Of a stretch of DNA of 64,000 bases, positions 1 to 64,000 are shown piece by piece. Both the position numbers and the translations under genes were made by a program. Each line of letters opens with the position of its first letter. Position 1 is the stretch's first letter. The DNA lies in assembly GCF_008727865.1 (NCBI RefSeq), contig NZ_VTWU01000001.1:372001-436000 (forward strand), given 5' to 3'. Source of the DNA: Hymenobacter busanensis. GTDB lineage: Bacteria > Bacteroidota > Bacteroidia > Cytophagales > Hymenobacteraceae. Under the pieces are notes generated by a model. It did not search any database, was not told the origin of the DNA, and saw nothing but the letters and a program-made list of their open reading frames with translations.

Positions 1-2
1 GG

Positions 3-212
3 CCGGCGCTGTGGCCCTGGGCCGCCGCCGCGTGGCTCCTGAAGCTGGGGGCCGACGCCCTGTTTCTGAGCCCCGTGCTAGGCTTTTTTGCTCGCCGCCG
101 CTGGTTGTGGCTGGTACCGCTGCTGCAACTGGTGTATCCGCTGTACGCGCTGGCTACCGGGTTGCTGGGGCTGCGCGGCGGGTACCGGTGGAAGGGGAGG
201 CGCACAAGGTGA
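3..212 (+). CDS. Glycosyltransferase family 2, C-terminal fragment
   Basis: Only the last 69 codons lie in the window and the frame is open from the left edge. The fragment is hydrophobic and fits two transmembrane helices (around WLLKLGADALFLSPVLGFF and WLVPLLQLVYPLYALATGLL) followed by a short basic tail ending YRWKGRRTR. The GT2 protein at 10021-11130 ends in the same way (two late helices, then FDWKGRLYRR), so this is most likely the membrane-anchored end of a related GT2 enzyme acting on surface polysaccharide or glycolipid. The catalytic part is outside the window, so the function rests on tail similarity alone. Confidence 0.6.
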   Translation, partial: PALWPWAAAAWLLKLGADALFLSPVLGFFARRRWLWLVPLLQLVYPLYALATGLLGLRGGYRWKGRRTR

Positions 213-354
213 GCGGCAACGAATAAATTGCTGATTCCCATTGCTGTATTTTTTTGGTGCCCTCAAAAAGTATAGCATCTGTTGGGCCGTAACATCGCGC
301 TTCATGTGGACTCCGCAAGCTGTATATGCGCCGCTTCGGTTTCCTGCCCGGCCG

Positions 355-651
355 ATGATACCTTTGCTGACCATCAGCCGCCCCGTTTCCGCCGTGACCG
401 ACCCCGAATTCGACATCCTCGACGAGCTGTACTTCGTCACCTCGTTCCGCGACTTGCAGCAGCGCACCCGCCTGACGCCCGCTGCCCTGGAGCAGCACCT
501 GCGCGGCCTGCTCGACCAAGGCCTTGTGCGTTGCTACTGGCCCGACCCCGACACCGAGTTGGCCTACGAGCCCACCTCGTTCGGCGCCATCGGCCCCGAT
601 TCGTACTTCCTGGCCTCCAAGGAAGGCCTGCTTCAGCACAACTCGCGCTAA
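355..651 (+). CDS. Small hypothetical protein, possible winged-helix fold
   Basis: 98 residues starting MIPLLTISRP. The open frame extends further upstream, but the ATG at 355 is preferred because the extension is unlike protein. The segment DELYFVTSFRDLQQRTRLTPAALEQHLRGLLDQGLVRCYW looks like helix-turn-helix plus wing: a short helical bundle followed by a 'LLDQGLV' recognition-type helix, as in small transcriptional regulators. The C-terminus (GPDSYFLASKEGLLQHN) resembles the end of winged-helix domains. The stop codon TAA overlaps the start of the permease gene by one base (TAATG), so the two are translationally coupled. I do not recognise a named family. DNA binding is inference from pattern only. 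Confidence 0.7.
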   Translation: MIPLLTISRPVSAVTDPEFDILDELYFVTSFRDLQQRTRLTPAALEQHLRGLLDQGLVRCYWPDPDTELAYEPTSFGAIGPDSYFLASKEGLLQHNSR

Positions 652-1847
652 TGGCCGCGTCCGTGGTCGACAGGCCCAAACCAGCGTCTCCGACTGAAAA
701 CCAGGCGCGCACGCCGGGCTACTACGTGCGTCAGCGGCTGCTGGGCAACGGCCCGGCTATGGCCGGCCTGCTGTTCATTGTGCTCTGCACGGTGGTGGCG
801 CTGCTGGGCTACCTCATTCTGCCCGACGCCTCGCCCGACGCCAACAACGGTTTAGTGCAGCTGCAAAAACAGCCGCCCGGCACCACCGTTACCATTCTGC
901 GCCTGCCGCGCCTCGACTCGGCCGCCGCTACGGGCGCACCTTCCGTGCTTTCGCGGTTGCTGAGCGGCACGCCCGCGCAGGTTGAGGAAGTACCGCTCAG
1001 TCGTTACCGTATTGCTGGCGACACGCTGGAAGCCCAGCCGTTTCAGGCCAAAGGGGCCCTGGCCGAACCTGTGCGGCGCTACGCGCTGACCCGGGTAGCC
1101 GGGCACACCGGTACGCCCGCCGCACTCCAGCGCATCATCGAAACCGAGCGGCTCCAGCAGCGCACCTACTGGCTGGGTACCGACAAAGCCGGCCGCGACG
1201 AGCTAAGCCGGCTGCTGCTGGGCACGCGCATTTCGTTGGGCATCGGCTTAGTGGCGGTGCTCATTTCTATGTTCATCGGCGTGGCCATCGGGGCCGTGGC
1301 CGGCTATTCCGGCGGTTGGCTCGATTCGCTGTTGCTGGGGGTGATGACGGTGGTGTGGAGCATTCCGGGCATCATGCTGGTCATTGCCATTTCGCTGGCT
1401 TTCGGCTCGAAGGGCGTGTGGACTTCGTTCGTGGCCGTGGGCCTGACCATGTGGGTAGACGTGGCCCGCGTGGTGCGGGGCCAGATGCTGAGCCTGCGCG
1501 AAAAGACCTTTGTGGAAGCCGGGCGGGTGCTGGGGCTGCCCACCGGGCGGCTGCTCACCTGCCACTTGCTGCCCAATTTGTTCGGCCCGCTCATCGTCAT
1601 TGCCACCAGCAACTTCGCCGCGGCCATTCTGCTCGAAGCTGGCCTGAGCTTTCTGGGCTTGGGCGTGCAGCCGCCCGCGCCCTCGTGGGGGCTCATGGTG
1701 AAGGAAGGCTACGACCTGCTGGGCACGCGCGCCGGGCTGTGGCTCACGCTCATGCCCAGCGTGGCCATCAGCTTGCTGGTGCTCAGTTTCAACCTATTAG
1801 GCAACGGCCTGCGCGACGCCTACGACCCCAAAACCCCGCTTGGCTAA
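651..1847 (+). CDS. ABC transporter permease, DppC/OppC (oligopeptide) type
   Basis: 398 residues. The inner-membrane subunit that, with a DppB-like partner and two ATPases, moves peptides or similar solutes. After a first helix (about residues 36-57) there is a long periplasmic insert of roughly 100 residues, then the family hallmark YWLGTDKAGRDELSRLL and five more helices. The EAA loop that docks the ATPase is visible as EAGRVLGLPTGRLLTCHLLPN, and LLEAGLSFLGLGVQPPAPSWG is the conserved OppC segment. The C-terminus FNLLGNGLRDAYDPK is typical. The start overlaps the stop of the 98-residue gene. No other ABC subunits are adjacent, so the transporter is encoded at several loci. Substrate cannot be told from this subunit. 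Confidence 0.93.
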   Translation: MAASVVDRPKPASPTENQARTPGYYVRQRLLGNGPAMAGLLFIVLCTVVALLGYLILPDASPDANNGLVQLQKQPPGTTVTILRLPRLDSAAATGAPSVLSRLLSGTPAQVEEVPLSRYRIAGDTLEAQPFQAKGALAEPVRRYALTRVAGHTGTPAALQRIIETERLQQRTYWLGTDKAGRDELSRLLLGTRISLGIGLVAVLISMFIGVAIGAVAGYSGGWLDSLLLGVMTVVWSIPGIMLVIAISLAFGSKGVWTSFVAVGLTMWVDVARVVRGQMLSLREKTFVEAGRVLGLPTGRLLTCHLLPNLFGPLIVIATSNFAAAILLEAGLSFLGLGVQPPAPSWGLMVKEGYDLLGTRAGLWLTLMPSVAISLLVLSFNLLGNGLRDAYDPKTPLG

Positions 1848-1863
1848 GCCGGCCCGCGGTCCT

Positions 1864-1871
1864 TACCTTCG
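1864..1871 (+). promoter_or_regulatory. Bacteroidota -7 promoter element (TACCTTCG)
   Basis: Near-consensus TAnnTTTG box about 43 bases upstream of the phosphatase start at 1914, and after the permease stop at 1847. It places a separate transcription start for the phosphatase-DinB pair. Confidence 0.55.
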
Positions 1872-1913
1872 TAGGCCGCTCAAACCGATTGGCCGCTTCC
1901 TCGTTTGGCTTGT

Positions 1914-3200
1914 ATGCCGTCTGCCGTTCCCATGCCCGATACCCAGCCGTTCGTCACTATCTCCCGCGAAGAATACCTGCTGCTCAAGCTGAAGGAGCGC
2001 GAATTGGCGGCCCTGCTCGAAGTAACGCGGGCCGTGAACGAGGAGCCCAACGACGAGAACATCTACAAGATCTTCCAGTTTACGCTGCTGGGCCAGCTGG
2101 GCGTGCGGCAGCTGGCCGTGTACGTGCGCGACGGCGACGAATGGCGCTGCGCCACGGCTTTCGGCCCCAAAATGCCCGACTTTCTCTCGGTGCCGTTGCC
2201 CGAGCAGCTGCAGCGGTTTCCGCCCGAGCACGCCGCGTCGGTGGTCGATCTGGAGCTGGGCAAGCCCTGGCAGGCCTTTGAAAACGTGATGCCCGCCTAC
2301 GAAGGCGACCAGCTGCTGGGCCTCGTGTTCGTGGGGCAGTTCAGCCCGAACTACACGGCCACGGCCGAGGCCCGGCAGGAGGCCGTCAGCTTTATTGATT
2401 CGCTGAGCCAGATTCTGCTGGGCGCTGTGGCCTCGCGCGGGCTGGTGCGCCAGCAGGTGCAGGCCGCGGCGGTGCGCAAGGAAATCGAAATTGCCCAGGA
2501 AGTGCAGGCCATGCTGTTTCCGGGCAAGCTACCCAGCGACGCCAGCGCCGTGGTGCACGCCACCTACATTCCGCACACGGCCGTGGGCGGCGACTTCTAC
2601 GACGTGGTCGACATCGACAAGGAGCGGTTCCTGTTCTGCGCCGCCGACGTGTCGGGCAAGGGCGTGGGCGCCTCGCTGCTGATGTCGAACTTCCAGGCCG
2701 GGCTACGTACGCTGCTGCGCCAAAAGGCCGACCTGGCCACCATCGTGCGGGAGTTGAACCACCTGATTTTCCGCAACTCCGGCGGCGACCGGTTCATCAC
2801 CGCGTTCTTCGGCATCTACAACCGCAGCACCCGCCACCTAGAGTTTGTGAATGCCGGCCACAACGACCCCATGCTGCTGCCCGACTGCGGCCCCGTGCAA
2901 TTGCTCAAAACGGGCTCCATCATGCTGGGGGTGATGGAGGAACTGCCCAAACTGCAGGTAGGGGAACTGACGGTACCCGCCCGTACCATGCTGCTGACGT
3001 ACACCGACGGCCTGACCGAAGTGTTTGACCAGCACGGCAATGAGTTTGGCGAAGAAGGCTTGCTGGCGGCGCTGCAGGAAATGCGCTACGTACCGCTGCC
3101 CAAAGTGCACGAGTCTCTGCTGCAGCGCATCGAGCACTTCAACGCCAAAGGCACCCACTTTGCCGACGACATCACCATTCTGAGCTGCCGGTTTAAGTGA
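1914..3200 (+). CDS. GAF domain-containing PP2C/SpoIIE-type serine phosphatase (RsbU-like)
   Basis: 428 residues. The first ~190 residues fit a GAF-like sensor (LLEVTRAVNEEPNDENIYKI..., ending in VFVGQFSP), joined by a helix (VRKEIEIAQEVQAMLFPGKLP, the usual RsbU linker) to a PP2C-type phosphatase. Metal-binding aspartates are visible in VGGDFYDVVDID, FCAADVSGKGVGASLLM, LTYTDGLTEVFD and FADDITIL, and FVNAGHNDPML is also conserved. Such enzymes dephosphorylate an anti-sigma antagonist or another STAS partner in response to a cytoplasmic signal. No STAS or anti-sigma gene is adjacent, so the target is unknown. An upstream TTG (1905) is also in frame, but ATG 1914 (or 1932) is more likely. The stop overlaps the DinB start (TGATG). 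Confidence 0.9.
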   Translation: MPSAVPMPDTQPFVTISREEYLLLKLKERELAALLEVTRAVNEEPNDENIYKIFQFTLLGQLGVRQLAVYVRDGDEWRCATAFGPKMPDFLSVPLPEQLQRFPPEHAASVVDLELGKPWQAFENVMPAYEGDQLLGLVFVGQFSPNYTATAEARQEAVSFIDSLSQILLGAVASRGLVRQQVQAAAVRKEIEIAQEVQAMLFPGKLPSDASAVVHATYIPHTAVGGDFYDVVDIDKERFLFCAADVSGKGVGASLLMSNFQAGLRTLLRQKADLATIVRELNHLIFRNSGGDRFITAFFGIYNRSTRHLEFVNAGHNDPMLLPDCGPVQLLKTGSIMLGVMEELPKLQVGELTVPARTMLLTYTDGLTEVFDQHGNEFGEEGLLAALQEMRYVPLPKVHESLLQRIEHFNAKGTHFADDITILSCRFK

Positions 3201-3793
3201 TGGGTGCCGGGAACGAGTCTATTGGGTTGCTCATTGTGCACATTCGCCAGCAGCTCGAAACGGCCTTTGCGGAGTTGGATGCGTGGTTCGACCAGTCCGC
3301 TCCGCTGCGGGCGTTTGTGCCGACCCGCGGTGGTTGGACGGTCGACCAGATACTGGAACACACCGCGCTGACCAACCACTACCTCCTGATTCTGATTGAG
3401 AAAGGTGCCCAGAAAGCCCTGAATAACACCTCCGGGCTTGACTTGGCACAAGAACTGGCAGCTCACTCGTTTCAGTACGGCAAGCTGGATGAAGTCGGCT
3501 TGTTTGGCTCGTTCGGCTGGATGCGACCCGAACACATGGAGCCGCGCGGCAACAAAAGCGGCCAGGAAGTGCGCGAGCAGCTTAAGCAACAGCTCCGGCA
3601 GTGCCTAGACGTACTCGATCGGCTGCCTAACGGCGAAGGCGTGCTCTACCGCACTACCATGACAGTAAATAACCTGGGGAAAATAGACGTGTATGAATAC
3701 GTGTATTTTCTGGCCAAGCACGCCCAACGGCACCTTGCGCAAATGCAGCGCAATGCTGCAGAATATGCGCAAGCCACGACCGAGGCCGATTAG
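3200..3793 (+). CDS. DinB superfamily protein
   Basis: 197 residues. Four-helix-bundle DinB_2-type protein: a helix with the pattern GGWTVDQILEHTALTNHYLL supplies the first metal-binding histidine, and YFLAKHAQRHLAQMQ supplies the others. Members often act as metal-dependent thiol transferases using bacillithiol or mycothiol, or have no known substrate. The start overlaps the phosphatase stop by one base, so the gene is the second of a two-gene operon. Its stop overlaps the convergent ligase gene by four bases. A second, more distant DinB protein is encoded at 21271-21780. The substrate is unknown. Confidence 0.85.
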   Translation: MGAGNESIGLLIVHIRQQLETAFAELDAWFDQSAPLRAFVPTRGGWTVDQILEHTALTNHYLLILIEKGAQKALNNTSGLDLAQELAAHSFQYGKLDEVGLFGSFGWMRPEHMEPRGNKSGQEVREQLKQQLRQCLDVLDRLPNGEGVLYRTTMTVNNLGKIDVYEYVYFLAKHAQRHLAQMQRNAAEYAQATTEAD

Positions 3794-5250
3794 CTGGCCG
3801 CTGCGGCGGATTCGTCGCCCAGCCAGCCTTCTATCCGAATGAGCACGGCTAGGCCGATGAAGAAGAACGAGCCGATTTTGTCGACTTCGATCAACTCGTT
3901 GAGCAGCAGGTGAAAGATGATGACGACCAACGACAAGCTGGCGGCCAGCGTCACGCGGCGCAACTCGGGGCGGGCAGCGGTGCGGTGGTAGAGGGTTTCG
4001 GCAAAAAGCAGCGTCACCGAGAGCAGCAACACAAACAGCGCGAAGCCGGGGAAGCCCTGCTCGGCTAGCTGCAGCAGGAAATAGTTGTGGGTGGTAGAGT
4101 GTTCGGGGTTGTCGCTCACGTAGGTACGGAAGCTCTTGACCGTGTAGCGTTTGTACTCGGGGTAGAACGTGGCCGGACCGCTGCCGGTCAGGGGCTTGTC
4201 GGCCAGCATGCGCACGGCGGCCACCCAGCGGTACACCCGTTCCATGCCCGACACGTCTTCCAGCTTGTAGGTAGCCTCTAGGTGCTTCTCGAAGTTGTTG
4301 CCGTTGAAAATCGTCTTCTCGAAGTTCGGGGCGTAGAGCATGAAGTTGTTTTCCTGCACGAAGTACAGCGCGCCGCCCACCATGCCCGCTACCGCCCCGA
4401 TGAGCACCCAACGCGTGAGGCGCAGGCGCATAACCAGGTAGAACAGCCCGGCAACGGGCAAGGAGAGGATGGACGCGCGGGTGTACGACGTGAACAAGCC
4501 GAACAGCATCACCACCATAGCCGCCCGCCAAGCCATGCGCGCCGCACCGTGACTCGATTTGGCCGCGTACCACGCGTAGGGCAGCAGCAACGCCAGCACC
4601 GTGGCGTATATCACGTGATTGATGTAAAACGGCGTGAGGGCGTGGTTGATGCTGTCGAACGAAAAGCCCTTGCCGGCGTGGCGCACGGCCGTATAGAACA
4701 CGGTGCAGGAGGCGCCAAGGGCGTGGCAGGCAGCAATTTTCCACACATCGGCGGGGCGACGCAGCAGCAGCAGCGTCACGAACAGAAACGGCCCGATGTA
4801 CCAGCTTTTGGCCAGCAGGTACTTCACCGATTTGCCCGTATCGACCGAAAACAGCGTCGACACCACGGCCCAGAGCAGCATCAGGCCCAGCACCAGCACC
4901 AGCGGATGCGTCAGCTCGCGCCGTGTGAGGGCGGTGCGCCCGGTAAGGAGGCTGACGAGCAAGCAGCCCAATACCACCAGCATCAGCGGCTCCGACGGCA
5001 CATCGAGGCTCAGGCCGCCGGGCAACGGAAACTCGCGCGAAAACGCCAGCGTGGTCAGCAGCAGGTAATACACCCACCGCCAATCGACCACCAACACGCC
5101 CACGCCCACGGCGGCCAGCGCGGGCGCAAAACCCAGCGGGCTGTCGGCCAGCAGGGCCGTGGCACCGCCGGCCAGCAGCAGCAGCACAAAGGCCACAAAC
5201 ACGCGCTGGGCGGTGTCCTGCGGCCACAAACGGGCGAGCAACGCGTTCAT
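3790..5250 (-). CDS. O-antigen ligase / polymerase family membrane protein
   Basis: 486 residues with about ten to twelve predicted membrane helices. A large periplasmic loop (about residues 290-390) contains RVYRWVAAVRMLADKPLTGSGPATFYPEYKRY and NPEHSTTHNYFLLQLAEQGFPG. This 'PL-G-G-F ... H-N-L-Q-E-G' layout is the Wzy_C/WaaL signature, in which the loop arginine and histidine are needed for joining or polymerising undecaprenyl-linked glycans. The gene starts directly after the stop of the Wzz-like gene, with no gap, so the two are one operon and act in the same surface-polysaccharide pathway. Ligase and polymerase roles cannot be separated from sequence. Confidence 0.88.
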   Translation of the reverse strand: MNALLARLWPQDTAQRVFVAFVLLLLAGGATALLADSPLGFAPALAAVGVGVLVVDWRWVYYLLLTTLAFSREFPLPGGLSLDVPSEPLMLVVLGCLLVSLLTGRTALTRRELTHPLVLVLGLMLLWAVVSTLFSVDTGKSVKYLLAKSWYIGPFLFVTLLLLRRPADVWKIAACHALGASCTVFYTAVRHAGKGFSFDSINHALTPFYINHVIYATVLALLLPYAWYAAKSSHGAARMAWRAAMVVMLFGLFTSYTRASILSLPVAGLFYLVMRLRLTRWVLIGAVAGMVGGALYFVQENNFMLYAPNFEKTIFNGNNFEKHLEATYKLEDVSGMERVYRWVAAVRMLADKPLTGSGPATFYPEYKRYTVKSFRTYVSDNPEHSTTHNYFLLQLAEQGFPGFALFVLLLSVTLLFAETLYHRTAARPELRRVTLAASLSLVVIIFHLLLNELIEVDKIGSFFFIGLAVLIRIEGWLGDESAAAAS

Positions 5251-6336
5251 TTAGGCAGGCTGCGCTACCTGAAACCGGTCGGCGTTGCGGCGGTACAGCT
5301 CCAGCAGCGTGATGACGATAACCGACAGGGCGAAGGTGATGACCACCGACGACACCACAATGAGCCAGCGGATGGGCTTGGCCTTGCGGGTGGCCGGCAG
5401 GGCTTTCTGCACCACGTAAATCGAGGAAATGCGGCCTTTCAAAGCCAGATCCGCCGATTCATAGGCCGATTTGGCGCCAATCAGGCGGCCCTGCAAATCG
5501 TTGAAGCGGGCGTAGAGGGTGCTCATCGAGTCGGTGCCCTGCACGTAGCTTTCGAGGTTGAGCAGGTTGCCGCCGTCGGCGGTGGTGAGGGCTTTGAGGG
5601 CGCGGCGCAGGCCGGCGGCTTTGGCGCTGTTGCCTTCGCCTTCGGCGCGGCGCAGGGCCGATTCAGTTTCCACAATCTCCTTGGCCAGGAAGCGCGATTC
5701 GCGGTCCATGCCAAACACGCCGTAGCGGCGGCGGCCGGCAATCAGGTTCTGGCGCGTCACGCTGTATTCGCGGTTCAGAAATGTGTATCGGTCGCGGTAG
5801 AGGTCGAGCACGCGGCGGCGGTTTTCCAGCGTCAGCTGCTGGTTAAGCGAGTCGATAACAGCTACAAGGTCGTTGGCAATTTTGGCGGCCAGCTGCTTGT
5901 CCTTGTCCTGAAACGTCAGCTCAATGGCGTCGCGCTCGTTGTGCACGATGTCGAGGTTGGCGTTGAACTCGTCGAGGGCGGCTTGGTCGGCTTCTTCCAC
6001 GCCCGGGTCGCCCACTTTGTAGTGCTTGTGCAGGTGGTGCTTCTTGATGATGTACTCGGCCGCCGGCATGGACGTACCGATGGTCAGCACGCGGTCGATG
6101 TCCTCGGCCCGGCCGCCCAGCTCCAGCTTGTTGCCTTCGGCCGTCACAAAGCGGTCGGGGTCGGTGGTTTGCGGGTTGGTGGGGTAGAAAACCGACGTCG
6201 ACTTATAAATATTGGGCAGCAGCAGCGCCACCACGGCACTTACCACGGCGGCCAGCGCCACGGCGGCTAGTACCAAATTTTTCCAGCGCTGAACAATGGG
6301 CCAAAGGCTAAGTACCGAGTAGGGGCGAGCGGACAT
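5251..6336 (-). CDS. Wzz/GumC-like chain-length determinant protein
   Basis: 361 residues. A first membrane helix near residues 20-42 (NLVLAAVALAAVVSAVVALLLP) and a last one near 325-345 (WLIVVSSVVITFALSVIVITLL) bracket a long helical periplasmic part, which is the polysaccharide co-polymerase topology. The text after helix 1 (NIYKSTSVFYPTN) is the Wzz-type beginning, and the proline-rich ATRKAKPIRW before the last helix is the usual PxxPxxP-like segment. There is no cytoplasmic BY-kinase domain. ATG 6336 was chosen because it sits 60 bases after a TAACTTTG box and gives a normal N-terminus. The protein sets glycan length together with the ligase/polymerase gene that follows without a gap. 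Confidence 0.88.
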   Translation of the reverse strand: MSARPYSVLSLWPIVQRWKNLVLAAVALAAVVSAVVALLLPNIYKSTSVFYPTNPQTTDPDRFVTAEGNKLELGGRAEDIDRVLTIGTSMPAAEYIIKKHHLHKHYKVGDPGVEEADQAALDEFNANLDIVHNERDAIELTFQDKDKQLAAKIANDLVAVIDSLNQQLTLENRRRVLDLYRDRYTFLNREYSVTRQNLIAGRRRYGVFGMDRESRFLAKEIVETESALRRAEGEGNSAKAAGLRRALKALTTADGGNLLNLESYVQGTDSMSTLYARFNDLQGRLIGAKSAYESADLALKGRISSIYVVQKALPATRKAKPIRWLIVVSSVVITFALSVIVITLLELYRRNADRFQVAQPA

Positions 6337-6395
6337 GCAAAAGCAAGTAGTAGGAAACGGGCCGGCACGGGGCAAAACCCCACGCGCCGACCAGA

Positions 6396-6403
6396 CAAAG
6401 TTA
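6396..6403 (-). promoter_or_regulatory. -7 promoter element TAACTTTG for wzz-ligase operon
   Basis: Exact TAnnTTTG on the minus strand, about 60 bases upstream of the Wzz-like start. It lies back to back with the plus-strand box at 6435. Confidence 0.6.
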
Positions 6404-6434
6404 CCATAAAAACCGCTGACGCCGGCCTTTTTGG

Positions 6435-6442
6435 TAGTTTTG
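6435..6442 (+). promoter_or_regulatory. -7 promoter element TAGTTTTG for flippase gene
   Basis: Exact TAnnTTTG on the plus strand. The transcript should start near 6447-6450. This leaves very little leader if the flippase begins near 6456, and about 50 bases if it begins at GTG 6501. Confidence 0.6.
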
Positions 6443-6500
6443 CGGCCCACCTCAGATTTTCGCCCGCATCAAACGCTTCTTTGGAAATATCAGCCTCGCG

Positions 6501-7895
6501 GTGCTGCTCAACCTGCTCATCAAGCCGGGCTGGGTGGTGGTCGAAAACCTGGTGCAGGACCGCCTGGGCCACGCGGCTTTCGGCACCTTCACGGCGCTGT
6601 ATGCCCTCACGCTGGTGCTGGCCTCGGTGTCGGACCTGGGCCTGACGCAGCACACCACCAAGCGCGTGGCCGCCGAGCCCAGCTTTCTGCCCGAGTACTT
6701 TCCCACGGTGCTGCCCCTGCGCGGGGTGCTGAGCGTGGTGTTTCTGGGCGTGATGCTGGCCGTGGGCTGGGTCATCGGCTACCGCGGCTACACGCTGACG
6801 CTGCTGGCGCTGGTGGGCGGCGGGCTGCTGCTCACCCAATACGCGCAGTTCTTGCGCGGCGCCGTGCAGGCGCACCAGCATTTCAATACCGATGCCTGGC
6901 TGTCGGTGTTCGAAAAAGCGCTGTTGCTGGGCTTGGTGGTGGCGCTGTTGCCGGTTGGCATCACGCTCACCAACTACATCGGGGCGCGCACGGTGGCTTC
7001 GGCTTTCACCTTTGTGCTGCTCTACGCGCTGGTGGCGCGGCTATTTGGCCGGGTGCCGTGGCGCCTGAACCGGCAGCAGGCCGGCGAAGTGCTGCGCGGC
7101 AGCCTCCCCTTTGCCCTTATTACCTTGCTCTACGGCCTGAACGAGCGGATCGACATGGTAATGCTGGAGCGGCTGGCCTCGCCGCAGGAAGCCGGCTACT
7201 ACGCCGGCGCCTACCGCTGGGTCGATGCCGTGATGATGTACCTCTGGACGGTGCTGCCGCTGTTTTTTGCCAAGTTTGCCCACGCCCTGCACCGCAAAGA
7301 CGAGCAGCGCGACCTGCTGTGGTTTGGGCAGCGCGTGGCCACCGTGCCATTGCTCATCATCTGCGCCTTCGTGCTGTTTCGGGGCGAAGTGCTGTTCTGG
7401 CAGTTCAAGCACAGCAGCCCCGAAGAGCTGGCCCGCATGACGCTTTGCCTGCGCATTTTGTTTGTCAACGTGCTTGTGCACGCCTTTTTTGCCATCTACA
7501 GTACCTTGCTCACCAGCACCTCGTTTGAGCGGCCGGTGAGCTGGCTGGTGGCCCTGAGCATTGCCCTGAACGTGGGGCTAAATTTTGTATTGCTGCCGCG
7601 CTACGGCGCCGTGGCCGGGGCGGTTAATACCTTGATCTGTGCCGTTTTGGTATCGGTGGGCTACGTGACGCTGGTGTACCGGCGGGCGGGGGTGGCCGTG
7701 CCGTGGGCGCTGCTGGGCCAGCTCACGCTCAGCTTTGGTGGGCTGTGCGCCGTGTGGTACAGCCTGCAGCGGTACTGGCAGCTGCCGTGGCTGGCCGAAA
7801 GCATTGTAGCCGGGCTGGTGTTTGTGGCGCTGCTCTTCATCACGCGAGTGGTGCGCGTGAGCGAACTACGCCCCTTGCTGAAGCGCGGCGGCTAA
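6501..7895 (+). CDS. Polysaccharide flippase (Wzx / MATE-like oligosaccharide exporter)
   Basis: 464 residues from GTG 6501, with 12-14 predicted helices. It belongs to the oligosaccharide flippase superfamily that moves undecaprenyl-linked glycan units to the periplasm. Conserved Wzx-like parts are LLNLLIKPGWVVVENLVQDRLG near the start, LPFALITLLYGLNERIDMVML in the middle and LSIALNVGLNFVLLPRYGAVAGAV in the second half. The frame stays open upstream of GTG 6501 with protein-like residues (IKRFFGNISLAV) that complete the first helix. No ATG, GTG or TTG exists between the upstream stop at 6435 and 6501, so initiation at ATT 6456 or ATC 6468 is possible. It is divergent from the wzz-ligase operon and functionally linked to it. 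Confidence 0.88.
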   Translation: MLLNLLIKPGWVVVENLVQDRLGHAAFGTFTALYALTLVLASVSDLGLTQHTTKRVAAEPSFLPEYFPTVLPLRGVLSVVFLGVMLAVGWVIGYRGYTLTLLALVGGGLLLTQYAQFLRGAVQAHQHFNTDAWLSVFEKALLLGLVVALLPVGITLTNYIGARTVASAFTFVLLYALVARLFGRVPWRLNRQQAGEVLRGSLPFALITLLYGLNERIDMVMLERLASPQEAGYYAGAYRWVDAVMMYLWTVLPLFFAKFAHALHRKDEQRDLLWFGQRVATVPLLIICAFVLFRGEVLFWQFKHSSPEELARMTLCLRILFVNVLVHAFFAIYSTLLTSTSFERPVSWLVALSIALNVGLNFVLLPRYGAVAGAVNTLICAVLVSVGYVTLVYRRAGVAVPWALLGQLTLSFGGLCAVWYSLQRYWQLPWLAESIVAGLVFVALLFITRVVRVSELRPLLKRGG

Positions 7896-7983
7896 TCGGC
7901 TCGTAATTGGCTCGGGCAGCGCCAGAGCGGTTAGGTAACGACATTTCCCGTTGAGGTTTTTGTTGAGGATAGGCCATTCTTGA

Positions 7984-8040
7984 GCACATTATCTACATCA
8001 GCACATTTCCCACATTAGCATAATAGCACTTTGCATATTG
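7984..8040 (+). repeat. Degenerate 8-9 bp tandem repeat upstream of GT4 gene
   Basis: Imperfect units of the form gcacatta / ccacatta / gcataata / gcactttg run up to and into the start codon of the GT4 gene. The block is AT-rich within a GC-rich region. It may hold the promoter, but no exact TAnnTTTG box was found. Confidence 0.5.
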
Positions 8041-9167
8041 CCGTCAACGTCCGCTTTCTGCTGCCCGGCGGCCAGCTCGAAGGCATCGGGCGCTTCACCT
8101 ACGAGACGCTGATTCGGATGGTGCGCCGCCACCCCGAACACACGTTTCATTTCCTCTTCGACCGGCCGTTCGACGCGCAGTACCTCTTCGCGCCCAACGT
8201 GGTGCCGCACGTGCTGTTTCCGCCGGCCCGTCACCCGTTTCTGTTCGTGGCCTGGTTCGAGGGGGCCGTGGCGCTGTGGCTGCGCCGCCACCGGCCCGAC
8301 GCCTTTCTGAGCACCGACGGCTTCACCACGCTGGCCACGGCGGTGCCGCGCGTCACCGTCATGCACGACCTCGCCTTCGAGCATTTTCCGCAGGACGTGG
8401 GGTTGATTCAGCGCAAGTACTACCACTTCTTCGCCCCGCGCTTTGCCCGCGCCTCGCAGCGCCTCGTAGCCGTTTCCGAGGCCACAAAGCAGGATTTGGT
8501 ACGCACCTACGGCATCAAACCCAAGCGCATCGACGTGGTGTACAACGCTGCCGATGCCCGCTTTCAGCCCCTGCCCGAAGCCGCTCAAGAGGCGGTGCGG
8601 CAGCGTTTCAGCGGCGGCCGGCCCTACATCCTGTTCGTGGGCGCGCTGCAGCCGCGCAAAAACCTCACGAACCTGCTCTGTGCCTTCGACCAGTTCAAGC
8701 AGCAAACCGGCTCTGATACCCAACTACTCATCGTGGGCCGCAAAGCCTGGAAAGCCGGGCCCATTTTCGACGTGTACCAGCAGATGCAGCACCAGCCCGC
8801 TGTGCAGCTCACTGGCCGCGTCTCCGACGAAGAACTGGTGCAACTCTACGCCGCCGCCCGTGCCTGCGCCTATGTGCCCTACTTCGAAGGCTTCGGCATT
8901 CCGATAGTGGAGGCCCAGCAAAGCGGCTGCCCGGTGCTGACGTCCGACCGCAGCTCCATGCCCGAAGTGGCCGGGGTAGGCGGGGCGCTACTGGCCAATC
9001 CGTTTTCGGTGGAAGAGCTGTCCGCTGCCCTCACACGCCTCGATGCGGATGCCGGCCTGCGGGCCCAATTGGTAGCGCAGGGACTGAAAAACGCGCAGCG
9101 GTTTTCGTGGGATGCCAGCGCCGAGCAGCTGTGGGGCAGTATTGAAGCCGTTTTAGGAGGGAAGTAA
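8031..9167 (+). CDS. Glycosyltransferase family 4 (GT-B) enzyme
   Basis: 378 residues. The N-terminus MHIAVNVRFLLPGGQLEGIGRFTYE is the standard GT4 opening, which fixes the unusual TTG start at 8031 (an in-frame stop lies 15 bases upstream). The acceptor domain carries VMHDLAFEHFPQDVGLIQRKYY. The donor domain carries YILFVGALQPRKNLTNLL and the nucleotide-sugar-binding E(x7)E signature in YFEGFGIPIVEAQQSGCPVLTSDRSSMPEVAG. It transfers a sugar, probably from a GDP- or UDP-sugar, during assembly of the surface polysaccharide handled by the neighbouring flippase, Wzz and ligase. Sugar and acceptor are not predictable. Confidence 0.9.
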   Translation: MHIAVNVRFLLPGGQLEGIGRFTYETLIRMVRRHPEHTFHFLFDRPFDAQYLFAPNVVPHVLFPPARHPFLFVAWFEGAVALWLRRHRPDAFLSTDGFTTLATAVPRVTVMHDLAFEHFPQDVGLIQRKYYHFFAPRFARASQRLVAVSEATKQDLVRTYGIKPKRIDVVYNAADARFQPLPEAAQEAVRQRFSGGRPYILFVGALQPRKNLTNLLCAFDQFKQQTGSDTQLLIVGRKAWKAGPIFDVYQQMQHQPAVQLTGRVSDEELVQLYAAARACAYVPYFEGFGIPIVEAQQSGCPVLTSDRSSMPEVAGVGGALLANPFSVEELSAALTRLDADAGLRAQLVAQGLKNAQRFSWDASAEQLWGSIEAVLGGK

Positions 9168-9353
9168 GTCGGGTTACTTATTTAGTAAGCTCGCTTATCA
9201 AAAGATTTTGCCCTGTTATTAATGAGAGCAAGGCGTGGTCTGTGCTATTTATTGGCCCTCCGAAACCTCTGCTGTTGATGCGCGCCGACAGTTGCTTTCC
9301 GGGCCTAATATAGGCAGGAAGCCGACGTGTGCGCTGGTCTACTCGGGTGGCCG

Positions 9354-9361
9354 TACCTTCG
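9354..9361 (+). promoter_or_regulatory. -7 promoter element TACCTTCG
   Basis: Near-consensus TAnnTTTG box about 30 bases upstream of the deacetylase TTG start. The upstream 180 bases (9168-9353) hold no gene that I can see. Confidence 0.5.
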
Positions 9362-9390
9362 TGCTTCCCAGCCACCCGAATTTTCCCGCC

Positions 9391-10017
9391 TTGCGCCTCC
9401 ACCGTCTGCCCGAAGCCATGCACCGCTGGCTGCCCGACACCATCTGGCAGCTGCCTGCCGCCGAGCGCACGGTGTACCTCACTTTCGACGACGGCCCCAT
9501 TCCTGAAGAAACGCCCTGGGTGCTGGAGCAGCTGGCCGAATACGACGCCAAAGCTTTGTTTTTCTGCGTTGGCGACAACCTGGAGCGGCACCCCGATATT
9601 GCCTGGCAAGCCCTGGCGGCCGGTCACCAGCTTGGCAACCACACCCAGCACCACCTCAGCGGCTGGTCGACGGAGCGCGGGCGCTACCTGGCCGATATTG
9701 CCCGTTGCCAGCAGGTGCTCGACGTGCTGCAACCCGATGCCCCGCGGTTTTTCCGCCCACCCTACGGCCGCATTACCCCCGGCCTCAACCGCACACTGGG
9801 GCCCGACTACCGCATCGTCATGTGGGACCTGCTCACCTGCGACTACGACGGCACCTACGCCCCCGATAAGTGCCTGCGCGACGCGCTGCGCCTCACGCGG
9901 CCCGGCTCGGTGGTGGTCTTTCACGACAGCCTCAAGGCGAGCCGCAACCTGCGCTACGTGTTGCCGCGCTACCTCGCTGCGCTAACTGAACAGGGGTACC
10001 GGTTTGCCACTCTGTAA
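9391..10017 (+). CDS. Polysaccharide deacetylase family protein (CE4, NodB domain)
   Basis: 208 residues. CE4 motif 1 is TFDDGP (catalytic Asp plus metal Asp), motif 2 is HQLGNHTQHH (the H-x3-H metal pair), motif 3 is FFRPPYGR, and the motif 5-like GSVVVFHDS is near the end. The family removes N- or O-acetyl groups from glycans such as peptidoglycan, chitin oligomers or exopolysaccharide. TTG 9391 is preferred over ATG 9418 because it gives an N-terminus MRLHRLPEAMHRWLPDTIW like Bacteroidota relatives, and it follows the TACCTTCG box closely. Only three bases separate its stop from the GT2 start, so they form an operon. Confidence 0.88.
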   Translation: MRLHRLPEAMHRWLPDTIWQLPAAERTVYLTFDDGPIPEETPWVLEQLAEYDAKALFFCVGDNLERHPDIAWQALAAGHQLGNHTQHHLSGWSTERGRYLADIARCQQVLDVLQPDAPRFFRPPYGRITPGLNRTLGPDYRIVMWDLLTCDYDGTYAPDKCLRDALRLTRPGSVVVFHDSLKASRNLRYVLPRYLAALTEQGYRFATL

Positions 10018-10020
10018 CCC

Positions 10021-11130
10021 ATGCTGAGCGGCCTGCTGAGTGCGTATTTCGTTGGCTGGTTTGCCATTTTGCTGGGTTCCTGGCTGCTGTTTGCCTTCCG
10101 CAAAGCGCCCGCACGGCAGCCGCTACCCACGCCGCTGCCTCGCGTGAGTATCCTCATTGCGGCCCGCAACGAAGAAGCTGCCATTGCCCGCTGCCTGCGC
10201 AGCATTCGGGCGCTGAACTACCCGCCCGAAAAGCTCGAAGTGCTCCTCGGCGACGACGCCAGCACCGACCGCACCGCTGCTGTAGCTACCGCCGCCATGC
10301 AAGGTTTCGCAGGCGCATTCCGCATTCTGCCGATTACCGATACTCTTGGCGAAGCGCGTGGTAAAGCCAACGTGCTGGCCCACCTGGCCCGCGCCGCCAC
10401 CACCGACTACTTCTTCATCACCGACGCCGACATCAGCCTGCCCACAACCTGGGTACAGGGCCTGCTGCGCCACGCCACCCCCGGCCGCGGCACCGTCACG
10501 GGCCTTACCGTCGTGCACGGCCCGCGCCTGTTCGATCAGCTTCAGGGGCTCGATTGGCTGGTGTCGTTGGCGCTGGTGCAGGTAGTTTCCGACCGCGGGC
10601 AGCCCGTTACGGCCATGGGCAACAACATGCTTATTACCCGTGCGGCCTACCAGGCCACCGGCGGCTACGAAAACCTGCCGTTTTCCGTCACCGAAGACTA
10701 CGAGCTGTTTCGGGCGGTGCTGCGCAAGGGTTTTGGTTGGGTAAATGTGTTTGAGACCGAAGTGCTGGCCGAGTCGTTGCCGGTGGCCTCGTGGAGCAAG
10801 TTGTTGCACCAGCGCCGCCGCTGGCTGCGCGGGGTAGAAGCCCTGCCGTGGTTTATCCAGGTCGGACTAATGCTGTACGGCAGTTTTTACCCGGCACTTG
10901 TGGTAGCGGGCTGGACGTGGGGCGTTTCGACGGCGCTGGTGTTGTTGGCGGGCAAGGTGCTGGTGCAGGGGCTGCTTACGTTCACGGTCTTTCGCCGCGT
11001 TGGTCTGGCTCCGCCGCTGCGCCTGCTGCCGTTGTTTGAAATCTACACCCTCGTCTTAACCACCAGCTTGGCCGGGTTCCGCCTGCTGCGCCGCCCTTTC
11101 GATTGGAAAGGGCGCCTGTACCGGCGCTGA
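10021..11130 (+). CDS. Glycosyltransferase family 2, membrane-anchored
   Basis: 369 residues. One N-terminal helix (about 5-27), a GT-A catalytic domain and two or three C-terminal helices. VSILIAARNEEAAIARCL is the GT2 opening, LLGDDASTDRT binds the nucleotide, TDADIS is the DxD metal motif, and SVTEDYELF and HQRRRWLRG (Q/RxxRW) complete the active site of processive-type GT2 enzymes. The gene follows the deacetylase by three bases, so synthesis and deacetylation of one glycan may be coupled. The tail RRPFDWKGRLYRR resembles that of the partial gene at the window's left edge. The product sugar is unknown. Confidence 0.9.
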   Translation: MLSGLLSAYFVGWFAILLGSWLLFAFRKAPARQPLPTPLPRVSILIAARNEEAAIARCLRSIRALNYPPEKLEVLLGDDASTDRTAAVATAAMQGFAGAFRILPITDTLGEARGKANVLAHLARAATTDYFFITDADISLPTTWVQGLLRHATPGRGTVTGLTVVHGPRLFDQLQGLDWLVSLALVQVVSDRGQPVTAMGNNMLITRAAYQATGGYENLPFSVTEDYELFRAVLRKGFGWVNVFETEVLAESLPVASWSKLLHQRRRWLRGVEALPWFIQVGLMLYGSFYPALVVAGWTWGVSTALVLLAGKVLVQGLLTFTVFRRVGLAPPLRLLPLFEIYTLVLTTSLAGFRLLRRPFDWKGRLYRR

Positions 11131-11184
11131 GGGCCGGGAGCCGGCCAGCGTGCTTTCTTTGCAGTTGAAATTCCTTTTTCCGCT

Positions 11185-11952
11185 ATGCTTCTCACCGATT
11201 CGCACGCCCACATCTACGCCGAGCAGTTTAAGCCCGACCGCGACGATGCCCTGGAGCGGGCGGTCCTGGCGGGCGTCACCACCATCGTGATGCCCAACAT
11301 CGACCACACCAGCATCGACGCCATGCTGGAAACCGAGGCGCAACACCCGCAGCAGTGCTTCGCCATGATGGGGCTGCACCCGTGCCACGTGCTCAAGGAT
11401 TTCGAGCGGGAACTGTACCTGGTGGAAGACTGGCTGAGCAAGCGGCCGTTTGCGGCGGTGGGGGAGTGCGGCATCGATCTGTATTGGGACAAAACCACCT
11501 TGGCCCGCCAGCAGGAAGCTTTGCGCGTGCAGCTGAGCCTGGCCAAGCAGTACCAACTGCCCATTGTGCTGCACACCCGCGACGCCTTTCAGGAAACCGC
11601 CGACCTCGTGGAACAAGCCCAGGACGGCACGCTGCGCGGCGTGTTCCATTGCTTTTCGGGCACGCCCGAAGAAGCCGAGCGCGCCATCAAGCTGGGGTTT
11701 AAGCTCGGCATCGGCGGCGTGGCCACGTTCAAAAACGGCGGCTCCGACAAAGTGCTGCCCAGCCTCGGTCTCGAGCACCTGCTGCTCGAAACCGACTGCC
11801 CGTACCTCGCGCCCGTGCCGCACCGCGGCAAGCGCAACGAGCCCAGCTACTTGCCCCTGATAGCCCACCGCGTGGCCGAACTGCTGCAAAAAGACGTGGA
11901 AGAAGTGGCCGAAGCCACCACCCGCAACGCCAAAGAGCTGTTCAAGCTGTAA
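11185..11952 (+). CDS. tatD: TatD family metal-dependent hydrolase
   Basis: 255 residues, a usual length for TatD. LTDSHAHIYAEQF carries the first HxH metal pair, GECGIDLYWD the bridging Glu, PIVLHTRDA and VFHCFSGTPEEAERAI further histidines, and LLETDCPYLAPVPHRGKRNEPSYLP the conserved C-terminal Asp and substrate loop. TatD proteins are 3'-5' exonucleases acting on DNA or RNA, with roles in repair and RNA turnover. The gene stands alone on the plus strand, before asparaginase. Confidence 0.95.
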   Translation: MLLTDSHAHIYAEQFKPDRDDALERAVLAGVTTIVMPNIDHTSIDAMLETEAQHPQQCFAMMGLHPCHVLKDFERELYLVEDWLSKRPFAAVGECGIDLYWDKTTLARQQEALRVQLSLAKQYQLPIVLHTRDAFQETADLVEQAQDGTLRGVFHCFSGTPEEAERAIKLGFKLGIGGVATFKNGGSDKVLPSLGLEHLLLETDCPYLAPVPHRGKRNEPSYLPLIAHRVAELLQKDVEEVAEATTRNAKELFKL

Positions 11953-12024
11953 TTCGCCGGTCGTCCTGCGGGCCGGCCGTGCAGGCCGCATATGGGCCGT
12001 CGTCATTTTCCCGTTTCTCGTTGC

Positions 12025-13131
12025 ATGGAACCCACGCCGCTTATCGACATCAAAGCCAGTACCCGCGGCGGGCAGCCGGAAGCCTCGGTGCTCATGATTT
12101 ATACCGGCGGCACGGTGGGCATGGCCTACAACAAGCGCGGCGAACTGGCTCCCATGCGCTTCGACCAGATCCGGAAAAAGATGCCCGAGCTGCGCCAGCT
12201 CAACATGCGCATCTCGGTGCTCAGCCTGCCCGAGCCCATCGACTCCAGCAACGTGACGCCCGACGCCTGGCTGCAGATTGCCGCCCTCGTGGCCGAGCAC
12301 TACGCCCACTACGACGGCTTTGTGGTGCTCCACGGCACCGATACCATGGCCTACTCGGCGGCAGCCCTGAGCTACCTGCTGGAAAACTTGGGCAAGCCCG
12401 TGGTATTCACCGGCGCACAGGTGCCCATGGGCCGCATTCGCACCGATGCGCGCCGCAACCTCGTGACGGCCCTGGAAATTGCGGCCGCCCGGCACCCCCG
12501 CGCCGGCACCGTGCGCGTGCCCGAAGTCTGCATCTTCTTCAGCGACGTGCTCATTCGCGGCAACCGCGCCAAGAAGGTTGAAAGCCAGCATTTCAACGCC
12601 TTCAAGAGCGAAAACTACCCGCCGCTGGCCCGCGCCGGCATCGAGCTGGAGTACCAGGACGACCTGATCCGGCTACTGCCCGGCGGCCCGCTCCAGGCGC
12701 ATCAACGGATGGAGGAAAACGTGGCGGTGCTCAAGCTATTTCCCGGCATTACGGAGCGGGTGCTGCGCACGGTGCTGGAGCTCGACGGCCTGCGCGGCTG
12801 CGTGCTCGAAACCTACGGCTCGGGCAATGCGCCTACCGCGCCGTGGTTTCTGCAAGCCCTGCGCGATGCCCACGACCGCGGCGTGCACCTGCTCAACGTG
12901 AGCCAGTGCGAGGAAGGCCGCGTGATACAGGGGCAGTACGAAACCAGCGCCTACTTTGCGGAACTGGGCATCATCGGCGGCGAAGACATTACCACCGAAG
13001 CGGCCATTACCAAGCTCATGTTCGTCCTCGGCCTCGGCCGCGACGCCGCTGCCACCGCCCGGATGCTGGCTACCGACCTGCGCGGCGAAATCTCGCTGAG
13101 CCAGCCCACACCCGCCAGTCTGCGCTTTTGA
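12025..13131 (+). CDS. ansA: Type I L-asparaginase
   Basis: 368 residues. Hydrolyses L-asparagine to aspartate and ammonia. The first catalytic threonine lies in MIYTGGTVGMAYN, and the second in VVLHGTDTMAYSAAALSYLLENLGKPVVFTGAQVP. Lys/Asp active-site residues are in GRIRTDARRN. The absence of a signal peptide and the sequence SDVLIRGNRAKK favour the cytoplasmic type I form. ATG 12025 is preferred over 11992, which would add an unconserved extension. It is followed by tRNA-Ser. Confidence 0.93.
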   Translation: MEPTPLIDIKASTRGGQPEASVLMIYTGGTVGMAYNKRGELAPMRFDQIRKKMPELRQLNMRISVLSLPEPIDSSNVTPDAWLQIAALVAEHYAHYDGFVVLHGTDTMAYSAAALSYLLENLGKPVVFTGAQVPMGRIRTDARRNLVTALEIAAARHPRAGTVRVPEVCIFFSDVLIRGNRAKKVESQHFNAFKSENYPPLARAGIELEYQDDLIRLLPGGPLQAHQRMEENVAVLKLFPGITERVLRTVLELDGLRGCVLETYGSGNAPTAPWFLQALRDAHDRGVHLLNVSQCEEGRVIQGQYETSAYFAELGIIGGEDITTEAAITKLMFVLGLGRDAAATARMLATDLRGEISLSQPTPASLRF

Positions 13132-13181
13132 TGTTGTGATTCTGGGAAAGTAGGCGTTACTTTGCGCAGCTTTCCGCATCC

Positions 13182-13269
13182 AGAGGGGTGTCCGAGTGGT
13201 CGAAGGAGCACGCCTGGAAAGTGTGTATGGGTCAAAAGCTCATCGTGGGTTCGAATCCCATCCCCTCTG
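13182..13269 (+). tRNA. tRNA-Ser (anticodon GGA)
   Basis: 88-nt class II tRNA. The acceptor stem AGAGGGG (13182-13188) pairs with CCCCTCT (13262-13268), with discriminator G at 13269. The anticodon loop CTGGAAA has anticodon GGA at 13216-13218 and stem CACGC/GTGTG. A long variable arm follows (about 13224-13243), as expected for serine, then the T-loop TTCGAAT. CCA is not encoded. A TACTTTG box lies about 20 bases upstream. Confidence 0.97.
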
Positions 13270-13274
13270 CTGAA

Positions 13275-13308
13275 AACCTCGTTTCTGATTTAGAAGCGAG
13301 GTTTTTTT
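13275..13308 (+). terminator. Rho-independent terminator of tRNA-Ser
   Basis: Inverted repeat CCTCGTTTCT / AGAAGCGAGG with one G-U pair, followed by seven T residues, directly downstream of the tRNA. Confidence 0.85.
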
Positions 13309-13356
13309 CTGTGTGAAACGGACCCTTCGTTCATCCAAGTGCTAAGCATACCAAAC

Positions 13357-13391
13357 AGAAAACGGCCACCCAAAGCAGGTGGCCGTTTTCT
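13357..13391 (-). terminator. Perfect 14-bp hairpin ending the T9SS/PID-CTERM operon
   Basis: AGAAAACGGCCACC and its exact complement GGTGGCCGTTTTCT enclose a 7-base loop, with A/T-rich ends on both sides. It lies downstream of the minus-strand small gene, so it is probably its terminator. Confidence 0.7.
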
Positions 13392-13433
13392 ATTGGGGCT
13401 TTAATCGAAGCGCTTAGTACGGTAATAGGTCAG

Positions 13434-13637
13434 TCAGGCGCGGCGCTGGCGTAGGCGCCGCAGGGCGTAGGCCGCGCCGCCGGCCAGCAGCAGCGAGGCG
13501 CCGCCGTCGATGGGGACGGCCGTGGGCGAGCCGGGCAAGGGGCCGCCCGAACCGGGGTCCTGGGCAGCGGCGGGCGAGGTCTTCAGCAGCAGCAGTACGC
13601 CCAGCGCAGTCAGCAAGTGGGGGAGTTTCGAGAACAT
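13434..13637 (-). CDS. Putative PID-CTERM protein-sorting domain small protein
   Basis: 67 residues. A signal peptide (MFSKLPHLLTALGVLLLLKTSPAAAQ) is followed by only about 15 linker residues. Then comes a tripartite C-terminal signal: PIDGG, a hydrophobic stretch (ASLLLAGGAAYAL) and a basic end (RRLRQRRA). That layout matches the PID-CTERM signals of Bacteroidota, which look like exosortase-type sorting tags. Almost nothing remains between the two signals, so the mature product would be a very short peptide. The gene starts eight bases after the stop of the large T9SS protein, on the same strand, so the two are co-transcribed. No exosortase gene is in the window. Family assignment is by motif only. 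Confidence 0.7.
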   Translation of the reverse strand: MFSKLPHLLTALGVLLLLKTSPAAAQDPGSGGPLPGSPTAVPIDGGASLLLAGGAAYALRRLRQRRA

Positions 13638-13645
13638 GAGGCGGA

Positions 13646-16600
13646 CTAGTTCAGAATAAGTTTGCGGGTGAGGGTGCCGGCTTGGGTGCGCAGCTGCAGC
13701 GTGTACACGCCGGCGGGCAGGTGCTGCACGTCGAGGGTGCGCTCCAGCAACTGGCCGCGCAGGGGGGCGGTTTCGGTGCGCACCACTTGGCCCAGGGCAT
13801 TCACCAGGCGCAGCTCGGCGCTGGAACCGGTGAGGCCGGCGGCGGCCACGGTCACGGTGCGGCCGGTGGCCGGGTTCGGGTACACGTGCAGGTCGGCATT
13901 GGTGAGCTTCGCTTGGCCTGCCGCCAGCGGACGGCTGGCGTTGAGGTGCAACACGAAGCGCACGGCACTCAGGCCCTGGGCCAGGGAAACCGAGTAGGCA
14001 CCCTGGCGCAGGTCGTGCCAGGTACCGGTTTGGCGGTCTTCCAGGTAGAGCTGGCTGTTGGCCGGGAAGTTTACGAGCTGCTGCGGGTCGAAGGTGTAGG
14101 TACCGGCTTGCGGGGCATTCACAGTCAGGGGCAAGTCGAACGGCTGATTGCCGGTGGGCAGGCCCTGGATGGCAAAGCTGCTGCTGGCGCCCCGTTGGTA
14201 AAGGGTGGGCTGCTGGCCGCCGTTGAGCTGCACTTTCAGCGCGTCGAAGCGGCCATCAAAACCCACGGTAGCGCCGGTTTCCTGGTACACGTACAGCACA
14301 TCTTCAAGCGGAGCGGTGCCGGCTGCGGCAGGAGCCTGCAGGCTGAGGGCCAGCAGCGGACGGGTTTCCTGGGTGCGGTACAGCGCCGGGTTCTGCAGCG
14401 TGGTTACGCGTTGCGGGTTGTTGAAAGTGAGGGTGGGCGTGCCCGAGCTGGCCCGCACGAAGAAGGCCTGGCCCATAGCAATGTTGTGGGCGCTGGCCGG
14501 GCCTACTCCGTTCACGTAGTTCACATAGCCGCCGGTGTAGGGGCCATTGGAGCGGTACACGTAGGCAGCGGCGTCCATGCCGGCCGGAATCGGCACTAGG
14601 TCCCAGTTGATAGGCGACGGGTAGGGGTTGCCCACCAGGTTCCAGCCCAGGCCGGCGGTGCCGCGCGTGAGGGGCACGCTTACTACTCCCGTGGTCAGCG
14701 GACCAGTGAAGGTGAGCGTGGTGGGGGCCAGGTTCACGGTGTAGCCGCGGCCGGGTACCAGCGCGTCGGTCAGGGCCGCGGGCGACTCCCAGCCGTAGTC
14801 GAAAGCCGCCGTGGCGCCGGAGCCGGTCAGGCGCTGCTCGTTGTAGCTGAACACCGTGGGGAAAGGCGTTACCAAAGACGGGTTGGCGGCCGAGTTGTAG
14901 GCCGGGTTCACCACGGCCGGCGTGCCGGGCGCGGCCAAATCGGCCACGGTAGCGCGCGAAGCCACGGGGCTGCTCAGGTGGCGGTAGCCGGGGCCGCTGT
15001 TGCGGGTCGGGTCAATCCAGCGCTGCACTGTGGCCGAGCCCTGCACCGCGCCGCCGTTGTTGTAAACCATAGCCGTGCCCGTCGGGTCCGATACCAGCGT
15101 CAGGTCGCGCCCGTTCACGTCGAGGGGGCCACCCAGGGAGAGCAGGCCGTGGACGCGGATGTTGTTGACGAGGCGGGCGCCGCTGGCGCCCAGGCTCAGG
15201 TTCATAAACTCGGTGTTGCTGCCGCCGCCGATGTCGTCCATGGTAGCGCCAGCCATGCTAATGGTGCCGCCCGACTGGTTGAAGCTGCCGCCGTTGGTGA
15301 AGGTGCCGTGCACGCTGAGCGAACCGTCGCTCATGGTGAACGAGGCGCCGCCTTGCAGCACAAAGTCCCGCACCGCAAACGTGCCGCCCGTGATGATGGG
15401 GTAGCGCGGCATGCCGTTCGGAATGACGATGTTGTCGCCGAAATTGGGCACCGTGCCGCAGGCCCAGTTGCCGGGCTCGTTCCAGGCGGTGTTCACGTTG
15501 CCGGTCCAGCTGAAAGAGCCGGCGCCTATGTTCACGGTGGCCGTAGCGTCGTCGAAGCAGCCGCTGTTCACGTTGGTGGCCCGCACGGTGTAGGTGGTGC
15601 TGGCAGCAGGGTTGGCCGTGACGGAGGCACCGGTGGTGGCGCTCAGCCCCGTAGCCGGCGACCAGGTATACACTATGCCCTGACGAATGGGGGCCGTGGA
15701 AGTCACCCACGTGGGGGCGGCGCCGGCCGCACCCAAGGTGCCATTGTTGCCGTTGGCCGTCTGGTCGACAAAGGCTGTGCCGGTGCCTTCGTCCAAGCGG
15801 TAGTAGGCTACCAGGCCGGGCTGGGTAGCCAGCACCGTTTTGTTGTAGTCGGCCAGAATCTGGGCTTCGGAGCGGGCCACGTTCCAGAGGCGAATTTCAT
15901 CGGCCTGGCCGTTGTAGAACTCGCCAAAACCGGGCTGGGTGCCCAACGTGAGGGCGTTGGTATTGGTAGCTACCGGACCCGTCAACGGGTTGTCGAGCAC
16001 TTTCACCCCGTCGATGAAAATTTTTACCCGGCTGCCGTCGTAGGTGGCAGCGGTGTGGTGCCAAGCATTGCGCAGGCTGGCGTAGGGTACGGGGAAGGTG
16101 CGCCAGCCGCCTATCCACAGGTACAGCACCAGGTTGTTGAAGTTGTCGTCGGTGCGGGGGAAAATGTAGCCCGTGTTTTGCACGCCCGACGACTTGTTGA
16201 CCACGTTTTGCACGCTGTTGCCGGTGCCGGTGGGGTTGATCCACGCCTCAATGGTGAGGGCCGTGGTGAGGTCGAGGCTGGCGCTGGCGGGCACGCGGGC
16301 CTGGTCGTCGGTGCCATCGAAGCGCAGGCCACGGCCGGGCATCAGGGCATTGGCGTTGCTCACCGACGCATTGAGCGTGGTGGAGCCGCCCGCGCAAATG
16401 GTCGTGTTGCTGGGCGTCACCGTCAGCAGCGGAGCCACGTCGCTCACCACGTTGAAGGGCGCCGAGGTAGCCGTGCAGGCCGCGTCGTTGGTCAAGCGCA
16501 CCGAGTAGGCGCCGGTAGTGGTGATGTTCGAGAGACCGGGGCCGTCGGCGCCGGCGGTGGTAGCGGGCAGGTCGGCACCGTTGTAAGCCCACTGAAACGT

Positions 16601-17191
16601 TGCCGATTCGTTGGACAGCGCCACGGCGTCAATCTCGTTCCATCCCGATACGGCCGCCGAGTTGATGGCCAGGCGCACGTCTTGCACCGCAAAGGCGGTC
16701 TGCGGGAAGTTCACGTTCAGAATGCGCGAGTTGGTGCCGGCCGACGCCGCCGTGTGCGTGTACACGGGCACCCAGGCGTTGGTATTCGGGTTGCGCACAA
16801 AGATGGTATCGATGGCGCCGGGGTTGTAGGTTTCCCAGATCAGGATGCGCTTGGCCGGGGCGGGGTTGGCGAAGCGCAGCACCAGGTACTCCCGGGTGCC
16901 GTCGGCGGGGCTGCTGGCCCAGGCGCCGCCCAGGTCGCCGTAGCGGGGATACACGTCGGGCGTGCCCACCACTTGGTTGGCGGCCCAGCTGCCGTTGTTG
17001 TACTCCGAGCTGAAGCGCAGCACCGACGAAACATAGCGCACGGGGGAGGAGCCGAGGGCAGTCCGCAGGCTCACTTGGCCGTTGCACACGGAGGCGGTGC
17101 CGTCGGAGGCCACGGTGGGGGCAGAGCATTGGGCCTGCGCGGTGTAGGCCCAACTGCTCAGCAGGCCGAGCAGCAAGTAGGTTTTTCTCAT
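13646..17191 (-). CDS. Large secreted T9SS type A sorting domain protein with LamG domain
   Basis: 1181 residues. A signal peptide (residues 1-20, ending YTAQAQ) is followed by a beta-rich region with discoidin-like features (about 50-200). Next come a short Ig-like region and a LamG/concanavalin-type domain (about 285-490; AWHHTAATYDGSRVKIFIDGV, DEIRLWNVARSEAQI). Another Ig-like stretch (TYTVRATNVNSGC) and a repeat-rich region opening GNWACGTVPNFGDNIVIPNG (about 565-700) precede a long C-terminal part. The last ~80 residues (VYPNPATGRTVTV... LPAGVYTLQL... RKLILN) are a T9SS type A sorting domain. The protein is probably exported and attached to the cell surface or released. Its ligand is unknown. 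It heads an operon with the PID-CTERM-like gene. Confidence 0.9.
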   Translation of the reverse strand: MRKTYLLLGLLSSWAYTAQAQCSAPTVASDGTASVCNGQVSLRTALGSSPVRYVSSVLRFSSEYNNGSWAANQVVGTPDVYPRYGDLGGAWASSPADGTREYLVLRFANPAPAKRILIWETYNPGAIDTIFVRNPNTNAWVPVYTHTAASAGTNSRILNVNFPQTAFAVQDVRLAINSAAVSGWNEIDAVALSNESATFQWAYNGADLPATTAGADGPGLSNITTTGAYSVRLTNDAACTATSAPFNVVSDVAPLLTVTPSNTTICAGGSTTLNASVSNANALMPGRGLRFDGTDDQARVPASASLDLTTALTIEAWINPTGTGNSVQNVVNKSSGVQNTGYIFPRTDDNFNNLVLYLWIGGWRTFPVPYASLRNAWHHTAATYDGSRVKIFIDGVKVLDNPLTGPVATNTNALTLGTQPGFGEFYNGQADEIRLWNVARSEAQILADYNKTVLATQPGLVAYYRLDEGTGTAFVDQTANGNNGTLGAAGAAPTWVTSTAPIRQGIVYTWSPATGLSATTGASVTANPAASTTYTVRATNVNSGCFDDATATVNIGAGSFSWTGNVNTAWNEPGNWACGTVPNFGDNIVIPNGMPRYPIITGGTFAVRDFVLQGGASFTMSDGSLSVHGTFTNGGSFNQSGGTISMAGATMDDIGGGSNTEFMNLSLGASGARLVNNIRVHGLLSLGGPLDVNGRDLTLVSDPTGTAMVYNNGGAVQGSATVQRWIDPTRNSGPGYRHLSSPVASRATVADLAAPGTPAVVNPAYNSAANPSLVTPFPTVFSYNEQRLTGSGATAAFDYGWESPAALTDALVPGRGYTVNLAPTTLTFTGPLTTGVVSVPLTRGTAGLGWNLVGNPYPSPINWDLVPIPAGMDAAAYVYRSNGPYTGGYVNYVNGVGPASAHNIAMGQAFFVRASSGTPTLTFNNPQRVTTLQNPALYRTQETRPLLALSLQAPAAAGTAPLEDVLYVYQETGATVGFDGRFDALKVQLNGGQQPTLYQRGASSSFAIQGLPTGNQPFDLPLTVNAPQAGTYTFDPQQLVNFPANSQLYLEDRQTGTWHDLRQGAYSVSLAQGLSAVRFVLHLNASRPLAAGQAKLTNADLHVYPNPATGRTVTVAAAGLTGSSAELRLVNALGQVVRTETAPLRGQLLERTLDVQHLPAGVYTLQLRTQAGTLTRKLILN

Positions 17192-17575
17192 AGCAACGAT
17201 GCGGTGAACGGTGAATAATGGGCGCCGAATCCGCAGCTGCTCAAACGCTTTTCGGCCTATTACCCAAGGCCTAAGGCAGCTGTCCGGAATTCACAGCTGC
17301 AAAACAAAGCACTAGGCAGTGGCTAAGCAATGACATGTTTTGTCCTTGAATGATTATAGACATCACATGAAGATGTGATTGAAAAGCCCTGCCGAATTTC
17401 TACATGCTTGCTTCCGCCGCAACACCGAATGTGGGGGCTATATAAGCCGGCAATCCGCCAGTCAACCGGCCGCGTATGTACATCCGGATTGCCTGACATA
17501 ATCCATAGTACAGCAACGGAGCCGCTGCCTTCTGGGTGGCGGCTCCGTTGCTGTCGGCCTGCTCCGGTTGCAAGC
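17192..17575. other. 384-bp intergenic region between T9SS gene and ClC gene
   Basis: No gene found. It holds the upstream region of the T9SS gene, a fragment of the dispersed GCACTA-type repeat (AAGCACTAGGCA at 17307-17318, also found inside rnpB), an ATCACAT/ATGTGAT palindrome at 17362-17379, and the hairpin at 17511-17553. Confidence 0.6.
17511..17553 (-). terminator. Perfect 15-bp inverted repeat downstream of ClC gene
   Basis: CAGCAACGGAGCCGC and its exact complement enclose a 13-base loop, 23 bases after the ClC stop. There is no T run, so it may be an mRNA 3' stabiliser rather than a classical terminator. Confidence 0.5.
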
Positions 17576-18916
17576 TCAGCGCGGCAGGCTGCCGAGCGGT
17601 TGGCCTTCGTCGCGGGCCAGGTGCGGGTGTTTGGCCGTACCCACTACCTGCGCGCCGTAGATGCCGCGGTGGCCCGAAAACAGGTAGGCCACCACACACG
17701 CCAGCGCCAGGTAGGCCGCGCCGGCCGTGCCAAACAACTCCAGCCCCATCAGAGTGCAGGCCAGCGGGGTGTTGGCCGCGCCGCTGAAAACGGCTACGAA
17801 GCCCATGCCCGCCAGCAGCGCCACCGGCAGCGGCAGCACCGACGCCAGCGCCGAACCCAGCGCGGCGCCAACGAAGAACAGCGGCGTGACCTCGCCACCC
17901 TTGAAACCCGCGCCCAGCGTGAGCGAGGTAAAAAACATCTTTAGCCCAAAGCTGTACCACGGCAGCGGGGCCGCAAAAGCCGCAACAATGGTGGGCACCC
18001 CCAAGCCGAGGTAGCGGGCTACATCGGGTACGAGGGAGGCTTGCAATGCCAGCGCCAGAAGGGCCAGCGCCACGCCGCCCACCACCGGGCGCAGCGGGGG
18101 CCAGGCAATGCGCCGCTGAAACCACCCCGCCAGGCCGTGCGTGCCTGCCACAAACGCCCGCGCCGTGAGGCCAAACAGCACGCCACAGCCCAGCGTAATT
18201 CCCACCGTCGTGGGCGACAGCGCCGGGACTACCGGAATGGCGTAGGCCGTGTGGCCCACGCCCCAGGCCCGCGTTACCCAATCGGCACCGAACGCGGCCA
18301 GCACGCTGGGCAGCAAGGCCTCGTAGCGGAGCCGCCCGATGAGCAGCACTTCGAGGCCGAATACCGCCCCGGCCAGCGGCGTGCCGAACACCGAAGCAAA
18401 CCCGGCGCTGATGCCGGCCACCAGCAGCAGGCGCCGGTCGTGGGGGCGCAGGTGCAGCCAGCGCAGCGCGGGGGCAGCACGCCAGCGGCTGAGCTGGTCG
18501 GCCAGGGCGCCGCCCATTTGCACGGCCGTGCCCTCGCGCCCGGCCGAGCCGCCCACCAGGTGCGTGAGCAAGGTGCCCAGCAGCACCAGCGGCGCCATGC
18601 GCAGCGGCACCACGTCGCGCGGGTGGTGGATTTCTTCCAGGAGCTGGTTGTTGCCTTTGACGACGCGCTGCCCGAAATACTGGTAGAGCAGGCCCACCGC
18701 CAAGCCACCTAACGGCAGCGCCACCAGCAGCTGCCAGTAGCTGAGGTGCGTTTCGCGGAAGTGCGTCACCCAATCCAACGCCACCAGAAAGCCCGCCGAC
18801 GCCGTGCCCGCCAGCCCGCTGACGACGGCGCTCAGCAGCAGCCAGCGCAGCAGAAACCGGAGTTGCGGCAGCAGGTCGGGCGGGGCAGGGCGGTGGGGCA
18901 GGGGGCGAGCAGCCAA
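17576..18916 (-). CDS. ClC family anion channel/antiporter, possibly fluoride-type
   Basis: 446 residues from TTG 18916, with about ten membrane helices. The gating-glutamate motif is GSAGREGTAVQMG, where chloride ClCs usually have GREGP. The first selectivity segment reads VVKGNNQLLEEIHHP instead of GSGIPE. The helix-N region GAGFKGGEVTPLFFVGAALG and the helix-R end are ClC-like. GREGT together with the loss of the central serine motif recalls the CLC-F subclass that exports fluoride, but this is an inference. The longer frame begins at TTG 18949, but a TACTTTTG promoter box (18947-18954) overlaps that codon, so a later start is likely. Exact start uncertain. No fluoride riboswitch was seen upstream. 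Confidence 0.88.
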   Translation of the reverse strand: MAARPLPHRPAPPDLLPQLRFLLRWLLLSAVVSGLAGTASAGFLVALDWVTHFRETHLSYWQLLVALPLGGLAVGLLYQYFGQRVVKGNNQLLEEIHHPRDVVPLRMAPLVLLGTLLTHLVGGSAGREGTAVQMGGALADQLSRWRAAPALRWLHLRPHDRRLLLVAGISAGFASVFGTPLAGAVFGLEVLLIGRLRYEALLPSVLAAFGADWVTRAWGVGHTAYAIPVVPALSPTTVGITLGCGVLFGLTARAFVAGTHGLAGWFQRRIAWPPLRPVVGGVALALLALALQASLVPDVARYLGLGVPTIVAAFAAPLPWYSFGLKMFFTSLTLGAGFKGGEVTPLFFVGAALGSALASVLPLPVALLAGMGFVAVFSGAANTPLACTLMGLELFGTAGAAYLALACVVAYLFSGHRGIYGAQVVGTAKHPHLARDEGQPLGSLPR

Positions 18917-18946
18917 CGGATGGAGCGGGGAAAGAAAGCGTCGGCC

Positions 18947-18954
18947 CAAAAGTA
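18947..18954 (-). promoter_or_regulatory. -7 promoter element TACTTTTG for ClC gene
   Basis: Exact TAnnTTTG on the minus strand. It overlaps the upstream-most TTG of the ClC frame and so argues for a downstream start. Confidence 0.6.
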
Positions 18955-19123
18955 CGCGAGCGGTGCCGGGTGAACATTCCCGGAGCGCATCAGTTCTTCC
19001 GCCATTGGCTTCCGGCCCGTACCTTCCGGCGTGGTTTCCGCAGCGGGCCGGGGCCTACCGGGCCGCGCCCGCCCGAACTGGTTTACCGCTGAGAAGCCCT
19101 TACTACCCGCTTACCCTTCCCGT

Positions 19124-19726
19124 ATGCTCCCCCCACCCATTGCCGCCGTGCTGCTGGCCGCCGGCGCTTCCACCCGCATGGGCCAGCCCAAACAGCTGCT
19201 GCCTTACCAGGGCCGCACGCTGCTGCGCCGCGCCGCCGAAACCGCGCTGGCCGCCGGCTGTCAGCCCGTTGTCATCGTAACCGGCGCCCTGCACGCCGAG
19301 TTGGTGAAGGAAGTGGCCGGCCTGCCGGTGCAGCTGGTGCACAACGCGGTATGGGAAGCCGGTATGGGCACATCCATTGGGGTGGGCGTGAAGGCAGTGG
19401 AAGACGCCGCGCCCGAAGCCGCCGCCGTGCTGGTGCTGCTCAGCGACCAGCCCCTGATTACGCCTGAACTGCTGCGCCAGTTGATGACCGCCTGGCAGCA
19501 AAGCGGCCTGCCCGTGGCTACCGGCTACGCCGATTCGGTGGGCGTGCCGGCCGTGTTTGGCCGCCCGGTGTGGCCGCAGCTGCTGGCCCTGCCCGCCGCG
19601 GCCGGGGCCAAGCCGCTGCTGCAGCGCCTCGGCGACGAGCTGGGCGTGGTGTCCTTCGCCCCGGCCGCTACCGACGTGGACACGCCCGAGCAGTACGCTG
19701 CCTTGCTCAACCAGCCCGAATCGTAA
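19124..19726 (+). CDS. MobA/MocA-like nucleotidyltransferase
   Basis: 200 residues. The N-terminal signature AAVLLAAGASTRMGQPKQLLPYQGRTLL is the NTP-binding loop of molybdenum cofactor cytidylyl/guanylyltransferases. VLVLLSDQPLITPELLRQLM holds the metal-binding Asp, and DVDTPEQYAAL is the conserved end. The family adds CMP or GMP to molybdopterin (MocA/MobA) or activates other substrates. The GQPKQLLPY variant and length fit MocA-like proteins linked to xanthine dehydrogenase maturation. No other Moco gene is nearby, so the substrate is not certain. ATG 19124 is used. A TACCTTCC box at 19020-19027 may drive it. Confidence 0.87.
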   Translation: MLPPPIAAVLLAAGASTRMGQPKQLLPYQGRTLLRRAAETALAAGCQPVVIVTGALHAELVKEVAGLPVQLVHNAVWEAGMGTSIGVGVKAVEDAAPEAAAVLVLLSDQPLITPELLRQLMTAWQQSGLPVATGYADSVGVPAVFGRPVWPQLLALPAAAGAKPLLQRLGDELGVVSFAPAATDVDTPEQYAALLNQPES

Positions 19727-19807
19727 GCTTTACGCTGCCGTAACGGCCACCCCGCTCATTTCTGCGTAGTTTGCCCGTTGCCACAACCTCACCTTCTTCC
19801 GAGCTAC

Positions 19808-21229
19808 ATGACCCCTGCCGCCGCGCCCGCCCTTCCCGCCGATGCGGGCTTCGATAGTGTACCCAAGGACGACAAGCGCATTACCCGCGGCTGGACGTTC
19901 TACGACTGGGCCAACTCCGTGTACCCGCTGGTCATTACCTCCAGCATCTTTCCCATCTATTGGGGCGCCGTCACCAAGCAGCTCAGCCCCGAAACCGACG
20001 TGGTCAACTTCCTGGGTTTCCAAGTGCCGGGCTCGTCGCTGCTGACGTACGCCATTTCGGCCGCCTTCCTGCTCATTGCCCTCGTCAGCCCATTCCTCAC
20101 CTCGCTGGCCGACTACTCGGGGCGCAAGAAGCTGTTCATGCAGATCTTCTGCTACATCGGGGCCGCGTCGTGCGCCGCGCTGTACTTCTTCGACAAGACC
20201 ACGCTGGTCCTGTCCACGTTCATCTTCATTGCCGCCACGGTGGGCTTTTCCGGCTCCATTGTGTTCTACAACAGCTACCTGCCCGTCATTAGCTCCGAGG
20301 AGAAGTTCGACTCGCTTTCGGCCCGCGGCTTTTCCATGGGCTACATCGGCTCGGTGCTGCTGCTCATCATCTGCCTGGGCCTCATCATGGGCCACCACAC
20401 GCTGGGGCTGGAGGAAGGCCACGCCACCCGCCTCGGTTTCCTGCTGACGGGCATCTGGTGGGCCGGCTTTGCCCAAATTCCCTTTGCCACGCTGCCCAAA
20501 GACCCCGGCCGCCCGGCCGGCGCGGTATCCGACGCGGGCTGGCTGCTCAACGGCTTTCACGAGCTGGGCAAAGTAGTGGACCAGCTCAAGCACCTGCCCA
20601 ACCTGAAACGCTTCCTGCTGGCTTACTTCACCTACAACATGGGCGTGCAGACGGTGATGTACGTGGCCACCATTTTCGGCGACAAAGAGCTGCACCTGGA
20701 AAGCACGGCCCTGATTACCACCATTCTATTGCTGCAGTTGGTGGGTATACTGGGCGCTTGGTTGTTCGCCAAGCTCTCGGAGCGCATCGGCAATACCCGG
20801 GCCCTGAGCTGGGCGGTATTCATCTGGATGCTGATCTGCGTAGCGGGCTACTTCGTGCAGGCCGGCTGGTCGTTCTACGCCCTGGCCTCGGTTATCGGCC
20901 TCACCATGGGCGCCATCCAAAGCCTCTCGCGCAGCACCTACTCCAAGATTATTCCCGAGCACACGCCCAACACCGCTGCCTTCTTCAGCTTCTTCGACGT
21001 TACCGAGAAGCTCAGCATAGTCATTGGGACGGCCGTGTTCGGCGGCATTGCTCAGATTACGGGTTCCATGCGCAACAGCATTCTGTCGCTCATCGTGTTC
21101 TTTATTCTGGGGCTGGTGTTCCTGCTCACGCTGCGCGGCAAGAAACTGCGCGACGACGTCACTACCGGGGCCGAGGCCGTGGCGCCACCGCCCGCTACGC
21201 CCAACGTGGGCATGCCCGCTACCCGCTGA
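19808..21229 (+). CDS. MFS transporter, UMF1 / Atg22-like family
   Basis: 473 residues with about twelve helices. The opening RGWTFYDWANSVYPLVITSSIFPIYW is diagnostic of the UMF1 (Vps/Atg22-like) MFS branch, and YSGRKKLFM is the helix 2-3 MFS loop. SEEKFDSLSARGFSMGYIGSVLLLI, GAIQSLSRSTYSKIIPEHTPNTAAFFSFFDVTEK and RGKKLRDD are typical of Bacteroidota members. Yeast Atg22 exports amino acids, but bacterial substrates are unknown. An upstream TTG at 19778 is in frame, but ATG 19808 suits the family better. Confidence 0.9.
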   Translation: MTPAAAPALPADAGFDSVPKDDKRITRGWTFYDWANSVYPLVITSSIFPIYWGAVTKQLSPETDVVNFLGFQVPGSSLLTYAISAAFLLIALVSPFLTSLADYSGRKKLFMQIFCYIGAASCAALYFFDKTTLVLSTFIFIAATVGFSGSIVFYNSYLPVISSEEKFDSLSARGFSMGYIGSVLLLIICLGLIMGHHTLGLEEGHATRLGFLLTGIWWAGFAQIPFATLPKDPGRPAGAVSDAGWLLNGFHELGKVVDQLKHLPNLKRFLLAYFTYNMGVQTVMYVATIFGDKELHLESTALITTILLLQLVGILGAWLFAKLSERIGNTRALSWAVFIWMLICVAGYFVQAGWSFYALASVIGLTMGAIQSLSRSTYSKIIPEHTPNTAAFFSFFDVTEKLSIVIGTAVFGGIAQITGSMRNSILSLIVFFILGLVFLLTLRGKKLRDDVTTGAEAVAPPPATPNVGMPATR

Positions 21230-21270
21230 GCAAAGCCCATACCTTGCGCGCCACCCATCAGCAATAGTAT

Positions 21271-21780
21271 ATGCATACTTCTTCCCTGCGCCAGAACTTC
21301 CTGGCTGAACTCGACCACGAACTGGCCAACACGCGCCGCGTACTCGAACGCGTGCCCCACGATCAAGCTGAGTACCGCCCGCACCCCAAGAGCATGACGC
21401 TCTGGCAGCTGGCTACGCACGTGGTAAACCTGCTGGCGTTTAAGACGCTCTTTCTGCAAGCCGACGGCCGCGACTTTCTCGACCCGAACGCGCCCAAGCC
21501 CGGCCCCACGCCTACCAGCCACGCCGAGTTGCTGACGCGCTTCGACGAGTACAGCGCCACGTTGCGCCAAGCCCTGGAAGCCTCCGACGACGAGCAACTG
21601 ACCTACAACTTCCGTCTGCACCGCGGCGAGCAGACCATCTTCGAGCAGCCCAAAGCCACGGCCGTGCGCCTGATGGGCCTCAACCACAGCATCCACCACC
21701 GCGGCCAGCTCACGGTGTACCTGCGCCTGCTCGACGTGCCCGTGCCCGGCCTCTACGGCCCCTCCGCCGACGAAAAGTAA
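21271..21780 (+). CDS. DinB family protein
   Basis: 169 residues. Four-helix DinB fold: LTLWQLATHVVN-like helix (MTLWQLATHVVNLL) supplies one metal-ligand histidine, and LNHSIHHRGQLTVYLRLLDVPVPGLYGPSADE supplies the last pair in the common HxxHHRGQL pattern. Proteins with HHRGQL are typical damage- or stress-linked DinB members with unknown substrates. A TACCTTG box at 21240-21246 precedes the ATG by 25 bases. A strong hairpin follows the stop. Confidence 0.92.
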   Translation: MHTSSLRQNFLAELDHELANTRRVLERVPHDQAEYRPHPKSMTLWQLATHVVNLLAFKTLFLQADGRDFLDPNAPKPGPTPTSHAELLTRFDEYSATLRQALEASDDEQLTYNFRLHRGEQTIFEQPKATAVRLMGLNHSIHHRGQLTVYLRLLDVPVPGLYGPSADEK

Positions 21781-21812
21781 ACGGCACGAGGATTTTTTAT
21801 AACGATGCAACG

Positions 21813-21852
21813 ATATCCGGTGGGAGAAGTATCTTTCACCGGATATTTCTTT
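21813..21852 (+). terminator. Terminator after DinB gene
   Basis: Perfect 10-bp stem ATATCCGGTG (21813-21822) / CACCGGATAT (21837-21846) with a 14-base loop, followed by a T-rich stretch. Confidence 0.75.
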
Positions 21853-21871
21853 GACCCTTAACCCTTCACAT

Positions 21872-23290
21872 ATGCCGCGTACGTTTACTCCTTGGCGCCG
21901 GTCGGTCGTTCTCACAGGTGCTGCTTTGTTGCTTGGTTTGGCGACCCGCGCCCAAACGCTCGATCCTACTTTCACCTTGCCCCGGCTCACCGCCGTGGCC
22001 AGCAACGGCACCGTCGTCGACGGTATCATCAACGATGTAGTCTTGCTGCCCGATGGGAAGTACCTCGTCGGTGGCTCGTTTCAGCGCATCAACGGAGTGG
22101 TAGCCAACAACCTGGCCCGCCTGCTGCCCGACGGCACCCTCGACGCCACGTTCGCGGGTTCTGCCGACGCGCCGGTGTATGCCTTGGCGCTTCAGCCCGA
22201 TGGGAAAATACTCGTCGGCGGCGCTTTCAGCGCCCTGTCGGGCCAGGCGCGGCAGTCGGTTGGGCGGCTGCTGGCCGGTGGCAGCATCGATGTAAGCTTT
22301 ACCCCGGCTTCTCAGCCGCTGCCGGGCGCTACGGCAGTAGTGAGCCGGATTGCACTGGAAGCCAACGGCAATGTGCTCATCAGCGGGCGATTCAACGTAC
22401 GCGGGGCCGGCAGTTCTGCCCAGCAGATAGCCCGGCTAAGCGGTACCAGTGGACAAACCGACGCCGGGTTTCAGCCGGGTATTGCGGGCAACACCGGCAT
22501 AACGGACGTGCTCGTGCAGCCCGACGGCAAGATTTTGGTGAGCGGCGTCACATCGGCCTACGTGCTGGGCACCCTGCTGACGCGTTTCCTGCCCGATGGC
22601 TCGGTCGACAACTCGTTTACCACCCACACGACCTACTTTATTTCGGGCATCAACGACCTGGCACTCGACCCGGCCGGCAACATATATGCCGCGGGCGAAA
22701 GCAACACGTACGGGCTGCTGCGCTATTCGCCGTCGGGTAACGTGCAGTACTCGTTTCAGGCCGGTGGGCAGATTACCAATGTGGGCGCGGTGGCTGTGCA
22801 GCCCAATGGGCGCGTGCTCATTGGGGCCGGCCGGCTCTACCGAATGCTGCCCGATGGCAATGCCGACGCGAGTTTTGCCCCGGCCAACGGCCCAACCAGC
22901 CTCGGCTACTACAACGTGCGGCGCCTGCTGGTGCAGCCCAACGGAGCCATTGTGGCCGCGGGCCTGATGACGGTACCCGGTTCCACGGCCACCACGGGCA
23001 TGGTGCGCCTGCTCGATGCAAACGTGCTGCACGTGCGCCCGGCGGCAGCCGATGCCCGCGTAGCCGCGTGGCCCGTGCCCGCCCACGACGAACTCAATTT
23101 GGAGCTTGGAACCGCCAGTCGTCCGCAACGCGTGCAACTACTAGATGCCCTAGGCCGGGCAGTGTACACCCAACACCAACCGGCAGTCCAACAGCGCCTG
23201 ACCGTGAGCGGCTTTCCCGCCGGCACCTACCAGTTGCAGGTCGACTATGCCGATGGCAGCCGCGCCCAACGGCGGGTAGTGTTGCACTAA
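21872..23290 (+). CDS. Delta-60 repeat beta-propeller protein with T9SS sorting domain
   Basis: 472 residues. A signal peptide (residues 1-28, ending ATRAQ) is followed by about six delta-60 repeats (about residues 40-375). The unit is LQPDGKILVGGAF...RLLPDGTLDATF, seen near 22040, 22190, 22500, 22640, 22790 and 22920. The repeats probably form a beta-propeller. The last 75 residues (AWPVPAHDELNLEL... FPAGTYQLQVDYADG... RRVVLH) are a T9SS-type sorting domain. The protein should be exported to or beyond the outer membrane. Its role is unknown. ATG 21872 gives a clean signal peptide. Confidence 0.9.
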   Translation: MPRTFTPWRRSVVLTGAALLLGLATRAQTLDPTFTLPRLTAVASNGTVVDGIINDVVLLPDGKYLVGGSFQRINGVVANNLARLLPDGTLDATFAGSADAPVYALALQPDGKILVGGAFSALSGQARQSVGRLLAGGSIDVSFTPASQPLPGATAVVSRIALEANGNVLISGRFNVRGAGSSAQQIARLSGTSGQTDAGFQPGIAGNTGITDVLVQPDGKILVSGVTSAYVLGTLLTRFLPDGSVDNSFTTHTTYFISGINDLALDPAGNIYAAGESNTYGLLRYSPSGNVQYSFQAGGQITNVGAVAVQPNGRVLIGAGRLYRMLPDGNADASFAPANGPTSLGYYNVRRLLVQPNGAIVAAGLMTVPGSTATTGMVRLLDANVLHVRPAAADARVAAWPVPAHDELNLELGTASRPQRVQLLDALGRAVYTQHQPAVQQRLTVSGFPAGTYQLQVDYADGSRAQRRVVLH

Positions 23291-23330
23291 TCGTAAGCCA
23301 GCAGGTTCAGTTGCTGGCGTCACCGCCAGC

Positions 23331-23399
23331 AACCAGTATTTGACAGCAAAAAGCCACGGCCAATTGACGGCTGTGGCTTTTTGCTGTCAAGCACTGGTT
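23331..23399. terminator. Very long bidirectional hairpin between convergent genes
   Basis: AACCAGT-(2)-TTGACAGCAAAAAGCCAC pairs with GTGGCTTTTTGCTGTCAA-(2)-ACTGGTT around a short loop. This gives a stem of about 25 bp with only two mismatches, containing A5/T5 tracts. It separates the convergent propeller and amidohydrolase genes. Confidence 0.8.
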
Positions 23400-23440
23400 T
23401 GAAAGACTCCGAACGACTAGATAAACGTCAAGTAGTGAGG

Positions 23441-25114
23441 TTATTGCGCCGAGTAAACCCGCTCGCCCTGAATGTACGTGCTCAGCACTTTGGCCTGACG
23501 CAACTGCGCTGCCGGAGCCGTCATAATATCCTGGTCGAGAAGTACGAAGTCGGCCCACTTGCCGGGCGCGAGCGTGCCTTTCTGGTCGTCCTCAAACGCG
23601 GCCCAGGCGGCCCATTCGGTCATGCCGCGCAGGGCTTGCTCGCGCGAGAGGGCGTTTTCGGGCTGAAAGCCGCCCTGCGGGAAGTTCTTGGCGTCTTGCC
23701 GGGCCACGGCGGCGTGAAAGCCGAACAGCGGGTTCAGGTATTCTACCGGAAAGTCGGAGCCGAGGGCCACGCGGCCGGTGGCGTTGAGCAGGTCTTTGTA
23801 GGCGTAGGCGGTTTTCAGTCGTTCGGCGCCCAGCCGCTCACCGGCCCAATACATGTCGGAGGTGGCGTGGGTGGGCTGCACCGAGGGCACGATACCGTAC
23901 TGCCCAAACTTGGCCACGTCGGCGTGGCTTACCACTTGCGCGTGCTCGATGCGCCAGCGCCGGTTTTTCTGCCCGCGCAGCACTGCGCCGTAGATGTCGA
24001 GCAGGAGGCGGTTGGCCGAGTCGCCGATGGCGTGGGAGTTCATCTGAAACTTGCTGGCGGCCAGTTTCCGGGCTAGGTCGCGGTATTCTTTTACCGAGCT
24101 AAGCAGAAAACCGGTTTCCGTGGGGCGGTCCTGGTAGGGGTGCAGCAGGCAGGCCCCGCGGGAGCCCAGCGCACCGTCGGCGTACACCTTAAAGGAGTTG
24201 ACGGTGAGCCGGTCGGTGCGGTAGGGGCCGCGCTGGAGGTAGTGCGCCACGTTGGCCGGCGAGGCGCTGATCATGGCGTCGAGGCGCAGCTTGAGCTGGC
24301 CGGCCCGTTGCATCGAGTCGATGCGCTCAATCTGGGCGCGCTCCAGGCCGGCATCGGCCAGGCTGGTGAGGCCCAGCGCCACGCATTCCTGCTGCGCTTT
24401 CAGCACCAGCGCGGTGGCTTCGGCGGGCGTTGGCTCCGGTATTTTGCCCGACACCAAGTCCACTGCGTTATCCACTAGCAAGCCTGTCAGGCGGCCTTGG
24501 GCGTTGCGGGTGATGGTGCCGCCGCTGATGGGCGTGCGGGCCGTAACGCCGGCCAGATCGAGTGCCTTCTGGTTGACCAGCGCCGCGTGTCCGTCGATGC
24601 GCGTGATGAACACGGGCACATCGGGAAAGAGCCGGTCGAGGGTGTCTTTGGTGGGAAATTGCTTGCTCAGCCAGTCGTTCTGGTCCCAGCCGCGGCCCGT
24701 TAGCCACGCGGCGTTGGGGTTTTGCAGGCGGTGCTGCTGCAGCTTTTGCACCACCTCAGCCCATGAGGCCGTGCCCACCAGGCTGGCGTCGCGCAGGCCG
24801 AGGGCGTAGCGGTAGAAATGGCAGTGCGCGTCGTAGAAACCGGGGTAGATGAACTTGCCCTGCGCATCAATTTCCTGCGAACTGCTAAACCGCTGCCGCG
24901 CTTCGGCCGAGGTGCCCACAAACTGAATTTTGCCATCCTGCACCACCAGCGCCTCGGCCTTGCTGAACGTCGAATCGACGGGGTACACCGTGGCGTTGTA
25001 CACGATAAGGTCGGCGGGCTGGCGGGCCGAGGGGCAGCCGGTGAGGCCAACGAGCAAGGGCAGCAGCCCCAGGGGCCACGCAAGGCGCGCTGCAAAACGG
25101 GAAACACGAATCAT
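23441..25114 (-). CDS. Amidohydrolase family lipoprotein (YtcJ-like)
   Basis: 557 residues. A lipoprotein signal peptide ending GLTGC suggests anchoring in an outer or periplasmic membrane. The amidohydrolase fold follows: DAHCHFYR contains the HxH metal pair, then MNSHAIGDSANRLLLD and RIEHAQVVSH supply metal or catalytic histidines. LGSDFPVEYLNPLFGFHAAV supplies the final Asp. This is the YtcJ/NfdA-like (metal-dependent hydrolase, subtype 3) branch, which hydrolyses N-formyl or related C-N bonds. Actual substrate is unknown. A TACCTTCG box ends only five bases before the ATG, so the message may be leaderless. The gene converges with the propeller gene. Confidence 0.88.
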   Translation of the reverse strand: MIRVSRFAARLAWPLGLLPLLVGLTGCPSARQPADLIVYNATVYPVDSTFSKAEALVVQDGKIQFVGTSAEARQRFSSSQEIDAQGKFIYPGFYDAHCHFYRYALGLRDASLVGTASWAEVVQKLQQHRLQNPNAAWLTGRGWDQNDWLSKQFPTKDTLDRLFPDVPVFITRIDGHAALVNQKALDLAGVTARTPISGGTITRNAQGRLTGLLVDNAVDLVSGKIPEPTPAEATALVLKAQQECVALGLTSLADAGLERAQIERIDSMQRAGQLKLRLDAMISASPANVAHYLQRGPYRTDRLTVNSFKVYADGALGSRGACLLHPYQDRPTETGFLLSSVKEYRDLARKLAASKFQMNSHAIGDSANRLLLDIYGAVLRGQKNRRWRIEHAQVVSHADVAKFGQYGIVPSVQPTHATSDMYWAGERLGAERLKTAYAYKDLLNATGRVALGSDFPVEYLNPLFGFHAAVARQDAKNFPQGGFQPENALSREQALRGMTEWAAWAAFEDDQKGTLAPGKWADFVLLDQDIMTAPAAQLRQAKVLSTYIQGERVYSAQ

Positions 25115-25118
25115 GCGG

Positions 25119-25126
25119 CGAAGGTA
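25119..25126 (-). promoter_or_regulatory. -7 promoter element TACCTTCG, nearly abutting the start codon
   Basis: Only four bases separate the box from the ATG at 25114, leaving no room for a leader. Confidence 0.5.
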
Positions 25127-25145
25127 AGCGCTGCTGGCCGACCTG

Positions 25146-25574
25146 TTAGTGCGCCGCTCGGGAGTACTCGTAGCAGTACAGCAGCCAGTCGATAGCCTGG
25201 CTTTCGTTGGTAAACCGCTCCAGCCGGTAAGGGCGGCCGTCGAAATACGTGAGGTTGGGAATGTTGGTATCGGCAAGCACGCCGGCCAGCTGGTGCGTGG
25301 CCATTACGTAGGCCAGGAAAGTGGTGCGGCCCAGGCGGGGGTAGAGCTGCGGGAAAAACTGCTCGATTATCCAGTTCACGTCGGCGGCGTCAATCACACC
25401 GCGGCGCTGGCTGGTGTCAATCAGCCAATAGGAGCAGTTGTGTTCTTCGGCGGCATTGAGCAAGGCGGCGTAGCCCCGGTGCAGCTCGAAGGGCATGACG
25501 GCCCGTAGCCAGCGGCCCACGAGCAGGTGTTGCACCGGGTCGTATTCGATGGTGAGGTAGGAAGAGGTGGGCAT
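25146..25574 (-). CDS. Hypothetical protein (possible STAS/SpoIIAA-like fold)
   Basis: 142 residues beginning MPTSSYLTIEYDPVQHLLVGRWLRAV. The order of predicted elements is beta-beta-helix-beta-helix-beta-helix: LTIEYD and LLVGRWL strands, FELHRGYAALLNAAEEHNCSYWLIDTSQR, FFPQLYPRLGRTTFLAYV and YRLERFTNESQAIDWLLY. This resembles STAS/SpoIIAA-like or 'DUF' stress proteins common in Cytophagales, but no diagnostic motif is present. No signal peptide, so it is cytoplasmic. The ATG at 25574 was chosen because the upstream extension is not protein-like. It lies 31 bases from the amidohydrolase start on the same strand and may be read through into it. Confidence 0.75.
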   Translation of the reverse strand: MPTSSYLTIEYDPVQHLLVGRWLRAVMPFELHRGYAALLNAAEEHNCSYWLIDTSQRRGVIDAADVNWIIEQFFPQLYPRLGRTTFLAYVMATHQLAGVLADTNIPNLTYFDGRPYRLERFTNESQAIDWLLYCYEYSRAAH

Positions 25575-25719
25575 TGGGGCGGCAACGCGGGGTGGGGAAA
25601 CGCAACAGGGTTCCGACTTGTGAAAAGCCGAAACCCTGTGCAATATGCTGCTTTGCAATAAAATATGCTACTACAAGGCCCGCAAAACCGCGCTGTAGGA
25701 GCCCGGTGCCGCAGCAGAC

Positions 25720-26493
25720 CTACTCGAAGCGCATGTGCTTCACCGACTCGCCCGAGTTCTTCAGCTCCAGCAGCGACTCGATGCCGATTTGCAGGTGCGC
25801 GTTTACGTAGCTGGCCGTCACTTTCGAATCCGACTCGGCCGTTTTCACGCCCTCGGGCGTCATCGGGTTGTCCGACACCAGCAGCAGGGCGCCGTGGGGA
25901 ATTTCGTTGACGAAGCCCACCACGAAAATCGTGGCTGTTTCCATGTCCACGGCCATGGCCCGAATCTGGCGCAGGTACTCCTTGAAGTTTTCGTCGTGCT
26001 CCCACACGCGGCGGTTGGTGGTGTACACCGTGCCCGTCCAGTAGTCCTTCTCGTGCTTCTTGATCATCGACGAAACCGCGCGCTGCAGGCGGAACGACGG
26101 CAGGGCCGGAATTTCGGCCGGCAGATAGTCATCGGACGTACCCTCGCCGCGGATGGCGGCGATGGGCAGGATCAGGTCGCCGAGTTTGGTTTTGTTTTTC
26201 AGGCCGCCGCACTTGCCCAGAAATAAGGCCGCTTTGGGCTTGATAGCGCCCAGCAAATCCATTACCGTGGCAGCCATGGGGGAGCCCATGCCGAAGTTGA
26301 TGATGGTAATGCCGTTGGCCGTGGCCGTTTGCATCGGCTTGTCGATGCCGCGGATTTCAACCCCAAACTGCTCGGCAAACATCGACACGTAGTTGATGAA
26401 GTTGGTGAGCAGGATGTACTGGCCGAACTCTTCGAGGGGCACGCCCGTGTAGCGCGGCAGCCAGTTCTTGACGATATCGGATTTGTCTTTCAT
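25720..26493 (-). CDS. amn: AMP nucleosidase
   Basis: 257 residues, the short form found in Bacteroidota, lacking the N-terminal domain of the E. coli enzyme. It cleaves AMP to adenine and ribose 5-phosphate. The phosphorylase-type fold is shown by FGMGSPMAATVMDLL, ALFLGKCGGLKNKTKLGDLILPIAAIRGEGTSDDYLP, RAMAVDMETATIFVVGF (substrate-binding MxxxxE region) and LLLVSDNPMTPEGVKT. The ATG at 26493 begins MKDKSDIVKNWLPRYTG, a normal start. The leader upstream contains a terminator-like hairpin (26621-26652). Confidence 0.92.
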   Translation of the reverse strand: MKDKSDIVKNWLPRYTGVPLEEFGQYILLTNFINYVSMFAEQFGVEIRGIDKPMQTATANGITIINFGMGSPMAATVMDLLGAIKPKAALFLGKCGGLKNKTKLGDLILPIAAIRGEGTSDDYLPAEIPALPSFRLQRAVSSMIKKHEKDYWTGTVYTTNRRVWEHDENFKEYLRQIRAMAVDMETATIFVVGFVNEIPHGALLLVSDNPMTPEGVKTAESDSKVTASYVNAHLQIGIESLLELKNSGESVKHMRFE

Positions 26494-26620
26494 GCGGTAG
26501 GGGTATGTAGGGAAATGGGGTTGCGTTGGTTGGTGAAGTAATGGTGCCGGGCAGAGCGTAAGAAGCTGGTCGTTCCCCAATCAGCAAAAAACACCGGGCA
26601 CTGCCGAGGCAAGCGGGTAC

Positions 26621-26652
26621 AAAAAAACCGTCGTGCAGGGGCTGTACGACGG
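26621..26652 (-). terminator. Hairpin plus T7 on minus strand upstream of amn
   Basis: CCGTCGT/ACGACGG stem followed on the minus strand by seven T residues. The nearest coding genes to its right run on the plus strand, so it is either in the amn leader or it stops antisense transcription. Confidence 0.55.
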
Positions 26653-26695
26653 CAGAGCGGGAGCGAAAAGCGGAGGCAAGTAGTCCCGGGAGCCG

Positions 26696-26703
26696 TACCT
26701 TTG
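26696..26703 (+). promoter_or_regulatory. -7 promoter element TACCTTTG, seven bases from start codon
   Basis: Exact TAnnTTTG consensus. The ATG of the downstream gene is at 26710, so transcription should begin at or within a base or two of the start codon. Confidence 0.6.
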
Positions 26704-26709
26704 GAGGTG

Positions 26710-27189
26710 ATGCAAGCGTTGAACCTGCCGCCTTTCGCCCACAAACTTACACAATCGGGCCCGAACCTGATGATATGGGACGTGCTGCGCCGCCGCCAGG
26801 TGGTGTGCACGCCCGAAGAATGGGTGCGGCAGCACGTGGTGCATTACCTCGTCGAGTACCTCGGCTACCCGCGCGGCTTGCTCAGCCTAGAGCGCGGCCA
26901 CACCTACAACCAGCGCCGCAAACGCACCGACCTGCACGCCCTCGACCCCCACGGCCAGCCTTTGCTGCTGGTGGAGTGCAAGGCGGCCACGGTGCCGCTG
27001 ACGGGCGACGTGGCCATGCAAATTGCCACCTACAACCAAACCATCGGCGCCCCGCTGCTGCTGGCCACCAACGGCGTGCAGCACTGCTGCTGGCGGGTGC
27101 TGCCGCACGAAAACCGCACCCAGCAGCTGTCGTTCATTCCCACTTACGCCGAAGCCCTGGAGTTGCTGGAAGTAGTGCGCCCAGCCTAG
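26710..27189 (+). CDS. HSDR_N-type PD-(D/E)xK nuclease-like protein, stand-alone
   Basis: 159 residues. The core TYNQRRKRTDLHAL...PLLLVECKAATVPLT shows the D...ExK nuclease signature of type I restriction R-protein N-terminal domains (HSDR_N_2). It continues with AMQIATYNQTIGAPLLLATNGVQHCCW, the conserved helix and QxxxY region. There is no helicase part and no adjacent hsdM or hsdS, so this is a free-standing small protein common in Bacteroidota. Its cellular role is unknown. The message appears leaderless. Confidence 0.88.
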   Translation: MQALNLPPFAHKLTQSGPNLMIWDVLRRRQVVCTPEEWVRQHVVHYLVEYLGYPRGLLSLERGHTYNQRRKRTDLHALDPHGQPLLLVECKAATVPLTGDVAMQIATYNQTIGAPLLLATNGVQHCCWRVLPHENRTQQLSFIPTYAEALELLEVVRPA

Positions 27190-27285
27190 CTCCCGCACCC
27201 TATGTAAGCCGGAAGAATGGTAGCTGGCCCATCAAAAAGTTCTATCTTCCAGCCAGGCGCTTGTGCTGGTGCCGTCCCTGCTGCC

Positions 27286-29139
27286 ATGAACGAGTGCGAC
27301 GTAGTTCCCATTGGGGGGTATCCCGAGCAACAAGCCGAGGCGCTGTTCTTCCTGAACCAACAGGGGGAGTTTAGCCACGTCAACGAGCAGTTTACGGCCC
27401 TGACGGGGCATACCGCGGAAGCCCTGTTGAGCCGGTCCTTGGCCGAACTGGTAGACCCCGATGGGGCCGCTGCGGTGGGGCAGGTGCTGGCGTACGCGCT
27501 CCACGGGCACGGGCTCACGTTTGATGCGCGGTTGCGAACGGCCGCTGGCACCTTCGTTCGGTTTGCGCTGACCACTTTTCCGCAGCAGCCGGCCGCGCAA
27601 ACCGCCGGCATCGGCGGCATTCTGCGCCTGGCCGAAACCGCCCAGCAAACCGACAGCGCGGTGCGGGAGCGGGAAAAACAGCTTTCCATCATCTCGCGCA
27701 CCATTGCCGACGTGATTTTCGTGCTGAAAGTGGAAACGGCCGGCCAATACCGCTTTCTGTTCGTCAACAAAGCCTTTACCGACACCACCGGCCTGCGCGG
27801 GGAGCAAGTGGTAAATAGGCTGGTGCAGGACGTCATTCCCGAACCCTCGCTGAGTATGGTGCTGGCCAACTACCAGCAGGCCGTGGCCACCAAGCGGCGC
27901 GTAATTTGGCTGGAAACCTCCAACTACCCTACCGGCCAGGTCGTGGGCGAGGTATGCGTGACGCCGGTACTCGGCGACGACGGCGAGTGTTGCCAGCTCG
28001 TGGGCGTGGTGCACGACCTGACCGCGCAGCACAAAGTGGAAGAAGACCTGCGCGCCAGCAACGAACGGTTCCGCTACGCCCTCAAAGCCACCACCGACGC
28101 CCTCTACGACTGGGACATCCAGGCCGACACGCTGCTGTGGGGCGAGGGGTTTGAAGACCTGTTTGGCTACCACCTGGAAAGCAACCCGTCGGAATTCGGC
28201 CAGTGGTCGGATTTTGTGCACCCCGATGATGCGGCCCACACCGTGGATACCCTGCTGAACACGGCCCACCAAACCACGCGCAACCATTGGCAGCAGGAAT
28301 ACCGTTTTCAGCGCGCCGACGGCACCTGGGCCACCGTGTTCGACCGCGGCTACATCATCCGCGACGAGCAGGAGCGGCCGGTGCGCATGATTGGGGCCAT
28401 GCAGGATATTTCGGCGCGCAAAGAGGCCGAAGCCCAGCAGCAGCGCATGGCCCAGGAGCTGTTCGCCCAAAACGCCGACCTGCAGCAATTCACCTACATC
28501 GTGTCCCACAATTTGCGGGCGCCGCTGGCCAATGCCCGCGGCTATGCCCAGCTGCTCACCCGCCTGCCCACCGATTCGGAGGCGTTTGCAACGTCGCTCG
28601 GCCACATGCAAACCAGCCTGGAACAGCTCGATATCGTCCTCAACGACATCAACGATATCCTTTCCATTCGGGATAAGCCCGCCGGCCGCCAGGAAAAGGT
28701 GCACCTGTCCAGCGTGTGCGAGCAGGTGCGGCAAAACCTGGCCGAAACCCTGAGCGCCAGCGGCGGCACGCTAACCTGCACCATTCCTCCCGACCTGAGC
28801 GTGGTGGGCAACCGGGCCTATTTCCACAGCATTTTCTACAACCTGCTGGCCAACGCCATTCAGTACCGCTCGGCGGAGCGCCCCCTGCACATCGAAGTGG
28901 AAGGCGGGTGCGCGGCCGATGGAAATAAAGTAGTCACCGTTGCCGACAACGGTTCTGGCTTCGACCTCGACAAAGCCGGTGCCGACGTGTTTCAGCTCTA
29001 CAAGCGGTTTCACACCACGCCGAAAGGCCGCGGCATCGGGCTGTTTCTGGTCAAGTCGCACGTCGAGGCCATGGGCGGGCGCATCGAGGTGAGCAGCCGC
29101 GTAGGCGAAGGCACGCGCTTCACCCTGTCTTTTAGCTGA
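27286..29139 (+). CDS. PAS-domain sensor histidine kinase
   Basis: 617 residues, no signal peptide or clear membrane helix, so it is probably cytoplasmic. Three PAS domains come first (about 10-110, 120-245 and 255-380; the last contains ALYDWDIQADTLLWGEGFEDLFGY and the PAC-type YRFQRADGTWATVFDRGYI). The dimerisation domain holds the phospho-acceptor H408 in YIVSHNLRAPLANARGY. The ATPase domain shows the N box YNLLANAIQY, G1 VADNGSGFDLD and G2 GRGIGLFLVKSHVEAMGG. The response regulator gene begins eight bases after its stop, so they are a cognate pair. The ligand is unknown. ATG 27286 follows a TATCTTCC box at 27243. Confidence 0.92.
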   Translation: MNECDVVPIGGYPEQQAEALFFLNQQGEFSHVNEQFTALTGHTAEALLSRSLAELVDPDGAAAVGQVLAYALHGHGLTFDARLRTAAGTFVRFALTTFPQQPAAQTAGIGGILRLAETAQQTDSAVREREKQLSIISRTIADVIFVLKVETAGQYRFLFVNKAFTDTTGLRGEQVVNRLVQDVIPEPSLSMVLANYQQAVATKRRVIWLETSNYPTGQVVGEVCVTPVLGDDGECCQLVGVVHDLTAQHKVEEDLRASNERFRYALKATTDALYDWDIQADTLLWGEGFEDLFGYHLESNPSEFGQWSDFVHPDDAAHTVDTLLNTAHQTTRNHWQQEYRFQRADGTWATVFDRGYIIRDEQERPVRMIGAMQDISARKEAEAQQQRMAQELFAQNADLQQFTYIVSHNLRAPLANARGYAQLLTRLPTDSEAFATSLGHMQTSLEQLDIVLNDINDILSIRDKPAGRQEKVHLSSVCEQVRQNLAETLSASGGTLTCTIPPDLSVVGNRAYFHSIFYNLLANAIQYRSAERPLHIEVEGGCAADGNKVVTVADNGSGFDLDKAGADVFQLYKRFHTTPKGRGIGLFLVKSHVEAMGGRIEVSSRVGEGTRFTLSFS

Positions 29140-29146
29140 GCTGCGC

Positions 29147-29542
29147 ATGAAGACATTCCTGATCGACGACGACAACCTGGGCAACTACCTCACCGAGCAG
29201 CTGTTGCGCATCGAAGGGTTTTCCAACACCATCCAAACCTTCGAGTCGGCCCAGGAAGCCCTGGAAACCTTGCAGCAGTGCGCCACCGAAACGCCCGCCG
29301 TCATATTTCTGGACCTGAACATGCCCATAATGAACGGCTGGCAATTTCTGGATGCCCTGGTACCCTACGAAAGCCGCCTCCGGGGCCGTTGCCGCATCTT
29401 TGTCCTCACCTCGTCGCTGGCCCTGGCCGATATGGAAAAGGCCAAAACCTATGACTTAGTGGCCGGGCTGATTCACAAGCCCATCGACAGCGAAGAAATT
29501 CAGGCCATCCGCTCGCAGCTGGAAGACGAGGACATCGTCTGA
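29147..29542 (+). CDS. Single-domain response regulator
   Basis: 131 residues consisting only of a receiver domain: acidic pair in FLIDDDNLGNYL, phospho-acceptor D56 in VIFLDLNMPIMNGWQFLD, conserved threonine/serine in VLTSSLALADM and lysine in IHKPIDSEEI. It has no output domain, so it works by protein-protein contact or as a phosphorelay intermediate. It is paired with the upstream kinase (eight-base gap). The stop lies two bases from the convergent LTA-synthase-like gene. Confidence 0.93.
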   Translation: MKTFLIDDDNLGNYLTEQLLRIEGFSNTIQTFESAQEALETLQQCATETPAVIFLDLNMPIMNGWQFLDALVPYESRLRGRCRIFVLTSSLALADMEKAKTYDLVAGLIHKPIDSEEIQAIRSQLEDEDIV

Positions 29543-29544
29543 TG

Positions 29545-31518
29545 TCAGTGTCTAGCCGTTTGTGCCGCGCCGAGCGTTGGTAAGCGGGTAGGGTAGAGCC
29601 GGTTGTCGAGCAGGCCGTTGGTGAAAAACTGCACGCAGGCCCGCAGCTCGGCGGCGTAGGCCTGGCGGGTGGCGGTGGGCACGTTTGTAGCCGGCGCGGC
29701 GGGCAGGGCGTGGGTGCGGTAGGGGTAGAGGCGCACCTGGTTGTCGGCGGTCAGCTCGGTCACGTAGTCGTGGTGCACCAGGTAGTGCGCGCCGCCCGAG
29801 AGAAATAATGCCCGGCCGGGCGCCTGGGCGTCAAATACCGAATAGCCAAAGGGCAGCAGCTCGGCCGGACCCGCGGGCATTCCCAGGTAGTCGAGCACGG
29901 TGGCGGGCACGTCGGCTTGCTGCGTAATGCGGTGCACATCGGCCGGCGGCAGTGGCTGGCCGGGGTGGAAAAGCAGCAGCGGCGTTTTGTAGAAACCGAG
30001 CAGGTTCTGGTAGTCGGGCCGCAGGCTTTGCGAGGTGTGGTCGGCCAGCAGCACGAAGAGCGTATTGGCGTACCACGGCTGCTTGGCCGCCGCCTGGAAA
30101 AAGCGGCGCAGCGCAAAATCGGTGTAGCCGATGGAAGCGTGAATGGGCAGCTCGCCGGGGGCAAACCGGCCCTGGTACTGCGCCGGCACCGGAAACGGCT
30201 CGTGCGAAGTGAGCGTGAAAACCGTGGAAAAGAACGGCTGTTTTTGCTGGCCGAGCTGGCGGGCAAAATATTGCAGGTACGGCTCGTCAAAAATGCCCCA
30301 GTGGCCGTCGAAATCGGGGCTGCTTTTGCCGCCGGGGTATTCGCTTAGGCCGTAATAACGCTGCATTCCGGCCTTGCCGGCAAAGGTGTTGAAGCCCATC
30401 GTGCCGTTTTCGGCGCCGTGAAACACCGAGGTGCTGTAGCCCGCCCGACCCAGCAGTTCGCCCAAGCCGTGCAGCTCGTCGGTCTGAAAGTTGGAGGTGA
30501 TAAACGAGCCTTCCATGAGGCCGGGCAGGCCGGCCAGCACCGCCGGCAGCGCCTCAATGGACCGGCGCCCGTTGGCGTAATGCTCCCGAAACAGCAGCCC
30601 CCGCGTGGCCAGCGAATCGAAGAACGGCGTGTAGCTTTTCTGCCCGCCGTTTTCGATGCCGTTGTACTCCGACGCAAAGCTTTCTACCAGCAGAATCACC
30701 ACGTTGTCGCGGCGCGGCGTGGCGCGCGGCAGTACCGGGCGGCGCTGCAAGGCGCGCTCCAGTGCCCCGTCGGTAGCAAAATACGTGCTGCGCTCCAGCA
30801 CCGGCTTGCCGTTGTGGTCGAGGTAGGAAATTGTGCTTTTCAGGAACGTGAACGTGCTGTTCAGGGCCAAATGCCCCAGCGCCGGCGGCGTTTGCACGAA
30901 AGCGTGGCCGGTGCGCAAGGGCTTAAGCTGCAGGCCACCCCGGATGCCCAACACCGCCAGCGCCGCCACCAACCCGATTTCCAATAACCCCACGGCAAAA
31001 CCCGGCAGCGTGAGCCGCCGCCGCGGGGCCGGGCGCCGGAAATCGGGCATGGGGTAGAAGTACCACAACAGCCCAAACAGCACGGCAAACGGCAGCAGCA
31101 GCAGCCAGTAGTGCCCCACTAGCTGCCCGGCCTGCCGTTCGATGTCGCCGGTGATGGTGAACAGCTCGTCGGAGGTGCGTCGCCCGATGAACTTGAAGTA
31201 CTGGCTGTCTATGATGTTCAGGGCCAGCCCCGGGGCGTTCAGCACCAGAAAAACGCCGCGCAGGGTGCGCTGCCACCCGCGGCCGAAAGCCGGCACAAAC
31301 GAGAGCAGCACAAAGGGCGCGTTGAGCAGCAGCAGGGCCGACAAATCGAACCGGAAACCGTGCCAGAACGCCCACGCGGTTTCGCCCGCCGAGGCGCCGG
31401 CAAATACGCTGCGGTTGGCCGCGTAGAAACCCACGCGCAGCAGCACGTAGGCCGCCAACAGCAGCGAAAAGCGGCGCAGGAGCAGGCGCAACAGCGGAGA
31501 AGGCACGGGGGCAGGCAC
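29545..31518 (-). CDS. LTA synthase family / sulfatase-type membrane enzyme
   Basis: 657 residues. Five N-terminal helices (to about residue 205) precede an alkaline-phosphatase-like domain. VVILLVESFASEYNGIEN starts it and carries the first metal ligand. NGRRSIEALPAVLAGLPG has serine at the nucleophile position where LtaS has threonine. STVFTLTSHEPFPVP and LFVLLADHTSQSL carry the metal-binding His/Asp. Gram-negative members transfer phosphoglycerol or phosphoethanolamine to periplasmic glycans or lipid A. True lipoteichoic acid synthesis is unlikely here. The start is GTG 31518, though GTG 31506 is also possible. It lies eight bases downstream of the 204-residue gene and shares its operon. 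Confidence 0.88.
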   Translation of the reverse strand: MPAPVPSPLLRLLLRRFSLLLAAYVLLRVGFYAANRSVFAGASAGETAWAFWHGFRFDLSALLLLNAPFVLLSFVPAFGRGWQRTLRGVFLVLNAPGLALNIIDSQYFKFIGRRTSDELFTITGDIERQAGQLVGHYWLLLLPFAVLFGLLWYFYPMPDFRRPAPRRRLTLPGFAVGLLEIGLVAALAVLGIRGGLQLKPLRTGHAFVQTPPALGHLALNSTFTFLKSTISYLDHNGKPVLERSTYFATDGALERALQRRPVLPRATPRRDNVVILLVESFASEYNGIENGGQKSYTPFFDSLATRGLLFREHYANGRRSIEALPAVLAGLPGLMEGSFITSNFQTDELHGLGELLGRAGYSTSVFHGAENGTMGFNTFAGKAGMQRYYGLSEYPGGKSSPDFDGHWGIFDEPYLQYFARQLGQQKQPFFSTVFTLTSHEPFPVPAQYQGRFAPGELPIHASIGYTDFALRRFFQAAAKQPWYANTLFVLLADHTSQSLRPDYQNLLGFYKTPLLLFHPGQPLPPADVHRITQQADVPATVLDYLGMPAGPAELLPFGYSVFDAQAPGRALFLSGGAHYLVHHDYVTELTADNQVRLYPYRTHALPAAPATNVPTATRQAYAAELRACVQFFTNGLLDNRLYPTRLPTLGAAQTARH

Positions 31519-31525
31519 GCCGAGG

Positions 31526-32140
31526 CTAGATGGCGTCGTACGATTCGTCGGTGCGGACGGTGATTTTCTGGCCCGGCTTCAGACGGCGAATCTGGCGGTA
31601 CATGTCGGCCAAGGAGTGCAGGCGCGTGGCAACCGGCATGCGCGTGAGCTTGAACTGGTCGCCGTTGGTCTTGATGCAGGCTGGCGGAAACACAGCCAGC
31701 AGCTCACCGGGCATCAGGCGGGCGCCCAGCTTGGCAAACGTGCCGATGTTCGACAAATCCAGCGCCCGGCCCGGAAACCGCTCCACGCCGGCAATGAACA
31801 TATCAAACGACACGTTCAGGTTTTCGACTTCGCCGGTTTCGGTGTCGAGAAACCACACGATGCCCTTGCGCAGCAGAAACTGGTTGCCCATGCTGTCCTG
31901 CGCAAACGGAATGTCGCTGATTTTGACGTTGGGGTAGATTTTGCAGAACGCGGTGTCGCCGCTCCACGCTTCGGCCAACGAGTGCCACTTGGGCTCTTGG
32001 CAGCAACCGCGAATGTGCAGCCCGCCCAAGTAAGCCACCAACCCGTTGGCGTGCAATAAAAAGCCCTGCATTTCGATGGGCAGCTGCTTGAAGGTGACCG
32101 AGTCGGACACCGGCTCACCAATGTAGGTAACGTCTTCCAT
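31526..32140 (-). CDS. Conserved hypothetical protein, SUKH/SMI1-like features
   Basis: 204 residues, no signal peptide. The middle part (LHIRGCCQEPKWHSLAEAWSG, DIPFAQDSMGNQFLLRKGIVWFLDTETGEVENLN) follows the SMI1/KNR4 layout: a lead helix with W, then IPFAxDxxGNxFLL and a GxVxxLDxExGEV-like turn. The C-terminus LHSLADMYRQIRRLKPGQKITVRT is helical then extended. SUKH proteins often serve as immunity factors against nuclease toxins, but no toxin gene is adjacent, so that role is not supported here. It is the first gene of an operon with the LTA-synthase-like enzyme. Confidence 0.75.
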   Translation of the reverse strand: MEDVTYIGEPVSDSVTFKQLPIEMQGFLLHANGLVAYLGGLHIRGCCQEPKWHSLAEAWSGDTAFCKIYPNVKISDIPFAQDSMGNQFLLRKGIVWFLDTETGEVENLNVSFDMFIAGVERFPGRALDLSNIGTFAKLGARLMPGELLAVFPPACIKTNGDQFKLTRMPVATRLHSLADMYRQIRRLKPGQKITVRTDESYDAI

Positions 32141-32184
32141 GAGTGCGAAAAAGGTTGTCGGACTACTGACAACTCCAAACGACT

Positions 32185-32218
32185 AAAAAAGCCTCCCCAA
32201 CACGAACGTTGGGAAGGC
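32185..32218 (-). terminator. Terminator of alanine dehydrogenase gene
   Basis: Minus-strand stem GCCTTCCCAACG / TGTTGGGGAGGC followed by six T residues, 33 bases after the ald stop. Confidence 0.85.
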
Positions 32219-32250
32219 CCTTTGGCTGATTAACAATTCAGAATCAACGA

Positions 32251-33378
32251 CTAAACGTGAGCCGGCTGCAGCACCTTGTTCACGTTGGTCATGGGCAGGT
32301 TCCAGGCTTCGGCCACGCCTTTGTACACCACTTCGCCGTTCACCACGTTCAGGCCCAGGCGCAGCGCTTCGTCGCGCAGGCACGCCTCGCGCCAGCCCAG
32401 GTTGGCCAGCTTGATGGCGTAGGGCAGGGTGGCGTTGGTCAGGGCCAGGGTGGAGGTGTAAGGCACCGCGCCGGGCATGTTGGCCACGCAGTAGTGCACC
32501 ACGTCGTCGATGATGAAGGTCGGGTTTTCGTGGGTGGTGGGCTTGCAGGTTTCGATGCAGCCGCCCTGGTCCACGGCCACGTCCACCAGCACCGTGCCGG
32601 GCTTCATGTCCTTGAGCATGTCGCGCGTGATGAGGTGCGGGGCCTTGGCGCCCGGAATCAGCACGGCGCCGATGATGAGGTCGGCGGTTTTGATGGCGGT
32701 GCGGATGTTGTACTCGTTGGAGTACTCCGTCACCACATTCTTGGGCATGATGTCGTCCAGCTCGCGCAGGCGGTTCAGGCTGATGTCCATGATGGTCACC
32801 TGAGCGCCGAAACCGGCGGCTACTTTGGCGGCGTTGGTGCCTACCACGCCACCGCCCAGAATGAGCACGTGGGCGGGGCGCACGCCGGGCACGCCGCCCA
32901 GCAGAATGCCGCGGCCTTTCAGCGGTTTCTCCAGGTACTTGGCGCCTTCCTGCGGAGCCATACGACCGGCTACTTCGCTCATGGGCACTAGCAGCGGCAG
33001 CGAGCGGTCCTGACGCTCCACGGTTTCGTAGGCCAGGCAGGTGGCCTTCCGCTCAATCATGGCGTGGGTCAGCTCCTCGCTCGATGCGAAGTGGAAGTAG
33101 GTGAACAGCAGCTGGCCTTCTTTGATGAGCGGGTACTCCTCGGCAATCGGCTCCTTCACCTTCACAATCATCTCGGCTTGCGCGTACACGTCGCCGATGG
33201 TGGGCAGGAGGGTGGCACCGGCCTGCTCGTATTCCGCATCGGAAAAGCCCGAGCCCTCGCCGGCCGTGCTTTGCACGTACACCGTGTGGCCCGCCTTGCG
33301 GAATTCAGCTGCGCCGGCGGGCGTCAGGCCCACACGGTTTTCGTTGTTCTTGATTTCCTTCGGTACGCCGATGATCAT
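32251..33378 (-). CDS. ald: Alanine dehydrogenase
   Basis: 375 residues, matching the family length. It interconverts L-alanine and pyruvate plus ammonia with NAD. The N-terminal signature [22 protein letters not shown] is followed by [17 protein letters not shown] (catalytic His region) and ECLAYETVE-like [19 protein letters not shown]. The Rossmann motif is [22 protein letters not shown], and [22 protein letters not shown] is the conserved C-terminal part. A TATATTTG box (33418-33425) precedes it and a terminator follows, so it is a single-gene unit. Confidence 0.96.
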
Positions 33379-33417
33379 GGGGAAGAAACGATGGGTGAAA
33401 TGACGGGGAAACGGCCG

Positions 33418-33425
33418 CAAATATA
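33418..33425 (-). promoter_or_regulatory. -7 promoter element TATATTTG for ald
   Basis: Exact TAnnTTTG on the minus strand, 40 bases upstream of the ald ATG. Confidence 0.65.
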
Positions 33426-33500
33426 CGGGAGGAGTTGCCGGTTTCTAGCTATTAGTTACCAGTAGCCGACCAACAGGATGACGCTTGTTTTTCCGCTAAC

Positions 33501-33992
33501 TCAAAACGCCAGCTTGTTGCTGGGAATTTCGACCCGCGTGGCTTTCTGCTTGACGGGGCCGTACACGCGGCCGTGGTAAAACACCTGAATCTGCCGCTGC
33601 AGGCCCTCGGGCCGACGCGGGCCGCCGGCATAGTAGCTCAGGGGCAAGTCGTAGGCCGTGCGGTAGGTGCCGTGGGCCGGAATGGTGATGCGCACGTCTT
33701 TGCCGCGCCGCTGGTGCAGCTCCCACGGCACGATGTGGCCGTCTACCTGCACCACCGGCAGGCTCGCCTGCGGCCGTGCCGGGCTCGATACCACGTAGGG
33801 CTCGTCGTTGTTGTTCACCAGTTCCAGCACCGTGCGCACGGTGTCGAGGGAGGTGGTGGCCGTGATGGTGGGCAGCTTCACCCGCAGCTGCAGGCCCATC
33901 TGCGGCGTGGCCTGCGGCAGGTAAATGTTTTTGGTGCAGCCCGAAAACAGCAGCGCCGCGGCGGCGCTCAGAGCAAGTAGAGAAAAACGCAT
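33501..33992 (-). CDS. Hypothetical lipoprotein
   Basis: 163 residues. The signal peptide MRFSLLALSAAAALLFSGC ends in a lipobox cysteine, so the protein is membrane-anchored by lipid. The rest is predicted beta-rich, with an immunoglobulin-like look: LRVKLPTITATTSLDTVRTVLELVNNNDEPYVV, then DVRITIPAHGTYRTAYDLPLSYY and YGPVKQKATRVEIPSN. No known family was recognised. It may be part of a surface or periplasmic assembly. The longer frame begins at 34043, but ATG 33992 gives the correct signal peptide. Confidence 0.8.
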   Translation of the reverse strand: MRFSLLALSAAAALLFSGCTKNIYLPQATPQMGLQLRVKLPTITATTSLDTVRTVLELVNNNDEPYVVSSPARPQASLPVVQVDGHIVPWELHQRRGKDVRITIPAHGTYRTAYDLPLSYYAGGPRRPEGLQRQIQVFYHGRVYGPVKQKATRVEIPSNKLAF

Positions 33993-34083
33993 AACCGAGC
34001 AGTTGAGAGGAGAGTAGTAGCCGGCTTGCAAACTTCCCGCCAAACCAGCGGCGCGAAAGTGCAGCGCTTACGCAAGAGCCGGC

Positions 34084-34119
34084 AAAAAAATGGTGCCACA
34101 ACAGTAGGTTGTGGCACCA
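34084..34119 (-). terminator. Terminator of DUF1573 gene
   Basis: Perfect 12-bp stem TGGTGCCACAAC / GTTGTGGCACCA with a 5-base loop, followed on the minus strand by seven T residues. Confidence 0.85.
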
Positions 34120-34180
34120 CTTCGTGCAATCGTCTGCCGAATTCAGGCAATCAGCCGCATTCGGCTACTGGCTGTGGGCG

Positions 34181-34975
34181 TTATTTGAAGGGCACAGCTG
34201 CCGCGCCTTCCTTCAGCATGCTCTGCTGCGAGAGGCTCTGCAGAATGTTGGCGCGCAGCGTAATCTTGGGGTCAGGCGCCGTAATGTCGTTCGAGTGCAA
34301 GGTCACCACGTCGGTCATCTGGCCGATCTGGCGCTGGCCGTACACCAGCTCCACCACCGCCGACTGGCCGGGGGCAATGGGCTTGGGCGTGTTCTTGAAG
34401 CTGATGCAGTAGCAGTTTGAGGTGAGCGACGTCAGCTCCAGCGGGGCTTTGCCGGTGTTCTTCACCGTGAACTTAGCGGCCGGCTGCTGGCCGGGCTCCA
34501 TCTTGCCGAAATCGTGGCTGGTGCGGTCAATCACCATCTTGGGCGATTTGGCCAACTCGGCGGCCGAGTACTTAGGCCGCATTTCGTCCTTGGTAAGCAC
34601 CGTGCCTTTGATGCTGAGCACCGTGCTGGGCTCCTTGGCGTTGCTGGTCACGGTCACGGTCTTGTTGAACTGGCCGGGGCGGCCGGCCGAGTTGAACGAG
34701 GCGCGGATGAAGCCGGTTTTGCCGGGCAGCACGGGCGTCTTGGTCCAGTCGGGGGTGGTGCAGCCGCAGGAGGCCTGCACGTTGGCAATGACCACGGGCT
34801 GGTCGCCGGTATTCTTGAACTTGAACTCGTACGTGGCCAGGGTGCCTTCGGCCACGTTGCTGAAGTCGTGGTCTTTCTGCTCGAAGTTCAGCACGCCCTG
34901 GGCAGCCGCCGAAAACGCGGTAGTCAGCACCAGCGCAGCGCCCAGCAGGGTAGAAGTAAAGGTTTTGTGCAGCAT
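34181..34975 (-). CDS. DUF1573 domain-containing secreted protein
   Basis: 264 residues. A signal peptide (ending FSAAAQ) is followed by two DUF1573 beta-sandwich repeats. The first has the signature FKNTGDQPVVIANVQASCGCTTPDW, and the second has the related VKNTGKAPLELTSLTSNCYCISF. The CGCT motif of the first repeat is replaced by CYCI in the second. Such proteins belong to the ASPM/Hydin-like (ASH) group and are very common in Bacteroidota, probably in the periplasm or at the surface. Function unknown. A strong terminator follows. Confidence 0.88.
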   Translation of the reverse strand: MLHKTFTSTLLGAALVLTTAFSAAAQGVLNFEQKDHDFSNVAEGTLATYEFKFKNTGDQPVVIANVQASCGCTTPDWTKTPVLPGKTGFIRASFNSAGRPGQFNKTVTVTSNAKEPSTVLSIKGTVLTKDEMRPKYSAAELAKSPKMVIDRTSHDFGKMEPGQQPAAKFTVKNTGKAPLELTSLTSNCYCISFKNTPKPIAPGQSAVVELVYGQRQIGQMTDVVTLHSNDITAPDPKITLRANILQSLSQQSMLKEGAAAVPFK

Positions 34976-35156
34976 ATCGGGTGGAGAAGTGGTAGTCAGT
35001 TTATCGGCAAGCAACCCGCCGCCGGTGAAGCTGAGGTGAACAACTGCCCCGTAACCAAGTGGCCGGGGCCGGCAGTTCCGGCAGCTTCAGGCAAATATAA
35101 CCAGAACTCGGCGGAGCCGCGCAAGGCCAGGTTTATCCCGAAGCGTCCGTTTTGCG

Positions 35157-35164
35157 TACTTTTG
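35157..35164 (+). promoter_or_regulatory. -7 promoter element TACTTTTG for E1 dehydrogenase gene
   Basis: Exact TAnnTTTG, about 70 bases upstream of the ATG at 35235, with TTTG six bases earlier. Confidence 0.6.
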
Positions 35165-35234
35165 CCAGCCCGTCCGAGCGGACGGGCTGCCCTCCCCGGG
35201 GCGTTTCCCCCTCGTTTCCCCCGCCACCTCCCGC

Positions 35235-37658
35235 ATGTCCACTGCCGAATCGGCCGTTGCACTTCAGGCCGCCGCTATGCTCAGCAAGGAAGAACTGCTC
35301 CGTGATTATCGCCTCGGCTGGGAAAGCCGCCAAGCCTCGCTCACCGGCCGCAAGGAGGTGTTCATGGGCAAAGCCAAGTTTGGCATCTTCGGCGACGGCA
35401 AAGAGCTGCCGCAGCTGGCCATGGCCCGCGCTTTCCAAGCCGGTGATTTCCGCGCCGGGTACTACCGCGACCAAACCTTCATGCTGGCCATCGGCGAGCT
35501 GACGCTGCAGCAGTACTTCGCCCAGCTCTACGCCCACCCCGACGTGGACGCCGAGCCCGCCACCGCCGGCCGCGCCATGAACGGGCACTTTGCCACCCGT
35601 TCCCTCGACGAAGACGGCCAGTTCAAGAACCTGGCCGACATAAAAAACTCGTCGGCCGACATTTCGCCCACCGGCGGGCAGATGCCACGCCTCGTGGGCC
35701 TGGCCTACGCCTCCAAACTCTACCGCCAAAACCCCGAACTGCACCAGTTCACGCAGTTTTCGCGCAACGGCAATGAGGTAGCGTTTGGCACCATCGGCAA
35801 CGCCAGCACCTCCGAGGGCATGTTCTTCGAGGCCATCAACGCGGCCGGCGTACTGCAGATTCCCATGCTGGTGAGCGTGTGGGACGACCACTACGGCATT
35901 TCGGTGCCGGCCGAGTACCAGACCACCAAGCAAAACATTTCCGAAATCCTGAAAGGCTTCCAGCGCGAAGGCGAGGGCCAGGACGGCTTCGAGATATTCG
36001 TGGTGAAGGGCTGGGACTACACGGGCCTCGTCGATACCTATCAGCGCGCCGCCGAGGTGTGCCGCCGCGAGCATGTGCCGGTGCTCGTGCACGTTACGGA
36101 AGTTACGCAGCCACAGGGCCACAGCACCAGCGGCTCGCACGAGCGGTACAAATCGAAAGACCGCCTGACCTGGGAGCAGGAATACGACTGCCTGCGCCAG
36201 ATGCGCCAGTGGCTGCTGCAAGACGGCCACGCCACCGAGGCCGAGCTGGATCAGATTGAGGCCGAAGCCAAGGAAGAAGTGCGCAAAGCCCGCGCCGCTG
36301 CCTGGGACGCATTTTTCAGCCCCATCAAACAGGAGCGCGACGAGTGCGTGGCACTGCTCGAAGCGCTGGCTACCGAAACCGGCCGGCAGAACGAGCTGCA
36401 CGAACTCATTCACCAGCTCCAGCACAATCCCACGCCCATTCGCGCCGACCTGGTGCGCTCGGCCCGCCGCGCCTTGCGCCTCGTGCGCGACGTGAAGCGC
36501 AGCAGCGCCCGCGGTGAGCTGCGCCGCTGGCACGAACAAGCCGTGGCTGAAAACGCCGACCGCTACAACTCGCACCTCTATAGCCAGAGCGAAGAATCGG
36601 CGCTGCAGGTAGAGGAAATCAAGGCCGAGTTTGCACCCGACGCCCCGCAGGTCGACGGCCGCGAGGTGCTGCAGGCCTGCTTCGACGCTATGTTCAGCCG
36701 CGACCCGCGCGTGTTTGCCATCGGCGAAGATGTGGGCCGTATCGGCGACGTAAACCAGGCGTTTGCCGGCCTGCAGGAAAAGTACGGCGAGCTGCGCATC
36801 ACCGACACCGGTATTCGCGAATGCACCATCGTGGGGCAGGGCATCGGGGCGGCCATGCGCGGGCTGCGGCCCATCACCGAAATCCAGTACCTCGACTACC
36901 TGCTCTACGCCATTCAGATATTGAGTGACGACGTGGCTTGCCTGCAGTACCGCACCAAAGGCGGCCAGAAAGCCCCGCTGATTGTGCGCACCCGCGGCCA
37001 CCGCCTCGAAGGCATCTGGCACAGCGGCTCGCCCATCCAAATGATTCTGGGCTCGGTTCGCGGCATGCACCTGTGCGTGCCGCGCGACATGACGCAAGCC
37101 GCCGGCATGTACAACACCTTGTTGAAAAGCGACGAGCCGGCCATCGTGATTGAGTGCCTGAACGGCTACCGCCTCAAGGAGCGCATTCCGTCGAACGTGG
37201 GCGAGTTTACGGTGCCGCTGGGCGTGGCCGAGGTGCTGCGCGAAGGCACCGACATTACCATCGTCACCTACGGCTCGATGTGCCGCATCGTGCTTGACGC
37301 CGCCAAACAGCTGGAGCAGGTGGGCATTTCGGCCGAGGTTATCGACGCCCAGACGCTGCTGCCCTTCGACCGCGAGGCGCTGATTCTGGACTCGATCAAG
37401 AAAACCTCGCGCGTGCTCTTCGCCGACGAAGACGTGCCCGGCGGCGGCTCGGCCTACATGATGCAGCAGGTGCTCGATGAGCAAGGGGCCTACCGCTACC
37501 TCGACTCGCAGCCGCGCTGCCTCGCCGCGCAGGCCCACCGCCCGCCCTACGGCTCCGACGGCGACTATTTCTCGAAGCCCAACGCCGAGGATGTATTCGA
37601 CGCCGTGTACGAGTTGATGCAGGAAACCGACCCCAAGCGTTTCCCGAGCATCTACTAG
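35235..37658 (+). CDS. Fused alpha-beta E1 component of a 2-oxoacid (branched-chain type) dehydrogenase
   Basis: 807 residues joining both E1 subunits in one chain. The alpha part (about 15-440) has KFGIFGDGKELPQLAMARAFQ and TGGQMPRLVGLAYASKLY. Where classic E1 alpha has GDG...N for the TPP-Mg site, it reads FGTIGNASTSEGMFFEAIN...VSVWDDHYGISVP. The beta transketolase-like part (about 455-800) has FAIGEDVGRIGDVNQAF, RITDTGIRECTIVGQGIGAAMRGLRPITEIQYLDY and the C-terminal VLFADEDVPGGGSAYMMQQ. Such fusions in Bacteroidota act in branched-chain 2-oxoacid oxidation with E2 and E3 encoded elsewhere. A palindromic terminator lies downstream. Confidence 0.92.
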   Translation: MSTAESAVALQAAAMLSKEELLRDYRLGWESRQASLTGRKEVFMGKAKFGIFGDGKELPQLAMARAFQAGDFRAGYYRDQTFMLAIGELTLQQYFAQLYAHPDVDAEPATAGRAMNGHFATRSLDEDGQFKNLADIKNSSADISPTGGQMPRLVGLAYASKLYRQNPELHQFTQFSRNGNEVAFGTIGNASTSEGMFFEAINAAGVLQIPMLVSVWDDHYGISVPAEYQTTKQNISEILKGFQREGEGQDGFEIFVVKGWDYTGLVDTYQRAAEVCRREHVPVLVHVTEVTQPQGHSTSGSHERYKSKDRLTWEQEYDCLRQMRQWLLQDGHATEAELDQIEAEAKEEVRKARAAAWDAFFSPIKQERDECVALLEALATETGRQNELHELIHQLQHNPTPIRADLVRSARRALRLVRDVKRSSARGELRRWHEQAVAENADRYNSHLYSQSEESALQVEEIKAEFAPDAPQVDGREVLQACFDAMFSRDPRVFAIGEDVGRIGDVNQAFAGLQEKYGELRITDTGIRECTIVGQGIGAAMRGLRPITEIQYLDYLLYAIQILSDDVACLQYRTKGGQKAPLIVRTRGHRLEGIWHSGSPIQMILGSVRGMHLCVPRDMTQAAGMYNTLLKSDEPAIVIECLNGYRLKERIPSNVGEFTVPLGVAEVLREGTDITIVTYGSMCRIVLDAAKQLEQVGISAEVIDAQTLLPFDREALILDSIKKTSRVLFADEDVPGGGSAYMMQQVLDEQGAYRYLDSQPRCLAAQAHRPPYGSDGDYFSKPNAEDVFDAVYELMQETDPKRFPSIY

Positions 37659-37682
37659 GCAGTAGCCACGGCGCCCCGAAAG

Positions 37683-37720
37683 CAACGGCCCCCGCTCGGT
37701 ATGTACCAAGCGGGGGCCGT
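37683..37720. terminator. Hairpin between convergent genes
   Basis: AACGGCCCCCGCT and its complement AGCGGGGGCCGTT form a 13-bp stem with a 12-base loop, between the E1 gene and the convergent lipoprotein gene. There is no T run. Confidence 0.6.
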
Positions 37721-37741
37721 TGATTGAATGACGAAACCGGT

Positions 37742-38263
37742 TTACTGGAGCGTCAAAACACTGGTGGTAATGGTGTTGCTTTCGTTGAGGGCCCGGTCGC
37801 GGATACGCAGTTTAAACTGCATCTGGGCGCCGGTGTAGGAGGGCACATCCAGCAAACTGGTGCGCACTTCAAAGTTCAAATCCCCTTTCAAAGGCGCCTT
37901 TTTGTCGGGGTTGGGGGCCAACGGCGGAAAGCGGCTGTTGAAAGCCCCGGGGCCGCCAAGCAATTCAAATTCGCCGGTTTGCGGGTTGCGCAAATAGGTG
38001 TCGATGAAATAATTGAAGTCGTTTGGCGGATCGTAGGAGGGCAGGTCTTCCGAAATGCCCAGGTCACCGTCGCCGTCTTTGAACGTGACGGTAATGATGG
38101 GCCGGTAAACCGGGGTGCTGCCCGCGCTTTGGGAGAACTTTTCGGCCCGAATGCTCTTGAACTCGATGGACGGCGTCTCCGGGTAGGAAGGCGGGTTCAG
38201 GCACGAGGTAGCCGACAGCCCCAGCAAAACAACCGAACCAGTGAGTAAGCGTGTGCGCATCAT
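37742..38263 (-). CDS. Hypothetical lipoprotein
   Basis: 173 residues. The signal peptide ends LGLSATSC, giving a lipid-anchored cysteine. The mature part has one clear motif: ITVTFKDGDGDLGISEDLP, an acidic DGDGDLG loop that looks calcium-binding and is common in Bacteroidota lipoproteins of gliding or secretion loci. The end (YTGAQMQFKLRIRDRALNESNTITTSVLTL) is beta-rich. Two start codons are adjacent (38263 and 38260). Function unknown. Confidence 0.82.
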   Translation of the reverse strand: MMRTRLLTGSVVLLGLSATSCLNPPSYPETPSIEFKSIRAEKFSQSAGSTPVYRPIITVTFKDGDGDLGISEDLPSYDPPNDFNYFIDTYLRNPQTGEFELLGGPGAFNSRFPPLAPNPDKKAPLKGDLNFEVRTSLLDVPSYTGAQMQFKLRIRDRALNESNTITTSVLTLQ

Positions 38264-38383
38264 AACAGTAAGAGGCAAAACCCGAGCCGCCGGTTGCGTG
38301 TTAGCCGGCGGCCGGAAAGTACATATTTCCAACGCAGCCGAAGCCGGTTTGTTATCCTCTCTGGCAAACTACGTAACGTGTCA

Positions 38384-39406
38384 ATGAGTTTCCGTTCCGA
38401 TTACCTGCGCGACCTGGCGGCGGTGTCGCCCGCCACCAGCGCGGCGCTGGCCTTGCGCCTGTTTCGTTTTCAGGCCCAGTACTGCGGCCCGTACCAAGAG
38501 TGGCTGCACCGGTTGGGCTGCGAGTGGCAGCACGTGACGCGCCTGGAAGACATTCCGTTTCTGCCCATCGAGTTCTTTAAAACCCATTTGGTGCAGACCT
38601 ACGAGCCGAACGTGGTGTGGCAGCCGCGGGAAGAGTTCCGCAGCAGCGGCACTACCCAGCAGCAGCGCAGCCGCCATTTTGTGCGCGACCCGCAGCTGTA
38701 CCGCCACAACGCCCGCCGCATTTTCGAGGCCACCTACGGCCCCTTGCGCGACTGGACGTTTCTGGCCCTGCTGCCGTCGTATCTGGAGCAGGGGCATTCG
38801 TCGCTGGTGGCCATGGTCGAAGATTTTGTGCGGGCTTCGGCGCAACCGGTGGGGGAGGCGTTCTTTCTGCACAACCACGCGGCCCTGCTCACGGCCATCG
38901 ACGAAGCGCGGCGGGCGGCTCCCCAGCGGCGCATCATGCTCATCGGCGTGTCGTATGCGCTGCTCGATCTGGCACAGGTGTTTGGCGGCGCGCCCGCGCT
39001 GCGGCAACTCGACGTGGTGCTGGAAACCGGCGGCATGAAAGGCCGCCGCCGCGAAATGATTCGCGAGGAGCTGCACGCCGAGCTGCAGGCGGCCTTCGGC
39101 CAATCGGCCATTCACTCCGAGTACGGCATGACGGAGCTGCTTTCGCAGGCCTACAGCACCGGCGAAGGCCGGTTCTGGGCGCCGCCGCAGCTGCAAGTGC
39201 TCCTGCGCGACCCCTCCGACCCCTTCAGCGTGGATGCGCGACGCTCGGCCGGCGCCATCAACGTTATCGACCTGGCCAACATCGACAGCTGCGCCTTCAT
39301 CGAAACCCGCGACCTGGCCCGCCGCCACCCCGACGGCTCCTTCGAAGTCCTTGGCCGCCTCGACAACTCCGACATCCGCGGCTGCAACCAGATGGTGGGC
39401 GGCTAG
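38384..39406 (+). CDS. LuxE/PaaK-like acyl-protein synthetase
   Basis: 340 residues. It belongs to the adenylate-forming family of LuxE acyl-protein synthetase and phenylacetate-CoA ligase-like enzymes. The phosphate loop is FRSSGTTQQQRSRHFV. The adenylate-binding region is SEYGMTELLSQAYS, and ETRDLARRHPDGSFEVLGRLDNSDIRGCNQMV is the C-terminal motif with the catalytic Asp and Arg. LPSYLEQGHSSLVAMVEDFV is typical of Bacteroidota members. It should activate an acyl or aryl acid as its adenylate. No partner acyl carrier or reductase gene is adjacent, so the substrate is unknown. ATG 38384 was chosen over an upstream frame extension. Confidence 0.87.
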   Translation: MSFRSDYLRDLAAVSPATSAALALRLFRFQAQYCGPYQEWLHRLGCEWQHVTRLEDIPFLPIEFFKTHLVQTYEPNVVWQPREEFRSSGTTQQQRSRHFVRDPQLYRHNARRIFEATYGPLRDWTFLALLPSYLEQGHSSLVAMVEDFVRASAQPVGEAFFLHNHAALLTAIDEARRAAPQRRIMLIGVSYALLDLAQVFGGAPALRQLDVVLETGGMKGRRREMIREELHAELQAAFGQSAIHSEYGMTELLSQAYSTGEGRFWAPPQLQVLLRDPSDPFSVDARRSAGAINVIDLANIDSCAFIETRDLARRHPDGSFEVLGRLDNSDIRGCNQMVGG

Positions 39407-39504
39407 GTGGGCTTAGTTTGAAATAAATAATTAATAATCAGACAATTGTTAGTTGGTTTGCTGCGTGAGACGTTACAGAGGAAACCTCTTGTTGATCTGT
39501 AACC

Positions 39505-39885
39505 ATGAAAAACATACTCCTTCTTTCTTTGCTGCTAACCGCGGCACTTGGCCTTTCGCCCACAGCAGCCGTGGCCCAAACAGCCGTTGATTCGGCGCAG
39601 CTGCGCGTGGACCAGCAAAAACAGCGTACCCAGGACGCCCGCACCACCGTGGCCGACCACCACCAGCAGACTGCCGCTAGCCGCCATGATGTAGCTGAAA
39701 GTGAAACGCAACTGCGCAAGCAGCGCAGCGCCTTGCAAGTGCAGAAGCGGCAGCTGAAAGAGCAGGAGCTGATTGCGCAACAAAACCGCCAACGCGAAAA
39801 AGCCGCGCAAGTGCAGCTGCGCGAAGAAAAGAACCGGACGAAAGATGAAAAAAAGCTGCTGCGAACGGCCAAGGACAAAGAATAA
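39505..39885 (+). CDS. Secreted coiled-coil hypothetical protein
   Basis: 126 residues. A clear signal peptide (MKNILLLSLLLTAALG..., cleavage after AAVAQ) is followed by one long charged helix rich in Q, K, R and E (about 35-126), typical of a coiled coil. No globular domain remains. The gene follows a short AT-rich spacer (39407-39504) that probably holds its promoter. A strong terminator after the stop also serves the convergent regulator. No homologous family was recognised. Confidence 0.82.
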   Translation: MKNILLLSLLLTAALGLSPTAAVAQTAVDSAQLRVDQQKQRTQDARTTVADHHQQTAASRHDVAESETQLRKQRSALQVQKRQLKEQELIAQQNRQREKAAQVQLREEKNRTKDEKKLLRTAKDKE

Positions 39886-39901
39886 CCCACCAGACACACA
39901 C

Positions 39902-39936
39902 AAAAAGGCCAGCCCACGTGGGCTGGCCTTTTTTTG
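39902..39936. terminator. Bidirectional terminator
   Basis: AAAAAGGCCAGCCCAC / GTGGGCTGGCCTTTTTTT, a perfect 14-bp palindromic stem with A and T tracts on both sides, between the coiled-coil gene and the convergent regulator. Confidence 0.9.
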
Positions 39937-39956
39937 TGTGGTCGAGGTTCGAGATT

Positions 39957-41114
39957 CTACTTCCCGGCAAATGATTTCGCGTCGTCGGCCGAAATAGGGT
40001 CGCCGCCGAGGATAACGAGGCGCTCCACCACGTTGCGCAGCTCTCGGATGTTGCCGCGCCAGTCGAGGCCTTGCAGGTAGGTCATGCCTTCCGGGCTCAT
40101 CTTCTTGGGCTTGGTACCGTAGTCGTTGCCGATGTCGGCCAGGAACTTCTCCACGAGGGCCGGAATATCGTCGCGGCGGTCATTCAGGGCGGGCACCTGA
40201 ATGAGGATGACCGAGAGGCGGTGGTAGAGGTCTTCGCGGAAGTTGCGGTCGGCAATTTCCTGCAGCAGGTTCTTGTTGGTGGCCGCCACCACGCGCACGT
40301 TCACCGAAATTTCCTTCTCGCCGCCCACGCGGGTAATCTTGTTTTCCTGCAGGGCGCGCAGCACTTTGGCCTGGGCCGAGAGGCTCATGTCGCCGATTTC
40401 GTCGAGGAACAAGGTGCCGCCGTCGGCCTGCTCAAACTTGCCGATGCGCTGCTTCACGGCCGAGGTAAACGAGCCTTTCTCGTGCCCGAACAGCTCCGAC
40501 TCAATCAGCTCGGAGGGAATGGCGGCGCAGTTCACTTCCACCAACGGGCCGTTGGCGCGGTTGCTTTGCTCGTGAATCTGGCGGGCCACCATTTCCTTGC
40601 CGGCGCCGTTGGGGCCAGTTATCAGCACGCGGGCATCGGTGGGGGCCACTTTCTCGATGGCGGTGCGCACGGTGGCCAGTGCCGCCGAAGTGCCCACCAT
40701 TTCCGAGTTTTTGGCGACTTTTTTCTTAAGCGTTTTCGTCTCGGCCACCAGCTTGGTGCGGTCGAGGGCGTTGCGCACGGTCACCAGCAGGCGGTTCAGG
40801 TCGGGTGGCTTCTGCAGGAAATCGTACGCGCCTTTTTTGGTGGCATCCACGGCCATTTCCACGTTGCCGTGGGCCGATACCATGATGAAGGCCGCGTCGG
40901 GGGCAATAATTTGGGCACGCTGCAATACCTCGATGCCGTCCATCTTGGGCATTTTGATGTCGCAGAGCACCACGTCGTATTTGTCCTTCACCAGCATGTC
41001 GAGGCCGGTGGGGCCGTCCTCGGCCTGGTCGACCTGGTAGCTTTCGAATTCGAGGATTTCCTTGAGCGTGTGCCGGATGGCGCGCTCGTCGTCGATGATG
41101 AGGATGCGGGGCAT
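39957..41114 (-). CDS. Sigma-54-dependent response regulator (NtrC family) without DNA-binding domain
   Basis: 385 residues. A receiver domain (about 1-120) has acidic residues D8-D9 and phospho-acceptor D52 in VVLCDIKMPKMDG. A linker leads to an AAA+ domain with Walker A GPNGAGKE and Walker B GTLFLDEIGDMS. The sigma-54 contact loop, normally GAFTGA, reads GSFTSA. The R-finger region REDLYHRLSV is present. The chain stops soon after the AAA+ domain (LVILGGDPISADDAKSFAGK), with no Fis-type helix-turn-helix. This short form is common in Bacteroidota. A TACTTTCG box (41140-41147) lies upstream. The cognate kinase is not adjacent. Confidence 0.9.
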   Translation of the reverse strand: MPRILIIDDERAIRHTLKEILEFESYQVDQAEDGPTGLDMLVKDKYDVVLCDIKMPKMDGIEVLQRAQIIAPDAAFIMVSAHGNVEMAVDATKKGAYDFLQKPPDLNRLLVTVRNALDRTKLVAETKTLKKKVAKNSEMVGTSAALATVRTAIEKVAPTDARVLITGPNGAGKEMVARQIHEQSNRANGPLVEVNCAAIPSELIESELFGHEKGSFTSAVKQRIGKFEQADGGTLFLDEIGDMSLSAQAKVLRALQENKITRVGGEKEISVNVRVVAATNKNLLQEIADRNFREDLYHRLSVILIQVPALNDRRDDIPALVEKFLADIGNDYGTKPKKMSPEGMTYLQGLDWRGNIRELRNVVERLVILGGDPISADDAKSFAGK

Positions 41115-41139
41115 GAGGGGCAATGAGGTCAGGTGGAGC

Positions 41140-41147
41140 CGAAAGTA
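41140..41147 (-). promoter_or_regulatory. -7 promoter element TACTTTCG
   Basis: Near-consensus box on the minus strand, 26 bases upstream of the sigma-54 regulator ATG. Confidence 0.55.
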
Positions 41148-41240
41148 ACGAAAAGCAGCGCCCGGATGATACACGGCTGGCCGCCCAACGAGACCGGCCG
41201 CCGCTGCAAGGGTTGCAACGACGGCCGGTTTCATGTTCGG

Positions 41241-41693
41241 TGATGCGCCTGTAAGCCGGGTTTTGTCCGCGCCCGAAAGCGCGGCCCCACCATTTATCTA
41301 GGCCCGTACTCGCGCGCGGGCTCCATCAGCCTACCCGCCGACACCAGACGAGCCGCCTGGTGCAACGCCTTGCGGCCTTGCCTGCCGGCCTATTTGGCCT
41401 TTCAACCCCTGAGGTTTACCCAGCCGGAACGGTCGCCCGCCCGCTGGTGCGCTCTTACCGCACCTTTTCACCCTTACCAAGTTTGGTGCTTAGGGGATAG
41501 TGCTTGGTGCATAGAACGAGCTAAGCACTAGGCACCATGTTCTAAGCACTAAAACCTGGCGGTAGTTTTCTGTGGCACTGGCTGTCCGGCGGCCGTTCCC
41601 AGCCGCCGTCCTTCCCGTTAGGAAGCAGGGTGCTCTGCGTTGCCCGGACTTTCCTCTCCGCTCCGAAGAGCGCAGCGGTGGGGCGGCGCATCA
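41241..41693 (-). ncRNA. rnpB: RNase P RNA (type A)
   Basis: About 453 nt on the minus strand. The universal core is clear: the 5' part carries GAGGAAAGTCCGGGC, the middle AAGGGTGAAAAGGTGCGGTAAGAGCGCACC, and the 3' part ACAAAACCCGGCTTACAGGCGC. P1 is closed by TGATGCGCC (41693-41685) and GGCGCATCA (41249-41241). A consensus TACCTTTG box (41702-41709) is placed to start transcription just before P1. A region that is usually a short variable hairpin instead contains a repeat-derived extension (41486-41549). RNase P RNA cleaves the 5' leader of tRNA precursors. Confidence 0.96.
41486..41549 (-). repeat. Repeat-derived helix extension inside rnpB
   Basis: GTGCTTAG (41486-41493) pairs with CTAAGCAC (41542-41549), and TAGTGCTT (41498-41505) pairs with AAGCACTA (41523-41530), making two nested 8-bp helices. 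The 12-mer AAGCACTAGGCA (41523-41534) recurs at 17307-17318. Confidence 0.65.
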
Positions 41694-41701
41694 CTTGTGG
41701 G

Positions 41702-41709
41702 CAAAGGTA
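41702..41709 (-). promoter_or_regulatory. -7 promoter element TACCTTTG for rnpB
   Basis: Exact TAnnTTTG, with its last base nine bases before the first base of P1. This calibrates the box-to-start distance for the other promoters in the window. Confidence 0.75.
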
Positions 41710-41774
41710 CTAGCTACTTGATAAGAGTGACTGATGGCCAGAGTTCTTTTTGCCGATGTTGATTTTATGTTGTC

Positions 41775-42212
41775 CTAGTCGCACCCAAGAGCAGGTTTGA
41801 TTTCGGTATTAAACCAATGGATAATTGCTTCCTGCCTTTTAGGATATAATCCATGGTTGAAGTCAATCCATTTGCTATTGGTGCTGGGCTCTTTCGCACT
41901 GACGAGTACTAATGCTTTCTTCTTGTCAAACCCGGGAGTAACAGCGGTGAGTAATACGCAGTTCTGTTCTCTGGAATAGAAATAGAAATAGTAATAAGTT
42001 GGATACGCATCACTTTTTCCATCAGAAAAGGAATTAGGATGGTCATACTTTCCCGTAGCCTTCAGTTGTATGAGTCTGCTGATAATAGTGTCGCGAGGAC
42101 AATCGGAGTAAACTGCTTCTGCAAACGGATGGGCTCCGGCACTAAACAAGTCACATGAGCTCGTCAACGCCAGTAGCATGAAGAGCAAACTATAAATGGG
42201 GCTTTTCATCAT
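41775..42212 (-). CDS. Low-GC hypothetical lipoprotein
   Basis: 145 residues. The signal peptide (MMKSPIYSLLFMLLALTSSC) ends in a lipobox cysteine. The mature part has the pattern AVYSDCPRDTIISRLIQLKATGKYDHP and a tyrosine-rich strand YPTYYYFYFYSREQNCVLLTAVTP, then CD at the very end. No known domain. The stretch 42001-42060 has 26 G/C of 60, well below the neighbouring genes, and the codon use is also AT-richer, so it was probably acquired recently. It lies just after rnpB and after the diverged M1-tail copy (42240-42298). ATG 42212 or 42209. Confidence 0.75.
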   Translation of the reverse strand: MMKSPIYSLLFMLLALTSSCDLFSAGAHPFAEAVYSDCPRDTIISRLIQLKATGKYDHPNSFSDGKSDAYPTYYYFYFYSREQNCVLLTAVTPGFDKKKALVLVSAKEPSTNSKWIDFNHGLYPKRQEAIIHWFNTEIKPALGCD

Positions 42213-42239
42213 GTTCGAAATGTACTGCCACTTCACTTT

Positions 42240-42298
42240 ACCCACATTATCATGTGGGTAGCTGTCGGGCACGTAGAGGCTGCCCATCTTCACTGCTT
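42240..42298 (-). pseudogene. Remnant duplicate of the M1 peptidase C-terminus
   Basis: On the minus strand this region reads AVKMGSLYVPDSYPHDNV, which matches VKLGSTLVPDSYPQDNV at the end of the M1 peptidase (44294-44345) at 13 of 17 positions. The DNA is about 78 percent identical over some 50 bp. It is out of frame with the esterase stop at 42290 and has no full gene body. Confidence 0.6.
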
Positions 42299-44299
42299 TG
42301 TCGCTAGCCACGTATCGGTGCGGAAAGGGGCGGCAGGTAACCCTTCTTTGTTGTAGAGCCGGCCGCGAGGCGAGTTGCCCCAGTTGTAGCGCACGGCTAC
42401 GGGCTTGGCAACCTGCGGGCAGTGCAACACTACCTTGTTTCCCAGCACCTGAGCTTCGGCCCAATAGAAGCGGCGGTTGGGGCCGGCCACGGCAAACCCA
42501 CGCACTGCTTTGCCCGGCGCCCGCACCTCCAGGCCTGAACCCGTATTGGTGAACGTGAGGTGCACCGCTGAGCCCTGCACCGACCACGAAGCCAGCGTAG
42601 GGCCCGAGGCCACTACGGAGGCTTCCCCGTACACCAGCCGCCGTGCTAGCAGCGCCAGCCGCTCGCCTACGGGCAGTTTGTTGCGCGGGTGAATATCGAG
42701 CGAGTCGCCCAAGTCGATGGTGACGGCCATGCCGGTGCGGGGCAGCTTGAGGGCCTGGGCTTGGGCATCGCGCAACTCGGCCCAGGCGTAGTCGGCGGGC
42801 TGGGGCAGATCGGAGCCAAAGTTGGGCAGCTGCACGAAGAGGAAGGGCAGGGTGTAATTCCACTGGCGCCGCCAATCCTGAATCAGGGCCGGAAACAGCG
42901 TGCGGTATTGGGTGGGCTGGCCGGCGTTGCTTTCACCCTGGTACCAAATGACGCCTTTCAGCGCAAAGGGCACGAGCGGGGCAATCATGGCATTGAACAA
43001 GGCCCCCGGCGAATGCGCGGCCTCTTGGCTGAGCAGCAACGGAATGGGCGTAACCGGCCGTCCGAGGCGGTAATTCCAGTCGCCGGCCAAGGAGGTTCGG
43101 GTGCCAGCCGTTTCCAGGTACACGTCGGTGGGTTTTCCCCAAAGGCCGCCGCCGCCGCCCCAATCTGCCACCCGCACCACAACTTCGTTTACCCCGGCGC
43201 GCAATAAACCGGCAGGCAGCGAATAAAGCCGGGGGACATCGTAGCCCACACTACGCCCAATGCGCCGCCCATTGAGCCAAGTAACATCGGCGTCGTCGAT
43301 GGGGCCCAACGACAAGGTAGCGGGCTGGCCGGCGGCCGTGGCGGGCAGGTTGAACGTGCGGCGCAGCCACAGAATGCCGTCGTAGCGGGCCAGTGCGGGC
43401 GTGGTTTCCCAGAGGGCGGGTACGGCCAGCGTGGGCTCGGCAGTGGGCGGCCGGTTGGGTTGCAGCCACTGGCCCTCGGCGCTCAGCGAGTCGGTGGTGG
43501 TCCATTCCAGCAGGGCCTGCCACTGGGCGAAGCGCTGTTTTTCGGCCTGCTCAAAAGCGGCTACGTCCAGCGTGGTTTGCTCGAATGCGTCTACGCGCGG
43601 CCGAAACTCGGGGAAAGCCCGCAAGCTGCTGTAGCTCATCCAGGCTTCGGCCGGCGTGCCGCCCCAGCAGCTGGCAACAAGCCCGATGGGAACCCGGTAG
43701 CGGGTGTGCAGGGCGCGCCCGAAGTAGTAGGCCACGGCCGAAAAATCGGTGGCCGATGCGGGGCTGCACACCTGCCAGCCGGGGCCGCGCACATCGGTCT
43801 GGCGCTGCAGCGAGGAAGCTCGGTCGACCCGAAACAGGCGGATGTTGGGGTACGTGGCCTGGGCCACGGCCTGCTCGGGCGCCGGAGCGGTGTTGCGCAG
43901 CGCCCATTCCATGTTCGACTGCCCCGACGCCAGCCATACGTCGCCGACCAACACATCGGTCAGCTCCAGCGTGTTCTGGCCGCTTATGGTGAGCGTGTAG
44001 GGGCCGCCGGCCGGCGTGCCGGGGAGCGAAACCTGCCAGCGGCCGTTGGCCGCTGCCGCGGTGTTGTAGCGCTGCCCGCGGAACGTCACCGTCACCGGTT
44101 CGCCGGCATCGGCCCAACCCCAGATGGGTAGCGGGGCGTCGCGCTGCAGTACCATGTGGCTGCCCACCAACGCCGGCAGCCGCACGGTGGCGGCGGCCCG
44201 GTTGGAGCCGAGTACGGTCAGCAGCAGCCCTACCCACCCAATAACACTGCGCCACGCCCTGAAGCCGGCAGCCAGACGACTATTGGCCGGTCCACACAT
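42290..44299 (-). CDS. Sialate O-acetylesterase (SGNH-type)
   Basis: 669 residues. A signal peptide (VIGWVGLLLTVLGSNRAAA) is followed by an all-beta region (to about 100). The SASA-type domain begins DVLVGDVWLASGQSNMEWALRN, where the GQSNM serine is the nucleophile, and continues to AFALKGVIWYQGESNAGQP (block III-like). A beta-sandwich insert (about 285-400, with DDADVTWLNGRRIGRSVGYD) interrupts it. The family removes O-acetyl groups from sialic acid or related glycans, as an outer or periplasmic enzyme. The start overlaps the M1 peptidase stop by 20 bases, so the two genes are translationally coupled. Confidence 0.88.
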   Translation of the reverse strand: MCGPANSRLAAGFRAWRSVIGWVGLLLTVLGSNRAAATVRLPALVGSHMVLQRDAPLPIWGWADAGEPVTVTFRGQRYNTAAAANGRWQVSLPGTPAGGPYTLTISGQNTLELTDVLVGDVWLASGQSNMEWALRNTAPAPEQAVAQATYPNIRLFRVDRASSLQRQTDVRGPGWQVCSPASATDFSAVAYYFGRALHTRYRVPIGLVASCWGGTPAEAWMSYSSLRAFPEFRPRVDAFEQTTLDVAAFEQAEKQRFAQWQALLEWTTTDSLSAEGQWLQPNRPPTAEPTLAVPALWETTPALARYDGILWLRRTFNLPATAAGQPATLSLGPIDDADVTWLNGRRIGRSVGYDVPRLYSLPAGLLRAGVNEVVVRVADWGGGGGLWGKPTDVYLETAGTRTSLAGDWNYRLGRPVTPIPLLLSQEAAHSPGALFNAMIAPLVPFALKGVIWYQGESNAGQPTQYRTLFPALIQDWRRQWNYTLPFLFVQLPNFGSDLPQPADYAWAELRDAQAQALKLPRTGMAVTIDLGDSLDIHPRNKLPVGERLALLARRLVYGEASVVASGPTLASWSVQGSAVHLTFTNTGSGLEVRAPGKAVRGFAVAGPNRRFYWAEAQVLGNKVVLHCPQVAKPVAVRYNWGNSPRGRLYNKEGLPAAPFRTDTWLATKQ

Positions 44300-46157
44300 T
44301 GTCTTGCGGGTAACTGTCGGGCACCAGCGTGCTGCCCAGCTTCACCTGCTTCAGGGCCTTGGCGGTGGCCACCGGCACCGTTACGGCCGTGGCGCCCGAT
44401 TCCCACACGCCCACCGAGCGGTGGATTTTCTCCGTCGTGTTGTCGGCGTAGGTAATGGTGAGGTCGACGGGCACGGGTTTGCTGCCTTTGGCCTGCACCA
44501 CCACGCTGTAGCCGGCGCCGTCCTTGGTCACACTTTGGATGGCCAGGTCGGGGTAGCCGTCGTCGAAAAACCAGCGCTGCCAAAACCAGTTCAGGTTGTG
44601 GCCCGCGCCGGCATTCATGCTGTTGAAGAAGTCGAAGGGCATGGGGTGCTTGCCCTGCCAGGTGCTGATGTAGTGGTGCAGGGCTTTGGTAAACAGCTCG
44701 TCGCCCAGCAAATCCTTCACGTAGAGGTACCCGAAGGCGGGCTTGGGGTAGGAGTTGAGGAAGAACGCGCGGTCGGTTTGCTGGGTGCTGAGTGTGGTAA
44801 TGGGCACGTCGATTTCGGTGGCGGCCAGCTGGGCGTAGGGCGCCACGCCGTAGTTGTCGTCGAGCTTGGGGTCGATGATGCTGGAAATTAGCCACTCGCC
44901 GATGGTGGCCCAACCCTCGTCCATCCAGCCGTACTTGGTTTCGTTGGTGCCCAGGTAGAAGGGAAACATGGTGTGAAACACCTCGTGGTCGGTGAGGGTA
45001 ATGGCGTCCTCGCGCGACGAGACGGGGTTGTCGTTCACCATCATCGGGTACTCCATCTGGTCGAGGCCGTCGAATACGGTGATGTGCGGGTAGGGGAAGG
45101 GCCACTTCGGAAAGGTGTAGCTCATGGCCTCCACCGTTTTGCGGGCGAAGTGCACCACCTCGGCGTAGTCCTGATGCTGGGTGTTGTACACGGCATCCAC
45201 GCGGGTGCGGCGCTTGGTGGCCGGGTCCACCACCAGGCTGGTGGCCTGCCACACGTAGTGGTCGGCGGTGGCGAAGGCAAAATCGGTGACGTTGCGGGCC
45301 TCGAAGTGCCAGGTGTTTTGGGCGTTGGCCGCCGTGATGTCGCGGCGCTGCAAATCGGCGGTTTCGATGACGTTGACGATGCCGTCTTTCTTCTCCGCGT
45401 CGCGCAGGCGCTTCACATACTTCTTCGTGAGCACCTGGTCGGCATTGGTCAGGTCGCCGGTGGCCCACACCACAAAGTCCTTGGGCACGGTAATGTCGGC
45501 CGAGAAGTTGGCGAAGTCGTTGTAGAACTCCTGGCTGCCGTTGTATGCAAATTTGTTCCACCCGTCGATGTCGTCGTAGACGGCAATGCGCGGGAAGAAG
45601 TAGGCCACGAAATCGGCCCCCGGCTCAATCTCGCCGGTGCGCATGTGGGAGCCTTGGTTGAGCGTGTAGGAGTAGGAAACCGACACCTGCGCCGTGCCCT
45701 TGGCTGCAATGGGCTGGGCCAGCGGCACCACCATGTTGGTGGCCTCGATGCCGAACTTATCGGCCTCGATTACCTGCCCGTTGACCCGCAGCTGCTCGAT
45801 TCTCACGCCTTCGCCCACGTCCTCGGGCTTGATGCGGCTGGCTCGCGGCGCGCCCTGCTGGTAGTAGTTGGCGTAGAGCTTAAACCAAAGCTGGGGCAGC
45901 GCGTCGGGGCTGTTGTTGCGGTAGGCAATGTCCACTGTGCCCTGCACGCGGCGCGTGGTTGGGTCGAAGTTCACTTTCAGCACGTAGTCCGCTGCGTTCT
46001 GCCAGTAATTGGGGCCGGGCTGGCCACTGGCGGCGCGGGTGCCCTTGGCGTAGGTGGCCTGCAGGTTGCGCGGCACGGGCAGCGGCGCGGGTTGCTGCGC
46101 GAAGCTCGGAAGGGTGAGCAGGGAAAGGAGAGAGGCGGCGAGGTAAGAGCAATTCAT
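44280..46157 (-). CDS. M1 family metallopeptidase (aminopeptidase-like)
   Basis: 625 residues. A signal peptide (MNCSYLAASLLSLLTLPSFAQ) is followed by an N-terminal beta domain. The gluzincin site is DHEVFHTMFPFYLGTNETKYGWMDEGWA: HExxH, then exactly 18 residues, then Glu. The exopeptidase loop reads GLDQMEYP instead of GAMEN, as in many Bacteroidota relatives. The C-terminal beta domain ends VKLGSTLVPDSYPQDNVWTGQ. It trims peptides outside the cytoplasm. A palindromic repeat (46173-46270) replaces a normal upstream leader. The esterase gene overlaps its 3' end. Confidence 0.9.
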   Translation of the reverse strand: MNCSYLAASLLSLLTLPSFAQQPAPLPVPRNLQATYAKGTRAASGQPGPNYWQNAADYVLKVNFDPTTRRVQGTVDIAYRNNSPDALPQLWFKLYANYYQQGAPRASRIKPEDVGEGVRIEQLRVNGQVIEADKFGIEATNMVVPLAQPIAAKGTAQVSVSYSYTLNQGSHMRTGEIEPGADFVAYFFPRIAVYDDIDGWNKFAYNGSQEFYNDFANFSADITVPKDFVVWATGDLTNADQVLTKKYVKRLRDAEKKDGIVNVIETADLQRRDITAANAQNTWHFEARNVTDFAFATADHYVWQATSLVVDPATKRRTRVDAVYNTQHQDYAEVVHFARKTVEAMSYTFPKWPFPYPHITVFDGLDQMEYPMMVNDNPVSSREDAITLTDHEVFHTMFPFYLGTNETKYGWMDEGWATIGEWLISSIIDPKLDDNYGVAPYAQLAATEIDVPITTLSTQQTDRAFFLNSYPKPAFGYLYVKDLLGDELFTKALHHYISTWQGKHPMPFDFFNSMNAGAGHNLNWFWQRWFFDDGYPDLAIQSVTKDGAGYSVVVQAKGSKPVPVDLTITYADNTTEKIHRSVGVWESGATAVTVPVATAKALKQVKLGSTLVPDSYPQDNVWTGQ

Positions 46158-46172
46158 GCTTGCAAAAAGAAC

Positions 46173-46270
46173 GTCATGCTGAGCTTGTCGAAGCATCTTT
46201 ACCGCTTCAGCTGATAGTGAAAATGCTGTCTGGCGGCGTGGTAGAGATGCTTCGCGGAGCTCAGCATGAC
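46173..46270. repeat. Palindromic repeat element, copy 1
   Basis: 98 bp bounded by GTCATGCTGAGC and its exact complement GCTCAGCATGAC. Internal arms are GAAGCATCTTTACCGCTTC and GGTAGAGATGCTTCGCGG. It lies in the gap between the Smr gene stop and the M1 start. Copy 2 is nested in the MITE at 54755-54843. No GAGCGTG ends or target duplication flank this copy. Confidence 0.8.
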
Positions 46271-46294
46271 GGACGATGTATAGAACAAAGCTGG

Positions 46295-47452
46295 TTACTT
46301 CAGCCGCACGAGCGTAGCGCCGTAGCCGAACTTCTCCTTGCGCGCTTCCTCGAAGAACTTGATGTCGCGGTTGCGGCTCAGGCGCTTGTGCAGCTCTTTG
46401 CGCAGCGTACCGTTGCCGGTCCCGTGGATGAAGATGATTTCGTGCATGCCGGTGGCCAGGGCGCGGCTCAGGGCGTCTTCGAACGCTGCCACCTGCAACT
46501 CCAAAATGGCCGTGTTGGTCAGGCCCTCGGTACCGCCTTCGGGCTGCAGGGCGTCCAAGTGCAGGTCTACCTCGTGGTTGGGCGCCACAAGGGCCTTGGC
46601 CGGTTCGGGTTTGGGCGCGGGCACCACCGAGCGGGCGTCGCCGCGCAGCTTTTCGGCCAGTTGGTCGCGCAGCTGGCTGGGGCTGATGGTGGGTACTTCC
46701 TTGTCCTTCGGTTTGGGCGCGGCAGCTTCCGATTCTTCGGTGGGCACTGCCAGCGGCGCGGCCGGCTTTTCGTCGAGTTGAAACAGGTAGGCCTCGCGCT
46801 GCAGCACCGGGGCCTCGCGGCGGCTGGAGTAAAACGTGTTGGCCTTGAAAGTGAGGCGCTTGAGCAGCACGTCGTAGAGCACCGGCGAGTTGGGCTGCGA
46901 GGGCAGCAGCTGCACGATGGTAGCCGGCCACTGCTCGAAGTCCTTGAGGTGGCGGTGGCCCAGCGGCTGGCTGGCGGTTTTGGGCTCCAACTTGCCCGCG
47001 TTCAGGGCGCGGTACTGGCCGCCGCTGCGCTCCTCGCCAAAAGTGTAGAGCACCTCGGCATCGGTGTTGTTGATCAGGTGCACCGCCATCAGCTCCGAGG
47101 TTTGCATCAGCAGCGCCAGGTACAGGCCTTTGGGTGCGGGCGGCAGCGGGGCCGGCTTCTCGGCTTTGGGCGTGCCACCGGCCGCCGGGGCTGCTTGCGG
47201 AGCCACCGCCGCGCCGGGTTTGCCCGCGCTTTTGCCGCTGGGCTTGCCCGCCGGCTTGGGCACCTGCGAGGGCGCCAGCTGGCTGCCACCGAACGCCTTG
47301 AATTCTTCGGCGGCCACCACCACCAGCTCGCGGCGCAGCACCGGCACCGGAAAGTCGTCGATGGTAACTTCCACCAGGTCGTGGTCGAGGATGCGGGTGA
47401 CAATACCTTCTTCGCGGCCCGACATCAGGCGCACTCTATCTCCAATATTCAT
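46295..47452 (-). CDS. DUF2027 / Smr domain protein
   Basis: 385 residues. The N-terminus MNIGDRVRLMSGREEGIVTRILDHDLVEVTIDDF resembles a KOW or small SH3-like fold. A disordered Ala/Pro/Lys stretch (about 55-105) separates it from a DUF2027 region (LMQTSELMAVHLINNTDAEVLYTFGEE). The C-terminal Smr domain is shown by HEVDLHLDALQPEGG, then EIIFIHGTGNGTLRKELHKRLSRN and FGYGATLVRL. Smr domains are DNA or RNA nicking nucleases in MutS2-like proteins, and the Bacteroidota DUF2027-Smr proteins are of unknown role. It is followed (minus strand) by the palindromic repeat and M1 gene. The tandem array at 47654-47935 lies in its upstream region. Confidence 0.9.
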   Translation of the reverse strand: MNIGDRVRLMSGREEGIVTRILDHDLVEVTIDDFPVPVLRRELVVVAAEEFKAFGGSQLAPSQVPKPAGKPSGKSAGKPGAAVAPQAAPAAGGTPKAEKPAPLPPAPKGLYLALLMQTSELMAVHLINNTDAEVLYTFGEERSGGQYRALNAGKLEPKTASQPLGHRHLKDFEQWPATIVQLLPSQPNSPVLYDVLLKRLTFKANTFYSSRREAPVLQREAYLFQLDEKPAAPLAVPTEESEAAAPKPKDKEVPTISPSQLRDQLAEKLRGDARSVVPAPKPEPAKALVAPNHEVDLHLDALQPEGGTEGLTNTAILELQVAAFEDALSRALATGMHEIIFIHGTGNGTLRKELHKRLSRNRDIKFFEEARKEKFGYGATLVRLK

Positions 47453-47949
47453 GGCAGTAGCAGTTCAGGGTGAGAGGTAATCAATACGCTAATTCGGCCG
47501 ATAGGAAGGCGAGCAGGGCGTAGGGAAGGGGGTAAAGGTCGGCAGAGAACGGCAAACGTTGCCCGCCGGACCCGAAAACAAGCACCTCCGGCCCGCGCCC
47601 CTACCCGGACCGCGCCCGTTTCCACACCGTGAGTCTCCCACGCCTCCCGGTCGGCAAGGCCTTCCAAAATTCCGGAAGTGCGTCGCGGCAAGTCACCAAG
47701 CCCTTCCGGAACTCTGGAAACGCCCCGCGACTTGCCGCGACACGCTTCACCGACTCCGAAAGCATCCCGCGGCAAGTCGCGAAGCCCTTCAGTAAACACA
47801 AAAATGCCTCGCGACTTGCCGCGAAGCCCTTCATGAACTACAAAAACACTTCGCGACAAGTCGCGGGGCACTTCCGGAACTCCAAAAGGGCTTCGCGACT
47901 TGCCGCGACGCACTTCCGGAATTTCGGGAACGAGCCCCGCCGGGGCGTG
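47453..47949. other. 497-bp intergenic region with 42-bp tandem array
   Basis: The first ~200 bases hold the upstream region of the Smr gene and no recognisable promoter box. The rest is the array described separately. Open frames cross it in several frames, but only as shadows of the 14-codon period. Confidence 0.7.
47654..47935. repeat. 42-bp tandem array with alternately inverted palindromic cores
   Basis: Seven units (six full of exactly 42 bp: 47654-47695, 47696-47737, 47738-47779, 47780-47821, 47822-47863, 47864-47905; the seventh partial to about 47935). Each unit ends in a core of the form CGCGACTTGCCGCG or its inverse CGCGGCAAGTCGCG, and the orientation alternates from unit to unit. 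A semi-conserved segment (GCCCTTCCGGAACT-like) follows each core, then a more variable ~12-base stretch. Neighbouring cores can pair with each other, so a transcript would form a chain of hairpins. Confidence 0.85.
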
Positions 47950-48918
47950 CTACCAATACAAGCCGTGCGCCACCAGCCCGCGGCGGCTGTTCAGCTCCAG
48001 TGCCGGCGCGGGCAGGTGGAAGATGCTGAGCGCATAGAACACCCGGCGCAGCGTTTTGCTGCGGGTGGGAATGCGGCGCAAATCCACGTCGAGCGAGAGG
48101 TAGTACTGGCGGTAGGGGCGCAGGCCGGCTTGGCGGCTGGCGTCGGGGTCGTTGTACACCACCTCTTGCGCGCCGTAGCCGAGGGCCGGCTGCAGCCAGC
48201 GGGGCCAGCGCGAGCCGGCCGGCAAAAAGGCGCCGACGTCGGTGCAGAGCCAGTAGGTTTGGCCGTTGTAGTCCTTCAGCAGGCGCTCGGGCACGGTGCT
48301 GCCCAGCACGTTGGGGCGGCGGGCCGCGTAGGGTGTGAGGTGGAAGCTGATTTTGGGCATGATGCGCACCTCGCGCCACGCCAGCTCCTGGGCCAGCACC
48401 CCCGCCGAGCCCAGGAAGTTAGCCGCCAAATCGGTGGCCGAGGCACCGTAGGCCGGGTCGCGGCTGTCGAAGTACTCGATGGGGCTTTGGATCAGAAAAC
48501 CCGCCAGGGAACCGTACCAGATGGCTTTCTTATCGGCCACGCCGGCCCACCGAAGCATGTCTACGGTGCCGCGGCTTTCGTGGAAAGCGCCCCAGAAGTG
48601 CCCGGCTTTGTCGAGCTGCTTCCACTCCGGAAAATCGTTGAACCAGTGCGGAGCCACCTGCCGGCCGGTATACCAGCCCTGGCTGAGGGCAACATACAAG
48701 CCGCCGTAGCCCGCGCCCAGCCCGCCGAGCAGCAGCGGCAAGCGGTGCGGGGGCACTGGTTCGGCCGGCAGCTTAGTTAGTGGCCCGACGACAGGAGCTA
48801 CCTGCGGCCGCACCGTGTCGGGTGGGGCGGCTGCCGGGGCCTGCGCCCAAGTGAAACCACCCCCAAACAGCCCGCCCAGGAGCAGCAAGCAAACGCGCAA
48901 AACCGGGAGTCGAACCAT
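47950..48918 (-). CDS. DUF2279 family protein
   Basis: 322 residues. A signal peptide (ending GGGFTWAQA) is followed by a Pro-rich linker and the DUF2279 part (YVALSQGWYTGRQVAPHWFNDFPEWKQLDKAGHFWGAFHESRG). The WKQxDKxGH element is the characteristic motif of this family (related to YfiM lipoproteins). The C-terminal half is a beta-rich region (RQYYLSLDVDLRRIPTRSKTLRRVFYALSIFHLP) that looks like membrane-associated strands. Function is unknown; the protein is probably in the outer membrane. A TAGCTTTG box (48932-48939) lies 14 bases upstream of the start. Confidence 0.88.
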   Translation of the reverse strand: MVRLPVLRVCLLLLGGLFGGGFTWAQAPAAAPPDTVRPQVAPVVGPLTKLPAEPVPPHRLPLLLGGLGAGYGGLYVALSQGWYTGRQVAPHWFNDFPEWKQLDKAGHFWGAFHESRGTVDMLRWAGVADKKAIWYGSLAGFLIQSPIEYFDSRDPAYGASATDLAANFLGSAGVLAQELAWREVRIMPKISFHLTPYAARRPNVLGSTVPERLLKDYNGQTYWLCTDVGAFLPAGSRWPRWLQPALGYGAQEVVYNDPDASRQAGLRPYRQYYLSLDVDLRRIPTRSKTLRRVFYALSIFHLPAPALELNSRRGLVAHGLYW

Positions 48919-48931
48919 AGGCAGCCGGGGC

Positions 48932-48939
48932 CAAAGCTA
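48932..48939 (-). promoter_or_regulatory. -7 promoter element TAGCTTTG
   Basis: Exact TAnnTTTG on the minus strand, predicting a leader of only a few bases for the DUF2279 gene. Confidence 0.6.
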
Positions 48940-48985
48940 CGGACAAAACCGCCGGCGAAAAACGGCTCAAACGACCTGATTTTCG

Positions 48986-48993
48986 TACCTTTC
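48986..48993 (+). promoter_or_regulatory. -7 promoter element TACCTTTC
   Basis: Near-consensus box 52 bases upstream of the GH13 start. Between it and the ATG lies CGCAAACGATTT (49031-49042), which resembles half of a LacI-family operator. Confidence 0.5.
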
Positions 48994-49044
48994 CGGTACT
49001 TGGTGGGCCTTTTTTGCAAACACCCCGGTCCGCAAACGATTTAA

Positions 49045-51873
49045 ATGCTTATGAAAGCACTTCGACTCCTGCAAGCCCTGTTGGTGCTGCTGGGTACCAC
49101 CTTCTCGGCCCGGGCCCAAGTGGTGACGGCGCAGCCGACTTTTTTCCGCGACACCGACGCGGTAACGTTAATTTATGACGCCAGCCAGGGCAACGGCGCG
49201 CTGGCCGGGTTTGCCGGGCCGGTCTACATCTGGACCGGGGTGGTGACCAACCTGAGCGCCACCAACACCCAGTGGCGCTACACCAAAAGCTCCACCTTCG
49301 GGCAGGGCGACCCCGCCGCGCTCATGACCTCGCTCGGCAACAACCGCTGGAGCATCACCCTCACGCCCTCGGTACGCGGGTTCTACAACGTGCCCGCCGC
49401 CGAGCAGATTCTGCGCCTGGGCATGATCTTTAAGAACGCCGACGGCAGCATCGTCGGCCGCTCGGCCACCGGCGGCGACATATTTGTCGATGTGTTCCAG
49501 GGTGGCTACGCGGCGCGCATCACCGGCGCGGGCGGGGCCAGCAGCGGGCAGTTCGTCACGGCCGGCACCACGCTCAACATCACAGGCGAGGCCTCCGAAG
49601 CCTCGCAGTTGACGCTGCGCCTCAACGGCACGCAGGTAGCACAACAAGCCAACGCCAGCAGCATTACCACCGGCGTTACGTTCAACCAGCCTGGCCGCAA
49701 CGTGCTGCGGCTCTCGGGCCAGTCGGCCACCGCCCAAACGGCCACCGACTCGCTCGTGTTTTTCGTGCGGCCGGCTGTGGTTACCGCCGCGCTGCCCGTG
49801 GGCAGCAAAGACGGCATTACCTACCTCAGCCCCACGTCGGTGCGGCTCAAACTCACGGCTCCCGGCAAGCAGTTCGTGTACGTGCTCGGCGAGTTCAACA
49901 ACTGGCAGGCCGATGCCGGCTACTTCATGAACCGCACCGCCGACGGCAACGACTGGTGGGTGGATGTAACGGGCCTGGTGCCCGGCCGCGAATACAGCTA
50001 CCAATACCTTGTGGATGGTCAGCTGCGCGTGGCCGACCCGTACTGCGAGAAAATCCTCGACCCCAACAACGACCGGTTTATTCCGGCCGTGACGTACCCC
50101 AGCCTGAAAGCCTACCCCACGGGCCTGACCACGGGCATCGTGTCGGTGCTGCAAACCAACCAAGCGCCGTATCAGTGGACCACCACCGGCTACGTGCGCC
50201 CCAAGAAAACCGACCTCGTTGTTTACGAGCTGCACCTGCGCGACTTCATTCAGCGCCACGACTACGAAACCCTGCGGGATACGCTTACTTACCTGCAACG
50301 CCTGGGCATCAACGCCATTGAGCTGATGCCGGTCAACGAATTTGAGGGCAACGACTCCTGGGGCTACAATCCCTCGTTCTACTTCGCGCCCGACAAGTAC
50401 TACGGCACCAAAGACGCCCTCAAGCGCCTCATCGACGAGTGCCACCGCCGCGGCATGGCCGTGCTGCTCGACGTGGTGCTCAACCACTCCTTCGGCCAAA
50501 GCCCGATGGTGCAGATGTACTTCGACGGCTCCCGGCCCACGGCCAACAGCCCGTGGTTTAACCGCGACGCCACCCACCCCTTCAATGTGGGCTACGACTT
50601 CAACCACGAAAGCGCCTTCACCAAGTACTTCTCGAAGCGCGTGATGGAGTTCTGGCTGCAGGAATACCGCGTCGACGGCTACCGCTTCGACCTTTCGAAA
50701 GGCTTCACCCAGCGCAACAACCCCAACGACGTGGGTGCCTGGGGCGCCTACGACCAGTCGCGCATCAACATCTGGCTCGACTACCAGAACACCATCCGCG
50801 CCGTCGATCCGGGCGCGTTCATCATCCTGGAGCACTTTGCCGACAACTCCGAGGAAACCGTGCTGGCCAACGCCGGTCTGATGCTCTGGGGCAACATGAA
50901 CGGGGCGTTTGCCCAGGCCGCGCAAGCCCGCAACGGCGGCTCCAACCTCAACGGCCTCTCGTACCGCAGCCGCGGCTGGCAGCAGCCCAACCTGGTGGGT
51001 TTTGCCGAAAGCCACGACGAAGAGCGCATCATGGTATCGACGCAGGCCAACGGCTTGGCCAACGCCGCCACCGGCTACGACACCAAGAAGCTGCACACGG
51101 CCTTGCAGCGCGTGGCCCTGAACAACGTGTTTCTGTTGGGCGTGCCCGGCCCCAAAATGCTCTGGCAGTTTGGCGAGCTGGGCTACGACGTGAGCATCAA
51201 CTTCAACGGCCGCATCGGGGCCAAGCCCATTCGCTGGAACTACCTCGACAGCACCCAGCGCCGCGCCCTCTATAACGTAAACGCCGCCATGGCCGCCCTT
51301 AAGAAAAGCGAGCCGGCCTTCGAAGCCACCAGCTGGAACCAGCAGCTCACCAGTGCCATGAAGGGCATTCAGCTCTCCAACGGGGCGGGTTCCGACGTGG
51401 TCATCCTCGGCAACTTCAGCCTGAACGACAACCTGATTGACCCCTTCTTCCCGCGCACCGGCAAGTGGTACAACTACCTGCGCGGCGACTCCCTTACCGT
51501 AACCAACACCTCCGACCCCATTGCCCTGGCCGCCGGCGAGTACGCAGTGTACACCAGCCGCCGCGTGCAGAACCCGGTGGTAGCCACCACCCGCGCCGGC
51601 CGCGCCGTGGCAGCGTTTGGCCTCACCGTAGCGCCAAACCCGGCCAGCTCGCGCGCGGTGGTCCGCTTCACGCTGGCTGTTCCGGCTCCCGTGCGCGTTT
51701 CGGTGTACAACGTCATCGGCCGCCTGATGCAGACGGTGACGCTGCCCGGCCGCCAGCCAGCCGGGGCCGTGCAGGTGCCCCTGGCACTGAGCAGCCTGCC
51801 CGCCGGCGTATACCTGGTGCGCGCCGATGCCGGCAACTCCTCGGCCACCACGCGCTTGGTAGTGCAGCCGTAA
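49045..51873 (+). CDS. GH13 alpha-amylase-family enzyme with N-terminal beta domains and T9SS sorting domain
   Basis: 942 residues. A signal peptide (ending ARAQ) is followed by beta-rich domains (about 25-240). A CBM48-type domain starts near residue 265 (GKQFVYVLGEFNNWQADAGYFMN). The GH13 barrel begins DLVVYELHLRDFIQRHDYETL and contains VLLDVVLNHS, the nucleophile Asp in VDGYRFDLSKGFT, the acid/base Glu in AFIILEHFADNS and the transition-state Asp in GFAESHDEERIM. A C-terminal T9SS domain (VAPNPASSRAVVRFTL...SLPAGVYLVRADAG) targets it to the surface. It should cleave alpha-1,4 or alpha-1,6 glucan bonds and is the key enzyme of the glucan locus. Confidence 0.93.
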   Translation: MLMKALRLLQALLVLLGTTFSARAQVVTAQPTFFRDTDAVTLIYDASQGNGALAGFAGPVYIWTGVVTNLSATNTQWRYTKSSTFGQGDPAALMTSLGNNRWSITLTPSVRGFYNVPAAEQILRLGMIFKNADGSIVGRSATGGDIFVDVFQGGYAARITGAGGASSGQFVTAGTTLNITGEASEASQLTLRLNGTQVAQQANASSITTGVTFNQPGRNVLRLSGQSATAQTATDSLVFFVRPAVVTAALPVGSKDGITYLSPTSVRLKLTAPGKQFVYVLGEFNNWQADAGYFMNRTADGNDWWVDVTGLVPGREYSYQYLVDGQLRVADPYCEKILDPNNDRFIPAVTYPSLKAYPTGLTTGIVSVLQTNQAPYQWTTTGYVRPKKTDLVVYELHLRDFIQRHDYETLRDTLTYLQRLGINAIELMPVNEFEGNDSWGYNPSFYFAPDKYYGTKDALKRLIDECHRRGMAVLLDVVLNHSFGQSPMVQMYFDGSRPTANSPWFNRDATHPFNVGYDFNHESAFTKYFSKRVMEFWLQEYRVDGYRFDLSKGFTQRNNPNDVGAWGAYDQSRINIWLDYQNTIRAVDPGAFIILEHFADNSEETVLANAGLMLWGNMNGAFAQAAQARNGGSNLNGLSYRSRGWQQPNLVGFAESHDEERIMVSTQANGLANAATGYDTKKLHTALQRVALNNVFLLGVPGPKMLWQFGELGYDVSINFNGRIGAKPIRWNYLDSTQRRALYNVNAAMAALKKSEPAFEATSWNQQLTSAMKGIQLSNGAGSDVVILGNFSLNDNLIDPFFPRTGKWYNYLRGDSLTVTNTSDPIALAAGEYAVYTSRRVQNPVVATTRAGRAVAAFGLTVAPNPASSRAVVRFTLAVPAPVRVSVYNVIGRLMQTVTLPGRQPAGAVQVPLALSSLPAGVYLVRADAGNSSATTRLVVQP

Positions 51874-51888
51874 GCTGGCTCTCGATTC

Positions 51889-51932
51889 AACAAAAAACGG
51901 CTGCCTTGCGAAAGGCAGCCGTTTTTTGTTGA
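51889..51932 (+). terminator. Bidirectional terminator after GH13 gene
   Basis: AACAAAAAACGGCTGCC and its complement GGCAGCCGTTTTTTGTT enclose a short loop, with A6 and T6 tracts, between the GH13 gene and the convergent kinase gene. Confidence 0.9.
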
Positions 51933-51944
51933 ATCTACCCGAAC

Positions 51945-52805
51945 CTACTGGGCTTGCAGGACGCTCACGTGGTAATCCACGAGGTCGTCGATGGGGGAGC
52001 GGATGATTTTGCCGACTTGCATGCCGTGGGCGCGGGCGACCTGGGCCAGGGCGTCGCGGAAGTTGTAACCCACCGAGCCGACGCAGTTGAAGGAGTAGTC
52101 CTGGTAGCGGGGGTAGCGGGTGACCAGGTTTTGGAAGAAGGCCTCGAAGCCCTCGACCACGATGGCGCGGCAGTAGCCCGTGTTGTTGTGGGCGTAGGCG
52201 AAGGGGCTGAACGAGGCCAGGAAGCGGTTGGGCAGGGGCTGGTGGTAGAGGGCGTCGAAAATCTGCTCGTTGAGCAGCCCGTACTGCTGGCGGAAGGCTT
52301 CCTGCAGGCCCTCGGGCAGCAGCCCGCGCATGTAGTCGCGCAGCAGGCGCTTGCCCAGCCACGAGCCCGAGCCCTCGTCGCCGAGGAAGTAGCCCAGCGA
52401 GTCGATGTTGCGCGCGACGCCCTGCCCGTCGTAGAGGCACGAGTTGGTGCCCGTGCCCAGGATGGCGGCGAAGCCCGCGCCGCGGCCCAGCAGGGCGCGG
52501 GCGGCGGCCAGCAGGTCGTGGCCCACCGCCACGGCGGCGCCCGCAAACACCTCCTGCAGGGCCCGCGCCACGGTGGCCACGTTGGCCGGCGTCGAGCAGC
52601 CCGCCCCGTAGTAGCTCACGCTCGTCACGGCCGCGCGCGGCAGCTCCGCCGGCAGGCTGGCCTCCAGCGACGCCACGATGCCCGCCGTGTCGATGAAGTA
52701 CGGGTTGTACCCCTCGGTATTAAAATACACGCGGTCGGGCGAGCCGGGAGAGGCAAGCTGGCACCAACTGGTTTTGGTGGAACCGCCGTCAGCAATCAGA
52801 ATCAT
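51945..52805 (-). CDS. BadF/BadG/BcrA/BcrD ATPase family sugar kinase (GlcNAc kinase-like)
   Basis: 286 residues. MILIADGGSTKTSWC is the phosphate-1 loop of the ASKHA fold, and FAAILGTGTNSCLYDG is the phosphate-2 loop. LGYFLGDEGSGSWLGKRLLRDYMRG is typical of Bacteroidota N-acetylglucosamine kinases of this family. In this context it may phosphorylate glucose or GlcNAc from degraded polysaccharide. The frame remains open upstream through an AT-rich segment, but ATG 52805 fits the family N-terminus exactly. It shares a terminator with the GH13 gene. Confidence 0.88.
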   Translation of the reverse strand: MILIADGGSTKTSWCQLASPGSPDRVYFNTEGYNPYFIDTAGIVASLEASLPAELPRAAVTSVSYYGAGCSTPANVATVARALQEVFAGAAVAVGHDLLAAARALLGRGAGFAAILGTGTNSCLYDGQGVARNIDSLGYFLGDEGSGSWLGKRLLRDYMRGLLPEGLQEAFRQQYGLLNEQIFDALYHQPLPNRFLASFSPFAYAHNNTGYCRAIVVEGFEAFFQNLVTRYPRYQDYSFNCVGSVGYNFRDALAQVARAHGMQVGKIIRSPIDDLVDYHVSVLQAQ

Positions 52806-53231
52806 ACTAGATCTGGTTAAGTAAGCAGAGCTGCAAATAAAGCAAGGCTTGCCGTATTCGAGCCCTAGCAGGCGAGGTGGAAAGGGTGCAAAAAGGAGTG
52901 AAAACCTTTCCGGTAAAATTAAATAAGTGAGTGGCCACTCAGGGGCAAAAAAAATATGCTTGAGAAAACTATAATAATCAGCAAAATTAAATCGATTCCG
53001 ATTGAATAATTTGTTAATATGTGGCTTGTAAAATGAAAATATGGCAAAAATAACCATCCAATGCTTGTCATAAATTGAAAAATAACGAGAGAAAAACTTT
53101 ATTTGTCTAAGCGCGTTGCTACTTTTACCATATCGAATGACAGTCGCTTGCCAGGGCGTTTCAGAGGCTACGCTCCAGCGCGCATTCGGTAGTACAAAGG
53201 CTTTTCCCAGTCCCCCTTTTTTCAAACTTTT
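52806..53231. other. 426-bp AT-rich divergent intergenic region
   Basis: No independent gene was identified. The stretch 52981-53040 has 15 G/C of 60. It holds a minus-strand TATTTTTG box (53044-53051) and a plus-strand TACTTTTA-like box near 53121. The minus frame of the kinase stays open throughout. Confidence 0.6.
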
Positions 53232-54371
53232 ATGAACAAAATGTTTACTCTCGCAGCGGCTGGTTTGCTGGCTACTGCTTCGCTCTCCGCTCAGGCGCAG
53301 GTGACCGTGGACGGCGTCATCAACGCGACTGAAATTGGTGCTGCCAACACGGGCCGCTACGTTTCCCTGGGTCGTTTCACTACCCCGCACCCGGCGGGCT
53401 TTGGCGGCTGGGGCTTGCTGCAGATGTACGGCGCCAACACCAGCACCAAGCTGCACCTGGCACTGGCCGGTACGCTCGAGAAAAACACCAACGGCAACGG
53501 CTTTCACCTCTACATCGACCTGCCTAACCTGACGGGCTTGCCCCAAGGCACGGTGCAGCCGGCCATTGCTGGCTCGGGCACGGTATTCGAGCGGGGCGGT
53601 GCCAAGTTCGACATGCCGGTAGATCTGGCCCTGGGCATCGAAGGCGATGCAGCCGGCATGATGCTGACGCAAGGTGCGGTGTACACGTCGGCTACGGCGG
53701 CAGTGTCGCAGGACTTTGCCCCCATGCTGAGCGCAAACGGTACGGCATCTACCCTTTCGGCCGCTTCTACGGGCGGCAGCTTCTCGCGCTTTGCCGGCGC
53801 CCGCATGGCTTACCGCGACACCCCGGCCGGCGACGTGCTGACCAACCCCGGTAACCCCACCGGCGGCGCTGGTTCCTACGGCTGGGAAGTAGAACTGGAC
53901 CGCACCGCCCTGGGCCTGCCTTCGGGTGCTAGCGTGGTTCGCGTGTTTGGCGCCTACGTAAGCGGCAGCGGCTACTGGTCGACCGATGTGATTCCCGAAA
54001 TTCCGGGCCGTACGACCAACCTCGAATTCGATCCGGACTTTACCGCCCTGGGCGGTACGCAGGCTGCTAACCTCAACGTAGTGGTACTGAGCAACAAGAA
54101 AGCTGCCGATGCAGTAGTTGCCATGAGCGTGTTCCCGAACCCTTCGGCCAACGGCGCTACGGTAACCTACCAAGTAGCCGACAAGAGCCAGCAGGTGCAA
54201 GTGGTGCTAACGGACCTGATGGGCCGCACGGTGCGCGTGTTGCGCAACGAGATGCAAACCCCGGGCTTCAAAGAAGAGAAATTGAACAGCGGTGACGTGG
54301 CCTCAGGCAGCTACTTGGTGAAAGTACAAGTAGGTGACAAGGTAGCTACCCGCAAGGTGTCGTTGCTGTAA
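53232..54371 (+). CDS. Secreted T9SS type A sorting domain protein, possible glycan-binding
   Basis: 379 residues. A signal peptide (ending LSAQAQ) is followed by VTVDGVINATEIGAANTGRYVSLG, the opening seen in CBM9/DOMON-like carbohydrate-binding domains, and a jelly-roll-like domain through residue 285 (GFHLYIDLPN, YGWEVELDRTALGLPSGASVVRVFGAYVS). The last 85 residues (VFPNPSANGATVTYQV... GSYLVKVQVGDKVATRKVSLL) are a T9SS type A domain, so the protein is surface-bound or released. It sits between the GH13/kinase genes and SusC/SusD and probably binds the same glycan. It has its own strong terminator. Confidence 0.88.
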   Translation: MNKMFTLAAAGLLATASLSAQAQVTVDGVINATEIGAANTGRYVSLGRFTTPHPAGFGGWGLLQMYGANTSTKLHLALAGTLEKNTNGNGFHLYIDLPNLTGLPQGTVQPAIAGSGTVFERGGAKFDMPVDLALGIEGDAAGMMLTQGAVYTSATAAVSQDFAPMLSANGTASTLSAASTGGSFSRFAGARMAYRDTPAGDVLTNPGNPTGGAGSYGWEVELDRTALGLPSGASVVRVFGAYVSGSGYWSTDVIPEIPGRTTNLEFDPDFTALGGTQAANLNVVVLSNKKAADAVVAMSVFPNPSANGATVTYQVADKSQQVQVVLTDLMGRTVRVLRNEMQTPGFKEEKLNSGDVASGSYLVKVQVGDKVATRKVSLL

Positions 54372-54394
54372 GCTTCCTCAACCCTCAATTGATA

Positions 54395-54428
54395 AAAGAG
54401 GAGTCGCGCAAGCGGCTCCTCTTTTTTT
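54395..54428 (+). terminator. Terminator of the T9SS protein gene
   Basis: AAAGAGGAGTCGC / GCGGCTCCTCTTT stem with one G-T-type mismatch and a GCAA tetraloop, followed by seven T residues. Confidence 0.9.
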
Positions 54429-54717
54429 GTATGGCCCAAGCTGATAATTATGTCGGCTTACTGAGAATAGGCAATTGAGCCACAGCGGACAGGATGTGCA
54501 GGAGCACATGCTGAACGTAAAGACGATGCGGGGGGCAAAATCTGGCCGATAGGGGAGCGAACGGTGCCTTCAGGAAGCAGACCGCCGCCGAAAGGGCTGG
54601 AGTGGTCCTAGTGAGTCGGCAAGGTGTGTCGTTTTCTTCTCTTGGTAACGGTGTCAAGGCTTATATAACCTGAACCGGGCTGATTGCCGTAGCAACTCAC
54701 GTTTCGTTCTGAACTAA

Positions 54718-54869
54718 GAGCGTGTTTGGATTTTGCTAAAAATGACTTTAGGCCGTCATGCTGAGCCCCGCGAAGCATCTTTACCGCTTCGTTCAACGAG
54801 CTCAAAGGACGCGGTAGAGATGCTTCGGCAAGCTCAGCATGACCAAAACCTAAAATCCCCAACACGCTC
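54718..54869. mobile_element. 152-bp MITE with TAA target-site duplication
   Basis: Terminal inverted repeats GAGCGTGTTTGGATTTT (54718) and the complement of GAGCGTGTTGGGGATTTT (ending 54869), flanked on both sides by TAA (54715-54717 and 54870-54872). No coding capacity. The ends and the 3-bp duplication resemble IS5-family elements (IS427/ISL2-like groups), so it was probably mobilised by such a transposase. The palindromic repeat copy 2 occupies its interior. Confidence 0.7.
54755..54843. repeat. Palindromic repeat element, copy 2 (inside the MITE)
   Basis: 89 bp bounded by GTCATGCTGAGC and GCTCAGCATGAC, with internal arms GCGAAGCATCTTTACCGCTTC and GGTAGAGATGCTTCG shared with copy 1 at 46173-46270. 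Confidence 0.8.
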
Positions 54870-55006
54870 TAAGTGTTACAGCTTTGTACAGCAGAAGTGG
54901 CTTGATATAAGCGCAACGCAACCACTTGAGTACCACAGATGGTCATCAAACAATACATGGTAGCTACAAACCCTAGCGACCTGTAGCTTACAAACCCTGT
55001 AAGCAC

Positions 55007-55040
55007 AAAAAAAGCCCCGCAGCACTGCTGCGGGGCTTTT
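55007..55040 (-). terminator. Terminator of the susCD operon
   Basis: AAAAGCCCCGCAGCA / TGCTGCGGGGCTTTTTTT, a perfect stem with seven T residues on the minus strand, 20 bases after the SusD stop. Confidence 0.9.
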
Positions 55041-55060
55041 CGTTTTACCAGAGCTAAAGG

Positions 55061-56515
55061 CTAGTCGCCGGTGTTCTGCTCGATGTTGGGGTTGCCGTTC
55101 ACCTCGCTCAGCGGAATGGGCAGTACCCGGCCCGAGTTGAAGGCAATGCCGCGGCTGGGCAGCTGCAAGCGGCGCAGCTGGTGGTAGCGGTCATTTTCCA
55201 GGAACAGCTCCAGCCGACGCTCGTCGCGCACGAGGGCCAGCAGGTTTTGCTGGCCGGTGGTGCTGTTGTCGGCAGGGCGGCCGGCGGCGGCGCGCACGGC
55301 GTTGACATCAGCGCGCACGGCCGATTCCGAGGCGCCACCTTGCGCAGCGCGGGCTTCGGCGCGCGTCAGGTACATCTCCTGCAGGCGAATGATGGGCACG
55401 TTAGCTGGGTTGGTAGCAAACGCGTCGTTGCCGCGGAACTTGTTGCTGTAGGGGTAGGGAGTGGGTGTCGTTGGGTCGCTGACTTCGTTGACCACCACCA
55501 GCGAATCGTAGCGCAGGCCGCCGCGCTGGCGAAGCGCATCAGAAATGCTGTTGGGGCCTTCGTTCAGGTACAGGCGCACGCTGCTGCCGAAGTAGTTGTA
55601 GAACGCGTTGCGCAGTGAGCTGGCCTGGTCGGAGCCCTGCTGGTTCACGATCTGGAAAATCACGCTGCTGTAGCGTTGCCCGGCACCTACTTGGCGGAAC
55701 GGTCCCACCACCGATTCGGGCGGCGTGCCCAACGAGAAACCGCCGTTCTGAATCACGTCGTCGGCTTGCTGGGCGGCGTTGCTGTAGTCGTTCTGATCGA
55801 GGTACACGCGGGCCAGCAGGGCTTTGGCGGCCCACGAAGTAGCTCGGTCGGCGTTTTGCGTGGGAAGCAGACCAGCCGCAGCTTGCAGGTCGCTTATTAC
55901 CTGAGCGTACACTTCGCCCACGGTATTGCGGCCTACTTTTTGGGCGGCTTCATTCGACGACAGCACCCGGGTACGGAGAACGATGCCAGGATCGGAGCCG
56001 GGGTTGTTGCTGTAGGGCTTGGCAAACAGGCGTACCAGCTCGAAATGCGCAATGGCCCGCATGAACAGCGCCTCGCCCTTGATGCGGTTTTTCGTGGCTT
56101 GATCGGCTGTGAACAGGTTCTTGTCAACAGCTTCCAGTGCCAGGTTGGCATTGGCAATGGCCTGGTAGCCGTTTTCCCAGATGTTGGACCCTGGATTGCT
56201 GAAAATGCTGAACTGGCGCTGACGGAAATCGGCGTCGCCTCCCGAGCCTTGAATGGCTGTGAAGTTCAGGTTGTCGCCGAGCAATTCGCTGACAATCTGC
56301 ACTTGGCCGCCGTAGAAGTTGGCGCTTTGCAGGCGGTTGTAGCCCGAAAGCAGAAAGGCATCCACTTTGGCGGGCGTATCAAAGCCTTGCTCAAACAGCA
56401 GTTCGCGGGTCGGCTTGATGTCCAGGTATTTCTCGCACGAAGTGGTCAGCACCGTGCCGGCGGCAAGGCACCCTAGGGCGAGGTAACGGGAAAGAGTATT
56501 GCGTAGCATGAGCAT
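55061..56515 (-). CDS. RagB/SusD family nutrient-binding outer membrane lipoprotein
   Basis: 484 residues. Lipobox TTSCEKYLDIKP directly follows the signal peptide. The SusD fold is indicated by NLALEAVDKN, RIKGEALFMRAIAHFELVRLFAKPYSNNPGSDPGI (the TPR-like helical core) and the C-terminal DERRLELFLENDRYHQLRRL motif. SusD-like proteins cap the SusC pore and bind oligosaccharide at the cell surface. It begins six bases after the SusC stop, on the same strand. Two starts are possible (56515 or 56509). Confidence 0.95.
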   Translation of the reverse strand: MLMLRNTLSRYLALGCLAAGTVLTTSCEKYLDIKPTRELLFEQGFDTPAKVDAFLLSGYNRLQSANFYGGQVQIVSELLGDNLNFTAIQGSGGDADFRQRQFSIFSNPGSNIWENGYQAIANANLALEAVDKNLFTADQATKNRIKGEALFMRAIAHFELVRLFAKPYSNNPGSDPGIVLRTRVLSSNEAAQKVGRNTVGEVYAQVISDLQAAAGLLPTQNADRATSWAAKALLARVYLDQNDYSNAAQQADDVIQNGGFSLGTPPESVVGPFRQVGAGQRYSSVIFQIVNQQGSDQASSLRNAFYNYFGSSVRLYLNEGPNSISDALRQRGGLRYDSLVVVNEVSDPTTPTPYPYSNKFRGNDAFATNPANVPIIRLQEMYLTRAEARAAQGGASESAVRADVNAVRAAAGRPADNSTTGQQNLLALVRDERRLELFLENDRYHQLRRLQLPSRGIAFNSGRVLPIPLSEVNGNPNIEQNTGD

Positions 56516-56521
56516 GTCGGA

Positions 56522-59500
56522 TTAAAAGCCCAGGTTGAAACCAGCCTGCAAGGTGCGGGCCTGTGGGGTGGGCAGGTACGGGGCCGAGAAGGAGATATTC
56601 GCTTGGTTGTTACGTTCCAAACCACCGCCAGCATCAGCATAACGCACCACTTCGGGGTCCCAGCCGGGGAATTTGGTGAAGGTCAGGACGTTGGTGCCCG
56701 TTACGTACACGCGCAGGCGGGTAACGTGCATCTTGTCGGTGATGCCCTTCGGCAAGGTGTAGCCCAGTTGCACCGTGCGCAGACGCACGTACGAGCCGTC
56801 GTAGAGCCACTGCGTGGTGTTGTTGTTGTCGGGGTTGAAAGGACGCAGCGTTACGCGGGGCATGCCGGCGTTGTCGCCGGGCTGCTGCCACCGGTCGAGC
56901 AGTCGCGCCGTTTGGTTCCACGAGCCCAGGCGGCCACCGTTCTGGTACTTGCCGCCGTCGTCGTAAATCTTGTTGCCCCAGGTGCCCACGAACAGGAAGC
57001 TCAAATCGAGACCGGCAAAGGTGAAGGTGTTGTCGAGGCCACCTTGCAGTTTGGGGAAGGGGCGACCTACAGGCTTGCGGTTGTTCTGCTGGGCCGAAGC
57101 TGGGGTGTCGTAGCGCAGGCGAATGAGCGAGCCATCGAGGGCACGGATCAGTGGGTCGCCGGTTTCGGGGTCTACGCCGGCGTACTCGGCCAGGAAGTTG
57201 GTGCCCACCGGGTAGCCCTTGATAATGCGCGCATCGCCAGGACCGGCTTCGAATGCATCCGGCGCCAAGCCAGCAGCGTCGAGCACTTTGTTGTAGTTGG
57301 CCGACAGGTTGAGGCTGCTCGTCCAGGTAAAGCGTTCCGTGGCCACATTGCGCGAGTTCAATTCAAACTCCCAACCTTGGTTGCGAATCACCACGTCGGA
57401 GTTGGCGTTGGTACGGGCAATGGCGGCACCCGAGTACTGCACTGCTTGGTTCAGCAGGATATCGTAGCCGTACTTGTTGTAATAGGCCACGGTACCCGTC
57501 AGGCGGTTCTTCAGCAAGCCGAAATCCAACGCCACATCGAGGGAACGGTTGCTTTCCCAGCTCAGGTCGGGGTTGTCGATGCGCGTGCGGCGGCTTCCGG
57601 CCAAGCCCAGGTATTGGCCGGCTTCCGGCGTGATGGTGCCCAGGTACGAGAAGTTACCGCCCAGTTCAGAGTTGCCCGTCAGGCCGATGCTGGCGCGCAG
57701 CTTCAGCAAGCTCACCGCTGCCACGTCTTGCAGGAAGCCCTCGTCGGAAACAATCCAGCTGGCCGAGGCCGCCGGGAAGAAGCCAAAACGCTTGTTCGGG
57801 CCAAAGCGCGAAGAACCATCGGTACGCAAGCTGATTTCGGCCGTGTAACGGTTCAGCAGCGAATAGTTGGCGCGGGCAAAGAACGAAGCAAAGCGGTAGT
57901 AGTCAAACGAGTTGTAGCCGCCGATGGCCTGGCCGGCCCGGGTAGTAGCGGGTACCCGCGGGTCCCACGAAATGGATGCCGTTTCCTGGTTCAGCGCGGG
58001 GTTCAAAAAGCCTGCGCCGGCCAAGGTGTAGAAGCCCATGTCGCGTTGCGAGTTGTACTGCACTTCCGAGCCACCAACCAACGTCAAACGGTTGTTTTCG
58101 TTCAAGTCTTTGGTGTAGGTCAGCACGGCGTTGCCCTGCACGTTGTAGAAATTCACGTGCCGCTCGTCGATGGCGCCCAGGCCCGTGTTCTGGTAGAAAC
58201 GGTTGGTAGGGGAGTAGAAGAACCGCTCGTACTGGTCGAGGTAATCCAACGACACCTGCGGCCGCAGCGAGAGGCCGGGCGCAATCTTGTAGTTGAAGTA
58301 CACGTTGGTGAGCGTGCGCAGGTTCTGGGTCTTGAACCGGTCGTCGAGCTGCGCGGTGGGGTTGTTGCTGGTGTTAGCAAACTGGGTGCCGAAGAACGTG
58401 CCGTCGGCGTTGCGCACCGGGTAGATGGGCAGTGCGTTCGACTGGGCCGCGCCCAAGCCCCCGTTGTAGGAAGTACGCACCTGGTTGTTCTCGGTGAAGT
58501 ACAGGCCGATCTGGGTGCCCAGGGTCAGCTTCTCGGAAGCATCGTTGTCGAGGTTAAAGCGCACCGAGCCGCGTTGGAAAGTGTTGCCTTTCAGCATGCT
58601 TTCGTTGCGGTTGTAGGCGCCGTTCACGTAGAAACGGGTTTTCTCGTTGCCGCCCGTGGCCGACAGGCTGGCGTCCTGGATGCGACCCGTGCGAAGTACT
58701 TCGTCGTACCAATCGGTATCGGTGGTGCTGCCAAGCAGGAAGCGGCGGTTTACCGGCACACCGTTGATGTTGGTGGGCAGGCGCGGGTTCAGGCCGGCAA
58801 TGCTGTCGTTGTTGTAAGCTTCCCGGTAGAGCGTCCGCCACTCGGGACCCGAAAGCATGTCGAGTTTGCGGGCCGGCTGCTGAATGCCCACCGAGTAGTT
58901 CAGGCTGAACTGGGTAGTGCCGGCTTTGCCGCGCTTGGTGGTGATGAGCACCACGCCGTTGGCGGCGCGGGCCCCGTAAATAGCGCCTGCGGCAGCGTCT
59001 TTTAACACCGATACGCTCTCAATTTCGTCGGGGTTGATGGCCGCCAGCGGGTTCAGCGGGCTAGCCGAGGTAGCACCGTAGTTCTTGCTGCTGAAGTCCC
59101 CGTTGTTCACAATTACCCCGTCGATGACGTACAGCGGGTCGGAGCCGCCCGAAACGGAAGCCTGCCCGCGGATACGCACACGCACGGCAGCACCGGGCGC
59201 GCCGCTGGCTTGCTGTACCTGTACCCCGGCTGCCCGGCCCTGCAAACCCGCATCGAAGCTGGGCAGGGGCGTGTTGGTGAAAGCTTTCGACTCTACCTGC
59301 GACACGGCCCCCGTCAGCTGGCGGCGCTGCTGCGTACCGTAGCCCACTACCACCGTTTCGTTTAGCAGTTGAGTGTTTTCGGCTAGGTTCACGCTCACAT
59401 CGGCGGTTTGGCCGGCCACTACCGTTACCGAGCGGCGCGCCGTGGTGTAACCCACAAACGACACCACCAGCGTGTGGGGTCCGGCCGGCACGTTCTGAAT

Positions 59501-59695
59501 CAGAAACGCCCCGTCGGAGTTGGAGGAGTTGCCCAACTGCGTGCCTTCAATTAGCACCGTGACACCCGGCAGCGGGGCATTGGTTTCGTCAGTTACGCGG
59601 CCTCCCACCGCGCCCGTTTGGGCAACGGCCTGCAGGCAGCAACTGAGTAGGAGGATGAGCAGAAACCAGAGTTTCGGCAGGTAATTGTGTTTCAT
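56522..59695 (-). CDS. SusC/RagA family TonB-linked outer membrane transporter
   Basis: 1057 residues. Signal peptide, then a carboxypeptidase-regulatory-like domain (about 28-115, AVGGRVTDETNAPLPGVTVLIEG...VVSFVGYTT), then the plug (SFDAGLQGRAAGVQVQQASGAPGAAVRVRIRGQASVSGGSDPLYVIDGV, and AINPDEIESVSVLKDAAAGAIYGARAANGVVLITTKRG), which is the SusC/RagA signature. About 22 beta-strands follow to the C-terminus. It imports oligosaccharides bound by SusD, powered by TonB. ATG 59695 gives the correct signal peptide. A palindrome (59773-59796) lies about 80 bases upstream and may be an operator. Confidence 0.96.
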   Translation of the reverse strand: MKHNYLPKLWFLLILLLSCCLQAVAQTGAVGGRVTDETNAPLPGVTVLIEGTQLGNSSNSDGAFLIQNVPAGPHTLVVSFVGYTTARRSVTVVAGQTADVSVNLAENTQLLNETVVVGYGTQQRRQLTGAVSQVESKAFTNTPLPSFDAGLQGRAAGVQVQQASGAPGAAVRVRIRGQASVSGGSDPLYVIDGVIVNNGDFSSKNYGATSASPLNPLAAINPDEIESVSVLKDAAAGAIYGARAANGVVLITTKRGKAGTTQFSLNYSVGIQQPARKLDMLSGPEWRTLYREAYNNDSIAGLNPRLPTNINGVPVNRRFLLGSTTDTDWYDEVLRTGRIQDASLSATGGNEKTRFYVNGAYNRNESMLKGNTFQRGSVRFNLDNDASEKLTLGTQIGLYFTENNQVRTSYNGGLGAAQSNALPIYPVRNADGTFFGTQFANTSNNPTAQLDDRFKTQNLRTLTNVYFNYKIAPGLSLRPQVSLDYLDQYERFFYSPTNRFYQNTGLGAIDERHVNFYNVQGNAVLTYTKDLNENNRLTLVGGSEVQYNSQRDMGFYTLAGAGFLNPALNQETASISWDPRVPATTRAGQAIGGYNSFDYYRFASFFARANYSLLNRYTAEISLRTDGSSRFGPNKRFGFFPAASASWIVSDEGFLQDVAAVSLLKLRASIGLTGNSELGGNFSYLGTITPEAGQYLGLAGSRRTRIDNPDLSWESNRSLDVALDFGLLKNRLTGTVAYYNKYGYDILLNQAVQYSGAAIARTNANSDVVIRNQGWEFELNSRNVATERFTWTSSLNLSANYNKVLDAAGLAPDAFEAGPGDARIIKGYPVGTNFLAEYAGVDPETGDPLIRALDGSLIRLRYDTPASAQQNNRKPVGRPFPKLQGGLDNTFTFAGLDLSFLFVGTWGNKIYDDGGKYQNGGRLGSWNQTARLLDRWQQPGDNAGMPRVTLRPFNPDNNNTTQWLYDGSYVRLRTVQLGYTLPKGITDKMHVTRLRVYVTGTNVLTFTKFPGWDPEVVRYADAGGGLERNNQANISFSAPYLPTPQARTLQAGFNLGF

Positions 59696-60304
59696 GGGGA
59701 ACATGAAAATGGTTGAGGATGGTGAGGGGCGGGGAAACTGGGGAACAGTTGGAAAATTAGGCGACGCCAAAACGCAAACTTCCGGAAACGTTTGCGCTGT
59801 TATTCAAACAGTTTTGAGCCCTGAATTCAGGCTAAAAAACTCCGCAAGATAAAGTTTTGTTGCCGGCATTATCAATTTTTGGCTTCCCTCTTTTTTGTGT
59901 TATCACCAGATGCGAAACGGCCGTAGTGGGTTCAAATACAGCGTTTTTCACCCACAAGGTCTCACCTAAAGTGCTGATTAGGCGAACTATGACTTTGGAG
60001 TGGCAGGTACTAAAATTTCTTCGGTGATTGGGGACTCACCTACTCAGTCTAAGCCCAGATGGGCTACCCGTCTATTAATATCGAATATTTATTATTGAGA
60101 AACAGCGTAGGCTGGTAGCTGCCCCAAATAAATTACCTCCAGCAAGGTTGCTGAATGACGTAATTTTGGATTTCCAATCCCGGAATTATGTTCCCCAGGT
60201 ACCAATGATTCAGTACCGAACGGGAAGTGGCTGCTTGCCGCTCCCCGCGGGGGCATCGGTACTACTTTGCGGGTCCTGCTGCGTCTTCTTTTCCCTATCT
60301 GCCC
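59696..60304. other. 609-bp divergent intergenic region between susC and the esterase
   Basis: No gene was identified. It contains the palindrome at 59773-59796 and AT-rich sequence of low complexity around 59855-60110. A TACTTTG box lies at about 60262, upstream of the esterase. Confidence 0.55.
59773..59796. promoter_or_regulatory. Palindromic operator candidate upstream of susC
   Basis: CGCAAAC (59773-59779) and GTTTGCG (59790-59796) are inverted repeats around TTCCGGAA. The half GAAACGTTTGCG resembles LacI-family operators (GCAAACGTTTGC). Confidence 0.45.
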
Positions 60305-61729
60305 ATGCGACTCTTTTCCCTGCTCCTTTTCCTGCTAAGTCCTTTGGCGGGCATGGCCCAAACCACCATGCGCCTCACCAGCGTGCCGGCCAACACCCCC
60401 GCCAACGCGACGCTCTACGTAGCCGGCAACTTCAACAACTGGAACCCCGCTGGCACCGCCTTTACCAAGCAGGCGTCGGGCACCTACGAGGTTACCCTGC
60501 CGGCCACGGTTACCGGTGTCCTCGAATTCAAGTTCACCCGCGGAGCCTGGGCCTCGGTGGAGGCCGATGCGCAGGGCGCCGACGTGGCCAACCGGCGCTA
60601 CACCGTGGGCGGCGCGCCGGCTACCGTCGATTTTCAGGTGGCAAGCTGGAAAGACCTGGCCGGCGGCGGTTCGGGCTCGTGCACGTCCACGGCTTTGCAG
60701 CCCAACGTGCAAGTCATCAGCACCGCGTTTCAAATGCCGCAGCTGGGCCGCACGCGCCGGGTGTGGGTTTCGGTGCCTGCCGATTACGCCACCGGCACGC
60801 GCCGCTACCCCGTGCTCTACATGCACGACGGCCAGAACGTGTTCGACAACTGCACCAGCTTTTCGGGCGAATGGGGCGTGGACGAAACCCTGAACCAGCT
60901 GCAGCAGCAGGGGCTTGACCCAACGGGCTGCATTGTGGTTGCCGTCGACAACGACGGAGCGCAGCGCCTCAACGAATACTCGCCCTGGAACAACCCCCAG
61001 TACGGCGGCGGCCAAGGCGACCAGTACGTGGATTTTCTGGTGCAGACGCTCAAACCGTACATCGACGGCAACTACCGCACCCTGCCCGACCGCCTGAACA
61101 CCGGCATTGCCGGATCGAGCATGGGCGGGCTGATTTCGCTCTACGCGGCCCTGAAATACCCCAGTACGTTTGGCCGCACGGGTATCTTCTCGCCCGCCTT
61201 CTGGTTTGCCGAAGCTCCCCTGAAAGCCTATCTGCACCAGCACCCGGCACCGGCCGGCCAGCCTACGCGGTTCTATTTCGTGTGCGGCGCGCAGGAAAGC
61301 CAAACCATGGTGCCCCTCATGCGCGCCGTGCGCGACTCGTTGCAGCGCGGCGGCTACGCTGCCGCCGACCTCAACTACCAGGTGCGCGCCGATGGCCAAC
61401 ACGCCGAGTGGTTTTGGAAGCGTGAGTTTCCGGCCGCTTACCAATGGCTGTACCGGCCTGCCACGCCCACCAAAACCAAAGCGCCGGGTGGTGCGGCCGT
61501 GCTGAGCGTATTTCCCAACCCGGCGGCGCAGCACGTGCTGGTGCAGTTGCCGGCCGGCTGGCACGAGGCCAAGCTGGATATCGTGGACACCACCGGGCGG
61601 GTAGTAGTGCACCGCTCGCTGCGGCAGGCCAGTACAACCGTGGATGTGGCTTCCTTGAAAGCCGGCACGTATTCGGCCCGGCTCAAGAGCGGCAAAGACA
61701 CCGTAGCCACGCAATTTGTAAAAGAGTAA
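60305..61729 (+). CDS. Esterase D-like alpha/beta hydrolase with N-terminal CBM and T9SS sorting domain
   Basis: 474 residues. Signal peptide (ending GMAQ), then a CBM20/CBM48-type domain (about 22-120; TLYVAGNFNNWNPAGTAFTKQ...LEFKFTRGAW). An alpha/beta hydrolase follows (RRVWVSVPADYATGTRRYPVLYMHDGQNVFDNC; nucleophile in IAGSSMGGLISLYAALKYP; the catalytic His near DGQHAEWFWKREF). The C-terminal T9SS domain is FPNPAAQHVLVQL...LKAGTYSARLKSG. This resembles surface esterases that deacylate glycans, and the CBM suggests alpha-glucan binding. It is divergent from susC and is part of the same locus. Confidence 0.88.
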   Translation: MRLFSLLLFLLSPLAGMAQTTMRLTSVPANTPANATLYVAGNFNNWNPAGTAFTKQASGTYEVTLPATVTGVLEFKFTRGAWASVEADAQGADVANRRYTVGGAPATVDFQVASWKDLAGGGSGSCTSTALQPNVQVISTAFQMPQLGRTRRVWVSVPADYATGTRRYPVLYMHDGQNVFDNCTSFSGEWGVDETLNQLQQQGLDPTGCIVVAVDNDGAQRLNEYSPWNNPQYGGGQGDQYVDFLVQTLKPYIDGNYRTLPDRLNTGIAGSSMGGLISLYAALKYPSTFGRTGIFSPAFWFAEAPLKAYLHQHPAPAGQPTRFYFVCGAQESQTMVPLMRAVRDSLQRGGYAAADLNYQVRADGQHAEWFWKREFPAAYQWLYRPATPTKTKAPGGAAVLSVFPNPAAQHVLVQLPAGWHEAKLDIVDTTGRVVVHRSLRQASTTVDVASLKAGTYSARLKSGKDTVATQFVKE

Positions 61730-61888
61730 AACCGTTATCTTTTGAAAAATCGGCAACAACACGGCGCTTTGCGCGGTTGCAGATACGAGCATCGGCAAAA
61801 AAGATGGCCGATATTGTGAATTATGTAAATTTTACACCTTTTGGATGAAATAGTGGCAGTGAAACATTGACTTTTTTGCCATTCGCTG

Positions 61889-61896
61889 TACTTTTG
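61889..61896 (+). promoter_or_regulatory. -7 promoter element TACTTTTG for the trp operon
   Basis: Exact TAnnTTTG. Predicted start near 61903, about 16 bases before the leader peptide. A TTTTTTG stretch lies upstream at 61872-61878. Confidence 0.7.
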
Positions 61897-61918
61897 CAGC
61901 GTCAACTGTTCACTCACC

Positions 61919-61984
61919 ATGATCCGCGTTACCTCTCATCTTCAGCTCTGGTGGCCCTGCCCAACTCTCGGACGGGACGATTAG
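61919..61984 (+). CDS. trpL: trp leader peptide (attenuation)
   Basis: 21 codons: MIRVTSHLQLWWPCPTLGRDD. Two adjacent Trp codons (61949-61954) sit between the promoter and the attenuator, with trpE beyond. Tryptophan is the rarest residue, so WW in a 21-residue reading frame upstream of trpE is strong evidence of a regulatory leader. Stalling on the Trp codons when tryptophanyl-tRNA is scarce would free downstream sequence to prevent termination. The peptide itself has no other role expected. No other leader of this kind was seen in the window. Confidence 0.85.
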   Translation: MIRVTSHLQLWWPCPTLGRDD

Positions 61985-62037
61985 CCTATGTCTGGTGATG
62001 AGCGGTACCCTTTGACACTGCTCTTTTACACGACTCC

Positions 62038-62075
62038 GCAACAAGCCCGGCCGCCCTGCCGGGCTTGTTGCTTTT
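62038..62075 (+). terminator. trp attenuator
   Basis: A perfect 14-bp stem, GCAACAAGCCCGGC (62038-62051) and GCCGGGCTTGTTGC (62058-62071), with a 6-base loop and TTTT, located between the leader peptide and trpE. CGGACGGG (61969-61976) can pair with CCCGGCCG (62046-62053) at seven of eight positions and so could act as antiterminator. Confidence 0.85.
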
Positions 62076-62119
62076 CTGCCCGGCGCGAACTGTTTTTCTC
62101 CTTTCACGCCTCCGTTGCC

Positions 62120-63604
62120 ATGCCCGCCGCTATTCATTTGCGCACCCGCCACCTGCGCCTGCCCGCCGATACCGTAACGCCCGTCGGGCTGTACCTGCGC
62201 CTGCGCGACCAGTACCCCGGCTGCCTGCTGCTCGAAAGCTCCGACTACCACACCCAGCAAAACGCTTTTTCCTACATCGCCTGCCACGAACTGGCCCGTT
62301 TTGAGCTGCGGGGGGGCGAGTTGCTGGAGCGCCTGCCCGACGGCACCGAGCACCACCGCACGCTGACCAACCCGCGCCACGAAGCCCTGGACTGCCTGCG
62401 CCAGTTTGCCGGCCGTTTCCAAGCCCCCGAAACGGGCCATCCGTTCATCAGCGGCGGTTTGTTTGGGTTCATGGGCTTTGGCGCGGCGCAGTACTGCGAA
62501 GACGTGCAGTTTCGGAACGATAAGCCCGCTGCCGGCCCACTGCCCGATGCCCGCTACGGCTTGTACCGCTACGTGCTGGCCCTGAATCATTTCCGGCAGG
62601 AGCTGCATATTTTCGAGCATACCCCCGAAGGAGCCGAGCCCGACGAAGCGGCGCTGCAGCGCCTGCTGAGCGTGGTGCGCAGCCCCGTGCGGCCCACGTT
62701 TGGCTTTGCGCTGGAAGGGGAGGAGACCAGCAACCAGACCGACGACGATTTCCGCTCGATTCTGGCCGCCGGCCGCCAGCACTGCCTGCGCGGCAACGTG
62801 TTTCAGCTGGTGCTGTCGCGCCGGTTTCAGCAGCGGTTTCGCGGCGACGAGTTTCAGGTGTACCGTGCCCTGCGCGCCATCAACCCCTCGCCGTACTTGT
62901 TTTACTTCGACTACGGGCACTACCGACTGCTGGGCTCGTCGCCCGAGCCGCAGCTGCTGGTAAACGGGCGCGAAGCCAGTATTTTCCCCATTGCCGGCAC
63001 ATTCCGCCGCACCGGCCACGATGCCGAAGACGCCGCGCTAGCCGAAAAACTGGCCGCCGACCCCAAGGAAAACGCCGAGCACGTGATGCTGGTGGACCTG
63101 GCCCGCAACGACCTCGCCCGCCACGCGCAGCACGTGGAAGTGCGCCGCTTCCGCGAAATCCAGTACTACTCGCACGTCATTCACCTCGTCAGCCACGTGG
63201 CCGCCACACTGGCCGACGGCACCGATCCGCTGCAGGTAGCAGCCGATACCTTTCCGGCCGGTACGCTGTCGGGGGCGCCCAAAGTGCGGGCCATGCAGCT
63301 CATCGACGAGTTGGAGCCCACGGCCCGAGGCCTCTACGGCGGCTGCATCGGCCACCTGGGCCTCGGCGGCGACTTCAACCACGCCATTTTCATCCGCTCG
63401 TTTGTGAGCATTGGCGGCACGCTCTACTACCAGGCCGGCGCGGGCGTGGTGGCCAAGTCGGAAGTGGAGTCGGAGCTGAACGAAGTGCACCACAAGCTGG
63501 CTGCACTACGTCAGGCGCTGAAACAGGCCGCCGCCGCGCAAGAGGAAGTGCAGGCCGTGGAAATCAGACCGGCCGCGGCTGAAGCCACATCCACATCCAG
63601 GTAA
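62120..63604 (+). CDS. trpE: Anthranilate synthase component I
   Basis: 494 residues, usual TrpE length. Catalyses chorismate plus ammonia/glutamine to anthranilate with TrpG, the first committed step of tryptophan synthesis. The N-terminal feedback motif LLLESSDYHTQQNAFSYIAC corresponds to the LLES tryptophan-binding site. The catalytic domain has QLVLSRRF, PSPYLFYFDYGHYRLLGSSPEPQLLV, FPIAGTFRRTGHDAEDAALAEKLAADPKENAEHVMLVDLARNDL, FPAGTLSGAPKVRAM and YGGCIGHLGLGGDFNHAIFIRS. ATG 62120 is used; the longer frame from 61988 would run through the attenuator. trpG follows. Confidence 0.96.
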   Translation: MPAAIHLRTRHLRLPADTVTPVGLYLRLRDQYPGCLLLESSDYHTQQNAFSYIACHELARFELRGGELLERLPDGTEHHRTLTNPRHEALDCLRQFAGRFQAPETGHPFISGGLFGFMGFGAAQYCEDVQFRNDKPAAGPLPDARYGLYRYVLALNHFRQELHIFEHTPEGAEPDEAALQRLLSVVRSPVRPTFGFALEGEETSNQTDDDFRSILAAGRQHCLRGNVFQLVLSRRFQQRFRGDEFQVYRALRAINPSPYLFYFDYGHYRLLGSSPEPQLLVNGREASIFPIAGTFRRTGHDAEDAALAEKLAADPKENAEHVMLVDLARNDLARHAQHVEVRRFREIQYYSHVIHLVSHVAATLADGTDPLQVAADTFPAGTLSGAPKVRAMQLIDELEPTARGLYGGCIGHLGLGGDFNHAIFIRSFVSIGGTLYYQAGAGVVAKSEVESELNEVHHKLAALRQALKQAAAAQEEVQAVEIRPAAAEATSTSR

Positions 63605-63675
63605 GGCATTGGTCGCGTCGACGTAGCAAAGTCAGCCTTCAGCAAACTCTTCCATCAGCACCAGCGAAGCACCTC

Positions 63676-64000
63676 ATGAAGATTCTCGTTTTTGATAACT
63701 ACGACTCTTTCACCTACAACCTCGTGCAGGTGCTGCGCGAGCTGGGCCACGGCGACCAGCTGACGGTGCGCCGCAACGACCAGCTTAGCCTCGACGAGGT
63801 GGAAGCCTACGACGCGGTGCTGCTTTCGCCCGGTCCTGGCATTCCTTCCGAAGCCGGGCTGATGCCCCAACTGATTCGGCGGTACGCGCCCACAAAACGC
63901 ATGCTGGGCGTGTGCCTCGGCCACCAGGGCATTGCCGAAAGCTTTGGCGCCGAGCTGCTGAACCTGCCCGAGGTGCTGCACGGCGTGGCTACCGATGCTG
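63676..64000 (+). CDS. trpG: Anthranilate synthase component II (partial)
   Basis: The first 108 codons; the gene continues beyond the window edge. MKILVFDNYDSFTYNLVQVL is the glutamine amidotransferase class I start, LLSPGPGIPSEAGL the conserved turn, and MLGVCLGHQGIAESFGAEL contains the catalytic Cys. It supplies ammonia from glutamine to TrpE. The 71-base gap after trpE (63605-63675) lacks a terminator or promoter box, so both genes are in one operon under the attenuator. Confidence 0.95.
   Translation, partial: MKILVFDNYDSFTYNLVQVLRELGHGDQLTVRRNDQLSLDEVEAYDAVLLSPGPGIPSEAGLMPQLIRRYAPTKRMLGVCLGHQGIAESFGAELLNLPEVLHGVATDA

Follow-up and report, generated by a model that had tools for sequence, protein, structure and literature searches.

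Arrays of palindromic 42-bp units behind genes of Hymenobacter

The intergenic region between a DUF2279 gene and an Smr-domain gene of Hymenobacter busanensis contains an array that belongs to a class of intergenic Hymenobacter arrays, which consist of palindromic 42-bp units at near-fixed spacing, have weakly shared arms and array-specific cores and are located at the 3′ side of genes. The class is apparently undescribed, and no earlier description of palindromic repeats in Hymenobacter or of 42-bp or helically phased arrays was found in the open-licence literature. By analogy with BIME-2, we tentatively read the arrays as phased palindromic sites at transcript ends, probably bound by a protein and partly terminating transcription, a reading that is plausible but that we would not call probable.

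Results

The array between the DUF2279 and Smr genes

The window is a stretch of 64,000 nucleotides of the H. busanensis genome, for which an initial annotation had described a 42-bp repeat array of six full units and a partial seventh between the two genes. Both the array and its location were confirmed (Table 1). The six cores follow each other in exact 42-bp steps with alternating orientation, and the two neighbouring genes are on the minus strand, so that the array follows DUF2279 and precedes Smr in the direction of transcription. It starts about 15-30 bases past the DUF2279 stop codon and ends more than 200 bases short of the Smr start. The six units stood, the seventh core did not: past 47921 only a decayed arm is left.

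Table 1. Array and flanking genes in the window, and further arrays in the H. busanensis genome
Feature	Position	Strand	Remarks
Whole array	47656..47935	.	six 42-bp units and a decayed half-unit on either side
Unit 0	47670..47711	.	core 47684-47697, CGCGGCAAGTCACC, AA orientation, variant
Unit 1	47712..47753	.	core 47726-47739, CGCGACTTGCCGCG, TT orientation
Unit 2	47754..47795	.	core 47768-47781, CGCGGCAAGTCGCG, AA orientation
Unit 3	47796..47837	.	core 47810-47823, CGCGACTTGCCGCG, TT orientation
Unit 4	47838..47879	.	core 47852-47865, CGCGACAAGTCGCG, AA orientation, variant
Unit 5	47880..47921	.	core 47894-47907, CGCGACTTGCCGCG, TT orientation; closest to the DUF2279 stop codon
DUF2279 gene (PF10043)	47950..48918	minus	array directly 3′ of its stop codon
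Smr-domain gene (PF01713)	46295..47452	minus	next gene downstream of the array; specific tie to the array not found
Array L051	C7, about 530 kb		42 bp
Array L118	C7, 76 kb		42 bp
Array L132	C7, 343 kb		42 bp
Array L190	C4, 232 kb		42 bp

Aligned by their cores, the units have a layout of roughly AAA-GC-stem-core-stem-GC-TTT, with A at about -14 and T at about +14 relative to the centre and a second dyad at the unit junctions. A single unit is a palindrome by itself, with a core of 12-14 bp within weak arms. CGCGACTTGCCGCG or its reverse complement is present unchanged in four of the six cores, the first and the fifth being variants, and of the five exact copies of the core four lie inside the array. 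The flipping part is the asymmetric centre, GCAAGT or ACTTGC, which changes orientation at all five adjacent steps; as every unit is palindromic alone, this alternation touches only a few asymmetric bases in the middle of the core. Tandem Repeats Finder scored the 84-bp reading of the array with 222, compared to 107-126 for the 42-bp reading, and identified the array as the sole strong tandem repeat of the window (all else 48 or less).

On the minus strand, from which DUF2279 is transcribed, positions 47669-47934 can be folded as a single long, G-U-rich hairpin of about -190 kcal/mol; the strand bias of this fold was not seen in other arrays. Rfam matches above the gathering score in the window were restricted to the RNase P RNA (class A, 41236-41694, minus) and one tRNA gene (13182-13269, plus), with none in the array. 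An inverted pair of REP-like repeats (TCATGCTGAGCTTGTCGAAGCATC ... GATGCTTCGCGGAGCTCAGCATGA) is found at 46174-46271, between a peptidase-like gene (ending near 46157) and Smr, and this repeat also occurs ahead of an array in another locus (L282).

The spacing of 42 bp is the constant feature

Core pairs were searched across the family, in up to 204 genomes, allowing a spacing of 27-57 bp. For three unrelated core sequences, 34 of 38 pairs were at exactly 42 bp and 37 at 42 or 43 bp: all 11 pairs of the type A core GGGACWWGTCCC, all eight of the type B core GCTTCNNGAAGC (150 genomes) and 15 of 19 of the type D core GAGTACTC had the exact distance, with three type D pairs at 43 bp and one at 27 bp in another genus. 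In an array with the core CCGCCTAGGCGG (genome G002, probably H. jeollabukensis), the steps are 42, 43, 42, 42, 42 and 42 bp. Of the 59 core-to-core distances in 15 arrays, 56 match a multiple of 42 exactly and three are off by one base, despite adjacent spacers being merely 47 % identical. At 10.5 bp per turn, 42 bp corresponds to four turns of B-DNA; it also corresponds to 14 codons.

The same period emerged from the H. busanensis genome, of which about 1.46 of 4.89 Mb were covered by our census. In the intergenic lag spectrum (lags 20-99), 42 and 21 were at the top and 84 came third in a first sample, and 21 and 42 were at the top again in a second one. A detector of chained reverse-complementary 12-mers, open to all periods between 30 and 60 and applied to 0.86 Mb, returned three chains of at least four alternating units, every one at 42 bp, while shuffled sequence gave one chain. 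A palindrome score by itself fails to tell arrays from ordinary DNA, and the reverse-complement distance spectrum is drowned by terminators and coding DNA. Of the four further arrays (Table 1), L132 and L190 have a common core type, whereas L051 and L118 have different cores. Two intergenic direct-repeat arrays with periods of 42 and 21 bp (L193:15420-15700 and L135:5372-5717) show no clear palindromes and may be related to the lattice or unrelated.

The orientation of the centre is not constant. Adjacent units alternate in 7 of 11 type A pairs and 1 of 5 type B pairs, and as only 8 of the 16 orientable pairs outside the window flip, the head-to-head 84-bp alternation had to be given up as the defining trait. 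Strict alternation is a trait of the window array, whereas the spacing is invariant across arrays.

A control stretch beside one orthologous array pair (a fourth comparison besides the three of type A described below, whose downstream control DNA could not be aligned) contained 28 substitutions and zero gaps. A low indel rate by itself may thus keep the length of the spacing, and together with a possible common descent of the lattice it could account for the constant spacing, which counts against a reading of the arrays at the DNA level.

Core types are exchanged between species and loci

Among 204 genomes, the exact two-core pattern of the window is found in this genome alone. A search of the relatives for the array therefore failed for the exact core pair, but it succeeded for the 42-bp lattice, which is present with other cores, including at the same DUF2279-Smr intergenic site. 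In the syntenic loci obtained from 56 relatives, this site carries six units at exactly 42 bp with the core GCTTCTCGAAGC in H. gummosus (L061) and units built around RGGACTTGTCCCG in H. sp. CRA2 (L060, genome G005); in H. sp. 15J16-1T3B the array is absent there. The pattern ACTTG-CAAGT-ACTTG at 42-bp spacing led to arrays with the core CGGGAC(TT or AA)GTCCCG in other Hymenobacter genomes, from which the window core, CGCGAC(TT or AA)GYCGCG, differs by matched changes on both sides. A DNA similarity search with the window array yielded no matches in plasmids or phages and only weak, short ones within the genus; of these, L052 led to a second array.

Altogether, at least seven core types occur on the 42-bp lattice in Hymenobacter. 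A gene without Pfam match, tracked across species, has five of them behind it. Three genomes carry type A there, H. sp. CRA2 carries type B and G002 type G. Type D follows the paralogue of the gene in G002 and the orthologue in G001 (probably H. edaphi), and type F is found in one genome in which the encoded protein shares 85 % identity with that of a type A bearer. In G068, a further, irregular set of palindromes follows the gene. Behind a gene for a YgjP/SprT-like metallopeptidase, type A was found in one genome and type F followed by type A in another, and in L263 types A and D run on in a single register. Two further loci carry palindromes: AAGCTTTAGCTT at 45-47 bp in Hymenobacter sp. H14-R3 (L109:17742), a possible array off the 42-bp lattice, and an array with the core CTTGTGGAGCTCCACAAG at about 42 bp in Hymenobacter sp. 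ASUV-10 (L076:15790-15999), more than 700 bp past the preceding called gene.

Arrays are located behind genes

Most arrays start within a few tens of bases of a stop codon. None of about 30 arrays lies between divergent genes and about half lie between convergent ones, compared to a background of 28 % divergent and 15 % convergent among the intergenic bases of the H. busanensis genome. As orthologous sites are non-independent, each was also counted once; of the about 18 sites left, about 10 are convergent and none is divergent. Genes were called by a hexamer model trained in this analysis, so that gene starts are approximate. Since the same kind of array is located behind many unrelated genes, we rejected the suggested partnership with the Smr nuclease.

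Folding of the arrays and a possible role of the RNA

The strong hairpin potential noted initially was borne out, with fold z-scores of -14.7 (plus strand) and -19.5 (minus strand) for the window array; across arrays, the scores against shuffles range from -1.4 to -19.5 and are mostly below -5. Together with the array starts near stop codons, this fits an explanation at the RNA level, in which tandem bidirectional intrinsic terminators or 3′ UTR hairpins would block read-through or protect the mRNA end and the 42-bp spacing would be merely the length of one hairpin plus linker. We consider this somewhat unlikely. It agrees with the common consensus, in which a GC-rich stem precedes T at +14 to +16, with the better folding of the G-U-rich transcribed strand in the window and with the gene-proximal unit, which is more stable (mean of -19.4 kcal/mol compared to -13.4 for the other units) and forms the strongest hairpin in 9 of 19 arrays. 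Tandem intrinsic terminators share the GC-rich hairpin, the A tract ahead, the T tract behind and the position at gene 3′ ends. However, they require neither identical cores nor fixed, exact 42-bp steps; the inner array units are weak terminators, and a terminator scan of the window array gave 2 matches versus 1.1 expected.

Selection on RNA is expected to produce an excess of G-T over A-C mismatches on the transcribed strand. Over all arrays, mismatched palindrome positions on this strand are G-T in 55 and A-C in 56 cases, so that an RNA wobble signature is absent overall, which argues against the RNA-level explanation. The window array alone has a wobble bias (21 G-T versus 5 A-C), a point against acting at the DNA level; the same bias could be explained by transcription-linked deamination.

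Conservation of the cores

In three comparisons between orthologous arrays of type A, each pair behind the same gene, the cores were identical at 56 of 56, 80 of 84 and 53 of 56 positions, while the spacers were 53, 58 and 45 % identical and the gene 80-85 %. For an orthologous pair of type D, identity was 90 % in the cores, 73 % in the spacers and 92 % in the gene. Unit-specific, non-palindromic core variants, for example CGGGACTTGTGCTG, are retained unit by unit between species. Judged from these sequences, core conservation and the shared variants favour putative sequence recognition over simple homogenisation.

The comparison bears on a neutral or selfish amplification, in which a terminator palindrome duplicates in tandem and template switching between palindromes homogenises the cores and flips the centres, leaving arrays without function. 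The free swapping of core types between species at one site and between loci of one genome, the near-random centre orientation outside the window and the near lack of cores outside arrays (for type A, 18 of 21 sites in 204 genomes are inside arrays) are what it would predict. Nevertheless, we regard it as distinctly unlikely: type A orthologue cores are better conserved than the adjacent gene, the persistence of unit-specific variants indicates that homogenisation is slow, and neutrality would leave the common 42-bp step of unrelated core types unexplained.

Hardly credible is a repeat protein of 14-residue repeats, active or as a remnant, for which 42 is suitably divisible by three and open frames are in excess (29 of 114 versus 8.5 expected from shuffles that disregard repetition): as a general explanation this coding reading is refuted, because the open frames have no consistent phase relative to the core, four arrays are without any open frame and the spacing changes in 15 arrays include one-base but no three-base shifts. 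In agreement with the initial annotation, none of the reading frames is shown as translated.

Comparison with known repeats

REPs are a dispersed high-copy family (often >100) that bears a GTAG or CGTC tag at one end and is often accompanied by a RAYT (IS200/IS605-like) transposase, and BIME-2 binds DNA gyrase (PMC2817692, PMC3733652). Like REP/BIME elements, especially BIME-2, the Hymenobacter arrays are extragenic and consist of short, regularly spaced and sometimes alternating palindromes, with a palindromic unit in the range of 20-40 bp, and lie 3′ of genes in the gaps between tandem or convergent ORFs. In contrast, their cores are low-copy, nearly confined to arrays, untagged and array-specific, and follow a 42-bp lattice almost exactly. 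No conserved GTAG or CGTC tetranucleotide is present in the consensus unit of five core types, and a RAYT-type gene (PF01797) was not found in H. sp. CRA2, which carries three arrays; the two PF01797 members of H. busanensis are on a contig on which no array was found or sought. Based on the array-confined low-copy cores, the missing tag and the RAYT-free genome with three arrays, a dispersed REP was ruled out.

By repeat length and spacer behaviour the array is also not a CRISPR, nor is it a microsatellite, as had been recognised before. Both the arrays and CRISPR have a palindromic repeat that is uniform per array and differs between loci, with regular spacers, but the Hymenobacter repeat has just 12-14 bp instead of about 24-48 bp, and its spacers have A/T arm positions in common and drift gradually between orthologues, whereas CRISPR spacers are unrelated and acquired. 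At the replication origins of plasmids, iterons form replicon-specific direct repeats with a spacing of whole helical turns. The arrays resemble helically phased iterons in having short sites at whole-turn spacing with a specificity that varies (between replicons in the case of iterons), but they are palindromic and lie behind ordinary chromosomal genes.

Discussion

The spacing data, the conservation of the cores, the equal numbers of G-T and A-C mismatches and the placement were counted in favour of arrays that act at the DNA level, for which a nucleoid-binding type of array, as proposed initially, may be considered a live possibility. The array would line up putative palindromic binding sites along the same helix face (42 = 4 x 10.5), similar to the BIME-2 arrays of E. 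coli, and a putative dimeric or bridging protein on it would mark transcription unit ends or buffer them. Its role would be topological or that of a boundary, with termination secondary and the hairpins and short T tracts contributing bidirectional termination. New arrays probably originate from local amplification of a terminator-like palindrome, after which selection on core and spacing would keep them. Two further points speak against action at the DNA level: it is hard to see why seven or more unrelated cores would all be recognised by a single putative protein, and the high hairpin stability, together with a gene-proximal unit that is often a good terminator, fits a role of the RNA.

It is possible, though doubtful, that the arrays represent a distinct bacterial intergenic class, a phased 42-bp lattice at gene ends with an arbitrary palindromic core that is near-identical in each unit and replaced in concert between species. 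If true, concerted core replacement would mean a rapidly switching family of recognition proteins or a mechanism that needs only a match of the units within an array. Intergenic repeats of bacteria are usually interpreted as copies of a single mobile sequence; the Hymenobacter arrays, in which the geometry is conserved and the sequence exchangeable, show the opposite pattern. Orthologous sites with different cores are a natural experiment on whether selection sees the spacing, the palindrome or the sequence, and the arrays would make it possible to test directly whether topology or termination is organised by phased palindromes at the ends of transcripts.
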